45,029 nucleotides of DNA from assembly GCA_020720045.1 (NCBI GenBank), contig DYPH01000027.1, positions 1-45,029 on the forward strand, given 5' to 3'. Under the pieces are notes generated by a model. That model was not told the origin of the DNA. It did not search any database and saw only the letters and a program-made list of their open reading frames with translations. This DNA comes from Sorangium cellulosum (lineage in GTDB: Bacteria > Myxococcota_A > Polyangia > Polyangiales > Polyangiaceae). The translations under genes were made by a program, and so were the position numbers. Of the stretch, positions 1-45,029 are shown in pieces. Positions within the stretch are counted from its first letter, which is position 1. Each line of letters opens with the position of its first letter.

Positions 1-70
1 CAGGTGCTCGTCCGCCCGGAACCGCCGTAGGCGGTGAGGAAACGGCGAGCACGGAAGAAGCAGGTGCTCC
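1..70. repeat. Left-edge tandem repeat, ~60-bp unit, related to the repeat at 21222-21296
   Basis: The 9-mer CAGGTGCTC occurs at 1-9 and again at 61-69, bounding one 60-bp unit, so the window starts inside or at the end of a tandem array. Positions 10-47 match 21259-21296 in 37 of 38 bases in the same orientation. Each 38-mer contains a small hairpin, ACCGCC-GNA-GGCGGT. The repeat lies inside the open frame of the ABC ATPase gene on the minus strand. Confidence 0.75.
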
Positions 71-862
71 AAAGAGTTCCGGAAATCGGGCGAGGAGCTC
101 CGGGTCGACGTCCTCGGGCCGTGTGTCCGGCGAGGGGCTCGGGCAGCTGCCGGTCCGCACGTATTGGCGGCCCGTTTCGGTGAGCGGCGCCTCAAAGAAC
201 GCCGCCGTCGGCCGCGATTCGACGATGCGTCCGCCGGCGAGCAGCGAGATCGTCCCGCCCAATTCGCGGGCGGTGATCTGGTGATGGGTCGCGACGACGA
301 CCGCGATCCGCTGGGCAACCAAGCGCACCGCCGCGCAGTAACGGAAGACTTCCGTGTGGGACATCCCGACGGTCGGCTCATCGAGCGCCAGCACCGGCGG
401 GGCCGCCGCGGCAAAGTGGGCGAGGAGTACCAGGCGCGCATCGACCGCCGAAAGCGCGAGGACCTGGGTCTCAAGATCGCCGGCCAAGTGGGTGAGCCCA
501 AAGCGCTCGAGGGCCTTCTCGGCGCGGGCACTTCGCTCGGAAAGTGTAGCCTTACCGCTTAGTTCCCGCGGCGCGAGGCAATCCCGGAGCGACCCCATGA
601 GCGTCGCCGCCCGCTGCCCAACGATAAGCCCCCGGTTTACCTCCGAGATCGGAGTTCCGGAAATGTGGGCCAAGCCCCCAAGCGTCGCGTCCCCGGCGTG
701 GAGGCCGGCCAGCGCACGCAAGAATGAACTCTTCCCGGCGGCGACCGGACCGATGAGGATGTGCGGCTCCCCAGGGAACACATCGAGGTCGATCGAAGCG
801 AGGACGGTCTTGCGCCGATATTTCAGCGAAAAACCTCGAAAATGGACGATCGGTTCGGTCAT
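1..862 (-). CDS. ABC transporter ATP-binding protein (3' end missing)
   Basis: ATPase subunit of an ABC system, probably powering import or export together with membrane subunits outside the window. The frame is open from the ATG at 862-860 to the window edge (287 codons, no stop); an in-frame TGA lies 15 nt upstream of the ATG, which fixes the start. Visible motifs are Walker A (GPVAAGKSSF, about residue 38), Walker B (VLALDEPTVG) and the H-loop (VVATHH). The signature position reads LSAVDAR instead of LSGGQ, which is unusual because that loop normally contacts ATP across the dimer. A tail motif like GRQYVRTGS recalls phosphate- or tungstate-type ABC ATPases, but substrate cannot be assigned. 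The last visible codons run through a repeat element at 10-47, so the natural C-terminus is uncertain. Family assignment is firm; function is not. Confidence 0.85.
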   Translation of the reverse strand, partial: MTEPIVHFRGFSLKYRRKTVLASIDLDVFPGEPHILIGPVAAGKSSFLRALAGLHAGDATLGGLAHISGTPISEVNRGLIVGQRAATLMGSLRDCLAPRELSGKATLSERSARAEKALERFGLTHLAGDLETQVLALSAVDARLVLLAHFAAAAPPVLALDEPTVGMSHTEVFRYCAAVRLVAQRIAVVVATHHQITARELGGTISLLAGGRIVESRPTAAFFEAPLTETGRQYVRTGSCPSPSPDTRPEDVDPELLARFPELFGAPASSVLAVSSPPTAVPGGRAP

Positions 863-1093
863 TGGGGAAGTGATTCACGCCGACAGACGCGGCGGCCGCG
901 AAGCAAGGTACCGCCCGGTCGCCCACGCGCCGCGCGAAATCTGCGGAGCGGGTGCATTTGCTGAAGGCTTGGCGTTGTCATCCTTCAAAAAATCTCCGGC
1001 GCCACGCATCGAAGGCATTGCACGGGGAAACAGGGGCGGTCCATATTCGCAACCAGTGTTTTCACGTTCGGCGCCCGGCGCGGAACGGCTTCA

Positions 1094-1123
1094 CCCCTCC
1101 CCTCCCCTCCCCTCCCCTCCCCT
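1094..1123 (+). repeat. CCCCT pentanucleotide microsatellite, 6 perfect copies
   Basis: Six perfect CCCCT units end 15 nt before the ATG of the lipoprotein gene at 1139. A pentanucleotide run is prone to slipped-strand mispairing. Here it lies in the leader, so length change would alter promoter or ribosome-site spacing rather than reading frame. The minus strand reads as G4 runs separated by single A residues, a G-quadruplex-forming pattern. Confidence 0.9.
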
Positions 1124-1138
1124 GCCCAAGGTGCCCCT

Positions 1139-3316
1139 ATGCGACGTATGCAGTTCGATGGCTCTCTCTCGTCCGGAACCTTCCGACGTGCTCTGCGATC
1201 GGGCGTCGCCCTCCTCCCGGTCGGCCTCGCGGCAATCGCGCTGACGGCGGCGCTCGGCGCCTGCAGCTCGGACTCGGGCACCACCACGCCCGGCACCGAC
1301 GACGGCGGAACGACCGTCGACAGCGGAGTCCCGGTGGGGGACGGCGGCGGACCGGTCGTCGATGCAGGGCCCGGCGGCTGCGGGACCGGCAAAGCGCGCA
1401 AGTGCGACGTCGGCGAGGGGTGCGCCGTCGAAGGCGACTGCACGAGCCGAAACTGCGCGAGCGGCGTCTGCAAATCGGCCTCCTGCACGAATGGAAAGAA
1501 CGACGGCACCGAGACCGGGATCGACTGCGGCGGCACGTGCGCCGACAAGTGCGATGGCGCCGTCTGCGCCGCGAATGGCGAGTGCAAGAGCCGCATTTGT
1601 GACGGCGGGAAATGTGCCGCGAAGGGGACGAAGACCTGCGGCGTCGGCACCCCGAATCTTTGTGTGAACGGGACGATCTGCGAACAGGATCTCGACTGTT
1701 CCACCGATTACTGCGCGGGCGCCATCTGCTCGCCGGTCGACGCCGCCTCCAAGGCCGACGGTCGCCGCGATGCCGGCGAAACGGGCGTCGACTGTGGTGG
1801 CGCGATCGCCGCGAGCCAGCCGTGCCCCGCCAACGAAGCGTGCAAGGCCGACGCCGACTGCCAGGGCCTCTGCAAGAACGACGTTTGTTCCGCGCCGAGT
1901 TCGAACGACGGCAAGAAGAACAACGGCGAAAGCGACGTCGACTGCGGCGGCCCGAACGCGCCGAAGTGCAACCCGGGGAAGGCGTGCGTCGCCGGCACCG
2001 ATTGCTTCGGAAACTACTGCAAGAACACCGTTTGCACCGCCCCGACCGGCGCCGACGGCATCAAGAACGGCAACGAAACCGACGTCGACTGCGGCGGCGC
2101 CCGCCTTCAGGCAGGCCCGATCGACTACACGGCGCCGAAGTGCGCGGTGGCGAAGACGTGCGCCGCCGACTCCGACTGCAGCACCGACGCCTGCGCGAAC
2201 ACCAAGTGCATCGAGGCGAAGAGCTGCAAGGTGAACTTCGGCGGCGCGACCTGCGGTTCCGGCGAAGTCGGTGAAGGGGGCGCCGTCCACGAGAGCTGCT
2301 GCAAGTCGCTCCCGGTCGCCGACTACGTCGATCCGAAACAGCCGGGGAAGACGGTCTACGTCGACAAGTACGAGATCACCGCCGGCCGTATGCGCGCCTT
2401 TATCAATGCGGTCAACGGCAACGTCCGCGGCTACGTCCAGGCGAACGCACCGGCCCGCTGGCGCGCCTCCTGGAACAGCGCCCTCCCCGCCGGCTTCGAC
2501 GGCGTCGGCGTCAACTACAACGTCGCCGACCCGACCGCCGACATGGCCTTCCCCGGCCAGGACATCTACAACACGAACCGCACGCAAACGACGTGGCAGG
2601 TGCGCGCCGGTCAGTGGACCATCTACCCGGGCGTCAATAACACCTTCGGCTCGATCCACTTCTTCCCTGAATACCTCGCCTCGGCGGGCTGGCCGACGCC
2701 CGAGTACGGCGCAACCCACGGCTTTAACTGCGGAAATGCCGCAGGCAGCTACGGCTTCGGGACCTACTGGCTCCCGCCGGACGTCCTCAACCAGCAGGGG
2801 AGCCTCCCGCGCGGCTACAGCCAGGAGCAGATGGACGTGAAATCGGCCAACTGCACCCCCTCGGGCGTCTTCGCCGCCTTCTGCGCCTGGGACGGCGGCC
2901 AGCTGATGACCGCGGAAGCCTACGCCGCGATCACGAACAACAACGCGCGCTTGCCGGCCGGCGCCGCCAGCAACTGCTCCGGTGGCCTCAACGTGAGCAG
3001 CGACGGTGGTAGCGCCTGCAACGCGGTTTACAACTACCCGTTCGGCGGCGGCACCAACGAAGGGGCCCACCGCATCGCCGCCCCGGGCCGCGTCGCCGCC
3101 GACGTCGTCCGCATCAACGCCGCCGACGAGCCCTGGCGCGATCTCGGCGGCAACGTCATGGAAGCGGTCCTCGTTCAGCACGGGTCGGGCGTCGACGTCT
3201 TCGGCTACCGCGGCTACGGGCTCGGCTGGAGCACGATCCGGCACCATATCAACCAGACGCTCACCCCCCGCATGAAGCAGGCCTCCGTCGGCGCCCGCTG
3301 CATGCGCTTCAAGTGA
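1139..3316 (+). CDS. Cysteine-rich repeat lipoprotein with C-terminal FGE/SUMF1-like domain
   Basis: Predicted envelope lipoprotein of 725 residues. The N-terminus has a basic stretch, a hydrophobic segment and a lipobox ending ALGAC (Cys about 42), followed by a Ser/Thr/Gly/Asp-rich linker. Residues about 75-340 hold four or more repeats of the pattern NGxETxxDCGG...C...C.A...C, a cysteine-rich module common on surface proteins of Myxococcota. From about residue 400 the sequence follows the formylglycine-generating-enzyme (SUMF1) fold: an opening YVDKYEITAGRMRAF, a late GGNVMEAVL and the closing VGARCMRF. In this family the fold serves either sulfatase activation or plain ligand binding; I see no basis to claim catalysis. 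The start has AAGGTG about 6 nt upstream. A second ATG lies 9 nt downstream. No operon partner is evident. Confidence 0.85.
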   Translation: MRRMQFDGSLSSGTFRRALRSGVALLPVGLAAIALTAALGACSSDSGTTTPGTDDGGTTVDSGVPVGDGGGPVVDAGPGGCGTGKARKCDVGEGCAVEGDCTSRNCASGVCKSASCTNGKNDGTETGIDCGGTCADKCDGAVCAANGECKSRICDGGKCAAKGTKTCGVGTPNLCVNGTICEQDLDCSTDYCAGAICSPVDAASKADGRRDAGETGVDCGGAIAASQPCPANEACKADADCQGLCKNDVCSAPSSNDGKKNNGESDVDCGGPNAPKCNPGKACVAGTDCFGNYCKNTVCTAPTGADGIKNGNETDVDCGGARLQAGPIDYTAPKCAVAKTCAADSDCSTDACANTKCIEAKSCKVNFGGATCGSGEVGEGGAVHESCCKSLPVADYVDPKQPGKTVYVDKYEITAGRMRAFINAVNGNVRGYVQANAPARWRASWNSALPAGFDGVGVNYNVADPTADMAFPGQDIYNTNRTQTTWQVRAGQWTIYPGVNNTFGSIHFFPEYLASAGWPTPEYGATHGFNCGNAAGSYGFGTYWLPPDVLNQQGSLPRGYSQEQMDVKSANCTPSGVFAAFCAWDGGQLMTAEAYAAITNNNARLPAGAASNCSGGLNVSSDGGSACNAVYNYPFGGGTNEGAHRIAAPGRVAADVVRINAADEPWRDLGGNVMEAVLVQHGSGVDVFGYRGYGLGWSTIRHHINQTLTPRMKQASVGARCMRFK

Positions 3317-3526
3317 GACCACTGAACAAACTTGCCCAAGATCGCCGAAATAGATCTTGAACGCAGGAATCCGTGTGGTATCCACGCGTCCCCTAAGCTT
3401 CGGAGCGGCTTTTTTGCGTACTCCGAGAGGTCTATCTCTCCGGCGCGCCGGAGGGGGACCCGCAAGACGACAGCCAGGCTTTCGTCTGGCCAATCAACCT
3501 TTTCGTACGTTCGGAGAAGAGCAGCG

Positions 3527-3766
3527 ATGCCGAGTGACGCGATTCAGTGCAAACCCCTCGAGGTCGTCGTAAGCGACCGCGGGATCGAGCGTGCCATCAA
3601 GCTTCTCAAGCGGAAGCTTGCCTCGGAAGGGGTCCTTCGCGAGCTCAAGATGCGCCGCCACTACATGAAGCCGAGCATCAAGCGCCGCAAGAAGCAGGCG
3701 GAAGCGGCTCGCCGTCGCCGCAAGCGAGCGAAGCTCGACTCGATGCCGGCCACCACGAAGCCCTGA
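3527..3766 (+). CDS. rpsU: 30S ribosomal protein bS21
   Basis: Small basic protein of 79 residues belonging to the 30S subunit, where it assists mRNA engagement during initiation. The sequence begins with a short variable part followed by the family core LEVVVSDRGIERAIKLLKRK and a strongly basic tail (KRRKKQAEAARRRRKRAK), both typical of bS21. The ATG at 3527 is preceded by GGAG at 3513-3516. A longer frame reaching to 3332 is open but its upstream codons show no bS21 similarity. A strong intrinsic terminator follows 27 nt after the stop, so this is probably a single-gene transcript, as is common for rpsU outside enterobacteria. It lies just upstream of the DISARM block and is probably part of the resident chromosome. 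Confidence 0.95.
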   Translation: MPSDAIQCKPLEVVVSDRGIERAIKLLKRKLASEGVLRELKMRRHYMKPSIKRRKKQAEAARRRRKRAKLDSMPATTKP

Positions 3767-3793
3767 TTTCTGTCAGAATTCGTGCAAAGAAGG

Positions 3794-3819
3794 CCCCAGG
3801 ATCCCCTGGGGTCTTTTTT
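3794..3819 (+). terminator. Intrinsic terminator of rpsU
   Basis: Perfect 7-bp stem CCCCAGG / CCTGGGG with a 4-nt loop (ATCC), followed by TCTTTTTT. Placement 27 nt after the rpsU stop fits a rho-independent terminator on the plus strand. Confidence 0.9.
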
Positions 3820-3846
3820 CGTTCCCGCGCCCCCGCTTCCATCCCT

Positions 3847-4212
3847 ATGTCGAACCGCTCTATCCTTGCACTCTGCACGCTCTTGACTGCACTCACCCTC
3901 GGTGGCTGCAAGAAGGGGCTCCCGCCGGCCCCTACCCGCCCGACGGCGGTCCCCGAGGAGGCGGCCTGGGTCCCCGGCGGCACCGGCGGCGTCTGGATCC
4001 TCTGCAAAGCGCACCCCGACCGCGACGATTGCACCGTCTGGGGGCAAGCGGGCCACGTCTGGGACACCGGCTCCTACGTCCTTACCCGCGCCCAAACGCC
4101 GGTCCCGCAAAGCGAGCTCGGCTACCTCGCCTACGACGAAGGGCGCATCTTCCTCTCGAACGGCGATTCGCTCTCGAAGAAGGCCTCTCGCCGGGACGAG
4201 ACAGGGAAGTAA
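3847..4212 (+). CDS. Small lipoprotein, unknown function
   Basis: 121-residue predicted lipoprotein. The N-terminus MSNRSILALCTLLTALTLGG is a lipoprotein signal with Cys 21 as the acylation site (LGGCKK). The mature part is short, with two further cysteines in a 'WILCKAHPDRDDCTVW' stretch that could form a disulfide, and a 'YLAYDEGRIFLSNGD' segment that looks like a small beta-rich domain. I recognise no family. The ATG at 3847 was chosen because it opens directly into the signal peptide. The start lies only 27 nt beyond the rpsU terminator and lacks a clear ribosome-binding site, so transcription probably depends on read-through or on a promoter inside or before the terminator. Confidence 0.75.
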   Translation: MSNRSILALCTLLTALTLGGCKKGLPPAPTRPTAVPEEAAWVPGGTGGVWILCKAHPDRDDCTVWGQAGHVWDTGSYVLTRAQTPVPQSELGYLAYDEGRIFLSNGDSLSKKASRRDETGK

Positions 4213-4289
4213 CCCGCCCTCCGGACTCGGCGGTTCCGGCGACGATTTCGGTTGTCGGATCGGCCGGAATGCCGGCTCTATTCGCGGCG

Positions 4290-7200
4290 ATGAATGAACC
4301 GCTGTTTGCGTCTCGCCCTGCCCCTGCACCATCCGTCGTGCCGCCCGCCGTTCCCTTCGAGCGGAAGAATCCCGGCCTCGTGGAAGGGGCGGTGGTTCGC
4401 GTGCGACGCCGCACGTGGGCGGTCACGAAGGTCACCAAGGAGCACTCCACCTACGACCTCCGTGTGAGCCTCGTCGCCCTCGACGACGATGCGCGCGGCG
4501 AGACCCTGGATGTTCTCTGGGATCGCGAGCTGGATGCCGTCGTTCAAACGTCGCTTACAAACGGTGAACGGGGCGTCCAGGAAGACGGAGGTACGCGCGG
4601 CTTCGATTCCGCAAGTGCCTTTGCCGCCTACCTGTCCGCGCTCGGATGGAATCAGATCGCGGCCGCCGATCCGCAGCGCTTCCTCGCCCCGTTTCGCGCG
4701 GGAATTCAAGTCCATGCCTACCAGCTCGCGCCGCTCCAGCGCGCGCTCCGCCTCCCGCGGGTTAACCTGTTTATTGCCGACGACGTCGGTCTCGGAAAGA
4801 CCATTGAAGCCGGTCTGATCATTCGCGAACTGATGCTCCGCGAGCGCGTCCGTCGCGTGATTGTCGTCTGCCCACCTTCGGTGCTCCGCCAGTGGCGCGA
4901 CGAACTGTTTCAACGCTTCGGTCTCCGCTTCACCATCTACGATCGCGAGCACATTGTTCGCGTCCGGCGGTCCCGCGGGCACGGCGCCAGCCCCTTCAGC
5001 ACCGGGCGCCTGTTCCTCGTGAGCACTCCGCTCCTTCGCGACGACGACCACCGGGCGGCGCTGACCGATTTCGTGAAGAACGATGATGACTTGCCGCTGG
5101 AGGATCAGGAGCCGGCGCTCCTCGTCGTCGACGAAGCCCACCACGCCGCGCCGTCCCACGGGAGCCGCTACCCGGTCGACTCGGCAACGACGCGCGCCGT
5201 GCGCGAACTTTCCGCATTGTTTGAACATCGCCTTTTTCTCTCGGCGACGCCCCACAACGGCCACACCGCGAGCTTCAGCGCGCTCCTCGAAATGGTCGAT
5301 CCGCAGCGCTTTGTTCGCGGAATTGCGCCAGAAAAAGCGGCACTTGACGCCATTGTCGTCCGTCGTCTCAAAGAAGATCTGCGCCTGCTCAAACAGAACT
5401 TCCCCGAGCGGCACGTCGTCGCGACCGTGCTTGGAGGGACCGCCCTGGAAGCGGGCCCGCGGTCTCTCGCGACGCCGCCCCCAGCAAATTCGCTGGCGGT
5501 CGCGAACGGACGGGCCCCCAGCGAGTACCCCGAGCTCCACCTCGCGGCGCTCCTCGCCCGTTACCGAGATGCCGTCCTTGGGCGCATCGAGGCGGGGGGC
5601 GCCAAGAAGCGCGATCTCCTCGCCGCGACGCTCGTCCTCTCCGGCCTCCAGAAGCGCCTGTTCTCGAGCGTCGAGGCCTTCGCACGGACCCTCGCCGTCC
5701 ACCAAAAGTCCCGAATTTCAAACGCGAAAGCGAAGTACGTTTCGCTCCCCCGCCTCTTGCCGAACCTGACCGCCGCGGAACCGGACACGGACGCGGAGCC
5801 GGACAGCGACGGTCTCGACGCCCTCGACGACGCGGCGGCGCTCCTTTCCGGGGCGGTCGCGACGGCGGCGCCGGTCGCCGGGGAAGAGGCGCTCCTCGGC
5901 GAAATGCAGGCGCTCGCAGCGACCCTTCGCCACCAGCCCGACGCCCGCGTGCGCGCCCTCGCGGCGCTGTTGCGTCCGCGGCTTCTCGCCGGGAAGAAGC
6001 GTTTCTTGATCTTCACCGAGTACACCGACTCGGAGCGCTACCTCGTCCGTCAATTGAAGGAACTCCTCGGGGACGTCCTCGATCCCGAGGGGATTGTCGG
6101 CTACCACGGAAGCCTCGGCGACGACCGCCGCGAAGCGCTCAAATCGGCCTTCAATGACGACCTAAGCGCAAACTCTTTGCGCATTCTCGTCGCCACCGAC
6201 GCGGCGCGCGAAGGGGTCAACCTCCAGGCGACCTGCGACGAGCTCTTCCACTTCGATCTCCCGTGGAACCCGGCGCGCCTCGAGCAACGCAACGGGCGCA
6301 TCGACCGTACCCTGCAACCCTCGAAAGAGGTCTTCTGCCACTATTTCCTCTACAAGAACCGCCCGGAAGATCGCATTCTTGATGCGCTTGTCGCCAAGAC
6401 CGAGCGTATCCGCAAGGAGCTCGGGAGCGTCGCGCCGGTCCTCGTCGACCGTGCCGCGAGCCGCCTCGACGCCGGCATCGACCGCAACGCCGTTGCCGCC
6501 CAGCTCGCCGCCCTCGAAGCCGATCTTTCCGAGGACGCGGCAGCGGCGCTCGGGAAGAATTCCGACGAGGATGCCCTTTTGAAGGGGGACCCCAGCGAGG
6601 ATGACCCGTCCTTCTCCACCTACGTGACGACGCCGCGCCTCGACCTCCAACGCCAGGAGGTGTTGCGGCAGGAAATGGACGATCTTCGCCAATTGATGGA
6701 TCGGGCCCGCCAGAGCCTGAACGTCTCCCCCGAGCTCTTTCGCGACGCGCTGAATGAGGCGCTCCTGCGGGTCGGCGGGGAACCGTTCGTCGCCGACCCG
6801 AAGGTGAAGGGCTCGTACCGGTTGTCGGCGGTCACCGAAAAGGCGCTCGGGTCGGCCGCCTTCTACGACGCCCTCGACACCTTGCGTGCCCCCCGAGAAC
6901 CGGGCGAAACCTTTGCCGAATACCGGCGGCGCTGCCCGGTCCGCCCCGTCGTCTTCCACGACACCGGGCGCCTCTCGGACCCCACCGTCCACCTCCACCT
7001 CGAGCACCCCTTCGCCCGGCGCCTCCTCGACCGCTTCCTCGCCGCCGGCCACGCGGAGCGCGATCTCGCCCGGCGGACCGTCGCGAGCTTCCCCGGGAGC
7101 GTGCCCCAGGTCGTCCTCTTCGGGCGCCTCCGCCTCTACGGACCAAACGGCGCGCGCCTCCACGACGAACTCCTCGCGGTACGTGCCACGCTCGCCGCCG

Positions 7201-7721
7201 ATGGCACCGTCGTCCCGACGACGACCCCGGTGGAAGCCCCAGTGATCCTTCGGGAAACCCTCGACGCTCTCCATCGCGCCGTCGAGCTCGCCCCGCCGCC
7301 CGCCTTCGCCGCCGCCGAAGCCGACGCCATCGAAGCGGCGCTCGCGCCGGCCCTGGAAGAGAAGCGCCATGCGCGCGCCGGGACGATCGCCGAGGCGCTC
7401 CGCCAGCGGGGGGACGAAGAGAAGCTCGCGATGACGCGGATCCTCACCGCCCAGGTCGATCGCATCAAGCGCCATTTGGTTCAGGTCGGCGGGAGCTCCG
7501 GGCGAGAGACGACGAAGAAACAGCTCGATATCCTCTTTGAAAAAATGGATCCCTCGGAGCGGAAGACCTTCGAGTCGAACCGCAAGTACTGGGAGCGCCG
7601 CCTCGCCGCGGCCGGCGACGAAATTGCCAAAGAGCCCGAGCGGATCGCCGGCACCTACCGGGTGCAGTCGGAGCGCTTCTCCGCCGTCGGGCTGGTGATC
7701 CTCTGGCCCCTCTCCGGCTGA
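4290..7721 (+). CDS. drmD: DISARM SNF2-family helicase DrmD
   Basis: Large SF2/SNF2 ATPase of about 1143 residues, the first gene of a class 1 DISARM locus. Established role of the system: blocking phage DNA, with DrmD the class 1-specific component of uncertain biochemical task. Motifs seen: Walker A in DDVGLGKTIEAG (about residue 162-175), motif II VVDEAHH (about 280), motif III LFLSATPHNGH (about 315), and the C-terminal RecA lobe with LIFTEYTDSERYL, ATDAAREGVNLQ and motif VI LEQRNGRIDR (about 665). A long mixed alpha/acidic C-terminal region follows (residues 700-1143). The chosen ATG is 4290; ATG 4269 in the same frame is an alternative giving seven more residues. drmMI begins 52 nt after the stop, consistent with one operon. 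Assignment as DrmD rests on both motifs and gene order. Confidence 0.9.
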   Translation: MNEPLFASRPAPAPSVVPPAVPFERKNPGLVEGAVVRVRRRTWAVTKVTKEHSTYDLRVSLVALDDDARGETLDVLWDRELDAVVQTSLTNGERGVQEDGGTRGFDSASAFAAYLSALGWNQIAAADPQRFLAPFRAGIQVHAYQLAPLQRALRLPRVNLFIADDVGLGKTIEAGLIIRELMLRERVRRVIVVCPPSVLRQWRDELFQRFGLRFTIYDREHIVRVRRSRGHGASPFSTGRLFLVSTPLLRDDDHRAALTDFVKNDDDLPLEDQEPALLVVDEAHHAAPSHGSRYPVDSATTRAVRELSALFEHRLFLSATPHNGHTASFSALLEMVDPQRFVRGIAPEKAALDAIVVRRLKEDLRLLKQNFPERHVVATVLGGTALEAGPRSLATPPPANSLAVANGRAPSEYPELHLAALLARYRDAVLGRIEAGGAKKRDLLAATLVLSGLQKRLFSSVEAFARTLAVHQKSRISNAKAKYVSLPRLLPNLTAAEPDTDAEPDSDGLDALDDAAALLSGAVATAAPVAGEEALLGEMQALAATLRHQPDARVRALAALLRPRLLAGKKRFLIFTEYTDSERYLVRQLKELLGDVLDPEGIVGYHGSLGDDRREALKSAFNDDLSANSLRILVATDAAREGVNLQATCDELFHFDLPWNPARLEQRNGRIDRTLQPSKEVFCHYFLYKNRPEDRILDALVAKTERIRKELGSVAPVLVDRAASRLDAGIDRNAVAAQLAALEADLSEDAAAALGKNSDEDALLKGDPSEDDPSFSTYVTTPRLDLQRQEVLRQEMDDLRQLMDRARQSLNVSPELFRDALNEALLRVGGEPFVADPKVKGSYRLSAVTEKALGSAAFYDALDTLRAPREPGETFAEYRRRCPVRPVVFHDTGRLSDPTVHLHLEHPFARRLLDRFLAAGHAERDLARRTVASFPGSVPQVVLFGRLRLYGPNGARLHDELLAVRATLAADGTVVPTTTPVEAPVILRETLDALHRAVELAPPPAFAAAEADAIEAALAPALEEKRHARAGTIAEALRQRGDEEKLAMTRILTAQVDRIKRHLVQVGGSSGRETTKKQLDILFEKMDPSERKTFESNRKYWERRLAAAGDEIAKEPERIAGTYRVQSERFSAVGLVILWPLSG

Positions 7722-7773
7722 TCGGCCCGGAGCGTCGGCTTTGTCTGCGTGATCGTGTTTCCCCGGAGTTGTG

Positions 7774-10700
7774 ATGCGCCCTACCGCGAATGTTTCCTTT
7801 GGACTCGCCTCGTTCCTCGGTTTCCTGCAGCCGGAGGGGCTCCTGTTTGCCCGCGGCGCCTTGGAGGAAGGGGGCGTCGTTCTCCTGCAAAATCCGAGCG
7901 TTCAGCAGCGGCTCCTCGACGAGATCCTGGAGTCCCACCCGTTGCCCGGCGACGGACGTGTCGAGGCGACGACGGCGCGCTTCTTTGCGCTTGCCGAGGG
8001 GCTGCTTGGCCTCCCTCAAAGCCTGTTTCGTGCACCAACCGAGGCGGAGACCCTCTACCTGGAGGGGGACACCGTCGCGCCGACGTTTGTCGTCCCCCTG
8101 CAAGACGAGCCGACGCCCGACGCGTTTGTCCCCGCCCGGCGAGGCGCCGGATCGGAGAACGCGACCCGCAGCCGCCGCAAGAGCGACCTTCTCTTCGCCG
8201 TGGAGGTCGTCCCCGGCAGCTGGGCCTTCGATGCCCCGCGGAAAGACCTGGAAGGGGCCAATGCCTCTTCTCAAACGCGCCTCTTCCGCTGGCTCCGTGA
8301 GAAGAACGTCCCCTTTGGGCTCCTCGTCAATGGGGAGAGCCTTCGCCTTTGTTACGCCCCCCGCGGCGAGACGGTCGCCCACGGCACCTTCCCCTTCGCG
8401 GCGATGGCCGCGCGGACGAACGGGCCACTCTTGGCCGGATTTGTAGAGCTTCTTGGCGCCAGTCGCCTCTTTCAGGAGGCGCCCCACCAGCGGACCGACG
8501 CCCTCCTCGCCCGAAGCCGCGCCTACCAGGCGACCGTCTCGACGAAGCTCGCCGGCCAAGTCCAAGACGCCCTCTGGAAGCTCCTCGCCGGGTTCGCCGA
8601 GGCGGAGCGGGACGGAACAAAGCTCCTCGATGCGCGCGGTGCTGTGTGCCGTCCCGACTACGTCGGATCCAGCAGCGCCGACGGCGAGAGCGACGTCTAC
8701 GGCGGTCTCCTCACGGTGCTCCTGCGGCTCGTGTTCCTCTTGTACGCGGAAGATCGTGGATTGATGCCGCGGGCCGAATGGTTCCAGAGCGGCTACGCGC
8801 TGATCCCTTTGTACGAAAGACTCCGCGCCAAAGAGGACGAAAACCCGAACCTGCTCAGCGCCCGCTACGGCGCCTACGGCCAGCTCGTCGCCCTGTTTCG
8901 GCTCGTCCACCGGGGGGCCGTCCACGGGAAGGACGGCGTCCTCCCCGCCCGCGAAGGGGTCCTTTTTGATCCGGACGCCTACCCCTTCCTCGAAGGGCGC
9001 CCGCCCCACCACATTTTGCCGAAGGGGGACCGCTGGGAAGTCCCCGCAGTGACGGACAAAACCGTCCTGGATATCCTGGAGGCGCTGCTCGTCATCGACG
9101 GCGAGCGCGTGAGCTACCGAGCCCTCGACGTCGAGCAAATCGGCTCCGTCTACGAGGCGATGATGGGCTTTGCCCTCCACCGGGCGACGGGGCCGACGGT
9201 CGTCCTCAAGGGGGCGGTCAAAGGGGGCCTCTCTGCGGAGGTCGGCGTCGATCTTCAAGCGCTCTTGGCGAAAAAGGCCGACGACCGCGTCAAGCACCTC
9301 AAAGACGAGCTCAAAGCGAACATCCCGGCGGCGATCGCGACCGCCATCAAAGCCTCAAAGACGCTTGACGCCATCACCAGCGCCTTCCTTGAGGGGGGCG
9401 GCAAACGCGCAAGTTCAGGCATTCTCTCGGCGCGCGTGCCCGGGGTGCTTGCCGCCGGCGACTACTACCTCCACGCGACCGAGGAGCGCCGGGCGAGCGG
9501 GAGCCACTACACGCCGCGGGCGCTCACCGAGCCGATCGTCCAGAAGACGCTGGCGCCGGTCCTCCAGAGCCTCCGCGAGGCGCGCACCGACGGCCGCGAG
9601 CTGCACGCGCCGCTCCCCGAGCAGGCGCTCCTGCGGCTCACCGTCTGCGACCCGGCGATGGGCAGCGGCGCCTTCCTCGTCGCCGCCTGCCGCTACCTCG
9701 GCGATCTCCTCCTCGCCGGCTGGGAGGCGTACGGCACCGGCCCCGAATTGCCCCTCGACGGGCTAAGTGTCGAAGATCGTGTGAATATTGCGCGTCGCAA
9801 GATCGCCGAGAGCTGCCTCTACGGCGTCGATAAGAACCGGTTCGCCGTCGAGCTCGCGAAGCTCTCCCTCTGGCTGGTGACGCTCGCGAAGGACGAGCCG
9901 TTCACCTTCGTCGACCACGCGCTCCGCTGCGGCGACTCGCTCCTCGGCGTCGGCACGAGCGAGCTTTTGCGCTTTAGCTACGAGCCGAGCGCCGTCGTCG
10001 ACGCGAAAAAGAAGAAGAGCATCGGCACGCCGCTCAGCTTCGTCAGCGCGCGCCTTCAATCGGCGCTCCGGGAGGCGATCAATGCCCGCCGGCAGATCGG
10101 CGCCCACAGCCGCGACTACAGCTACGAAACGAAGAAGCGCTGCCAAGAGGCGGCCGAAGAGGCGACCCGCGCGCTGCGGGTGGCCGGCGATTGCATCGTC
10201 GATGCCTATTTGACCTCCACGAAGGACGGCGAGCGCGCCGCGGCGCTGGTGCGGCACGGCGATGCGCTCCATGGCTGGATCGATGCGGGTGCCCCGAGCA
10301 ACGACCCGCCGCAGACGCCCCACGCGACCAAGCATCGCCCGTTTCACTGGGAGCTCGAATTTCCCGAAGTCTTCGACAAAGAGGCCAAACGAACCGGCTT
10401 TGATGCCATCGTCGGAAACCCGCCTTTCAAGGGGGGAATCTCTGCCACCTATGGCATGGAATATCTGCAATGGCTTCTTTTCCGGCAGGCTCCGAGCCAC
10501 GGCAATGCCGATCTCGTCGCCCACTTCTTCCGTCGCGCTTTCGGTCTGCTCGCGCCCGGCGGCTGCTTCGGTCTCATCAGCACGAACACGATCGCGCAGG
10601 GGGACACGCGTGAATCGGGACTCCTGCAAATTCTCAAAGCAGGCGGCGAGATCTACGACGTCAAACGCAAATACCGGTGGCCCGGGCTCGCAGCGGTGAT

Positions 10701-11880
10701 TGTGAGCATTGTTCACGCAAGGCGAGGCTCTGTCGCAGATAGGCTTCTAGACGGGCAATCCGTGAAGCGGATTTCAGCATTTCTGACCGAAAGTGCGACA
10801 GATGATTCGCCATCGAAGCTTGGTCACGGTCACTACTATTCAGTCGGCGTAAAGATTTACGGGCAAGGCTTTGTGTTTGATGATGGTGACCCGGATGCCA
10901 ACCCGATGTCAGTACTCGCGTCTGTTCGCAAAAATGCACCCAACGAAGAAAAGTTTATCTTTGAGTACATCGGCGGGGAAGAGATCAATTCAAGCCCAAC
11001 TCAATCCAGTTCCCGATTCGTAATTAATTTGAGTTCGCTGAGCGAGAGCGAATTGGAGCACCTCCCGGCTCTGCGTGATATTGTCATTCGCCGCGTTAAG
11101 CCTTATCGCGACTTGCTTGGGACTAACCCGAACAACCTACCACTGCGCAAAAAGTGGTGGGCCTTTCAGGCTCACCGCCCAGAGTTGGCATCTCGGCTTG
11201 GCGACATGGCGAGAACGCTCGTTTGCTCAAAAGTATCAAGCCACCTTCTGATGGCTTGGCAACCAGCATCACGACTAATTTCCGAGAAGGTCGTGGTATT
11301 CACTTTCGAAGAAGACGCAGCTCTGGCGCTTCTTCAATCGCGAGTTCACGAGATCTGGGCGCGGGCGTTCTCGTCGACGATGAAGAACGACCTCCAGTAC
11401 ACCCCCTCCGATTGTTTTGAGACGTTCCCGTTTCCGGCGGACTGGAAAAATAATTCACCATTGAATGCCGCGGGGAAGGCCTACCACGAGCACCGGGCGG
11501 CCCTTTGTGTGCGGCTGAACGAAGGGCTGACCGCCGTCTACAACCGCTTCCACGATCCCCAAGAGACCGATCCCGGGATCGCGGCCCTCCGCGCGCTCCA
11601 CGCCGCCCTCGATCGCGCCGTGCTGGACGCGTACGGCTGGACCGATCTCGCGCCGACCCCCGAGTTCGTCAAAGAGGACGACGGCTCCGAGGAAGAAGCC
11701 GAGACCGAATGGGCCCCAAGCAAGCGCGCCAAGCGGGAGAAATTCCGTTTGAAGTGGACGGAAAGCGACCGAGACGCCGTCTTCGCAAGACTCTTGGATC
11801 TCAACGCCACCCGAGCCGCCGAAGAGGCCAAAAGCGCCCCGATGGGCAAGCGCGGCGAGACGGGAACTTCGGACGATTGA
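7774..11880 (+). CDS. drmMI: DISARM N6-adenine DNA methyltransferase DrmMI
   Basis: 1368-residue class I DNA methyltransferase, expected to methylate host DNA so that DISARM ignores it. Motif I is DPAMGSGAFLVAACRYL (about residue 626), binding S-adenosylmethionine; the catalytic motif IV is GNPPF (about 880), diagnostic of amino-methyltransferases, most likely adenine N6. An N-terminal region of about 580 residues resembles the large arm of Eco57I/PglX-type enzymes but I see no clear PD-(D/E)XK nuclease motif. The C-terminal third should hold the target-recognition domain; there the GC content falls sharply (see findings). The ATG 7774 was chosen over GTG 7771 because GGAG at 7765-7768 gives a 5-nt spacing. 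The kinase gene follows 30 nt downstream on the same strand. Confidence 0.9.
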   Translation: MRPTANVSFGLASFLGFLQPEGLLFARGALEEGGVVLLQNPSVQQRLLDEILESHPLPGDGRVEATTARFFALAEGLLGLPQSLFRAPTEAETLYLEGDTVAPTFVVPLQDEPTPDAFVPARRGAGSENATRSRRKSDLLFAVEVVPGSWAFDAPRKDLEGANASSQTRLFRWLREKNVPFGLLVNGESLRLCYAPRGETVAHGTFPFAAMAARTNGPLLAGFVELLGASRLFQEAPHQRTDALLARSRAYQATVSTKLAGQVQDALWKLLAGFAEAERDGTKLLDARGAVCRPDYVGSSSADGESDVYGGLLTVLLRLVFLLYAEDRGLMPRAEWFQSGYALIPLYERLRAKEDENPNLLSARYGAYGQLVALFRLVHRGAVHGKDGVLPAREGVLFDPDAYPFLEGRPPHHILPKGDRWEVPAVTDKTVLDILEALLVIDGERVSYRALDVEQIGSVYEAMMGFALHRATGPTVVLKGAVKGGLSAEVGVDLQALLAKKADDRVKHLKDELKANIPAAIATAIKASKTLDAITSAFLEGGGKRASSGILSARVPGVLAAGDYYLHATEERRASGSHYTPRALTEPIVQKTLAPVLQSLREARTDGRELHAPLPEQALLRLTVCDPAMGSGAFLVAACRYLGDLLLAGWEAYGTGPELPLDGLSVEDRVNIARRKIAESCLYGVDKNRFAVELAKLSLWLVTLAKDEPFTFVDHALRCGDSLLGVGTSELLRFSYEPSAVVDAKKKKSIGTPLSFVSARLQSALREAINARRQIGAHSRDYSYETKKRCQEAAEEATRALRVAGDCIVDAYLTSTKDGERAAALVRHGDALHGWIDAGAPSNDPPQTPHATKHRPFHWELEFPEVFDKEAKRTGFDAIVGNPPFKGGISATYGMEYLQWLLFRQAPSHGNADLVAHFFRRAFGLLAPGGCFGLISTNTIAQGDTRESGLLQILKAGGEIYDVKRKYRWPGLAAVIVSIVHARRGSVADRLLDGQSVKRISAFLTESATDDSPSKLGHGHYYSVGVKIYGQGFVFDDGDPDANPMSVLASVRKNAPNEEKFIFEYIGGEEINSSPTQSSSRFVINLSSLSESELEHLPALRDIVIRRVKPYRDLLGTNPNNLPLRKKWWAFQAHRPELASRLGDMARTLVCSKVSSHLLMAWQPASRLISEKVVVFTFEEDAALALLQSRVHEIWARAFSSTMKNDLQYTPSDCFETFPFPADWKNNSPLNAAGKAYHEHRAALCVRLNEGLTAVYNRFHDPQETDPGIAALRALHAALDRAVLDAYGWTDLAPTPEFVKEDDGSEEEAETEWAPSKRAKREKFRLKWTESDRDAVFARLLDLNATRAAEEAKSAPMGKRGETGTSDD

Positions 11881-11910
11881 TGCTGCTATCGCCTATGAGT
11901 GGAGGATCGG

Positions 11911-13578
11911 ATGATCGATATTGCTGACTACACCTACGATGAAAATTTGGACTATTTGGGCGGTGGCGGCTTCGCCGATGTCTATCGCGCCACGTACACG
12001 CCGACAGGAGAGCGCCGGGCGCTGAAAATCGCCCGCAAAGGCGAGGAGTCGCTTGCCCGAATTCGTCGTGAAATCAAGGTTCAAAGGAAGCTTCACCACG
12101 CCAATGTGATGGAGATCCTCGACTACGATCAGACCGATTTTCGATGGTTTGCGACGGTGGTCGCCGAGGGCTCTCTCTCGAAGATCGGCGACGTGCCGCT
12201 CCCCGAAGCCGAAGTCCTACGGCTCGCCGAAGAAATCCTTGGGGCACTCGGAGTCGCTCACCGCCGTGAGGACATCCACCGAGACATCTCCCCTGGGAAC
12301 ATCCTTCGGAGCGGAGGCCGGTGGCTACTCGCCGACTGGGGGTTCGTCGCGACTCCGGATTCCGTAGATCGCCTCACGCGCACCGGCACTGCGGGTGGAA
12401 CCTACGAATGGGCCGCCCCTGAAGTCCTGGTGGATGCCCACCGCGCAACGGCACCATCGGATCTTTACGCGCTCGGCAAGGTCCTTTGTTGGCTTCTCAC
12501 GCGTGAGGCACCGAGGCTAAAGCAAGATCCACAGCTCCCGATCCAACCTCATTGGGCCGAGTTTCTCGGGAAACTCGCGACGGAGGACCTGAAAGACCGT
12601 TACGGCTCGGCGGAGGAGGCGTTGCAAGCCCTCGCGAAGGTTGTTCCCCATGTGCCCTCGGCACCAGAGCGCTTTCGATTCCCTCACCAGCCGGCATCCA
12701 ACGCCCCGTCGAGCATTGCCGCGCGCGTGAAAGCAATGCTTCCACGTCCTGAAGACCGCATCAAGTTGAAAGACCTGATCAGCGCAGAGACAAGCGCGCT
12801 GTTAGAGAGCGTGACGGCACCACGTTTCGACGTTTCAAGACCAGAAACCTCCGAGGACTCTTACAAGCGCATCCTCGACTATTACGCACATTCCGAACCG
12901 ATGATGCACGTAATATTTAACGGGTTTTTCTACGGACATTCCGACCTCATCGACTTCACAAAATCAGTACTTAGGCTCGTGCCGAAGCAAGACATCGGCG
13001 GCTACACCCGACTGATTCGCCTCCGAGATACGCCGGCATTCTTATGCTTTTGTGCAGGAGCATTCGGCGCGGTCCTGAGTGAAGACTACCAGCGACTTAT
13101 TAGCCTATTTTTCGCTCCGTATTGGTCACCTGACGATGGTTCCAAGGAACCTCTCCCGGCACGCCTCAATGCAGACAGTGTCTTCGATCGGGACCTCTTG
13201 CGCCAAACAACTTCTTTCAATAGCCGAAAACTTCCTGCCAGCGATCTTCTTGTCGATCTCCTCCGCCCGCTTGTGCGTGTTCAAATGACGGATAGCGAGT
13301 ATGAAACGGCGTTTGACCGCTTTGAAGTAATGATGAGTTTATTCCTCATCGATGGAGGCCACGTCGGCTTTACGTCCGGGCGTTTCGCCTGGCGCGGCCC
13401 CTACGGTCCAGCGGCGTTGCTGCGCGGTCCCATCGCAGAAGTTCACGACGATTTCATGACGCAACGAGAGCTTTGGGGGCCGCTTCGAAGCGGCTTTTTC
13501 GACAGCAAGGTCGACCGCGCGGAAGCAGCGTTCGCGAAGCTCGTCGAGTACGCGACGCGCGTAGCAACGTCCCTATAG
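11911..13578 (+). CDS. Ser/Thr protein kinase embedded in the DISARM locus
   Basis: 555-residue Hanks-type kinase that is not a standard DISARM component. N-terminal kinase domain (about residues 8-270): glycine loop LGGGGFADVY, lysine in ALKIARK, catalytic loop IHRDISPGNIL (about 122), metal-binding loop ADWGF where most kinases have DFG (about 141), and WAAPEV (about 168). All catalytic residues (K, D, N, D) are present, so activity is likely. The C-terminal half (about 280-555) is not recognised and has lower GC. No membrane segment is visible, so the protein is probably cytosolic. ATG 11911 has a GGAGG five bases upstream; GTG 11899 in frame is less likely because it overlaps that site. 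It sits 30 nt after drmMI and is probably co-transcribed. Phosphorylation of DISARM proteins is inference only. Confidence 0.85.
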   Translation: MIDIADYTYDENLDYLGGGGFADVYRATYTPTGERRALKIARKGEESLARIRREIKVQRKLHHANVMEILDYDQTDFRWFATVVAEGSLSKIGDVPLPEAEVLRLAEEILGALGVAHRREDIHRDISPGNILRSGGRWLLADWGFVATPDSVDRLTRTGTAGGTYEWAAPEVLVDAHRATAPSDLYALGKVLCWLLTREAPRLKQDPQLPIQPHWAEFLGKLATEDLKDRYGSAEEALQALAKVVPHVPSAPERFRFPHQPASNAPSSIAARVKAMLPRPEDRIKLKDLISAETSALLESVTAPRFDVSRPETSEDSYKRILDYYAHSEPMMHVIFNGFFYGHSDLIDFTKSVLRLVPKQDIGGYTRLIRLRDTPAFLCFCAGAFGAVLSEDYQRLISLFFAPYWSPDDGSKEPLPARLNADSVFDRDLLRQTTSFNSRKLPASDLLVDLLRPLVRVQMTDSEYETAFDRFEVMMSLFLIDGGHVGFTSGRFAWRGPYGPAALLRGPIAEVHDDFMTQRELWGPLRSGFFDSKVDRAEAAFAKLVEYATRVATSL

Positions 13579-13685
13579 GCAGTGCGGCCTCCGTGCAGAG
13601 TGCACTTTCCACTAGGCAAGCGCGCGCCTTACCGGCGAGGTCGACGGGCCTCCGTAGCTGCGGCGCATCGAAGCAGCGACCTGCC

Positions 13686-13745
13686 GTAGTAAAGTAAAAC
13701 GCGTTTTTCTTTCCTACGGCCCCTCGGAAGGAAAGAAGTCTTTCA
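13686..13745. repeat. Left copy of ~60-bp direct repeat flanking fic
   Basis: Matches 14932-14991 in the same orientation with 6 mismatches in 60 (offset 1246). It ends at the base adjoining the fic stop codon (13746-13748, minus strand). It contains CTTTCCT at 13709-13715, AGGAAAG at 13729-13735 and a degenerate third half-site CTTTCAT at 13740-13746, which reaches into the stop codon. A perfect palindrome AAAACGCGTTTT lies at 13696-13707. Confidence 0.9.
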
Positions 13746-14927
13746 TTAGGTGGCGTCGAGAAGGTCCAGGTACCGGCGGTAGCGGAAGCGCCGGTTCTTC
13801 TTACGCCCCGTCGTTTCTTCAAGAATTCCCAGCGTTACGAGCCAATCGACCGCCTTGCCCGCGGTCGGCGAGGTGACTCCGAGCGCCGCGACGACCTGAG
13901 GGACCGTAAGCAGCGGCGCGCGGCCGAGGTGGTCGAGGAGGCGGAGGGCGACTCCGCCCGCGTTGGCCGTGTGAAGGGCACTTCGGTCGTCCCGGAAAAG
14001 CTGGGTCACTTTGGCGATAGTTTCGTCCGCCTTCGTCGCGACCGTCGCGACACCTTCGAGAAAGAAGGACAACCAAGACTCCCAATCCCCGGCGGTACGA
14101 ACCCGCTGAAGATGGTGGTAGTATTCGCTTTGATGCTGGCGAAAATAGAGACTGAGATACAGAAGCGGCGTCCGTAGGAGCTCGGCCTCTTTCAGCATGA
14201 ACACGATGAGAAGCCGCCCGACGCGACCGTTGCCATCGAGGAAGGGGTGGATGCTCTCAAACTGGACGTGGGCGACCGCCGCGCGAACGAGCGGGGATAG
14301 CGTGCTCGGCGGCAGGAGTTCATCATGCACGAATTTTTCGAGATTTGTCAGCAGCGGAGGCAGCTCGACAACCGGTGGGGGCACGTAGAACGCGAGCCCC
14401 GGCCGGGAGCCGCCGATCCAGTTCTGGGACGTTCGCACGGTCCCGGGCGCCTTGTCGGCGCCCCGCGTCCCCTCCACGATCTTTTCCTGAAGCTCCCCCA
14501 AGAGCCGCATACTCAATGGCAGTTTATCGAGGCGACTTACCCCATATTCGAGGGCGCGAACATAGTTGGAAACTTCGAGGACGTCAGACCCTTCAGGGAC
14601 CTCTTCGCTTGCCTCGTAAGAGAGCAGGTCGGAAAGGGAAGATTGCGTCCCCTCAATCTGGCTAGAGAGGACGGCCTCCTTTCGAATGTGCATATGGAGG
14701 AACAGGTCTGGGTCGGGGAGGTAGCGACTGCACCCATCCAGGCGCCCGAGGGCGTGCAGCGCGCGCGCCTCCAGCGTCCGTAGCTCCCCCTCGACCAGGA
14801 TCGGCGGGTTCGGAGGCAGCATTGCCGGCACAAACGCTTGAAATTCCGAGTTCGTTCCTCGCAGCTCGCGAACGAGAGTCCCCGCGCGCGAAGGAACGGT
14901 GCGCACGCTCTGGAAGAGGTCGGTCAT
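13746..14927 (-). CDS. Fic-family AMPylase with C-terminal winged helix
   Basis: 393-residue Fic protein on the strand opposite to the surrounding defence genes. Fic enzymes transfer AMP (or another nucleotide) to hydroxyl groups of target proteins. The active-site motif HPFLDGNGRVGR (about residues 226-237) matches HPFx(D/E)GNGRxxR completely. An N-terminal SSQIEG (about 87-92) fits the (S/T)xxxE(G/N) inhibitory helix of class II Fic proteins, so the enzyme is probably autoinhibited. The C-terminus (about 325-393), LLTVPQVVAALGVTSPTAGKAVDWLVTLG onward, reads as a DNA-binding winged helix. ATG 14927 is the first start and opens directly into the conserved N-terminus. The gene is framed by a 60-bp direct repeat on both sides. 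A defence link is suggested by position only; it could be an independent toxin or regulator cassette. Confidence 0.9.
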   Translation of the reverse strand: MTDLFQSVRTVPSRAGTLVRELRGTNSEFQAFVPAMLPPNPPILVEGELRTLEARALHALGRLDGCSRYLPDPDLFLHMHIRKEAVLSSQIEGTQSSLSDLLSYEASEEVPEGSDVLEVSNYVRALEYGVSRLDKLPLSMRLLGELQEKIVEGTRGADKAPGTVRTSQNWIGGSRPGLAFYVPPPVVELPPLLTNLEKFVHDELLPPSTLSPLVRAAVAHVQFESIHPFLDGNGRVGRLLIVFMLKEAELLRTPLLYLSLYFRQHQSEYYHHLQRVRTAGDWESWLSFFLEGVATVATKADETIAKVTQLFRDDRSALHTANAGGVALRLLDHLGRAPLLTVPQVVAALGVTSPTAGKAVDWLVTLGILEETTGRKKNRRFRYRRYLDLLDAT

Positions 14928-14931
14928 CGCG

Positions 14932-14992
14932 GTAGTAAAGCAAATCGCGTTTTTCTTTCCTACGGTCGCTCGGAAGGAAAGAACTCTTTCCT
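14932..14992. promoter_or_regulatory. Right copy of fic-flanking repeat; candidate operator between fic and drmA
   Basis: Direct-repeat copy located 5 bp upstream of the fic start and about 90 bp upstream of drmA, in a divergent intergenic region (14928-15082). It carries three alternating half-sites: CTTTCCT (14955-14961), AGGAAAG (14975-14981) and CTTTCCT (14986-14992). The last two form a perfect inverted repeat with a 4-bp spacer. The 11-mer CTTTCCTACGG occurs twice here (14955 and 14986). This looks like a regulator-binding array, possibly bound by the Fic protein's own winged helix. I could not place -10/-35 boxes with confidence. Confidence 0.6.
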
Positions 14993-15082
14993 ACGGCGTC
15001 TGACCGGGGGCCGACTTTCTGACATTGCTTCGCCGTTCTTCTGCTTGCGCCACCGGCAAAACTCTCCGATTCTCGCGCCCTT

Positions 15083-18000
15083 ATGGTGCTGAAGACCCCG
15101 GCTGCCGTCCGCGATGCCCTCGATGATGCCCTCTACCTCGACCTGGTCGGCCCCCGCGCCGATGACGAAAACCTCGCGACCGAACAGATCGAAGGGGCCC
15201 CCTCGCGCTTCTACCTGACCGGGTTCCTCGTCCCGAGCGCGGCGCCCGACACCGTTCGCTACGAGGAGGATTCCGCCGATGCCGTCGACAGCACCGAGCA
15301 GGATCCCGAGGAGGGGGACGGCGTCGTCCGCGAACCGCCTCGCAATTACCTGCCGTCGTCGATCGGCTTCGTCACGCTCCTCGCCGACGGGGTGCGCCAT
15401 CTCTCCGTCACCGCCGTGTGGGGCGACTACGTGCCGGTCGCGACGACCGATGCCGGGGAGCCCGACGAAAACGGCCTCTGGCAGCGCACACCGCGGCGGA
15501 TCACCGTCCCCCTCGACCTCGGCACGGGGAATGCGCGGCCGAAGGCGATTTGTTTGGAAGATCATGGAGATGCCGGAACGCCCGGCATGAAGTTGAGCTG
15601 GGTCGCACGCACCACCGTCGACCCGAGCACCGGCGCGAAGGTGCGCGCCGTTTCCGTCTTCCTCGTGAACGAGCGCCCCCTCGACAGCGACAAGCTCGCC
15701 GATCGCGCGTTCGCCTTTCAAGTCGCCCTCCAGGCGACCTGCGCGGAGGGCTTTTTCCCGCGCAATGACTCCCGCGGCCGCGGCGGCGACGATTGGGATG
15801 CCGCCGTCGCCGACCTCCAGTTCGCCGACGTCGTCTCCTTCGCGACCGGCCTCGGAACAAGTGTAGAATGCACACGTACGTCGGGCGCGGACGGGAAGGT
15901 CGCCTGCACGTCGATCTCGACGACGGCGATGCCCCGCTACGAAGTCCCGAAGACGGAACCGAATTCCGAAATCCCCGGTGTTTTTGAGATGGAAGCGCTC
16001 GGCGACATCGCCCGTGACGCCCATGGCGGCGCTCCCCTCGCCGCGGCGCTCCAGCCGCTCGTGGCGAGTTACCGGGCCCACCTCGAGGGCCTCGCGGCGC
16101 AGCCTTCCGGCGATGGGAACGCCCGCTCGGCGGTACGCAAACAGCTCCTCCATCGCGGGAAGCGCGCCGCCGACCGCCTCGAAGCCGGCATCGCGCTGCT
16201 AGCCGGAAACGCCGACGCGCGACGCGCCTTTTCCCTCGCCAATCGGGCGATGGCCGCCGCCGCCCGGGCGCGCTCGCCGGAGCGCTACGCCAAGGCAGCG
16301 CCGACGTGGCGCCCGTTTCAATTGGCATTTTTTCTCCTGAATCTCTGCGGACTTGCCGACGAGGCCCATCCCGATCGCAGCGAAGTCGACCTGCTGTTTT
16401 TCCCGACCGGCGGCGGCAAGACGGAGGCCTACCTCGGCCTCGCCGCGTTCACACTCGTTCATCGGCGCCTCACCCACGCCGGGTACGCGGCCGGGGGGGT
16501 CGCCGTCCTGATGCGCTACACGCTCCGCCTCCTGACGCTCGACCAGCTCGGGCGCGCCCTCGGCCTCGCCTGCGCCCTCGAGCGGCTCCGTGAGGCGGAA
16601 AATCTCGGCCCGGTCCCCTTTGAAGTCGGGCTTTGGGTCGGCGGCGCAGCAACACCAAACCGCCTCGGCAAGGCGAACGACGGAAACGACGAGTCGGCCC
16701 TCGCGCGCACCCAGGCAGCTCGCGCGAGCGGCGATCCGAACCAGAAGCCGAAGCCGATCCCCCTCCATCAATGCCCCTGGTGCGGCGCAGAGATCGGGCA
16801 TCAATGTTTCTTTCTCGTCGGAAATCCCCGTGAACCGAGCGATTTGCGCGTGCGCTGTAGCTCGCTCACCTGCCCCTTTAGCAAGAATCTCGGGCTCCCG
16901 CTCGTCGCCGTCGACGACGTCGTCTACCGAACGCTCCCCGGCTTCGTGATCGCAACCGTCGATAAGTTCGCGAACTTACCCTGGATTGAGCAGGGCGGCA
17001 AGCTCTTCGGCCACGTCGACGCCTACCGCTCCGGCGTCGGTTACGTCCGAAACGACGAGTTTGGCCCGCTCCTCACCACCGACGTGCGCCTTGAGCAGGG
17101 GCTCCCACCGCCCGCATTGATTATTCAAGACGAGCTCCATCTGATTTCCGGCCCCCTCGGCTCGATGGTCGGCCTCTACGAGATCGCGATCGACGGTCTG
17201 GCGTCGCGCCCATCGGCGAGCGGCCGCAGCGTTCGCCCGAAGCTCATCGCCTCGACGGCGACCGTGCGTGCGGCTCAGGAGCAAATTCGCAAACTCTACA
17301 ACCGACAAGAGACGGCGATTTTCCCGCCCCCCCTCCCCGATCGAACAAACAGCTTTTTCGCCATCGAACGCCCCGTCGGCGATCCGCCCGGCCGCCGGTA
17401 CATCGGCCTCGCTGCCCCCGGACGCAGCATGAAGAAGGTGCTCCTTCGCGCCTACTTGGTGTTGCTCGCTGCCGGCGAGCGGGCCGCCCAAGATGGCGAA
17501 ATTCTTTCCAATGGGCGCTCCGTCGCCGACCCGTACTTGACGCTCGTCGGCTACTTCAGCTCGCTCCGCGAACTTGGGGGCAGCCGTCGCCTCGTCGAAG
17601 ATGAAGTCGCGACGCGCCTCTTGACCTACGCCTCGCGCGTCCACCGCGGCCGCGACCGCGCCGTCAGCAGCTTCGCCAATCGGGATTTGAACCCACCGGA
17701 TTTGGTCGAATTGACCAGCCGTCTCTCGACGGGGGAAGTCGCCAAAGCCAAAGGATCTCTCGAACTGCCCCACCCCTTCGCCGGCGGTCGCGGCGGCGCC
17801 AAACGGGGGAAGGCCAAGAAGGGGCACGCGCCGGTCGACGTCGCCCTCGCGACGAACATGATTTCCGTCGGGCTCGACATCGAACGGCTTGGATTACTTG
17901 TCACTTTCGGCCAGCCGAAGACGGCGAGCGAGTACATTCAAGCGACGAGCCGCGTCGGCCGAGATGCCCAGCGACCGGGCCTGGTGCTCACGCTCCTCAA

Positions 18001-18538
18001 CACGTTTCGACCGCGGGATCGCTCCCACTACGAAGGGTTCGCGACCTTCCACGAGAGCTTCTACCGAGCCGTCGAGGCGACGAGCGTGACCCCCTTCGCG
18101 CCCCGCGCCCTCGATCGTGGCCTCCTCGCCGTGTTCGTCGCCCTCGTGCGCCACAAGGCGACGGGACTCACGGCAACCGGCGCCGCCGGGAACATCCGCG
18201 CCTACAAGGGGGCTGCCGAGGCGGTCATTGAAGATCTTCTCGAGCGGGCGGCCGGCATCGAACCGAACCACGCCGCCGACGAAGCGCTCCGGACCGACCT
18301 CGAAAAGCGGCTCAAGAAACACCTCGACAACTGGCTCGCCGCCGCCGACAGCATCCACAACGATCACGGGAAAATGACCTACGACGGGAGCAACGGCGTC
18401 CCGCTTTTGGTCGATCCGCTTGCCGTCCGCGGAGAAACCCAGCCGGCCACGCTCCGCGACTTCACTGCAGGCCGCTCGCTACGCGACGTCGAGCCGAGCG
18501 TGAGCCTCCGCCTCGTCCCGAACGGAAAGAACGCCTGA
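15083..18538 (+). CDS. drmA: DISARM helicase-domain protein DrmA
   Basis: 1151-residue SF2-type helicase, core DISARM subunit that works with DrmB on phage DNA. Seen in the sequence: Walker A FFPTGGGKTEAY (about residue 440), Walker B-type IIQDELHL (about 682), motif III STATVRAAQ (about 728), motif V-like NMISVGLDIERL, and motif VI QATSRVGRD (about 953). A four-cysteine cluster CPWCG...RCSSLTC (about 563-597) probably binds zinc between the RecA motifs. Length and motif order fit DrmA. ATG 15083 opens the conserved VLKTPAAVRDAL start; no strong ribosome-binding site precedes it. The stop overlaps the drmB start (TGATG), so drmA-drmB-drmC are translationally coupled. Its promoter probably lies in 14928-15082, because fic points the other way. 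Confidence 0.93.
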   Translation: MVLKTPAAVRDALDDALYLDLVGPRADDENLATEQIEGAPSRFYLTGFLVPSAAPDTVRYEEDSADAVDSTEQDPEEGDGVVREPPRNYLPSSIGFVTLLADGVRHLSVTAVWGDYVPVATTDAGEPDENGLWQRTPRRITVPLDLGTGNARPKAICLEDHGDAGTPGMKLSWVARTTVDPSTGAKVRAVSVFLVNERPLDSDKLADRAFAFQVALQATCAEGFFPRNDSRGRGGDDWDAAVADLQFADVVSFATGLGTSVECTRTSGADGKVACTSISTTAMPRYEVPKTEPNSEIPGVFEMEALGDIARDAHGGAPLAAALQPLVASYRAHLEGLAAQPSGDGNARSAVRKQLLHRGKRAADRLEAGIALLAGNADARRAFSLANRAMAAAARARSPERYAKAAPTWRPFQLAFFLLNLCGLADEAHPDRSEVDLLFFPTGGGKTEAYLGLAAFTLVHRRLTHAGYAAGGVAVLMRYTLRLLTLDQLGRALGLACALERLREAENLGPVPFEVGLWVGGAATPNRLGKANDGNDESALARTQAARASGDPNQKPKPIPLHQCPWCGAEIGHQCFFLVGNPREPSDLRVRCSSLTCPFSKNLGLPLVAVDDVVYRTLPGFVIATVDKFANLPWIEQGGKLFGHVDAYRSGVGYVRNDEFGPLLTTDVRLEQGLPPPALIIQDELHLISGPLGSMVGLYEIAIDGLASRPSASGRSVRPKLIASTATVRAAQEQIRKLYNRQETAIFPPPLPDRTNSFFAIERPVGDPPGRRYIGLAAPGRSMKKVLLRAYLVLLAAGERAAQDGEILSNGRSVADPYLTLVGYFSSLRELGGSRRLVEDEVATRLLTYASRVHRGRDRAVSSFANRDLNPPDLVELTSRLSTGEVAKAKGSLELPHPFAGGRGGAKRGKAKKGHAPVDVALATNMISVGLDIERLGLLVTFGQPKTASEYIQATSRVGRDAQRPGLVLTLLNTFRPRDRSHYEGFATFHESFYRAVEATSVTPFAPRALDRGLLAVFVALVRHKATGLTATGAAGNIRAYKGAAEAVIEDLLERAAGIEPNHAADEALRTDLEKRLKKHLDNWLAAADSIHNDHGKMTYDGSNGVPLLVDPLAVRGETQPATLRDFTAGRSLRDVEPSVSLRLVPNGKNA

Positions 18539-20388
18539 TGCGCCCCACGAAGAAAGCGCCGCCCCCCGACGGCCAGCTCCGCCGCAGCCAAATGCTCACG
18601 AACGCCGGCCCCGGCGCGCTCGTCGACTTGCCCCACGACAGCGTCGTCATTTCCGGCACCGATTCCTGGCCGAAACTCGACGGAACCGAGATTGACGATC
18701 CGCGACTGCTGGCAAAGATCCAAGACTTTCTGAAGCGCCCGAACATCGTCCTTCGCAAGCCGCCGACGCCGAAAGATCCAAAGGACGCTGGCGCCGTCAC
18801 CGTCCCCATCCATCGCTTCCCCAATTGGTTTGTCGTCGACGCCACCGAAGAGGACGTCCACAGCGACGGTATCAAGCGGCGAATCGTCGGTGCCGGTGCC
18901 GTGACGCGAACCAAGGCGGGCTGGGTCCTTACCGACAAGAGCGATGGCGTCCGGAGCGCGAGTCCAATGCGCTTCGTCCGCGCCTGTGCACGCGGCCACC
19001 TCGACGACGTTCCTTGGGCGTCGCTCGCCCACAAAGACCGGGCCATCTGCCGAGATCCAAAGCTCTTTCTTGTGGAAAGTGGTACCGGCGGGGACCTCCG
19101 GGATCTGACCATCGTCTGCGAAAGCTGCAACACACGCGTCCGCATCTCGGCGCTCGCCATGCGCGACGCAAGCCACCCGATCCTCAGCCACTGCAACGGG
19201 CGCACCCCATGGCTCCCCGAGAACAACGAGCCGTGTGCGGGGAAGAACGGCGAAGGGCCTCTCCCCTTTCGCCTGCTTGTCCGCAACTCTTCAAACGCGT
19301 ATTTCTCGGTCACTCAATCGGCACTCTCGCTCCCGGAGGCCGACCCCCTCTTTGAACAAGCCTTTGAGCTCGACAAATCCCATTGGTTGCATGCGCAAAC
19401 CCGACAGGTATTCGACACACTGTTTGGGGTCCCCACGATGTTCGCCGCGACGCGGCACTACGGTGCCGAACGCGTCTGGGCGGCCATTGAGGCACGGCGA
19501 AATCCGGCGGCAGTCGTCGAAACGCCGCTTCGGCTCCCCGAGTTTGAAGCGCTCTACGAGGGCTACCGCCCCGTCGACGACGGATCCCACCAGAAATTCC
19601 GCGCGGAAGCGGTCCCCGTCCCCGCCCTCCTCGCCGATCACCTCGCAAAGGTCGTCGTCGTACCTCGGCTCCGCGAGGTCATCGCCCAAGTCGGCTTCAC
19701 CCGCTTCGAGCCGCTGATTCAGCAAAAAGATGGGGAACTTGACCTCGAAATCGATACCGCGCCGCTCGGAAACGCGAACTTCGTCCCCGCCGTCGAGAAC
19801 TTCGGCGAGGGCTTCTTCCTCGCGCTAAAGCCGGACGTCGTCGAGGCGTGGATGAAGCGGGCAGAAGTCCACGAAACCCATCTCGCGGAGGCGCATGCAA
19901 GCGGCGAGGCGCGCCGCGGCGGCCGCGAGCGACCGTTCCACGGGATCGACTACGTCCTCCTCCATTCGCTTTCGCACGCCCTCCTCCAGCAGGTCTCCGA
20001 GGCGGCCGGTTACGCCGCATCCTCACTGAAAGAGCGCATTTATGCGTTCCCCAAGGAGCGCTGCTACGGCCTGCTGATCTACACGGCGACCGGCGACAGC
20101 GAGGGGACGCTCGGCGGGTTGGTCGAAGTCGGCCGCCGCCTTGAGCTCCACCTCCGCGAGGCCCTCCGAAGGATGCCGCTCTGCTCCAACGACCCCGTCT
20201 GCGCCGACCACGACCCCGCCGACGCGCGCGTCGGTCGGTTCACCCACGGCGCCGCCTGCCACGGCTGCTTGCTTGTGAGCGAATCGGCCTGCGAGCGCGG
20301 CAACGCCTACCTCGATCGCGCCGTGCTCACAGAGACGATCGCCCACAGCGATTTCGCGTTCTTCCGGCGTTCGTTCTGGGAATCGTGA
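18538..20388 (+). CDS. drmB: DISARM DUF1998 protein DrmB
   Basis: 616-residue partner of DrmA. The N-terminus RRSQMLTNAGPGALVDLPHDSV is a typical opening for DrmB-like proteins, followed by a cysteine/histidine-containing middle (CARGHLDD about residue 149, then CESCNTR) that may bind zinc. The C-terminal DUF1998 domain (about 465-605) shows DYVLLHSLSHALLQQVSE, YTATGDSEGTLGGLVEVG and a cysteine group CSNDPVC...HGAACHGCLL. ATG 18538 shares its first base with the drmA stop, and the stop overlaps the drmC start by four bases. In the characterised system DrmA and DrmB form a complex that loads on DNA ends; the same is expected here from family membership. Confidence 0.93.
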   Translation: MRPTKKAPPPDGQLRRSQMLTNAGPGALVDLPHDSVVISGTDSWPKLDGTEIDDPRLLAKIQDFLKRPNIVLRKPPTPKDPKDAGAVTVPIHRFPNWFVVDATEEDVHSDGIKRRIVGAGAVTRTKAGWVLTDKSDGVRSASPMRFVRACARGHLDDVPWASLAHKDRAICRDPKLFLVESGTGGDLRDLTIVCESCNTRVRISALAMRDASHPILSHCNGRTPWLPENNEPCAGKNGEGPLPFRLLVRNSSNAYFSVTQSALSLPEADPLFEQAFELDKSHWLHAQTRQVFDTLFGVPTMFAATRHYGAERVWAAIEARRNPAAVVETPLRLPEFEALYEGYRPVDDGSHQKFRAEAVPVPALLADHLAKVVVVPRLREVIAQVGFTRFEPLIQQKDGELDLEIDTAPLGNANFVPAVENFGEGFFLALKPDVVEAWMKRAEVHETHLAEAHASGEARRGGRERPFHGIDYVLLHSLSHALLQQVSEAAGYAASSLKERIYAFPKERCYGLLIYTATGDSEGTLGGLVEVGRRLELHLREALRRMPLCSNDPVCADHDPADARVGRFTHGAACHGCLLVSESACERGNAYLDRAVLTETIAHSDFAFFRRSFWES

Positions 20389-21215
20389 AACCGGACCTCC
20401 GCGTGAAGAGTGAACCGCTCGCCGCGGCAAAAAGCGCGATTCGTGCGCTCTCACGCGCCGAGCGGGAAGCACTTTCCGACGATCTTCAAACACGCAAACT
20501 CACTCCGCCGTTCGTCCAAGCGGTGCTCGGAAGTCGTTACTCGGCGGCCATCGGTCGGGCCCTCGATGCCCTCGTCGATGCGGGCCTTCCGGCGACGCAA
20601 CTCCCAGTACTACTTTTCTTTACAGAAAATGATCGCCCGCCACTCCCGTCGCTCGTCGCAACGGCCCCCGCAGGCGTCGACCGTAGGATGCGTGCCACGA
20701 ACGAGGTACTACGGGATTTGTTGGGGCGCGCCGAGTCGGAGATTTTGATCCTTGGTTATACCTTTGAAGATTTTCAAGAAAATCTCCCCGATTTGCGACG
20801 ACCGCGACAAAGCGGGATGCCACGACTGCAGATTGTCACATCTGTAAAGCGCGGGCGCTCGCAGGACCCTGCCGACGTATTGGTCGAACGCACCGCAGCG
20901 CGTCTCCGCCACTCGCTTGAGCGACTGACCGCACAGAGTTCGGACGGCGATACCGCGCCGCTCGCTGCCGCCGAAGGGTACCTCTTCACCGCAAGCGCCG
21001 CCCCCTTCGAGGCCAACGTCTTCCACCCGAGTATGCACGCAAAGGTGGTCGTAGCCGACCGTCGCCGTCTGCTGATCGGCTCCGCGAACTTCACGGCGTC
21101 GGCCCGCTTCCGAAACGTCGAGATCGGCGTGCTCTTCGAAAATGCCGACCTCGCAAACGATGTCTACGCCCTGGTCGATGGACTCCGGACAGCCGGCGCC
21201 CTCCACCGTGTCTGA
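20385..21215 (+). CDS. drmC: DISARM phospholipase D-like protein DrmC
   Basis: 276-residue PLD-superfamily protein, last of the drmABC unit. A single HKD motif is visible: HAKVVVADRRRLLIGSANFT (about residues 217-236), with the Asp of HxKx4D and the downstream GSAN. An N-terminal segment with 'EILILGYTFED' (about 120) corresponds to the other half of the PLD fold without a second HKD, so nuclease action would need a dimer. The GTG at 20385 overlaps the drmB stop (GTGA). Published DISARM work found DrmC less essential than the other components; that is family knowledge, not shown here. The tandem repeat at 21222-21296 starts immediately after the stop and may mark the 3' boundary of the locus. 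Confidence 0.92.
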   Translation: MKPDLRVKSEPLAAAKSAIRALSRAEREALSDDLQTRKLTPPFVQAVLGSRYSAAIGRALDALVDAGLPATQLPVLLFFTENDRPPLPSLVATAPAGVDRRMRATNEVLRDLLGRAESEILILGYTFEDFQENLPDLRRPRQSGMPRLQIVTSVKRGRSQDPADVLVERTAARLRHSLERLTAQSSDGDTAPLAAAEGYLFTASAAPFEANVFHPSMHAKVVVADRRRLLIGSANFTASARFRNVEIGVLFENADLANDVYALVDGLRTAGALHRV

Positions 21216-21361
21216 CGAGGAGGCGGTGAGGAAACGGCGAGCCGCGAACTAACCGCGTGTCCGCCCGGAACCGCCGAAGGCGGTGAGGAAACGGCGCGCA
21301 TGAAGTAACCGCGCATCGTGCTTGTTTCCCAACCGATTCCCGGCTTCTAATCCCGGCCCAC
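21216..21361. repeat. Two-unit tandem repeat (57-bp period) between drmC and a kinase gene
   Basis: The 18-mer starting GGCGGTGAGGAAACGGCG occurs at 21222-21239 and 21279-21296. The trailing parts GAACTAACCGC and GAAGTAACCGC also match, giving two units with a 57-bp period. The 38 bp at 21259-21296 match 10-47 at the window's left edge with one difference. The hairpin ACCGCC-GAA-GGCGGT is present in the second unit. No gene is seen in this gap. The element could act as a REP-like mRNA end or a recombination site. Confidence 0.8.
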
Positions 21362-24300
21362 GTGCTCCCTGGACGCCTATTCGCCCACTACGAGGTGATC
21401 GCCCGCCTCGGCGAAGGCGGCATGGGGACCGTGTATGCGGCGCGCGACCTCCGCCTCGAACGGAAAGTGGCACTGAAGGTGCTCGCCGCGCGCGAAGATG
21501 TCTCCTTTGAAGACAAAGAGACGTTTAAGCAACGGCTGCGGCGCGAAGCCCAACATGCGGCCCAACTCAACTCGCCGAACATCGTGGCCGTGTTTGATGT
21601 GGGCGAGGTCGATGATGAGGTCTACGTCGCCTTCGAATACGTGGAAGGTCGGACGCTTCGCGCTCTGCTCCGCGATCCCGATTTCGTCGCCGAGCAGCGC
21701 CTCGCGACGGTCATCGACGTCGCGAGGGCGCTCGCCTACGCCCACGATCAAAAGGTCATTCACCGGGACATCAAACCGGAAAACGTGATGGTTCGGCCCG
21801 ACGGACTCGTGAAGGTCCTCGACTTCGGGATCGCCCGTCGCGCGCGCAGCGAAGACGACCACCCGCCGGAGCCGCACCACCGCGGGGAGCACCTCGGCGC
21901 CTTCGCGACGCCCTACACGCCCGGAACCTCCCCCACCGAGGACGGCCAGCGGGTAGCCGGGACGCCCAATTATATGGCCCCCGAGCAGATCCAGGGGCAC
22001 CCGCCGAGCGGCGCTGGCGATCAGTTCTCCTGGGGGGTCCTCGCGTGGGAGCTGCTGGCGGGGGCGCGCCCCTTCCGCGATGCCCGCGATCTCATCGATG
22101 CGCTCCAAATTACAAAGGATCCGCCGGTCGGCCTCCGCCTGGAACCGCCATTCCTGAGCGACGATCCCGGCGACGATGAGGCGCGCGTCGCCGCGATGGA
22201 ACCGGTCCTCGTCCGTGCCCTCTGCTGCGATCCCGGGCGTCGGTTCGCCTCGATGCACGAGGTCGTCGATGCGCTCGTGCCGACGTTGCGCCTGCGTCGG
22301 AGCGGCGAGCGTTCGGAAAGAGACCGTATTTCTTCGCATTCCCTCCCGGTCGAGCATGCGGCGACGACTCCGATGCAGAATGCACCGGTCCCGTACACGC
22401 CACGCGGAGACGCGGCGAAACCGGTCCAGATCGTCCCCCACGGCGAGGAACCGGCGGAACCGCTCGCGGCGACCCACCGTGCCGCGCCACCGGCGGTCTC
22501 CCTTTCGCCGCGCCAGGCGGTTTCCCAACCGCCAACGAGCCGACGCAGCGACGATCGCCTTCGCAAGGAAGAGGCCGAAACCACCCAAGGGGACGACCTG
22601 CCGTTCGCGCTTCCGACGCCGAAACGGAGCAAGCGTGCGCTCGCGATCGTCCTCTTGGCCCTCGCGCTTTTTGGATCACTTACAACGATTGTTCTTCTTG
22701 CACGACGTAAGCCTATTGTCATTGAGCGCCCCATCGCTCGACCGACGATCGCCGTCGAAGGGCCGGTCGCAGAAGCGGTTCGCGAAGGGAATGCCCGTTT
22801 TCGAGACGGCGCAACCGACCGTGCCCGCGAGAGCTTTCATAGGGCGATCGCGATCGATCCGGATGCTCCGGATGCCCACCTCGCGCTTGCAATGCTCGAA
22901 CTCGACCGCGGCGATCACGCCGACGGCGATCGCGACGAAGCGGAGGCGATCACCCATTTTGAGAAGGCCTTCGAAGCGCGCGACGTCCTCCCGGCAGCGA
23001 CAAAGAGCGCCGACGGAATTGCGTTGGTGGAGGCGCTGGAACCGCGCCTCCGGCCCCACCCGGATTTCGTCGAGTGGGAGGCGCGCCTGCTCCGTTTGAG
23101 CGTCAAATATTCGAACGATCCTCGGCTCTTTTACTGGCTCGGCGAGGCCCGCCGCGCCGACTTCGACGACGCCGGTGCCAAGACCGCCTTCGACCTCGCC
23201 CTCGCCCTCGACCCGCGTTTTTTGCCGGCGCTCGCGGGCCGCGCACGTGCGTCGCTCGCCCTCGGCGAAAGCACCCTCGCGAACGAAGACCTCACACGGT
23301 GCCTTCAAGCGTCGCCGATCGCGACCGATTGTGTCGCCGTCCGCTACGAAATGGCCCGCGATGCTGGCGAGTGCGCACGGGCCCGCGACGAGGCAAATCG
23401 CTGGGTCGGCGCGCGCCCGAACGACGCCGAAAGCAACCTCGCCCTCGCCGAAGCGCTCGTCGCGACCGGCGCCTCCCGCGACGCCCTTGGGCCGGTCCTC
23501 GCGCGCGCCTATCCTCCGGCAAATGCTGCCAATTCTGCCGGAGAGACGGCAGGAGCCGAACGGAGCGACCAAGACCTCGACATCTCCCTCGCCCTCCTCG
23601 AGGGGCGTGGCGACGACGCCTTCAAAGCGGCGGTCGCCCGGGCCGAAGCGATCCCGAACAATGCCGATATCTCCGTGCACGCCGCAGCGACCCTTCGCGC
23701 CGCCCGCATCGGACTCGACGCCGGGAAGACAACAGAAGCAGCGGATCTTGCTGAAGGATTTCTGCGAAAGGCCCCCGGTCTCGTCCGCCGGGACGCCGCC
23801 GCCGACCCAACCATCGTGTTTGATGCGATCCTGCTGCGTGTCGGGCGCATCGATCGAGCCGCCTTTGACGATCGTCGCGATCGGTGGCTCGTCGCCCAGA
23901 GCCAGGCCGGGACGGCCGCCGCCCGGGGCCGCTCCGGCGATGGGACCAAGGGGGCGCCGCTTCAGGCGTCGACGGCAGGCGGCGCGGATGCCTCGTCGCG
24001 CGCGCTCCGGTGGATGCTCGCCTACGCGGAGCCGGCCGTCACGCCGACCGATGCACGAAATGCACTTGCGATTCTCCCTGAGTACCTGCCGCTGCCACCG
24101 GTGACGCGGCGCTCGGCGCGCTTCGATCTCGCCGTCGGGCGCGTCCACCTTCTCGCCGGAAAGGCGCGCGAGGCGATCCCCTACTTGGACCACGCCGCCA
24201 CGAGCTGTGACACGCTGGCCGACCCGCTCCGCCACTTCGAAGCCCAGCTCGCCTACGGAAAAGCGCTGGAAGCAAGCGGAGATGCGGTCGACGCGAAGAC

Positions 24301-24424
24301 CGCCTACGAAAAGCTCCTTTCGAGCGCCGCCCGCCCAAGCGCGACGACGACGAGCACGAGCGCCGTCTTCACGGAAGCGGCCAACCGCCTGCGCCGCGTC
24401 GCCGCATCGACGGGCAATCGCTAG
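21362..24424 (+). CDS. Receptor-type Ser/Thr protein kinase with TPR region
   Basis: 1020-residue Hanks-type kinase. Kinase domain (about 7-300): LGEGGMGTVY (about 17), VALKVL lysine, catalytic loop VIHRDIKPENVM (about 133), LDFGIA (about 153), and the activation-segment end GTPNYMAPEQ. The activation loop is long and Ser/Thr/His-rich (about 160-200). A proline-rich juxtamembrane stretch leads to one membrane segment, ALAIVLLALALFGSLTTIVLL (about 423-448), then a TPR-like helical region to the C-terminus with repeats such as 'ARESFHRAIAIDPDAPDAHLALAMLEL'. Topology places the TPR part outside the cytoplasm. The start is a GTG without a clear ribosome-binding site. This architecture is frequent in myxobacteria. 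A zinc-ribbon gene follows 42 nt downstream, possibly in the same transcript. Confidence 0.9.
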   Translation: MLPGRLFAHYEVIARLGEGGMGTVYAARDLRLERKVALKVLAAREDVSFEDKETFKQRLRREAQHAAQLNSPNIVAVFDVGEVDDEVYVAFEYVEGRTLRALLRDPDFVAEQRLATVIDVARALAYAHDQKVIHRDIKPENVMVRPDGLVKVLDFGIARRARSEDDHPPEPHHRGEHLGAFATPYTPGTSPTEDGQRVAGTPNYMAPEQIQGHPPSGAGDQFSWGVLAWELLAGARPFRDARDLIDALQITKDPPVGLRLEPPFLSDDPGDDEARVAAMEPVLVRALCCDPGRRFASMHEVVDALVPTLRLRRSGERSERDRISSHSLPVEHAATTPMQNAPVPYTPRGDAAKPVQIVPHGEEPAEPLAATHRAAPPAVSLSPRQAVSQPPTSRRSDDRLRKEEAETTQGDDLPFALPTPKRSKRALAIVLLALALFGSLTTIVLLARRKPIVIERPIARPTIAVEGPVAEAVREGNARFRDGATDRARESFHRAIAIDPDAPDAHLALAMLELDRGDHADGDRDEAEAITHFEKAFEARDVLPAATKSADGIALVEALEPRLRPHPDFVEWEARLLRLSVKYSNDPRLFYWLGEARRADFDDAGAKTAFDLALALDPRFLPALAGRARASLALGESTLANEDLTRCLQASPIATDCVAVRYEMARDAGECARARDEANRWVGARPNDAESNLALAEALVATGASRDALGPVLARAYPPANAANSAGETAGAERSDQDLDISLALLEGRGDDAFKAAVARAEAIPNNADISVHAAATLRAARIGLDAGKTTEAADLAEGFLRKAPGLVRRDAAADPTIVFDAILLRVGRIDRAAFDDRRDRWLVAQSQAGTAAARGRSGDGTKGAPLQASTAGGADASSRALRWMLAYAEPAVTPTDARNALAILPEYLPLPPVTRRSARFDLAVGRVHLLAGKAREAIPYLDHAATSCDTLADPLRHFEAQLAYGKALEASGDAVDAKTAYEKLLSSAARPSATTTSTSAVFTEAANRLRRVAASTGNR

Positions 24425-24466
24425 AACGAAGCAACCGACCAGCAAACGAGCGAGGGAGCACCGATC

Positions 24467-25132
24467 GTGGCACAATCATTCACCCGAAACTACCGGGATC
24501 ATTCCAACGACAACGGCTATCAATTCGAGTTTTTCTGCGACAAATGCGGAAATGGCCATCGCTCTTCCTACAAGACGAGCGGCATCGGCATGGCCGGATC
24601 GATCCTTCGCGCGGCCGGCTCGATCTTCGGCGGCGTGGTCAATGATGCGGGGTACGGCGTCGGCCACATGAAGGACGCCTTGCGTGGCTCCGCCTGGGAC
24701 GACGCCTTCGCGGAAGCGATCCAGGAGATCCGCCCGCGATTCTGCCAATGTACGCGTTGCGGAATTTGGGTTTGCCCGGAGATTTGCTGGAATTCACAAC
24801 GGACGATGTGCCGCAATTGTGCGCCCGACCTCGGCGCGGAAGCGGCCCATATTCAGGCGAACGTCGCCGTCGAGCAGCTCTGGACGCGGGCCCGCGAGCA
24901 CGATCAGGCGCCCCAGGTCGACATGCGCGCGGCGGTCGCCCACCAAGGGGGCGGGCCGACTTCAACCTGTGCCTCGTGCCGAGCGGCGCTCCCGCCGGGG
25001 GCGCGGTTCTGTGCCGGTTGCGGAACGCCGGTCGCGGCGGCAGCAGCCAAAAAGTTTTGTATCGGTTGCGGCGGCGAGCTCATCGCCGGGGCACGGTTTT
25101 GCGCCGGCTGCGGCACGAAAGCGGTCGAGTAA
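24467..25132 (+). CDS. Zinc-ribbon protein with double C-terminal ribbons
   Basis: 221-residue protein built of zinc-binding knuckles. An N-terminal CDKCG (about residue 24) and a middle cluster CTRCGIWVC...C...CRNC (about 95-117) are followed by a linker and two tandem zinc ribbons, CASCRAALPPGARFCAGCG and CIGCGGELIAGARFCAGCG, of the double-zinc-ribbon type. A glycine/alanine-rich stretch 'GIGMAGSILRAAGSIFGG' (about 39-56) could pack as a hairpin. Function unknown; such ribbons usually mediate protein contacts. The start is GTG 24467 with a GGGAG upstream. It follows the TPR kinase gene closely, which makes a regulatory partnership possible but unproven. Confidence 0.85.
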   Translation: MAQSFTRNYRDHSNDNGYQFEFFCDKCGNGHRSSYKTSGIGMAGSILRAAGSIFGGVVNDAGYGVGHMKDALRGSAWDDAFAEAIQEIRPRFCQCTRCGIWVCPEICWNSQRTMCRNCAPDLGAEAAHIQANVAVEQLWTRAREHDQAPQVDMRAAVAHQGGGPTSTCASCRAALPPGARFCAGCGTPVAAAAAKKFCIGCGGELIAGARFCAGCGTKAVE

Positions 25133-25191
25133 CCGCTTCAACGACGAAGGTCTCGGGGAGACGCGCTCGCTCGGTAGTGGAACGGGGCGCA

Positions 25192-25848
25192 ATGCGCAAT
25201 CTCCTCCTCGCCCCGTTCGCTCTCGCTCTCGTCGCCTGCGGCGGTGGAAAACCGGCCGCGACGGCCACCTCTTCGACATCTTCTTCCAAAGAAAAACCGC
25301 CGACGGCGGAGGAATTGAAGACGGCCTTTATGGCCGAATGCACGAAAGGGGGCGACGTCTCCACGAGCTCGTGCCTCTGTGGCTACGACGCGATCATTGC
25401 CGTCAAGGGGAGGCTTGACGCCGACCTCGATAGCAACGAGAAGGCGGCCGTCCACAAGAAGGTCACGGCCTGCATGGCTGGCGAACTCGAGGAGATCTAT
25501 ATGAAATCCTGCGCAAAGCCCGGCGAGGAGGCGATGGGCCCCTTCTGCAAGTGCACCTACCCGGGCGTCGCGACGCGCATGGCCGACGGCGGGGCGGTCG
25601 ACGTGCCCCTCCGGAACTCCCTCTACGTTTCCTGCGGCACCCTCTATCCCGAGCTGCGGGCAAAGACCGACTTCGTTGAAACGTGCATGAAGGAGGGTTC
25701 CAAAGAGGAGACCTGTACCTGCGCGTTTAAGGCGCTCAAGGCAAAAACCAAACTCTCGAATGGCGCCCTTTCGACCTACGCCGACGAAGGCAAGAAGGAC
25801 ATTCAGGCCAGCATCGCCACCTGCGCGAAGAAGCCCGGCTCCAAATAG
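25192..25848 (+). CDS. Cysteine-containing lipoprotein, unknown function
   Basis: 218-residue predicted lipoprotein. Signal MRNLLLAPFALALVACGGG with lipobox LVAC at Cys 16. After a Ser/Thr linker the mature part has a paired-cysteine pattern repeated along the chain: CTKGGDVSTSSCLCGY, then C...C in CAKPGEEAMGPFCKC, then CMKEGSKEETCTC. This suggests three duplicated disulfide-linked helical hairpins, each near 45 residues. No named family recognised. ATG 25192 opens the signal peptide. It is 59 nt downstream of the zinc-ribbon gene and may share its transcript. Confidence 0.8.
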   Translation: MRNLLLAPFALALVACGGGKPAATATSSTSSSKEKPPTAEELKTAFMAECTKGGDVSTSSCLCGYDAIIAVKGRLDADLDSNEKAAVHKKVTACMAGELEEIYMKSCAKPGEEAMGPFCKCTYPGVATRMADGGAVDVPLRNSLYVSCGTLYPELRAKTDFVETCMKEGSKEETCTCAFKALKAKTKLSNGALSTYADEGKKDIQASIATCAKKPGSK

Positions 25849-25887
25849 TCGCGGCGCCGCGGCCAAGATCGCGGTAGCGAGCGCGCC

Positions 25888-26181
25888 ATGAAACGTCGGC
25901 ATCCTCCACGGCGAAGGGCGCGGGACCAGGGCCCGAACCGCCTCATCGCCGTTGCCCGCCGCCTCGAGAAGCTCGCCCTCCTCGAAGCGCGCGGATCCCG
26001 CCTGCCCGCCCCCGCCGAGGTCGCCGAAGTGGTGAATTTCTGCGGCCCCGAAGTGGGGCGCCTCGTCCTCCTAGAGACCGTCGAGAAACTGACGCGCAGC
26101 GGCGAAAAGAGCACGCTCTTGAAGCTCGGTCAGACGGCGGTCGTCCGCGCGCTGCGCGAGCTTCGCGACGACGATTTTTAG
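25888..26181 (+). CDS. Small basic hypothetical protein
   Basis: 97 residues, very basic N-terminus (MKRRHPPRRRARDQG) followed by helices 'NRLIAVARRLEKLALLEARG' and a leucine-rich end. No family recognised. It lies 39 nt after the lipoprotein gene and converges on the minus-strand VWA gene with a 15-nt gap. Codon third positions are G/C-rich as in the neighbours and no better overlapping frame exists, which supports coding. Confidence 0.6.
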   Translation: MKRRHPPRRRARDQGPNRLIAVARRLEKLALLEARGSRLPAPAEVAEVVNFCGPEVGRLVLLETVEKLTRSGEKSTLLKLGQTAVVRALRELRDDDF

Positions 26182-26196
26182 AAACTTTACGACACG

Positions 26197-28461
26197 TTAA
26201 AGAAGCTTCGCCTGGCGCCGAAGCACCCAGTGGCCGCCGAGCGCTGCCGCCGCCAGGAGGGCCCAGATCCAGTTCGCGAGCAGCGGCCGCGAGCGACGCT
26301 CCACGGTGATGACCGTCGGCGCCGGCAACGGCAGGCTCCCGAGGGCGTCGCTCCGCACGAAGGTTCCGCCGGTCGCCGCGGCGAGGCGTTGGAGGCGCCC
26401 TTCGTCGGGGCGGACGTCGGCCCACTCGTCGCCGCCGGCCTCGCAGGCAAAGTCGAAGGTCGTCGAAAAGCCGCCGCGGAGCTTGGCCCGGGCCGTGAAG
26501 CCGCCGGGTGGAAGGGCCGGAAGGGTAAAAAGCAGGTCTTTTCCGCGCGTTACTGGCGCGGAAACCGCCATCGCTTTCTGCGCGGTCCCCCCCATCTTGC
26601 GCACCTCGAGGGTCACCGCGGTGGCGTCGGTCGCGCCGCGGACACGAAGCACCGGGCGCTTGGCGGTCGCGTCTGCGGGGGGCGCGTCCGACGGCGGGGC
26701 CGCCACGCAGGGGGACTCAAGGCCGACCTGCAGGAGCTCGTAACGACTGTCGCGCATGAGCCAGCCGAGGAGGCCATCCCAGAAGGCGGCGTGGGCGCGG
26801 CCGCCGGTGCGCTCGCCGAGCGAGGAGAACGCGAGCGTCCAGGAGCCGTCGACGGTGAGCGCGATCGACCGGCCATTTTCCGCATCGCCAAGGGCCAAGA
26901 TCGGCATTTTTGCTCCGTCTTTGCCGGCATTCCGTGAAGGATGCACCCAAAGCGCGAGCGCCCCTGGCCGCACCGCGCCGACGATGTTCGTCCCCGGCAT
27001 CGCCGGGAGCTCTTCGCCGGCAAGCCCACGCAACGGGGCGAGGAGTGCGGCGCCACGCCCCTCGGCCGTGTAGCTCGGGACGACGTCGCCGAGGTCGGCG
27101 GAGGTCGCCCCCGGCGCCCCATCGAGGAGCACCGGCAAGACCTCGGCCAGCGGCGTGTTTGCGTAGCCGCCGGCGACGAAGGAATTCGGACCGCCAACCA
27201 TCACAATCCCACCACCGCCACGGACGTAGCGGGCGAGCTGGCCGAGGTGGCGCTCAAGCCCGTAGGGCTGCGCGTCGAAATCTTGAAGAACAACCGCGTC
27301 AAACGACGGGAGGTGCTCGGTGAAGAGCTCGTCGACGGGGAACGGGATTAGCGAAAGGTCGCTCGGCGTCGCGTGCGGGTTGTCGGTCGGCGTCCGTAGA
27401 ATGAAGAACGAAACCACGTCGACGGCGCGGTCGCTCTTGAGCCAGTCGCGCAAGGTGCGGACGTCGTTCGTCGGACGACCGGCGACGTGGAGGACCCGTA
27501 CGCGATCGCGGGTCACGGCGAACGGGAGGAAACGATGATTGTTCTCGGCGATCGTATCGCCGGAAGGGGCATCGATGGCGACCTCAATAACGCGGGTCCC
27601 TGCCCGATCGAGGGTGATCGGCACCTCGACTTCGCCGCGCCCCTCCTTGACGGTCGCCACCCCGCGGGCGAGCGCCACTTTGGGGCCGTCCTCGCGGAGT
27701 TCGGAGACGGTCACCGGGATTTCGTTGCAGCTCAAACGATCGGTGCAAACGACGCCAATTCGCAGGGCGAGCGGCGCGTGGGCGACCGCGTTCCCCGTCG
27801 ACCGGACCGACGCGACGCTCGCATCGGCGACCGTCGGTCCGGTCGTAAGGACGGTATGGATCGGCATCCCCGCCGGCGCGAGACGCTTGAGCAAATGCTC
27901 GTCGGCTTCCGCGCTCGGGTCGTCGAGCCGGCCGTCGGAAAACAGCACAATTGCCTTCGGGCGTTCCGCGGAAGTTCCGCGATTTTCTAACGTAGATCCC
28001 CGCGGGTCGGTCAGCTCGGTCAATGCCTTGGAGAGGTCGCTGCGCGCCCCCCCCTCCCCGTCGGCGAGGCCGTCGGCAAAACCGACTTTCTCAAGACGCA
28101 CGCCCCCTTTCGCGGCGCCGCGCGCTTCGAGGGCCGCAACCGCCTCATCCCGCCGGGCGGTGCGCGCTTTGCCCTCCTCAGAAAGCGCCATGCTCTGCGA
28201 TTGATCGAGCAGGAGAGTCACCTTTGCGGGGACCGAATTCTCCTTTGCGTCGACCCGCTCGGGGCGGAGCACCGCTGCCGCGAGGAGCGCGATCCCGACG
28301 AAACCGGTCACCCCAACGGCGCTCCGAAGCGCTACGCTCGCACGCCCACGTACAAGCTCAAACCCAAGAAAAATAAGGGAGATTGCGGCGAGCGTAGCCG
28401 TCACGGGGACGAGCCACGCGGGCGTTCCGGCGGCGAGGGAGAGGTGAATGGCGGCGTCCAC
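26197..28461 (-). CDS. VWA / glutamine-amidotransferase-like membrane protein
   Basis: 754-residue membrane protein of a type usually found beside BatA-like VWA proteins and DUF4159 proteins. Two N-terminal membrane segments (about 15-36 and 45-65) are followed by a VWA-like domain whose metal site reads LLLDQSQSMAL (DxSxS at 86-90). A middle domain resembles class I glutamine amidotransferase folds (FDAVVLQDFD, YVRGGGGIVMVGGPNSF), normally without the catalytic Cys. A C-terminal membrane segment, NWIWALLAAAALGGHWVL, ends the protein. GTG 28461 is the start, 3 nt after the upstream DUF4159 stop. Role in envelope or stress physiology is only guessed from the family. Confidence 0.85.
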   Translation of the reverse strand: MDAAIHLSLAAGTPAWLVPVTATLAAISLIFLGFELVRGRASVALRSAVGVTGFVGIALLAAAVLRPERVDAKENSVPAKVTLLLDQSQSMALSEEGKARTARRDEAVAALEARGAAKGGVRLEKVGFADGLADGEGGARSDLSKALTELTDPRGSTLENRGTSAERPKAIVLFSDGRLDDPSAEADEHLLKRLAPAGMPIHTVLTTGPTVADASVASVRSTGNAVAHAPLALRIGVVCTDRLSCNEIPVTVSELREDGPKVALARGVATVKEGRGEVEVPITLDRAGTRVIEVAIDAPSGDTIAENNHRFLPFAVTRDRVRVLHVAGRPTNDVRTLRDWLKSDRAVDVVSFFILRTPTDNPHATPSDLSLIPFPVDELFTEHLPSFDAVVLQDFDAQPYGLERHLGQLARYVRGGGGIVMVGGPNSFVAGGYANTPLAEVLPVLLDGAPGATSADLGDVVPSYTAEGRGAALLAPLRGLAGEELPAMPGTNIVGAVRPGALALWVHPSRNAGKDGAKMPILALGDAENGRSIALTVDGSWTLAFSSLGERTGGRAHAAFWDGLLGWLMRDSRYELLQVGLESPCVAAPPSDAPPADATAKRPVLRVRGATDATAVTLEVRKMGGTAQKAMAVSAPVTRGKDLLFTLPALPPGGFTARAKLRGGFSTTFDFACEAGGDEWADVRPDEGRLQRLAAATGGTFVRSDALGSLPLPAPTVITVERRSRPLLANWIWALLAAAALGGHWVLRRQAKLL

Positions 28462-28464
28462 AGG

Positions 28465-29283
28465 CTACTCGGCGGCGCGTCGACGCATCAGGAAGGGGGC
28501 GTGCACTTGATCGTCCTTGTAGTTCGAACAAAGGACATACATGGCGATATTTACCGCGAAACGAATCGCCCGTTCCCGCTGGGTCTCACCGCCCGGCGTG
28601 ACCGACTGCTCCCAGGTTCCCGTCGCCGAGCGCGCGAGCGCGCCGAGGAGGTCTTGCGGGACGAAGAGCACGGCGATCTTCCCGTTGCGAAAGATCGCTT
28701 CGGCAGGTTTTTTCCTCGCGACGCGCCCCTCGGGTTTGTCGAGGAGGTAATAACTCTTGTAGAGTACATGCTCCGCCGGAACGGCGATCGGCGCGCCGTC
28801 GGTGAGCACGCGGAGGATCTCCCGCTTCGCGCCGGCGAGGAAGGCGCTCTCCCCCGCTTCCGCCGATTCTTCCGCACCGCCGTCATCGACGAGCAGCGTG
28901 CCTCCGAGGCCGAACCAGCGTCGAAGTCCTGAGATTTCCTCCGCAGAAAGCGCGGCCGGCGCCTCTCGGGCACTCCAGAACGCAAAGGGGGCGGTGGCGA
29001 GATCGCTCGAGTCGGCCCGCACCGTCGACGGCTTGCTTCGGGCCGGTGCCGACGTCCGCTGGACGAGTTCGGCCCCCCAGCGGGCGGCCGCCGTCGCACG
29101 CAGCGGCGCCGTCGTCGCGCCCGTCACGAGGCCGCGCGGATCAAAGGCGCCGCCATCCCCAAAAGCGCGCGCACGAGTTGTCGCCAAAAAGCCGGCAATC
29201 GCTACCGAAAATCCGACGCCGAGCTGAAGAAACTGCCGGCGCCCGACCGCCGCGTCCGCCGCTCGTCGAGTCGCGCGCGCCAT
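28465..29283 (-). CDS. DUF4159 protein with Tat-type signal
   Basis: 272-residue exported protein. The N-terminus has a twin-arginine motif, GRRQFLQLGVGF, followed by a hydrophobic stretch and ALA-like cleavage region, so export by Tat is likely. The rest matches DUF4159-type proteins: LRRWFGLGGTLLVDDGG, the central 'EHVLYKSYYLLDKPEG' and a late 'QRERAIRFAVNIAMYVLC', which is characteristic. ATG 29283 overlaps the upstream stop by one base (TGATG); a TTG codon just before it is in frame but less likely. Operon middle gene, coupled on both sides. Confidence 0.87.
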   Translation of the reverse strand: MARATRRAADAAVGRRQFLQLGVGFSVAIAGFLATTRARAFGDGGAFDPRGLVTGATTAPLRATAAARWGAELVQRTSAPARSKPSTVRADSSDLATAPFAFWSAREAPAALSAEEISGLRRWFGLGGTLLVDDGGAEESAEAGESAFLAGAKREILRVLTDGAPIAVPAEHVLYKSYYLLDKPEGRVARKKPAEAIFRNGKIAVLFVPQDLLGALARSATGTWEQSVTPGGETQRERAIRFAVNIAMYVLCSNYKDDQVHAPFLMRRRAAE

Positions 29284-29912
29284 CAATCGAATTCCTCAAT
29301 GTGCCAGACGCCATCGTCGCGGCGGAGCTTGACGACGTGCCCGCCGGGGACAACGACGGTCGCGCTGTCTCCGCTCTGCTTTACATCAAGAGTTTCCGGA
29401 GCTTCGAGCCCCTCGACCATCGAGCGGAGGTCGGCTTCGATGGCCGCCCGCGTCTCCGGGCGGAGAACCCGCAGGAGCGCCGGGTAGCTTCGTCGCGCGA
29501 GGGCGCGGCGGAGGTGATCGAGCGCCTCTTCCGGCGAAAGTGCTCCACCGGGGAGCGTCCCCGCGGTGCCGACCCAATAGTGGCCGTCACGGAGGATTAG
29601 CGACGCATATTCGCCGTCTTGAAAGCGGAGTTTCGCCGTCGCTTCGACGCGCGTCCCCGAGGCGCGGACCGCCTTCGCAGCATCCGCCAATTCGCCGCGG
29701 GAGCCGGCGATCTTCTCGCGGAGCGCCTCTTTCGTCGTGGCGCGCTTGCCCTCTTCAGAGAGCATCGCCCAGAGCGCGTCGGCGTCCCCCTTTTCGGCGG
29801 CGTCGGCGTAGGTCGCTGCCGCCTGCTTCGCATCGGGGACGGCCCCGCCGCAGGCGAAAAGTCCGCCGCTGGCGAGAAGGAGGAGCGGCAGGAGCAGGTT
29901 CAAACGGCGCAT
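29283..29912 (-). CDS. Lipoprotein with NTF2/SnoaL-like repeats
   Basis: 209-residue lipoprotein, signal MRRLNLLLPLLLLASGGLFACGG with acylated Cys 21. The mature part contains two similar halves: 'AATYADAAEKGDADALWAMLSEEGKRA' and 'LDHLRRALARRSYPALLRVLRPETRA', each with a helix typical of NTF2-like pockets, and the end VVVPGGHVVKLRRDDGVWHIEEFD. First gene of a three-gene minus-strand operon with DUF4159 and VWA proteins. Binding partner unknown. Confidence 0.82.
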   Translation of the reverse strand: MRRLNLLLPLLLLASGGLFACGGAVPDAKQAAATYADAAEKGDADALWAMLSEEGKRATTKEALREKIAGSRGELADAAKAVRASGTRVEATAKLRFQDGEYASLILRDGHYWVGTAGTLPGGALSPEEALDHLRRALARRSYPALLRVLRPETRAAIEADLRSMVEGLEAPETLDVKQSGDSATVVVPGGHVVKLRRDDGVWHIEEFD

Positions 29913-30003
29913 CGAGGGCGGGAACCTACCGCGGATCGCCGGCGAGAGAAAGGTCCGTCACGCCGAGCCGACGGCGGAAATTGCGGCGATTTCTCGCGCC
30001 GGC

Positions 30004-31611
30004 CTATTTCTTCGCAGCCCGCTTCGGCGCCCGCTCCGGCTCGCTACGCGGGCCATTCCCGAGGTTCTCGGCGAGGACGACATCGAGGCCGAACACCTCA
30101 CGAAACAAATCGGATTTCTGCTGGACGGTCCACTCTTCCAATTCGCGTTCTTCGTCCCCCTGCAAGTGGAGGACGATCCGCTTCCGCAAGGTATCGACCT
30201 CGGCACGGACGTCATGGACGCGCCCAAGGTGCTCACGGTCGAGGCCATCGGCGATCCGCAAAAGCGCTGTAAGTGAGCGAACTTTCGCCCGAGCGTCCTT
30301 GTCGAGATCGCGAAAATTGGGGTGGTTCGGGTCGGGCGCCCCCTTGCGATGGTAACGCGCGACGTTCGCGACAATGGCGCGCTCCGCCGACGAGAGCCCC
30401 ATAATGTCCGATTGAGAAATGATATAGTAGCTGTGTTTGTGATGCCCTTCGTAGCGAATAAAATCGCCAACATCGTGAAGGGTCGCTGCCGCCCGAAGGA
30501 GGATGCGGTCGCGGGGCGCAAGGAGGTGGAGCGGCTCGCAGTCGTCAAAGAGGCGCGCCGCAAGGTGGCTGACGTGCCGCCCATGTTTCTCGTCGTACTG
30601 GAAGCGCTTGCCCAGGCGCGCACACGCCTCGACGACGGCATGATCGTCGACTTTGGGGTCGGCTGCGCCGGTGACACGATCCAGAATATCGAGGAGAATC
30701 CCCTCTTTAAGGCCGACTCCCGGTGCCGCAATTCCGTCCGCACCGAAGAGGGAGGCGGTCCGCGCGAAGATGAACGACGCCGGGACGATCGTGTCGGCGC
30801 GATCGGGGCGGAGGCCGTACTTCTGGCGGCGCTCGTCGGCGGTGAGCCCGCAAAGTTCCTTGAGGAGTACACTCATTTTCGCGACGTCGATGCGCTTCAT
30901 CGCGCCGGTGCGTCGCTCGGCGGTCGGGTTCGGGTCGGCGGGGCAGAGTTCGGCGAGCGTTTCGACGTTTCCGCCGGTGCCGATCACCTCGTCAAAGGTC
31001 GTCCCGGCGAGGGCGGTAAAGGGCTCGGCGAGGGCGCGATCGATCGTCTCCCGGAGCAGGCTCGCTTGGCGACTTTCCACGGTGGGCGTCTCGCGCAGGA
31101 AGGTCTCCAGCAAGCGGACGGACCCGAGGGGGAGCGAGCGGGCCCAGATGGCGCGACCTCCGGAAAAACAGGTTAATTCGGTGGAGCCGCCGCCGACGTC
31201 GACGAGGAGAGCCGTCCGCTCTTCGAGGCGCATACGGCGCACGACGGCGAGCTGAATCAAACGCGCTTCTTCGATCCCTTCGATGACCTCGAGATCAATG
31301 CCGGCTTCGCGGCGCGCGCGCTCCACAAGCGTCAATCCGTTTTCGGCTTCACGAACGGCGCTCGTCGCGCAGGCGCGATAAGCCTCTACACCGGCGATAT
31401 CCATCGCTTTCTTGAAGTCGGTGAGCGCCGCGCAGGCCTGGCTGATCGTCTGCGCGGAGAGCTTCCCGCCGCTGAAGACGTCGCCCCCCAGGCGGACGGC
31501 AGCACGAAGCGACGTAATTTCGCGAAACGATTCCGGATCGCCCGAGGAGGTCTCGACGATGCGGAGGCGAAGCGCATTGGACCCGAGGTCGATGGCGGCG
31601 ATACGCGACAT
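30004..31611 (-). CDS. ppx: Ppx/GppA phosphatase with C-terminal HD-like domain
   Basis: 535-residue cytosolic enzyme of the sugar-kinase/Hsp70 fold that hydrolyses polyphosphate or pppGpp. Motifs: opening AAIDLGSNALRLRIVE (phosphate 1 loop), VDVGGGSTELTCFSGG (about 135, phosphate 2), VIGTGGNVETLAEL (about 205), and an HD-type C-terminal domain with TLHDVGDFIRYEGHHKHSYYI (about 372). Length matches exopolyphosphatase. The family cannot be split into Ppx or GppA by eye, so the symbol is tentative. The C-terminus carries a basic tail (KRAAKK). ATG 31611; monocistronic as far as visible. Confidence 0.9.
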   Translation of the reverse strand: MSRIAAIDLGSNALRLRIVETSSGDPESFREITSLRAAVRLGGDVFSGGKLSAQTISQACAALTDFKKAMDIAGVEAYRACATSAVREAENGLTLVERARREAGIDLEVIEGIEEARLIQLAVVRRMRLEERTALLVDVGGGSTELTCFSGGRAIWARSLPLGSVRLLETFLRETPTVESRQASLLRETIDRALAEPFTALAGTTFDEVIGTGGNVETLAELCPADPNPTAERRTGAMKRIDVAKMSVLLKELCGLTADERRQKYGLRPDRADTIVPASFIFARTASLFGADGIAAPGVGLKEGILLDILDRVTGAADPKVDDHAVVEACARLGKRFQYDEKHGRHVSHLAARLFDDCEPLHLLAPRDRILLRAAATLHDVGDFIRYEGHHKHSYYIISQSDIMGLSSAERAIVANVARYHRKGAPDPNHPNFRDLDKDARAKVRSLTALLRIADGLDREHLGRVHDVRAEVDTLRKRIVLHLQGDEERELEEWTVQQKSDLFREVFGLDVVLAENLGNGPRSEPERAPKRAAKK

Positions 31612-31705
31612 GAATCGTGGAGGCGCTTAGCCCAGCAGCGCCTGGAAAGAAACGTCGTTCCCGTCTCCCGGATTTTCCTGCCGAAGCGTGCTAGCGGCAC
31701 GTGCC

Positions 31706-31891
31706 ATGGAACGGCGGCTTCTTGTGCTTGGGGCGACCGTCACCGCCGTCGGTTTTGTGGTCGCCGCCGCCGGGCCCAAAGACGTCGGTGGCGCGGTGCT
31801 CCTCGCCGGCTGGATTCTGTTCGGCGGCGCCCTCCATCGTTACGGTCGGCTCGGCGCCGACGAACTCGAAGGGCCTCCGCCAACTAGTTAA
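31706..31891 (+). CDS. Small two-helix membrane protein
   Basis: 61 residues: MERRLLVLGATVTAVGFVVAAAG, a short loop, then GGAVLLAGWILFGGALHRYGRLG and a charged tail. Two membrane helices with basic ends are clear. ATG 31706 was preferred over GTG 31688 because it starts the first helix with a basic N-terminus. It overlaps the convergent lipoprotein gene by 8 bp. No family recognised. Confidence 0.65.
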   Translation: MERRLLVLGATVTAVGFVVAAAGPKDVGGAVLLAGWILFGGALHRYGRLGADELEGPPPTS

Positions 31892-32798
31892 TTTCGCTAC
31901 GAAGAACGACGACGCCGACCTTCGCCCCGAAGGCGGGGATTCGAACGGCCGCCCACCCGAAAGCCCGACCGGTGATGTCGACGGCGGCGGCGGCGGGGCC
32001 TCCTTCGGTCGCCTCCACGAGGTGAAGGTCGCGGAGGGCGTCGTGGTCGGCATCGGGCGTGCCGCGGGCCGTGTAAACGCCCGCCTCGTCGAAAAGGGCG
32101 ACGTACAAAATCGGCAACACGACCGAACTGGGCGCGGCCGACGGCGCCGCCGAGGTCGTGGGCGTTCGATGGGACGGGTCGAGATCGGTGAGGAGCGCCT
32201 CGCGAAGGTGGAAGGCATACGTCCGGAGCCCCCAACCGGTGACGTAGAAGCCGCCGAGCGTCCCATCGTCTTTCGGCACACGAGAGGCACTCACGAAAGT
32301 TCGCGCGTCGTCGGGGCCGTTTTTCTTTCCATCCGACGCCTGCACAAAGGACTGAATTTCTGACACAAAAGGCTTAGACGCAGCCTGTTTGAGACCGGGA
32401 TAGATGCGAAACAAATCGACACCAGCCATCGCGTCCATTTCCAGGTTGTTGCGAATGATCAGGCCGGAATCATCGGCGAGGGCGGCGAAGGTGGTCGGCG
32501 CCGCGAGGAGCTCGGGGACGGCCCGCTCGACCTGAAGCAGATCCCGGCGGACCCCGATCGGATCCGACTTCGGGTCGGCCCCCTTTGCATAAAAGAGGAC
32601 GGTCGCCTTCTTCCCACCTTCGGGGACGCCGCGCTCCAAGGCGGCGAATTCTTTGGCGGCCACACCAGCGAGGAGCGTAGCGTGCCCCTTTGCGTAGTCG
32701 GCAGCGACCTTCCCGCGATCCTTGCATCCTGCAAGAAGAGCAGCGGCGGCGACCAGACCAAGAAAGCGGAACGGCGAGGAGTTCTGCGCGGGGGCCAT
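31884..32798 (-). CDS. Lipoprotein, unknown function
   Basis: 304-residue predicted lipoprotein; lipobox ALLAGC with Cys 25 after a hydrophobic signal. The mature part has an N-terminal helical region (KVAADYAKGHATLLAG) and a beta-rich C-terminal half with a Pro/Ser/Ala linker near residue 215 ('TPTTSAAPSAAPSSV'). It contains one recognisable PAS/sensor-like flavour ('DDSGLIIRNNLEMDAMAGVDLF'), which is suggestive of a Cache-type extracellular sensor but not certain. ATG 32798. The gene is divergent from the tail-anchored kinase gene and shares a 340-bp intergenic region with it. Confidence 0.75.
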   Translation of the reverse strand: MAPAQNSSPFRFLGLVAAAALLAGCKDRGKVAADYAKGHATLLAGVAAKEFAALERGVPEGGKKATVLFYAKGADPKSDPIGVRRDLLQVERAVPELLAAPTTFAALADDSGLIIRNNLEMDAMAGVDLFRIYPGLKQAASKPFVSEIQSFVQASDGKKNGPDDARTFVSASRVPKDDGTLGGFYVTGWGLRTYAFHLREALLTDLDPSHRTPTTSAAPSAAPSSVVLPILYVALFDEAGVYTARGTPDADHDALRDLHLVEATEGGPAAAAVDITGRAFGWAAVRIPAFGAKVGVVVLRSEIN

Positions 32799-33138
32799 CG
32801 GCGCGGGAACCTAGCACGCCTTCCGCAACTGCCAGCGACGCGCTTCCGGCAGAACAATGACAATTTGCGTCATTGCGCCGTTGCCCGTCGGTTCCAATGC
32901 GGCGGCTGGGAGTCCCGGCGCAGGCTGGCGAAGTCGGTTCCGCGGAACCAATACCGGCCAGTTCAGGTTGCAACATGGCGAGGCAACGCAAATGTCACGG
33001 GGACTTTCCACGCAAAACTGGGCCGACCGATCTACGCGAGCGGTAGACGATAAACCCGTCGTGCCGGTGGACGGCCGACCAGTTTTTACGGTAGGTTTCC
33101 GCGCCGTGAACGGGAAAAAAGAAGCGGCGCGCGACCCG
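32799..33138. promoter_or_regulatory. 340-bp divergent intergenic region with a perfect inverted repeat
   Basis: No convincing gene: the plus-strand frame from 32857 is open into the kinase gene, but its residues before about 33106 do not resemble any kinase N-terminus and have atypical composition. A perfect inverted repeat CAATGAC-N7-GTCATTG sits at 32855-32875, about 60 bp upstream of the lipoprotein start and 280 bp upstream of the kinase ATG. It is operator-like. I could not assign promoter boxes. Confidence 0.55.
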
Positions 33139-34716
33139 ATGCCCAAGCGACTGGGGCGCTACGACGTCCGCGGGCGAATCGGCGAAGGCGGAATGGCGAG
33201 TGTATTTCTCGGGTATTACCGAGAAGCGACTGATGGCCGCGGCCGACTTGTTGCGATGAAGGTCATCAAAGAGATCTACTCTTTGAACCAAGAATTTGTG
33301 ACGATGTTCACCGATGAGGCGAAGATTGTCAGCCGTTTGAATCACCCGAATATCGTGAAGGTTCACGAACTCGGTGTGGAGCGGAATCGCCTATTTATGG
33401 CGATGGAGTTCCTGAACGGACAATCGCTCTGGAATGTATGGGCCGCCTGCCGGGATAAGGGCGTACGCCTCCGCTACGATGTCGCAGCCTGGATCGGCGC
33501 GCGTGTCGCGGAGGGGCTGCACCACGCCCACGAACTGTGCGACGAGCACGGGCAGCCGCTCGACCTCGTTCACCGCGATGTCAACGGCAGCAACATTTTC
33601 ATCAACTACGACGGCCAGGTGAAGGTCATCGACTTCGGCCTCGCCAAAGCGGCGAACAAAGTCTCGAAGACGCGCGCGGGGATGGTGAAGGGGAAACTGG
33701 CGTACATGTCGCCGGAACAAACCGTCGGCGACGACCTCGACCGTCGCACCGACGTCTTCGCGCTCGCGACGACTCTGTGGGAGCTGACCGTCGACCAACG
33801 CCTCTTCAAAGGCAAAGACGAAGTCGACACGCTTCAACGCGTGCACTCTGCACTCGTCCCGAACGCGATGGAGCTTGTCGAAGGCTACCCGGAAGACCTC
33901 TGGCTCGTGCTTGCGACCGCCCTCCAGCACGATCCGGAAGATCGCTACCCGAGCGCCGCGCAGATGGCGATCGACCTCGATCGGTTCGCCCGTTCCAGCG
34001 GCCGCCCGGTCAACGAAGAGGTCGTTGCGGGGATCATGCAGGCACTTTTCTCAAAGGAAAAGGCCGAACACGAGGCGTGGGTCGCCGATGCGACGCGCGC
34101 AGAACCGGCCGGCGCGATGCCGATGAAGCCGCAAACGGAAGTCGTCGTGCGCAACCTCGACGCCGAGCTGACGCGCCCCGCCGACCCGGCCCTCTCGCGA
34201 CGGGGCGATTTCGCGCCAGCGTCGATTCGGCGACCGAGCCAGCAATTTATGGCTGTCGTGCGCCCCGGTGAGGACGAATGGGCACCGCGCTCGATGGCTG
34301 GCGCAGATGGGTTCGGGGCCGGTCCGCCGAGCGCCGAAGTGTGGATGCCGAAGTCGATGGCCGGGTTCGGCATCGACATCATCGGCCCCTCGGGAACTCC
34401 GCTTCCGACGGCCGCCGACGCAATGACGCCGATCGACCACGCGTCGGAGCCCTGGGTTCCGCCGGTCTCCAGCGCCGACGTCGCCCCGCTTCACGGGCGC
34501 GTGGGCTCCCCTTTCGGTGGGAATACTGCGCCGATGCATCTCGGCGAAATTGGGACCGAATTTGAGCTTCCGCTCGCGTCGGCCCCGGAAGGCCTCCCTG
34601 CGCCCATCACAGCACCGGGCGTTCCCTCGGCTAGCAAGCTCCCGCTGATCCTTGCCGCGGCGTTCGCGGTTCTCCTCGTTCTCGCCGGTGTCGGCTTCGC
34701 GCTCACGCGGCGCTGA
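33139..34716 (+). CDS. Tail-anchored Ser/Thr protein kinase
   Basis: 525-residue Hanks-type kinase. Kinase domain about 1-290: IGEGGMASVFLGY (about 14), lysine in VAMKVIKE, catalytic loop LVHRDVNGSNIFI (about 144), IDFGLAKAA (about 163), KLAYMSPEQ. The 'VNGSN' variant replaces the usual LKPxN but keeps the catalytic Asp and Asn. A linker of about 200 Pro/Ala/Met-rich residues follows, with repeated 'WMPKSMAG/WAPRSMAG' motifs, then a single C-terminal membrane helix (LILAAAFAVLLVLAGVGFAL) ending in RR, so the kinase faces the cytoplasm. Start ATG 33139 opens PKRLGRYDV; GTG 33106 in frame is an alternative, while the first ATG at 32857 is unlikely. Confidence 0.85.
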   Translation: MPKRLGRYDVRGRIGEGGMASVFLGYYREATDGRGRLVAMKVIKEIYSLNQEFVTMFTDEAKIVSRLNHPNIVKVHELGVERNRLFMAMEFLNGQSLWNVWAACRDKGVRLRYDVAAWIGARVAEGLHHAHELCDEHGQPLDLVHRDVNGSNIFINYDGQVKVIDFGLAKAANKVSKTRAGMVKGKLAYMSPEQTVGDDLDRRTDVFALATTLWELTVDQRLFKGKDEVDTLQRVHSALVPNAMELVEGYPEDLWLVLATALQHDPEDRYPSAAQMAIDLDRFARSSGRPVNEEVVAGIMQALFSKEKAEHEAWVADATRAEPAGAMPMKPQTEVVVRNLDAELTRPADPALSRRGDFAPASIRRPSQQFMAVVRPGEDEWAPRSMAGADGFGAGPPSAEVWMPKSMAGFGIDIIGPSGTPLPTAADAMTPIDHASEPWVPPVSSADVAPLHGRVGSPFGGNTAPMHLGEIGTEFELPLASAPEGLPAPITAPGVPSASKLPLILAAAFAVLLVLAGVGFALTRR

Positions 34717-34819
34717 TTTCTGCCCGTTTGCCCATCGGTTTCCGGCGGGCGAGCACCACCTCCAAAAAACGGAGGCTTCCCTTTCCCCCGCGACGCTGGT
34801 AAGGGGCCTCCAACGTGCC

Positions 34820-34905
34820 GCGAGAATGGCGGAATCGGCAGACGCAGCGGATTCAAAATCCGCCGACCAAAAATCGTGAGGGTTCAAGTCCCTCTTCTCG
34901 CACCA
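34820..34905 (+). tRNA. tRNA-Leu (anticodon CAA)
   Basis: 86 nt with encoded CCA. Acceptor arms GCGAGAA (34820-34826) and TTCTCGC (34895-34901) pair fully; discriminator A 34902 and CCA 34903-34905 follow. The anticodon stem is GCGGA/TCCGC with loop TTCAAAA, giving anticodon CAA, which reads UUG. A D-arm segment GGCGGAATCGGCAGAC and a T-loop GGTTCAAGTCC are present, and the long variable arm expected for tRNA-Leu is visible. No intron. Confidence 0.95.
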
Positions 34906-34916
34906 GGTCCGGTAGG

Positions 34917-34952
34917 CCCCTCTAACTTCCAAGTTAGGGGGTTCCGTTTTTT
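34917..34952 (+). terminator. Terminator after tRNA-Leu
   Basis: Inverted repeat CTAACT-TCCA-AGTTAG flanked by CCCC and GGGG (one bulged T), then TTCCGTTTTTT. It starts 12 nt past the tRNA CCA end and fits a rho-independent terminator. Confidence 0.85.
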
Positions 34953-35056
34953 GTGCCTGCCGACGAGAGGCCGTCGGCGACCGCTCGCCTGCGTGGCTCG
35001 ACGCTTCAACGGACCGGTCGCCCACGAGCGGCGGGCCCGAACGTACCGTCGCACGA

Positions 35057-35761
35057 ATGAACGACCGCATCCCAACCTGGCTCACGAAGCGTCCCCTTCT
35101 TTCGCTCGCCGCCGGGAGCGGCGTAGGTGTCCTGGCGATTGCCGTTCGGATTTGCGCAAGCGGGTCGCCTCGCCTCGGCTTCCTCGTTTGGAATCTATTT
35201 TTGGCGTGGATTCCAGCACTTGCGTCGCTTGCGCTGCCGAAGGTCTCTCGTTTTGTTCGTCGCCCCCTCGCGCGGCGCCCGCTAGAGGCGAGCATCTTCC
35301 TCGGCTGGCTCGCCTTCCTCCCCAACGCCCCCTATCTCGTTACCGACGGCGTCCACCTATGCGGCCATCACCATGGAATCGTGGGGATTTTGGACGGCTG
35401 TATCCTCGGCATCTGTGGATTTCTCGGCATCGCGCTTGGGGTGTTTGCGCTCCGAAGCGTCCTGACGACCGTCGGGTTCGCCCCCGACTCGGTCCGCGGA
35501 CGATGGCTCGGCGCCGTCTTCATTCTCCTTTCTGGCTACGGCATCTACCTGGGGCGGACGCTCCGCCTCAACAGCTGGGACGCATTCACTCACCCCAGCG
35601 TGCTGGCGCTACGCCCCCACCTCGACCCGGCCTTCGTAGCCTGGAGCCTTCTTGCTACGCTCGCTTTTGCGCTCGCATTTCGCCACCTTCCCCGCGTCGC
35701 TCCCTGGGGTATCCGCCGCCTTTCAAACGTACTTTCGCTCTTGCGAAGGCCTCAAAGTTGA
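35057..35761 (+). CDS. DUF1361 integral membrane protein
   Basis: 234 residues with about six membrane helices. Family-typical signatures are LVWNLFLAWIPALAS (about 45), WLAFLPNAPYLVTDGVHL (about 87) and GYGIYLGRTLRLNSWDAF (about 160). These match DUF1361, a conserved inner-membrane family without established function. ATG 35057 starts with MNDRIPTWLTKR, a basic cytoplasmic lead. It stands alone between the tRNA terminator and the next gene. Confidence 0.85.
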   Translation: MNDRIPTWLTKRPLLSLAAGSGVGVLAIAVRICASGSPRLGFLVWNLFLAWIPALASLALPKVSRFVRRPLARRPLEASIFLGWLAFLPNAPYLVTDGVHLCGHHHGIVGILDGCILGICGFLGIALGVFALRSVLTTVGFAPDSVRGRWLGAVFILLSGYGIYLGRTLRLNSWDAFTHPSVLALRPHLDPAFVAWSLLATLAFALAFRHLPRVAPWGIRRLSNVLSLLRRPQS

Positions 35762-35895
35762 GGGGGACGCGCTACGTTCCAGCAATTTGTGAGGCCGATT
35801 CCCCGCATTTTCGCGATTCCGGATGGTCCATTTCCGAATCATTCTTCGTCGAAAGATGAATTGACCCTCCGAAGAACTCCGTTTATCGCAGGGGG

Positions 35896-36297
35896 ATGGA
35901 AATCTCCGAACTCGCCGCCAAATTCCTCGGGTCTGATGAAGGCCGCGCCGCCGTTTCCGCCCTCGGGACGTCTCACGGGATCGACGCCACGACCGCCGCT
36001 TCGCTCCTCGGCCACGCCGCCGAGGCGGGCGGGAACCACGTCAACGGCCATCACGAAGCGTCCGGCCTGCTGGGCGACCACGCCGGTCGGAATTTTTTTG
36101 CGGCCTTTGCCGCCGGAATCGTCAATGGAGACGGCCTTTTGGGGGCCCTCGAAGATGGCGCGGTCGGCGCGCTCGTCGGTCGTGTCACGGAAGCGCTCGT
36201 CGACCGCGCCGGCGTCGATTCGTCGACCGCCTCCGCGATTGCAGCGACGGCGACGCCGTTTTTGAAGAACTATTTGAAGAGCCACATCGGCCGCTGA
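35896..36297 (+). CDS. DUF937-like small helical protein
   Basis: 133 residues, alanine- and glycine-rich: ELAAKFLGSDEGRAAVSALG, an HGIDATTAASLLGHAA stretch, 'GLLGDHAG', and a C-terminal 'VTEALVDRAGVDSSTASAIAATATPFLKNYLKSH'. The repeated 'GI(D/V)...TASAIA.. P.L' pattern resembles DUF937/YidB-type proteins. Soluble; no signal. ATG 35896 has AGGGGG (35890-35895) directly before it, closer than usual. Family assignment is moderate and function unknown. Confidence 0.65.
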   Translation: MEISELAAKFLGSDEGRAAVSALGTSHGIDATTAASLLGHAAEAGGNHVNGHHEASGLLGDHAGRNFFAAFAAGIVNGDGLLGALEDGAVGALVGRVTEALVDRAGVDSSTASAIAATATPFLKNYLKSHIGR

Positions 36298-36438
36298 TCG
36301 GCGGGGCGCCACCGGGCAACGCAGGCCGACAGAAGGGCGGGATTGGCGCCGAATTTCCCGGCAATCTCGCTCCTCCTCGCGCCGCTTCCGGGCTATCGTG
36401 CGCGCGTGCGCCGCCCTCTTTTTGCTCGTCTCGTCCCG

Positions 36439-38967
36439 GTGAAGCGCCAAATGCGAGCACTTCTCTCCGCATTTGCTGCTGCGTTCGTCGTCGTTGGCAG
36501 GGGCACGACCGCCTCCGCCCTCGATTGGCCCGACACCGCCCTTCGCGTCGACCGCGGGCTCGCCGCGCGCGACGTCGTTGAGCGCCGGCTCGCGGCCCGC
36601 GACCTCGGCAAACTTGGCGCCGCCACGGCGGGACCGCTCGTCAAAAAAGCGATGGAAGACAGCGATGTAGAAGTACGTCGCTCCGCCTTGCGTGCCGCAA
36701 AAAAGAACCACCTCGTGTCGGTGCAAGAGGCGGCCGTCGGCTGGCTCGGCGACCCGGACGCCCACGTTCGCGCCGATGTTTGCGAGTACTTCCGGTCGCT
36801 CCCCGACAAGCGCGCGGTGGCAGGACTCGGGCGTGCCCTCGGCGACGGCGATCTCGGCGTCCGCGCCGCGGCCGCATCGGCGCTTGGGGCCTCCCGCGAT
36901 CCCGATGCCGTCCCGCCGCTCCTCGGCAAGCTCGACGACCCGAATCCGGCCGTTCGTCTGACGGTCGTCCGCGCCCTCGGGCGTCTTGGAGACCCGCGCG
37001 CGGTGCTTCCGCTTGCGGGAAAAGTGCAAGACGGCGTGATCGACGTGCGTCGTGAAGTAGCGAGAAGCCTTGGACTTCTCGGCGATCCACGTGCGAGTGC
37101 TGCGCTCCTCGTCTCCTTGCGCGACGCCGACGGTGGTGTGCGTGTCGCGGCGGTGACCTCGATCGGCCAGGTGCGCGCCCCCGATGCAGTGCCTGCCCTT
37201 GAACTCGCCCTCGACGATCGCGCCCCCGAGGTTCGCCGCGCAGCCGCCGACGCGCTCGGTGCCCAATCCTCGGAAGCGGCCGCACGCACCCTCGCAAAAT
37301 TCCTCGGCCTCAAGGACGACGCGCTCACGACGACCGGGCCATCGCCGACGAGAGTCGCGCTTGTGGCCCTCGGCCCGGCAGCAATTCCCGTATTGATTCC
37401 GCTTCTTGAAGGGCGTGAAGGGGTCGCTGTCACCCGAGCGGCGCTCTGGGTGCTCGGCGAAATCGGAACCCCGGAGGCCCGAAAGGCGCTGGCAGAAGCG
37501 CTTCGGCGCGGACGGACGCCGACCGACGCAACGCTCGCCGCACTCGGCCACGCGGGCGACGAGAATCACGTGCCAGTTGTATTGGAATATCTTGCAGATA
37601 AGCGTTCTGGCGTCCGCGAAGCGGCCCTCGTCGCGGCGCTTCGCTTGGTCGCTCCCGATCGCCCGGATGGGCGCGTCCACGAGCCGGTCGCCGCCCGCCT
37701 CGGCGACGCGACAATCACCCGAGGCGAGCGCGTTCGGCTCCTTCGGCTTCTCGGACGGGCTGGTGCTGCCCGAAGCGCCGCGCTCCTCGTCCCCGTCGCC
37801 GCTGGAAAAGATGCCGAGCTCGCGCTGACAGCGGCAGATGCGCTCGCCGACCTACGTGGCCCCTTCGATGATGCGAGTGAAACCGCGCTTTTACGCATGC
37901 TCAACGAAGGTGAGCCTCGAAAGCGCCTCGCGGTCGCCCGCGCCCTCGGCCGGAGCGGAACGAAACGTGCACTTTCCACGCTTCTCGACGACATGGATCG
38001 TGGGGGGGACCGGGATCGCGGTGCCGTATGGACGGCGGTCGGCGGACTCCTCGCAAATTTCGGCGACGAAAGCGCCTACGGGCGTGTTGCGAAGGCGCTC
38101 ACCCTCGCCACGGGGCCCGAGCGCGACGCCATCCTTGAGGCGCTCGCCCACGGAAACGGAGGCCTTCGTGCCGCGAGCGCGGTCGCTGCGCCCGGGGCCG
38201 CCGACGACGATCGGAAGGCATTTGCCGCCGTCGCGAACGGACCTTCGGTAGGCACCGGCGACACCGATCCGCTCCTCGCGACGCTCCGAACGCTCGCCAA
38301 AGACCCCATCGCGACGGTGCGAGCAAGCGCGGTGGCCGCACTCGGCGCCCGCGGAAACGACAGCGACGCGCCGATGCTCCTCGCAGCGCTCGCCGACAGC
38401 GATGGCGCCGTTGCCGCAAACGCCGCCCTTTCCCTCGGATCGCTCGCAGGTAGCCGGGCCGGAAAGCGTGGCGACTGGGAGCCGAAGCTCTGCGGCGCCC
38501 TCGATGATCCGCGCCCCTACGTCCGCGGAAACGCTGCACTTGCGCTGGCAACGCTCGGGGCGACGTGCGGCGCAGCGCCCCGTTTTGCCGCCATCCTCGA
38601 AGACGATCCTTCGCCGGTCGTCCGCGCGCGTGCGGCCCTTTGGGCACGCCATTTCTTGAATGATCCCAAAGTGGGAGCCGACGCGCGAGCCGCCCTCCGC
38701 CGGTGCGCCGGCGATGAACTCCTCCCTGCCGTTGCGCGCTCCTGCGTCGAACTCCCGGTCCCGGTCTCGACGCCGGCGAGCAACTGGACGACCGTTTTTG
38801 TCGTGAGCGACGACGACACGCCGCGCCCGCGAACACTGTTCGTCCTGGAACGCGCCGACGGGACGCTCCTCCTCGGCACCTCCGACCGACGCGGCGCCGT
38901 CCCGCTGCCGTCCGCGCCCGCCGGGCGAATCGCCCTCCTTCCCGTCGTCGGCGAAGAGCGGAAGTAG
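36439..38967 (+). CDS. Secreted HEAT-repeat protein
   Basis: About 842 residues. The N-terminus (KRQMRALLSAFAAAFVVVGRGTTASA, then LDW) reads as a cleaved signal peptide. The body consists of more than a dozen HEAT/PBS-lyase-like repeats, for example 'DPDAVPPLLGKLDDPNPAVRLTVVRALGRLGDPRAV', with regular 31-32-residue spacing from about 45 to 770. Such solenoids scaffold protein contacts. GTG 36439 was chosen to include the basic n-region; ATG 36451 is the alternative and an upstream TTG at 36343 is unlikely. The stop shares a base with the next gene's GTG, showing translational coupling with a DciA-like protein, which is odd for a secreted product. Confidence 0.82.
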   Translation: MKRQMRALLSAFAAAFVVVGRGTTASALDWPDTALRVDRGLAARDVVERRLAARDLGKLGAATAGPLVKKAMEDSDVEVRRSALRAAKKNHLVSVQEAAVGWLGDPDAHVRADVCEYFRSLPDKRAVAGLGRALGDGDLGVRAAAASALGASRDPDAVPPLLGKLDDPNPAVRLTVVRALGRLGDPRAVLPLAGKVQDGVIDVRREVARSLGLLGDPRASAALLVSLRDADGGVRVAAVTSIGQVRAPDAVPALELALDDRAPEVRRAAADALGAQSSEAAARTLAKFLGLKDDALTTTGPSPTRVALVALGPAAIPVLIPLLEGREGVAVTRAALWVLGEIGTPEARKALAEALRRGRTPTDATLAALGHAGDENHVPVVLEYLADKRSGVREAALVAALRLVAPDRPDGRVHEPVAARLGDATITRGERVRLLRLLGRAGAARSAALLVPVAAGKDAELALTAADALADLRGPFDDASETALLRMLNEGEPRKRLAVARALGRSGTKRALSTLLDDMDRGGDRDRGAVWTAVGGLLANFGDESAYGRVAKALTLATGPERDAILEALAHGNGGLRAASAVAAPGAADDDRKAFAAVANGPSVGTGDTDPLLATLRTLAKDPIATVRASAVAALGARGNDSDAPMLLAALADSDGAVAANAALSLGSLAGSRAGKRGDWEPKLCGALDDPRPYVRGNAALALATLGATCGAAPRFAAILEDDPSPVVRARAALWARHFLNDPKVGADARAALRRCAGDELLPAVARSCVELPVPVSTPASNWTTVFVVSDDDTPRPRTLFVLERADGTLLLGTSDRRGAVPLPSAPAGRIALLPVVGEERK

Positions 38968-39503
38968 TGGTAGGGCCACGTTCACCGGGCAAAGGGAAGT
39001 TTTTCAAAAGAAAACGGGTCTTTCGCCGCGCGGAGCCGGAACCGATCGAAGCGATCCTCGATCGCGCCGGAGAACAACGGCATGCGGGGCGTTTGCTCCC
39101 GATCGGCTTTGGCGCCTGGCGCCGCGCCGTCGGGCCGAAGATCGCCGATCGTGCGCTCCCGGTCGCCCTGGAAAAGGGGGTCTTGACGATCTTGGTCGCG
39201 AACAGCGCCTGGGCCCAAGAACTCTCGCTTTTGCAGCGAGATCTCTCGGCGAAGCTCGAAAAAGAGAACGTCGTCGTCCGCGAATTTCGCTTTCGGGTCG
39301 GCCCCGTCGAGACGTTTCTACTGCCGCCGGAGCGCCGCATTGCGCGCGTCGTCCCGCCGCCGGCACCGCTACCGAGCGATCTTGAAGAGAATTTGTCCCA
39401 GGTGGCCGACGAAACGCTTCGAGCACTCATCGCTGAGAGCGCTTCGGCGAACCTCGCGTGGCAGGAATACGTGGCGCGCCCGGCGGCTGAAAAGAAGAAG
39501 TAG
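38967..39503 (+). CDS. DUF721 / DciA-type helicase-loader family protein
   Basis: 178 residues. DUF721 core: FGAWRRAVGPKIADRALPVALEKGVLTILVANSAWAQELSLLQRDL (about 50-95) is a strong match to DciA proteins, which load the replicative helicase DnaB in most bacteria. A basic N-terminal extension (PGKGKFFKRKRVFRR) and a C-terminal helical tail follow. The GTG start overlaps the HEAT-gene stop by one base. A role in DNA replication is expected from the family; the symbol is withheld because orthology was not tested. Confidence 0.8.
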   Translation: MVGPRSPGKGKFFKRKRVFRRAEPEPIEAILDRAGEQRHAGRLLPIGFGAWRRAVGPKIADRALPVALEKGVLTILVANSAWAQELSLLQRDLSAKLEKENVVVREFRFRVGPVETFLLPPERRIARVVPPPAPLPSDLEENLSQVADETLRALIAESASANLAWQEYVARPAAEKKK

Positions 39504-39511
39504 ACGAACGC

Positions 39512-40390
39512 TCAGACGAACGCGACGAGCCGTTCGAGCCCTTCAAGCCGCTGGACCAAAAAGCGATCAGCAGGCCCCAAAGAGCCAATTATTTCGCGAA
39601 GTTGTGCTACGTAGGCGCGAAACCGATTTCGGTCAAAATTGGTCGCCTTTCGCATCGCGGCGTGGAGCTCGTCGATAACCAGCGCCGGCGGCGGGCGGCC
39701 GTGGGCGGCGTACAGTTCGACGACGTAATCGGCCCAGCCCCCCTTCCCGGTCGCCGTCGCGAGCTTTGCGGAGTAGCGAGCCGCCTGCTCCAACAGGGCC
39801 GGCGGGAGGCGCTTTCCGGCCCGCGTCGCCTCGATTACATCGGCGAGCGACGAAGCGAGCACGCGCTCGGCATCGCCGGGACGGCCCATCGCGAAGGCTT
39901 TTTCGGCGACGCCACCAAGGAGCTTAAACTGATCGGAGCGACGGGCGACGCTCCCCTCGACGTCGAGGTCCGATGCGTCACGGATCGCCGTGAAGGCTTG
40001 CGAGGTTCGCGCGATCTGCGTCATTCCCGTCGCATCAAGGCCATCCTCCGACGGCGCTGCGACCGCTATTTTTGGAAGGGTTCCAGGCGCATAGGGGTCG
40101 ACGGCTGGCTCGTTGCCGTCGACGAGAGAGATCGGCTCGTTGCCGATGATCACGACGTCGCCGACCTGAAGTTCGACGCGCCCTTCGACGCGCTGCCCGT
40201 TGACCACGACGCCGTTTCGGGAGGCGAGGTCCTCCACCCAGACGCGACCGCCGGCGACAATAAACTGGGCGTGGCGCCGGGAAACCAGCGGATCATCGAA
40301 GGAAAGCTGGCAGGTCGCGCTCCGCCCTACAAAGAAGGCGCCGTCGACCAGAGGAAGGTCGCGGTTGAGGTAGCGGAGTCGAAACGCCAT
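39512..40390 (-). CDS. FHA-domain protein (paralogue 1)
   Basis: 292 residues. FHA domain at the N-terminus (about 1-95): MAFRLRYLNRDLPL, FFVGRSATCQLSFDDPLVSRRHAQFIV, LASRNGVVVNG, showing the phosphothreonine-binding GR..S..H and NG residues. The remaining 190 residues are helical ('DVIEATRAGKRLPPALLEQAARYSAKLA'). Such proteins recognise phosphorylated partners of Ser/Thr kinases, which are abundant here. ATG 40390 chosen; the frame continues upstream to 40720 but conservation with paralogue 2 begins at this Met. Convergent with the DUF721 gene (8 nt apart). Confidence 0.87.
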   Translation of the reverse strand: MAFRLRYLNRDLPLVDGAFFVGRSATCQLSFDDPLVSRRHAQFIVAGGRVWVEDLASRNGVVVNGQRVEGRVELQVGDVVIIGNEPISLVDGNEPAVDPYAPGTLPKIAVAAPSEDGLDATGMTQIARTSQAFTAIRDASDLDVEGSVARRSDQFKLLGGVAEKAFAMGRPGDAERVLASSLADVIEATRAGKRLPPALLEQAARYSAKLATATGKGGWADYVVELYAAHGRPPPALVIDELHAAMRKATNFDRNRFRAYVAQLREIIGSLGPADRFLVQRLEGLERLVAFV

Positions 40391-40485
40391 GGGAACGCCG
40401 AAGCTAGCGAAATCTCGCGGGAACGGACAACTGTTCGTCCCGGCAGGTACATCGGTCCTCGCCGTTTCCTCAGCGCCAGCTGCGT

Positions 40486-41319
40486 CTACGTTCGGCGGGC
40501 GAGCGTAGCGCGCGCGTCGACGTTCGCGACGTCCTGAAACTGGGTGCTCGCATCCCACTCCCCGAGCGCCGCCGCGACGTCGGCGAAGCGCGCGCAGGCC
40601 ACCAGCCGTGTCGCGAGCGCGCCATCGACGCTCGCCGGTGCCTTTCGGAGGAGGCCGAGTGCCCACACGCCCCAGCCGCTCGTTTCGAGGGCGTCGACCA
40701 CTTGCAGTGCCCCCTGACAAAGACGAACAATATCTGCATCATCGAGGCGGTCACCGACGACAACAGCCTCCTCGACCTCCGTGCTCGCGCGACGCAAAAT
40801 GCGCTCCGCGTCTTCAAAACGCTGAGCCTGGACCGAGCGCTCGAGCATTTCCACAAGCAGGCGGACGTGCCAACCGCCCGCGCGAGCCTGGTCGGCCTTC
40901 CCAGCAAGCGTGTCGTCGGCAGCAAATTCGACGGCACCGCAGTTGGGGCAGGCCCCCGCTTCGGCGGCGTAGGGGAGGCGGCACGCCGCGCAATGACGAA
41001 GGAATCCGGTGGTTCGGGTGACCATCCCTTCGTTGGCGGCGACAATGCAGAAGACGAGTTCTTGGGTCCCGATGCGAATGCGGTCACCGTCGGCGAGCGG
41101 GTGGGTCCCAGTGATGCGGCGCCCGTTAAGCTTCATGCCGTTGCGGCTGCCGAGGTCTTCCACGACCACGCCACCGCTCCCCACCAGGATCTTCGCGTGC
41201 ATCCGCGAAACGAGCGGATCTTCAATCGTAATGTGACACTCGGAAGAGCGACCGAGCACGGTCTCGCCGGGGCGGAGGTCGAACTCTTGGAGGAGAAAGC
41301 GCAGACGGTAGCGGCCCAA
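40486..41319 (-). CDS. FHA-domain protein with zinc ribbon (paralogue 2)
   Basis: About 277 residues with the same layout as the neighbour: FHA (TVLGRSSECHITIEDPLVSRMHAKILV, LGSRNGMKLNG), then a zinc ribbon CAACRLPYAAEAGACPNCG absent from paralogue 1, then the helical region ('LVEMLERSVQAQRFEDAERILRRAS'). No ATG starts the frame at the conserved point; TTG 41319, preceded by GGAAGAAG, aligns with the paralogue's start (GRYRLRFLLQEFDL vs AFRLRYLNRDLPL), so TTG is taken as the start. The open frame upstream to 41862 is judged non-coding because it overlaps the divergent NifU gene. Confidence 0.8.
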   Translation of the reverse strand: MGRYRLRFLLQEFDLRPGETVLGRSSECHITIEDPLVSRMHAKILVGSGGVVVEDLGSRNGMKLNGRRITGTHPLADGDRIRIGTQELVFCIVAANEGMVTRTTGFLRHCAACRLPYAAEAGACPNCGAVEFAADDTLAGKADQARAGGWHVRLLVEMLERSVQAQRFEDAERILRRASTEVEEAVVVGDRLDDADIVRLCQGALQVVDALETSGWGVWALGLLRKAPASVDGALATRLVACARFADVAAALGEWDASTQFQDVANVDARATLARRT

Positions 41320-41526
41320 GGTTCTTCTTCCGGCAAAGGGACGGGGTTGCGACCGGTGGCAATCGCAGGCGGACGGCGATTGTCTCGCGGACGGTTCCAG
41401 GAAGGAAAGAGGAAAATGTTCGCGGGGATCGCGCCGCGTGACGAAACAGCCGGCGACGTGAGCGATGGCCTCCGCAGGGTGTTCCTTGATCTTGTGGCGG
41501 CTCGCCCCATCGAGTAGCGTCGCCGT

Positions 41527-41805
41527 GTGCAACCGGAAAACGTCCGTTCCCAGGTCGAAAATGCGTGTGCGGAGCGGATTGCGCCGCTTGTGGAGGGGGA
41601 TGGCGGCGAGCTTTGGGTCGTCACCGCCGACAGCGACACGATCCATCTCCACCTTGCTGGACTGTGCGCCGGCTGTCCGGGCGCGTCGCTCACCGACCGT
41701 TTTCTGGTCCGCCCCGCCCTGCAGCCGCTCGCGCCCAAGGCGGTTGTTCGGCTGACGACCGGCTACATCATTCCGCCGGGCGCCGTCCGCATCGGCCCGC
41801 GGTAG
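41527..41805 (+). CDS. NifU C-terminal-domain protein
   Basis: 92 residues, a stand-alone NifU-like domain. IAPLVEGDGGELWVV and the CAGCPG motif (Cys 47 and Cys 50) are family-typical; this motif can carry a labile [4Fe-4S] cluster for transfer to apoproteins. GTG 41527 start. It is divergent from FHA paralogue 2 and followed by a bidirectional terminator. Confidence 0.85.
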   Translation: MQPENVRSQVENACAERIAPLVEGDGGELWVVTADSDTIHLHLAGLCAGCPGASLTDRFLVRPALQPLAPKAVVRLTTGYIIPPGAVRIGPR

Positions 41806-41829
41806 ACCGAACATCACCGACGGCACGAA

Positions 41830-41856
41830 AAAGCCCCGTCTCTCCGACGGGGCTTT
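41830..41856. terminator. Bidirectional terminator between nifU-like gene and secreted-protein gene
   Basis: Perfect 11-bp inverted repeat AAAGCCCCGTC / GACGGGGCTTT with loop TCTCC. A-tract before and T-tract after let it serve both converging genes (stops at 41805 and 41859). Confidence 0.9.
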
Positions 41857-41858
41857 CC

Positions 41859-42761
41859 TCATTTCTTCCCTTTTTTCTTCCCGGCGTCTTTCTTCGGCGG
41901 GGCGTCGGCGCTCGGCGGCATCGGTGCGTCCGGTTCCTTCCCGCGACTGATCGACTTTACGAGCGGGTCGATCTCGTTGTTATCTTTGCGTTTAACTCGC
42001 CGAAGCGTCCCCAGCTTTGAGAGCATGCCCTTGTCTTCGAGGACCAGCCCGAGGAAGCCGCCGCGGTCGTGGAGGCGGAGGTGGTTCAGCTTGTCCTGCC
42101 ACTCGGCGGTCGGTTGCGGGTGGTCGGCGTCGACGACCGAGTACTTGGGCGGCGCCCCAAGCTTGATCCCGAGCTTCACGGCGGCGTCGTTATAGCTCGT
42201 CGCAAGGATGCTCGGCGTCGGCCCGCCGGCATTCTTGGCAAACCCGGCGATTTGCTCTTCGCTAAACAGCGAAACTTCATCGTAAATCTTCCAAAGCTTG
42301 TCGCCGAGAAAGAAGAAGAACCGCCGACGTCCATCCCGCTGGAGGTAGAGGAGCCCCTCGGAATTTCCGTAGGTATATTCAGCATATAGAGGAGTTGTGT
42401 CGAAACCGGTCGGTGTGTCGTCGAAGGGGATCCAGCTCCGCGCAAACGCCGACTTCACCGAATCACGATCGAGCTCAACGGCGCGCATCCGGTCGCCGAT
42501 CGGAAGCTTGGCGAGGACCGGGTCGTATTCCTTGTCGACAACGCCTCCTACCTTCGAAAACGCGGCGAGGACGTCGGCGCGCGGCATTCCCCAGGCGAGG
42601 CCATCCGAAAGCAAGAACGAGGCGTTAGAAACACGCGGGACCTCCTGCGGCGTGTTGACGGGTGCCTCGTCGAGGTCGATCACCGGCGGGCCGGCGGTCG
42701 CGGACGCGGCGAACAGAAACGGCGCTGCGAGGACTACATACGGAAGTGTGCGGCGGAGCAT
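41859..42761 (-). CDS. Exported protein, unknown function
   Basis: 300 residues. Signal peptide MLRRTLPYVVLAAPFLFAASATAG, then a globular domain: 'LLSDGLAWGMPRADVLAAF', 'FFFFLGDKLWKIYDEVSLFS', 'TSYNDAAVKLGIKLGAPPKYS', and a lysine-rich tail (KKDAGKKKGKK). The tail suggests binding to an acidic partner such as DNA or lipid head groups. Start ATG 42761 has AGGA about 8 nt upstream; GTG 42788 in frame is an alternative. Family not recognised. Confidence 0.78.
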   Translation of the reverse strand: MLRRTLPYVVLAAPFLFAASATAGPPVIDLDEAPVNTPQEVPRVSNASFLLSDGLAWGMPRADVLAAFSKVGGVVDKEYDPVLAKLPIGDRMRAVELDRDSVKSAFARSWIPFDDTPTGFDTTPLYAEYTYGNSEGLLYLQRDGRRRFFFFLGDKLWKIYDEVSLFSEEQIAGFAKNAGGPTPSILATSYNDAAVKLGIKLGAPPKYSVVDADHPQPTAEWQDKLNHLRLHDRGGFLGLVLEDKGMLSKLGTLRRVKRKDNNEIDPLVKSISRGKEPDAPMPPSADAPPKKDAGKKKGKK

Positions 42762-42954
42762 GGGCAGTTCCTGGCGAGGGGACGTCACGACGAAAGGAAT
42801 TCTAGATTACCGAAGGGCCGCGGGAAAGCGCACGAAAGCGATGACCACTTTCTCGATGCCCAAGTCGCGAAAGACGAGCGCGCACGGAATGCGGCGCATT
42901 CAAATCGTCCGACTGCGACGCGCGCGGTTTTTTTTTGCTAAAGGCGACAGCTCC

Positions 42955-43551
42955 ATGACCCCTTCGCAGCCCCTCCCGTGCTCGCCGTCTCCCCACCGTG
43001 TGGGGCTCCTCCGGGCGCTCCTCGCGGCGGGCGGCCTCATCCTCGCCGGCTGCAGCAGCACCTCCTACAGCGCGCGAAACCGGCCGACGACGGCGTACAC
43101 CGAAAGAACCGCGGCACTTTTCGACGACACCATCGATCCGGCGGCCGCGGGGCTTGACATAAATTCCTCGTCAACCCCTCAATCTGACAAACTTTTTCGC
43201 GAGCGAACTCAGCTCGCCGACGGCGTGTTCCGCGTGAAGGCGGAGACGATTTCGCAAGCGGGCGAAGGGGCGTCCGAAAGCTACCGGATCACGCTCAAGC
43301 CTCGCGACACGCTCGGTGGCAAGTGGAAGCCGACCGAGGACATTTCGATCGTCGTCCGGCGAACCAATCCATCGTTCGGAATCGTGAAGCACCTCGACGC
43401 GCGACTCGTCGGAAAGACGTTCATCGCGTTTGTCCAAGCATTCTCAAGTGATGATGGCGGCTATGTGTATCATGCACATTTAGCCGCAGACACCAAAGAG
43501 GTCGCAGCCGCCGTCGCCGACGCGTTTGCCCTCGGCGACCTCGGAAAGTGA
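42955..43551 (+). CDS. Lipoprotein, unknown function
   Basis: 198 residues; signal with lipobox LILAGC (Cys about 29). The mature part has a Ser/Thr-rich lead then a beta-rich domain 'DGVFRVKAETISQAGEGASESYRITLKP', 'EDISIVVRRTNPSFGIVKH' and 'GYVYHAHLAADTKEVAAAVADAFALGDLGK'. An open frame reaches back to 42397, but ATG 42955 opens the signal. map begins 6 nt after the stop, so the two are probably co-transcribed. Confidence 0.78.
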   Translation: MTPSQPLPCSPSPHRVGLLRALLAAGGLILAGCSSTSYSARNRPTTAYTERTAALFDDTIDPAAAGLDINSSSTPQSDKLFRERTQLADGVFRVKAETISQAGEGASESYRITLKPRDTLGGKWKPTEDISIVVRRTNPSFGIVKHLDARLVGKTFIAFVQAFSSDDGGYVYHAHLAADTKEVAAAVADAFALGDLGK

Positions 43552-43557
43552 ACGGAA

Positions 43558-44358
43558 ATGGCTGTCGACATCAAGAGCCCGCGAGAAATTGAGCAAATGC
43601 GCGTCGCCTGCCAAATGGCGGCGGAGACCCTCCTCCTCGTCGGCGAGCAAATTCGCGCGGGGATGACCACCGACGACCTAAACACGCTCGTCCACGAAGA
43701 CACGGTCCGCCGGGGCGCCTACCCGGCCCCGCTGAATTATCGCGGGTTTCCGAAGAGCGTCTGCACGTCGGTCAACGACGTCGTCTGCCACGGCATCCCC
43801 GGGCCCCAGGTTCTCAAGGACGGCGACATCATCAACGTCGACGTGACGACCTTCTACAAGGGGTTCTATGGCGACACCTCGGCCACGTTTTACATCGGAC
43901 GCCCCTCGGCCGACGCGCTCAAGGTGACCGAGGCGGCCCGAAACGCGATGATGAAGGGGATCGAAGTCGTCCGCGACGGCGCCTACCTCGGCGACATCGG
44001 CCACGCCATCCAGAGCTACGCAGAAGGCCTCGGCCTCGGTGTGGTCCGAGACTTCGTCGGTCACGGGATTGGCCGGAAATTCCATGAAGATCCGCAGGTA
44101 AAGCACTACGGGCGCCCCAAGACCGGCGAACGATTGCGCGCGGGCATGACGATCACCATCGAACCGATGATCAACATCGGCGGCTACGAGTGCGACGTCG
44201 ATCGTGCCGACAAGTGGACCGCCCGCACCGCAGACGGCTCACTGTCCGCGCAGTTCGAGCACACGATCCTTGTGACGAAGACCGGCTACGACATTCTTAC
44301 CGCCCGGGCCGGCGTACTAAAGAACTCGGAGAACGTCGCGAATCTCTTCGCCATTTAA
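43558..44358 (+). CDS. map: Type I methionine aminopeptidase
   Basis: 266 residues; removes the initiator methionine from nascent proteins in the cytosol. Metal ligands visible: Asp 95 (INVDVTT), Asp 106 (GDTSATF), His 169 (VGHGIGRKFH), Glu 202 (TIEPMI) and Glu 234 (QFEHTI); substrate His 79 in VCHGIPG. Length and order match type Ia enzymes without an N-terminal zinc finger. ATG 43558. Downstream gene of a likely pair with the lipoprotein; converges on recN with a 15-nt gap. Confidence 0.95.
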   Translation: MAVDIKSPREIEQMRVACQMAAETLLLVGEQIRAGMTTDDLNTLVHEDTVRRGAYPAPLNYRGFPKSVCTSVNDVVCHGIPGPQVLKDGDIINVDVTTFYKGFYGDTSATFYIGRPSADALKVTEAARNAMMKGIEVVRDGAYLGDIGHAIQSYAEGLGLGVVRDFVGHGIGRKFHEDPQVKHYGRPKTGERLRAGMTITIEPMINIGGYECDVDRADKWTARTADGSLSAQFEHTILVTKTGYDILTARAGVLKNSENVANLFAI

Positions 44359-44373
44359 CGATTGAGGCCCCGG

Positions 44374-45029
44374 TCAGAGCGCGGACGATCCCTTCGTCCG
44401 CTTTTTCTTTTTGGGCGATTCCTCTTTCGAAATGACCACCGCGGCCGGGGCTTCGCTCGTGTGGTCCCGACGGCTTCGCCCCTCTTCGAGGAATTCGGCG
44501 GCCGCCTGTTTCGCAGCGTCGCCGACGCGGACGCCACCGATCATCCGCGCCACCTCTTCAATGCGCTCCGCCTCGTCGAGGGGCCGAACGGTGCTGTAGG
44601 TCCGCCCGTCGGGCGCTTCCCGTTTGCCGACGACAAAGTGGTGGTCGGCGAGCGCCGCAATCTGCGGAAGATGTGTAATACAGAGCACTTGGCGATGCCG
44701 GGCAACTTCCGCAATCGACCGGCCGATCACCTCCGCGATGGCGCCGCTCACGCCGGCATCGACCTCATCGAAGACGTAGAGGCCCGCCGGGCCGTTCTCC
44801 GCGAGCACCCGCTTGAGGGCAAGCAGCGCGCGCGAAAGTTCACCGCCGCTCGCAATTTTACGAAGGGGCCGTGGCTCCTCCCCTTTGTTGGGCGCGATCA
44901 GGAATTCGACGCGATCAAGGCCGCGCAGTCCCAGGCGGGCCCCGTCGACCGCGAGAGCGGTCGCCTTCGCGCCAACCGCGAGAGCGGTCGCCTTCGCGCC
45001 AACCGCGAGAGCGGTCGCCTTCGCGCCAA
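44374..45029 (-). CDS. recN: DNA repair protein RecN, C-terminal part (5' end missing)
   Basis: The frame is open from the right edge to the TGA at 44374-44376 (about 218 codons). It is longer than the ATG-initiated frame would suggest, because the start lies outside the window. Signature KIASGGELSRALLALK and Walker B LYVFDEVDAGVSG, followed by LCITHLPQIAALADHHFVVGK, identify RecN, an SMC-like ATPase in double-strand break repair. Residues before VEFLIAPNKGEEPRPLR contain three copies of a 9-residue unit (GAKATALAV) from the minisatellite. The C-terminus is extended and lysine-rich (ESPKKKKRTKG). Confidence 0.93.
   Translation of the reverse strand, partial: GAKATALAVGAKATALAVGAKATALAVDGARLGLRGLDRVEFLIAPNKGEEPRPLRKIASGGELSRALLALKRVLAENGPAGLYVFDEVDAGVSGAIAEVIGRSIAEVARHRQVLCITHLPQIAALADHHFVVGKREAPDGRTYSTVRPLDEAERIEEVARMIGGVRVGDAAKQAAAEFLEEGRSRRDHTSEAPAAVVISKEESPKKKKRTKGSSAL
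44948..45029. repeat. 27-bp minisatellite, 3 copies, inside recN
   Basis: Perfect copies at 44948-44974, 44975-45001 and 45002-45028, plus one base at the edge; more may follow outside. The unit length is a multiple of three, so copy-number change adds or removes 9 residues without shifting the frame. Confidence 0.92.

Follow-up and report, generated by a model that had tools for sequence, protein, structure and literature searches.

The fic locus and its 62-bp direct repeat

The window analysed here is a stretch of 45,029 nucleotides from Sorangium cellulosum (contig DYPH01000027.1, positions 1 to 45,029; genome size 6.34 Mb). It carries a DISARM operon in the order drmD, drmMI, a protein kinase gene (11899–13578, forward strand), then drmA (15083–18538, forward strand), drmB, drmC and a second protein kinase gene with TPR repeats (21362–24424), a gene set that we take to be class 1. 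Set into this operon on the opposite strand, between the first kinase gene and drmA, is a SoFic-type fic gene (13746–14927, reverse strand) encoding a protein of 393 amino acids. Its product combines the Pfam domains Fic_N (95 bits) and Fic (61.6 bits), as in SoFic-type proteins, and the Fic motif HPFxDGNGRxGR is present as HPFLDGNGRVGR at residues 227–238, as placed by alignment. SoFic was the top PADLOC family (E = 2e-113) as well as the top fold match. The C-terminal winged helix that had been ascribed to Fic by the first-pass annotation was confirmed by an AlphaFold2 model, which places it at residues 325–391 (13755–13955, reverse strand; mean pLDDT 88.2), and by a Pfam MarR_2 match of 27.2 bits (cut-off 27).

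The divergent region between fic and drmA contains a 62-bp sequence (14929–14990, reverse strand), the putative operator array, of which a second copy in direct orientation lies at the 3′ end of fic (13683–13744, reverse strand). The two copies are 90% identical and flank the fic ORF at a distance of one base from its start and stop codons. Three CTTTCCT half-sites of alternating orientation had been noted in the right copy, and all of them are in the sequence, at 14955 (+), 14975 (−) and 14986 (+), as are the perfect inverted repeat AGGAAAG-AACT-CTTTCCT with its 4-bp spacer and, in the left copy, the same layout at 13709 (+) and 13729 (−) with a decayed third site. These three heptamers are real but form only part of the structure: the half-sites extend over 9–11 bp (CCGTAGGAAAG/CTTTCCTACGG) and are four in number, the fourth, GGTAGTAAAG, being located at 14931–14940. 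Across the window as a whole, the heptamer CTTTCCT alone shows no enrichment (8 occurrences versus 5.13 expected; 13 shuffles reach 8), but five of the eight occurrences sit in the two clusters.

The four alternating half-sites upstream of fic make up two dyads spaced 31 bp apart, namely a 9-N4-9 dyad, GTAGGAAAG-AGTT-CTTTCCTTC, at position −67 relative to the fic ATG (14973–14994, reverse strand), and a 9-N14-9 dyad, GTAGGAAAG-N14-CTTTACTAC, at −36 (14932–14963, reverse strand). In the left copy, the arms of the N14 dyad are kept (13686–13717, reverse strand), and the outer arm of the N4 dyad, which overlaps the fic stop codon, is decayed (13727–13748, reverse strand). Differences between the copies affect 1 of 39 half-site positions, as marked by the analyst, versus 5 of 23 other positions (Fisher p = 0.023).

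To score such arrays without regard to their sequence, we used a motif-blind test that asks for two dyads (N4 or N14) 31 bp apart and for repetition of the left arm. The upstream region of the present fic gene scored 25, a value reached by none of 200 dinucleotide shuffles; with spacer 4 alone and a different scoring, p was only 0.086. A search of the genome with the dyad pattern returned five matches at three dyads, all at the fic locus, and none with the reversed pattern. Likewise, the 62-bp repeat has only its two copies in this genome at E ≤ 0.001, and a match was obtained in 1 of 193 relatives, namely the genome itself, by which a mobile repeat family was rejected. The viral contigs yielded no exact match to the repeat pattern.

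Phased arrays recur upstream of other fic genes

A single-query Fic search of genome contigs recovered only four loci, with 23–37% identity. Fic genes for comparison were collected from 50 of the 193 relatives (E ≤ 1e-40, own genome included), from 98 of 377 genomes of the wider phylum (E ≤ 1e-45; own genome included, and overlapping with the former set), from plasmids (213 records at E ≤ 1e-30, of which 12 were taken and 11 analysed) and from viral contigs (80 loci kept out of 142). Phage records contained three distant Fic homologues, and no E. coli copies of two of the fic genes were found. The resulting 207 Fic loci included 200 with proteins of at least 330 amino acids; removal of proteins with > 90% identity left 156, of which 155 had a usable upstream region.

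At p ≤ 0.02, the motif-blind test detected an array in 66 of these 155 non-redundant fic upstream regions, compared with 2 of 155 coding windows; the remaining 89 upstream regions did not reach this threshold. The spacing was strongly preferred: 37 loci scored ≥ 20 at a period of 31, as opposed to 0–3 loci at ten other periods (24 to 38), and 15 loci did so at a period of 41, i.e. one turn longer. Fifty-five of the 66 arrays are of the N4-N4 type, and eight, including the present one, are N4-N14. Counting either an array or a near-perfect N4 or N14 dyad, 96 of 155 upstream regions were positive and 59 had neither; for dyads alone, the baseline was approximately 7 in shuffles and 12 of 155 in coding windows. 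Thus, palindromic sites recur in fic promoter regions, the present one included, but not in that of every fic gene.

Many of the arrays consist of 22-bp dyads of the form CTAGTAAAG-N4-CTTTCCTAG that follow each other in steps of 31 bp (occasionally 32 bp), with a maximum of five consecutive dyads. In the fic upstream sequences (13.9 kb), 80 sites of the CTAGTAAAG class were counted, as opposed to 9 in 184 kb elsewhere in the same loci, with a scoring derived from the very loci that were then counted. When spacers of 0–15 and periods of 20–45 were scanned in the upstream regions of 28 Fic proteins with an [ST]KP recognition helix, spacer 4/period 31 was the top cell (mean 18.09 versus 13.07 in shuffled sequences). 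Loci whose Fic does not belong to the KP class gave no peak at this position when pooled, and four of them (L083, L084, L086 and L104) peaked there individually. Half-sites differ between such loci: L104, on a Citrobacter plasmid, has the same layout with the half-site TTATTAAAG, L083 carries GTGAAGC-GATC-GCTTCAC, and related words are found in L084. In the Rhizobiales locus L101, the half-site is TTAATTAAG, and an N4 dyad is followed by an N14 dyad in the same order as in the present array.

Single near-perfect dyads were over-represented at many spacings, and N4 and N14 were not special in this respect. After removal of nested dyads, N14 dyads occurred in 19 of 155 upstream regions (3.6 in shuffles), N8 in 32, N4 in 29 and N0 in 26. 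An over-representation of N14 dyads in their own right was rejected, as a later control found other spacings to be equally frequent. Since dyads are common at many spacings, the argument is carried by the phased array rather than by the N14 dyad as such; the N14 site upstream of the present fic gene rests on its 31-bp register, the similarity of its half-sites and the seven other N4-N14 arrays.

Half-site sequence covaries with the recognition helix of Fic

In the predicted structure, the recognition helix comprises residues 353–365 and begins at S353 of an S-P-T sequence; the helix thus starts with the variable residue X of [ST]XP. Across the 66 arrays, distances between half-sites correlated with distances between recognition helices (Mantel r = 0.545). 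The correlation persisted when distances of the Fic domain (partial r = 0.352, p = 0.0005) or of the rest of the winged helix (partial r = 0.303, p = 0.0005) were taken into account, and these two regions retained partial correlations of their own (0.236, p = 0.0055, and 0.251, p = 0.0015 respectively). Without four loci judged dubious by eye (L092, L094, L168 and L221), the values were r = 0.569 and partial r = 0.492 for the helix, −0.015 for the Fic domain and 0.214 for the rest of the winged helix.

Where X is K, F, H, Q or T, 40 of 45 loci have T as base 5 of the half-site, versus 3 of 21 loci with A, S, R, P or Y (Fisher p = 4.8e-9, an optimistic value, because the residues were grouped after the class consensuses had been seen). 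The present Fic protein has S353 as X and, matching this rule, G as base 5 in three of the four arms. In an ungrouped comparison of 495 residue/base pairs, the X column ranked second (with base 4) and fifth (with base 5). The top pair was wing residue 373 with base 9, the base that covaries most with residues of the wing rather than with the start of the helix. Half-site sequence thus depends on the recognition helix of Fic in a correlative sense; as the loci share common ancestry, the association is no proof.

The covariation also bears on whether the repeat might act as RNA, i.e. as a hairpin, terminator or attenuator. Both copies fold somewhat better than shuffled sequences on both strands (z = −1.75 to −2.15). 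No terminator-like site was found there, however, and a fixed 31-bp phase together with covariation with a protein helix fits DNA binding, so that a role at the RNA level appears highly improbable.

Attribution of the array to fic and not to DISARM

From its location between the divergent genes, the array had also been proposed to exert shared control over DISARM, but nothing beyond this position spoke for it. None of 27 related drmA upstream regions contained CTAGTAAAG-class sites, and there was no fic gene beside drmA in 29 drmA loci of relatives (flanks of up to 1.5 kb). Together, this argues that the array belongs to fic and not to DISARM. As 86 bp separate the right array from the start of drmA, it may nonetheless contribute to DISARM control in this genome alone. 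The same-genus genome G001 has a drmA gene of 99% identity on a contig that ends inside drmA, before the fic side.

A candidate promoter within the array

The sequence TTGAC is present in 36 of the 66 arrays, versus 9% of shuffles, and 30 of its 40 occurrences share one phase (14), which falls within a dyad's right arm. In the related arrays, a consensus AAGAAT follows 17 nt downstream of TTGAC, in the next dyad. With the −35 and −10 elements placed in two successive dyads, the former in a right arm, occupancy by Fic would cover both, and repression is predicted. The corresponding boxes of the present fic gene, placed by homology to TTGAC-N17-AAGAAT, would be TTTCCT (14980–14975) and AAGAAA (14957–14952), again with 17 nt between them and inside the two dyads; they constitute a weak candidate promoter (14952–14980, reverse strand) which a consensus scan does not find. 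No σ70-like promoter was found in the fic–drmA divergent region.

Proposed autoregulation by Fic

We consider the array most likely to be the operator through which Fic represses its own gene, and would put the probability of this reading at roughly 70%. The computation directly shows the array, the distances within it, its recurrence in front of fic genes and its covariation with the recognition helix; binding by Fic is what we infer from them. The idea that Fic regulates itself through its winged helix, raised by the first-pass annotation, is well supported by comparison, given the recurrent arrays, the varied neighbours and the helix covariation, with the act of binding being the deduced part. 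As to the neighbours, the first 65 loci were compared, mostly with ≤ 1.5 kb of flank each, and no flanking ORF family of at least 60 amino acids occurred in more than two of them.

In the proposed mechanism, Fic, a SoFic-type AMPylase, would bind the array as a dimer via its C-terminal winged helices, one for each 9-bp half-site. A period of 31 bp corresponds to approximately three helical turns, which would place adjacent dimers on one face of the DNA, where they could bind cooperatively. Occupancy by Fic would block RNA polymerase and so hold a toxic enzyme at a low level by negative autoregulation, and repression might be released during phage infection. More tentatively, the SoFic family of anti-phage AMPylases as a whole may be self-repressing transcription factors, whose dimers line up along 31-bp-phased arrays and whose specificity follows a code between the first helix residue and bases 4–5. 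By analogy with a related Fic enzyme whose activity is induced by DNA, the Fic molecules resident on the operator could double as a poised sensor that links promoter occupancy to AMPylation.

Arrays away from fic

A sequence model was built from the upstream regions of 23 other members of the class, with the present locus excluded. In the S. cellulosum genome, with scoring of 30 out of 1196 first-look candidates, it reported nothing at E ≤ 0.1 other than the two copies of the repeat (4.8e-4 and 0.0027). Applied to the 193 relatives, it recovered these two copies, 26 other fic contigs, among them those of the 23 loci used for training, as well as 17 places on contigs that had no fic hit. Three of the latter carry fic fragments and 14 have no fic. 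By the rough E-values of this model, the 14 fic-less places were obtained at E ≤ 0.1, where approximately 19 chance matches are expected, and seven of them at E ≤ 1e-3, where 0.2 are expected; in the genomes of these seven, the fic gene is of another class or none was found. The array is thus not exclusive to fic loci, and the seven places indicate either that several regulators use this DNA word or that a single one acts on it in trans.

The second of these possibilities would have a winged-helix regulator encoded elsewhere bind the arrays and control fic together with other stress or toxin–antitoxin genes. Besides the 14 places away from any fic, seven of them at E ≤ 1e-3, such a regulator would fit locus L140. 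There, 8 bp separate the array from a gene whose product weakly matches a Crp-like HTH (18.4 bits, cut-off 27), and the next gene is nucleotidyltransferase-like, resembling by eye the NTP_transf_8 gene of L149. The genome studied here, however, has no other array; the half-site sequence tracks the recognition helix of Fic itself; and within one host family (f5), arrays of unlike sequence occur, those of L020, L022 and L035 differing from that of L084. On balance, we regard control by a regulator in trans as unlikely and retain Fic as the probable ligand of its own array.

Several of the places away from fic deserve mention in their own right. The fic-type arrays of L140 (G071:C36) and L149 (G046:C449) lie near nucleotidyltransferase-type genes, an arrangement reminiscent of type IV toxin–antitoxin pairs. 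The HTH protein of L140 has no BLASTP similarity to Fic. At L141 (G005:C3), an array without fic is found near an isochorismatase gene. At L147 (G089:C9), an array precedes a fic match that spans residues 268–392 only, which suggests that the operator may outlive its fic gene.

The left copy of the repeat

With the left copy, the operator is present a second time at the 3′ end of fic, for which simple autoregulation offers no explanation. This copy may have been left behind by a duplication or by the insertion of a cassette, or it may serve looping as a second operator. Among 153 fic downstream windows, two passed at p ≤ 0.01, one being the present locus and the other a weak array in L168, 29 bases after the stop codon; in addition, L017 has a degenerate array on the 3′ side of fic. 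Candidate remnants of fic beyond the left repeat were not convincing (best E = 0.042).

If fic were a mobile cassette, the 62-bp repeat could be its scar or recombination site, and the palindromes would serve integration instead of regulation. The position of the copies one base from the start and stop codons and the lack of fic at the 29 drmA loci of relatives are in keeping with this, as is the L018 locus, where fic and its operator lie between unrelated 92-bp direct repeats (1334–1425 and 2803–2894; 83% identical). We nevertheless consider a cassette decidedly unlikely, because arrays elsewhere lie upstream of fic, apart from the degenerate 3′ array of L017, with only those 2 of 153 downstream windows passing, and because the differences between the two copies spare the half-sites.

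This same preferential retention of half-sites in two near-identical arrays would be expected if Fic bound both copies, 1246 bp apart, and looped the DNA across fic, with the right array, placed between the divergent starts, also tuning drmABC. A clear double array is, however, seen only at the present locus, the 3′ array of L017 being degenerate, and the drmA upstream regions of relatives are devoid of sites (0 of 27). Looping with tuning of drmABC therefore seems rather unlikely, and repression of fic from the upstream array is the reading we prefer.

Relation to known Fic proteins

Self-repression by a Fic protein is known already. Passages of PMC9755527 describe CccR, a Fic-HTH protein of Yersinia pseudotuberculosis that represses itself via a palindrome near the −35 element with a 10-N26-10 layout, for which the dimer is needed. 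CccR and the present protein both consist of a Fic domain with a C-terminal HTH. They differ in that CccR has one site with 10-bp arms and a 26-bp spacer, as opposed to several sites with 9-bp arms, spacers of 4 and 14 bp and a period of 31; CccR is also, according to the same passages, a secreted effector with low identity to SO_4266. Near-perfect N26 dyads with 9-bp arms occurred in 8 of 155 upstream regions (4.7 in shuffles). What is new here is the multi-site, helically phased array, its association with the SoFic branch and the apparent recognition code.

SoFic of Shewanella oneidensis (SO_4266; PDB 3eqx, 3zcn and 3zec) has the same architecture as the present Fic protein, and we know of no operator for it. 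Our search of the open-access literature found no paper describing a SoFic operator, although others may exist. According to passages of PMC10628234, SoFic had not been demonstrated to bind DNA as of 2023. The same paper deals with Coxiella CbFic2, which has a DNA-binding winged helix; by the paper's title, DNA binding induces its activity. CbFic2 is thus, like the present protein, a Fic enzyme with a winged helix; it differs in that it was tested on random DNA sequences, with no operator, and its fold similarity to the present Fic is lower. In passages of a 2026 AMPylation review (PMC12894286), SoFic is not named.

EcSofic/AS1 is a Sofic defence AMPylase that, in passages of PMC12249575, is controlled by a small antitoxin together with its C-terminal domain, which sets it apart from the present system; the words winged, DNA-binding and transcription are absent from that text. 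Its authors suggest that leaky expression is toxic, which would provide a reason for tight control. Feedback repression encoded in the promoter would explain how bacteria tolerate such a toxic defence enzyme. The present analysis supplies operator sequences, a spacing rule and a prediction of specificity for dozens of homologues, and thereby reduces the question of DNA binding by SoFic to a gel-shift.

Other repeats and Fic-like sequences

Three further features were observed at this locus and in this genome. An approximately 72-bp dispersed repeat lies inside a defence gene, the drmD ORF (window positions 5443–5519), whose reading frame is open across it; it has 61 matches in the genome, the drmD one included, several of which follow each other in tandem every ~75 bp, and the same-genus genome has 59. 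On both sides of the DISARM operon, at 10–51 and 21259–21300, there is a 42-bp repeat (95% identity), with further copies at 21222–21256 and, inverted, at 40443–40477. Finally, the genome contains two extra Fic-like matches, one on the same contig just past the end of the window (C304:46954–47502) and one at C319:4591–5328.
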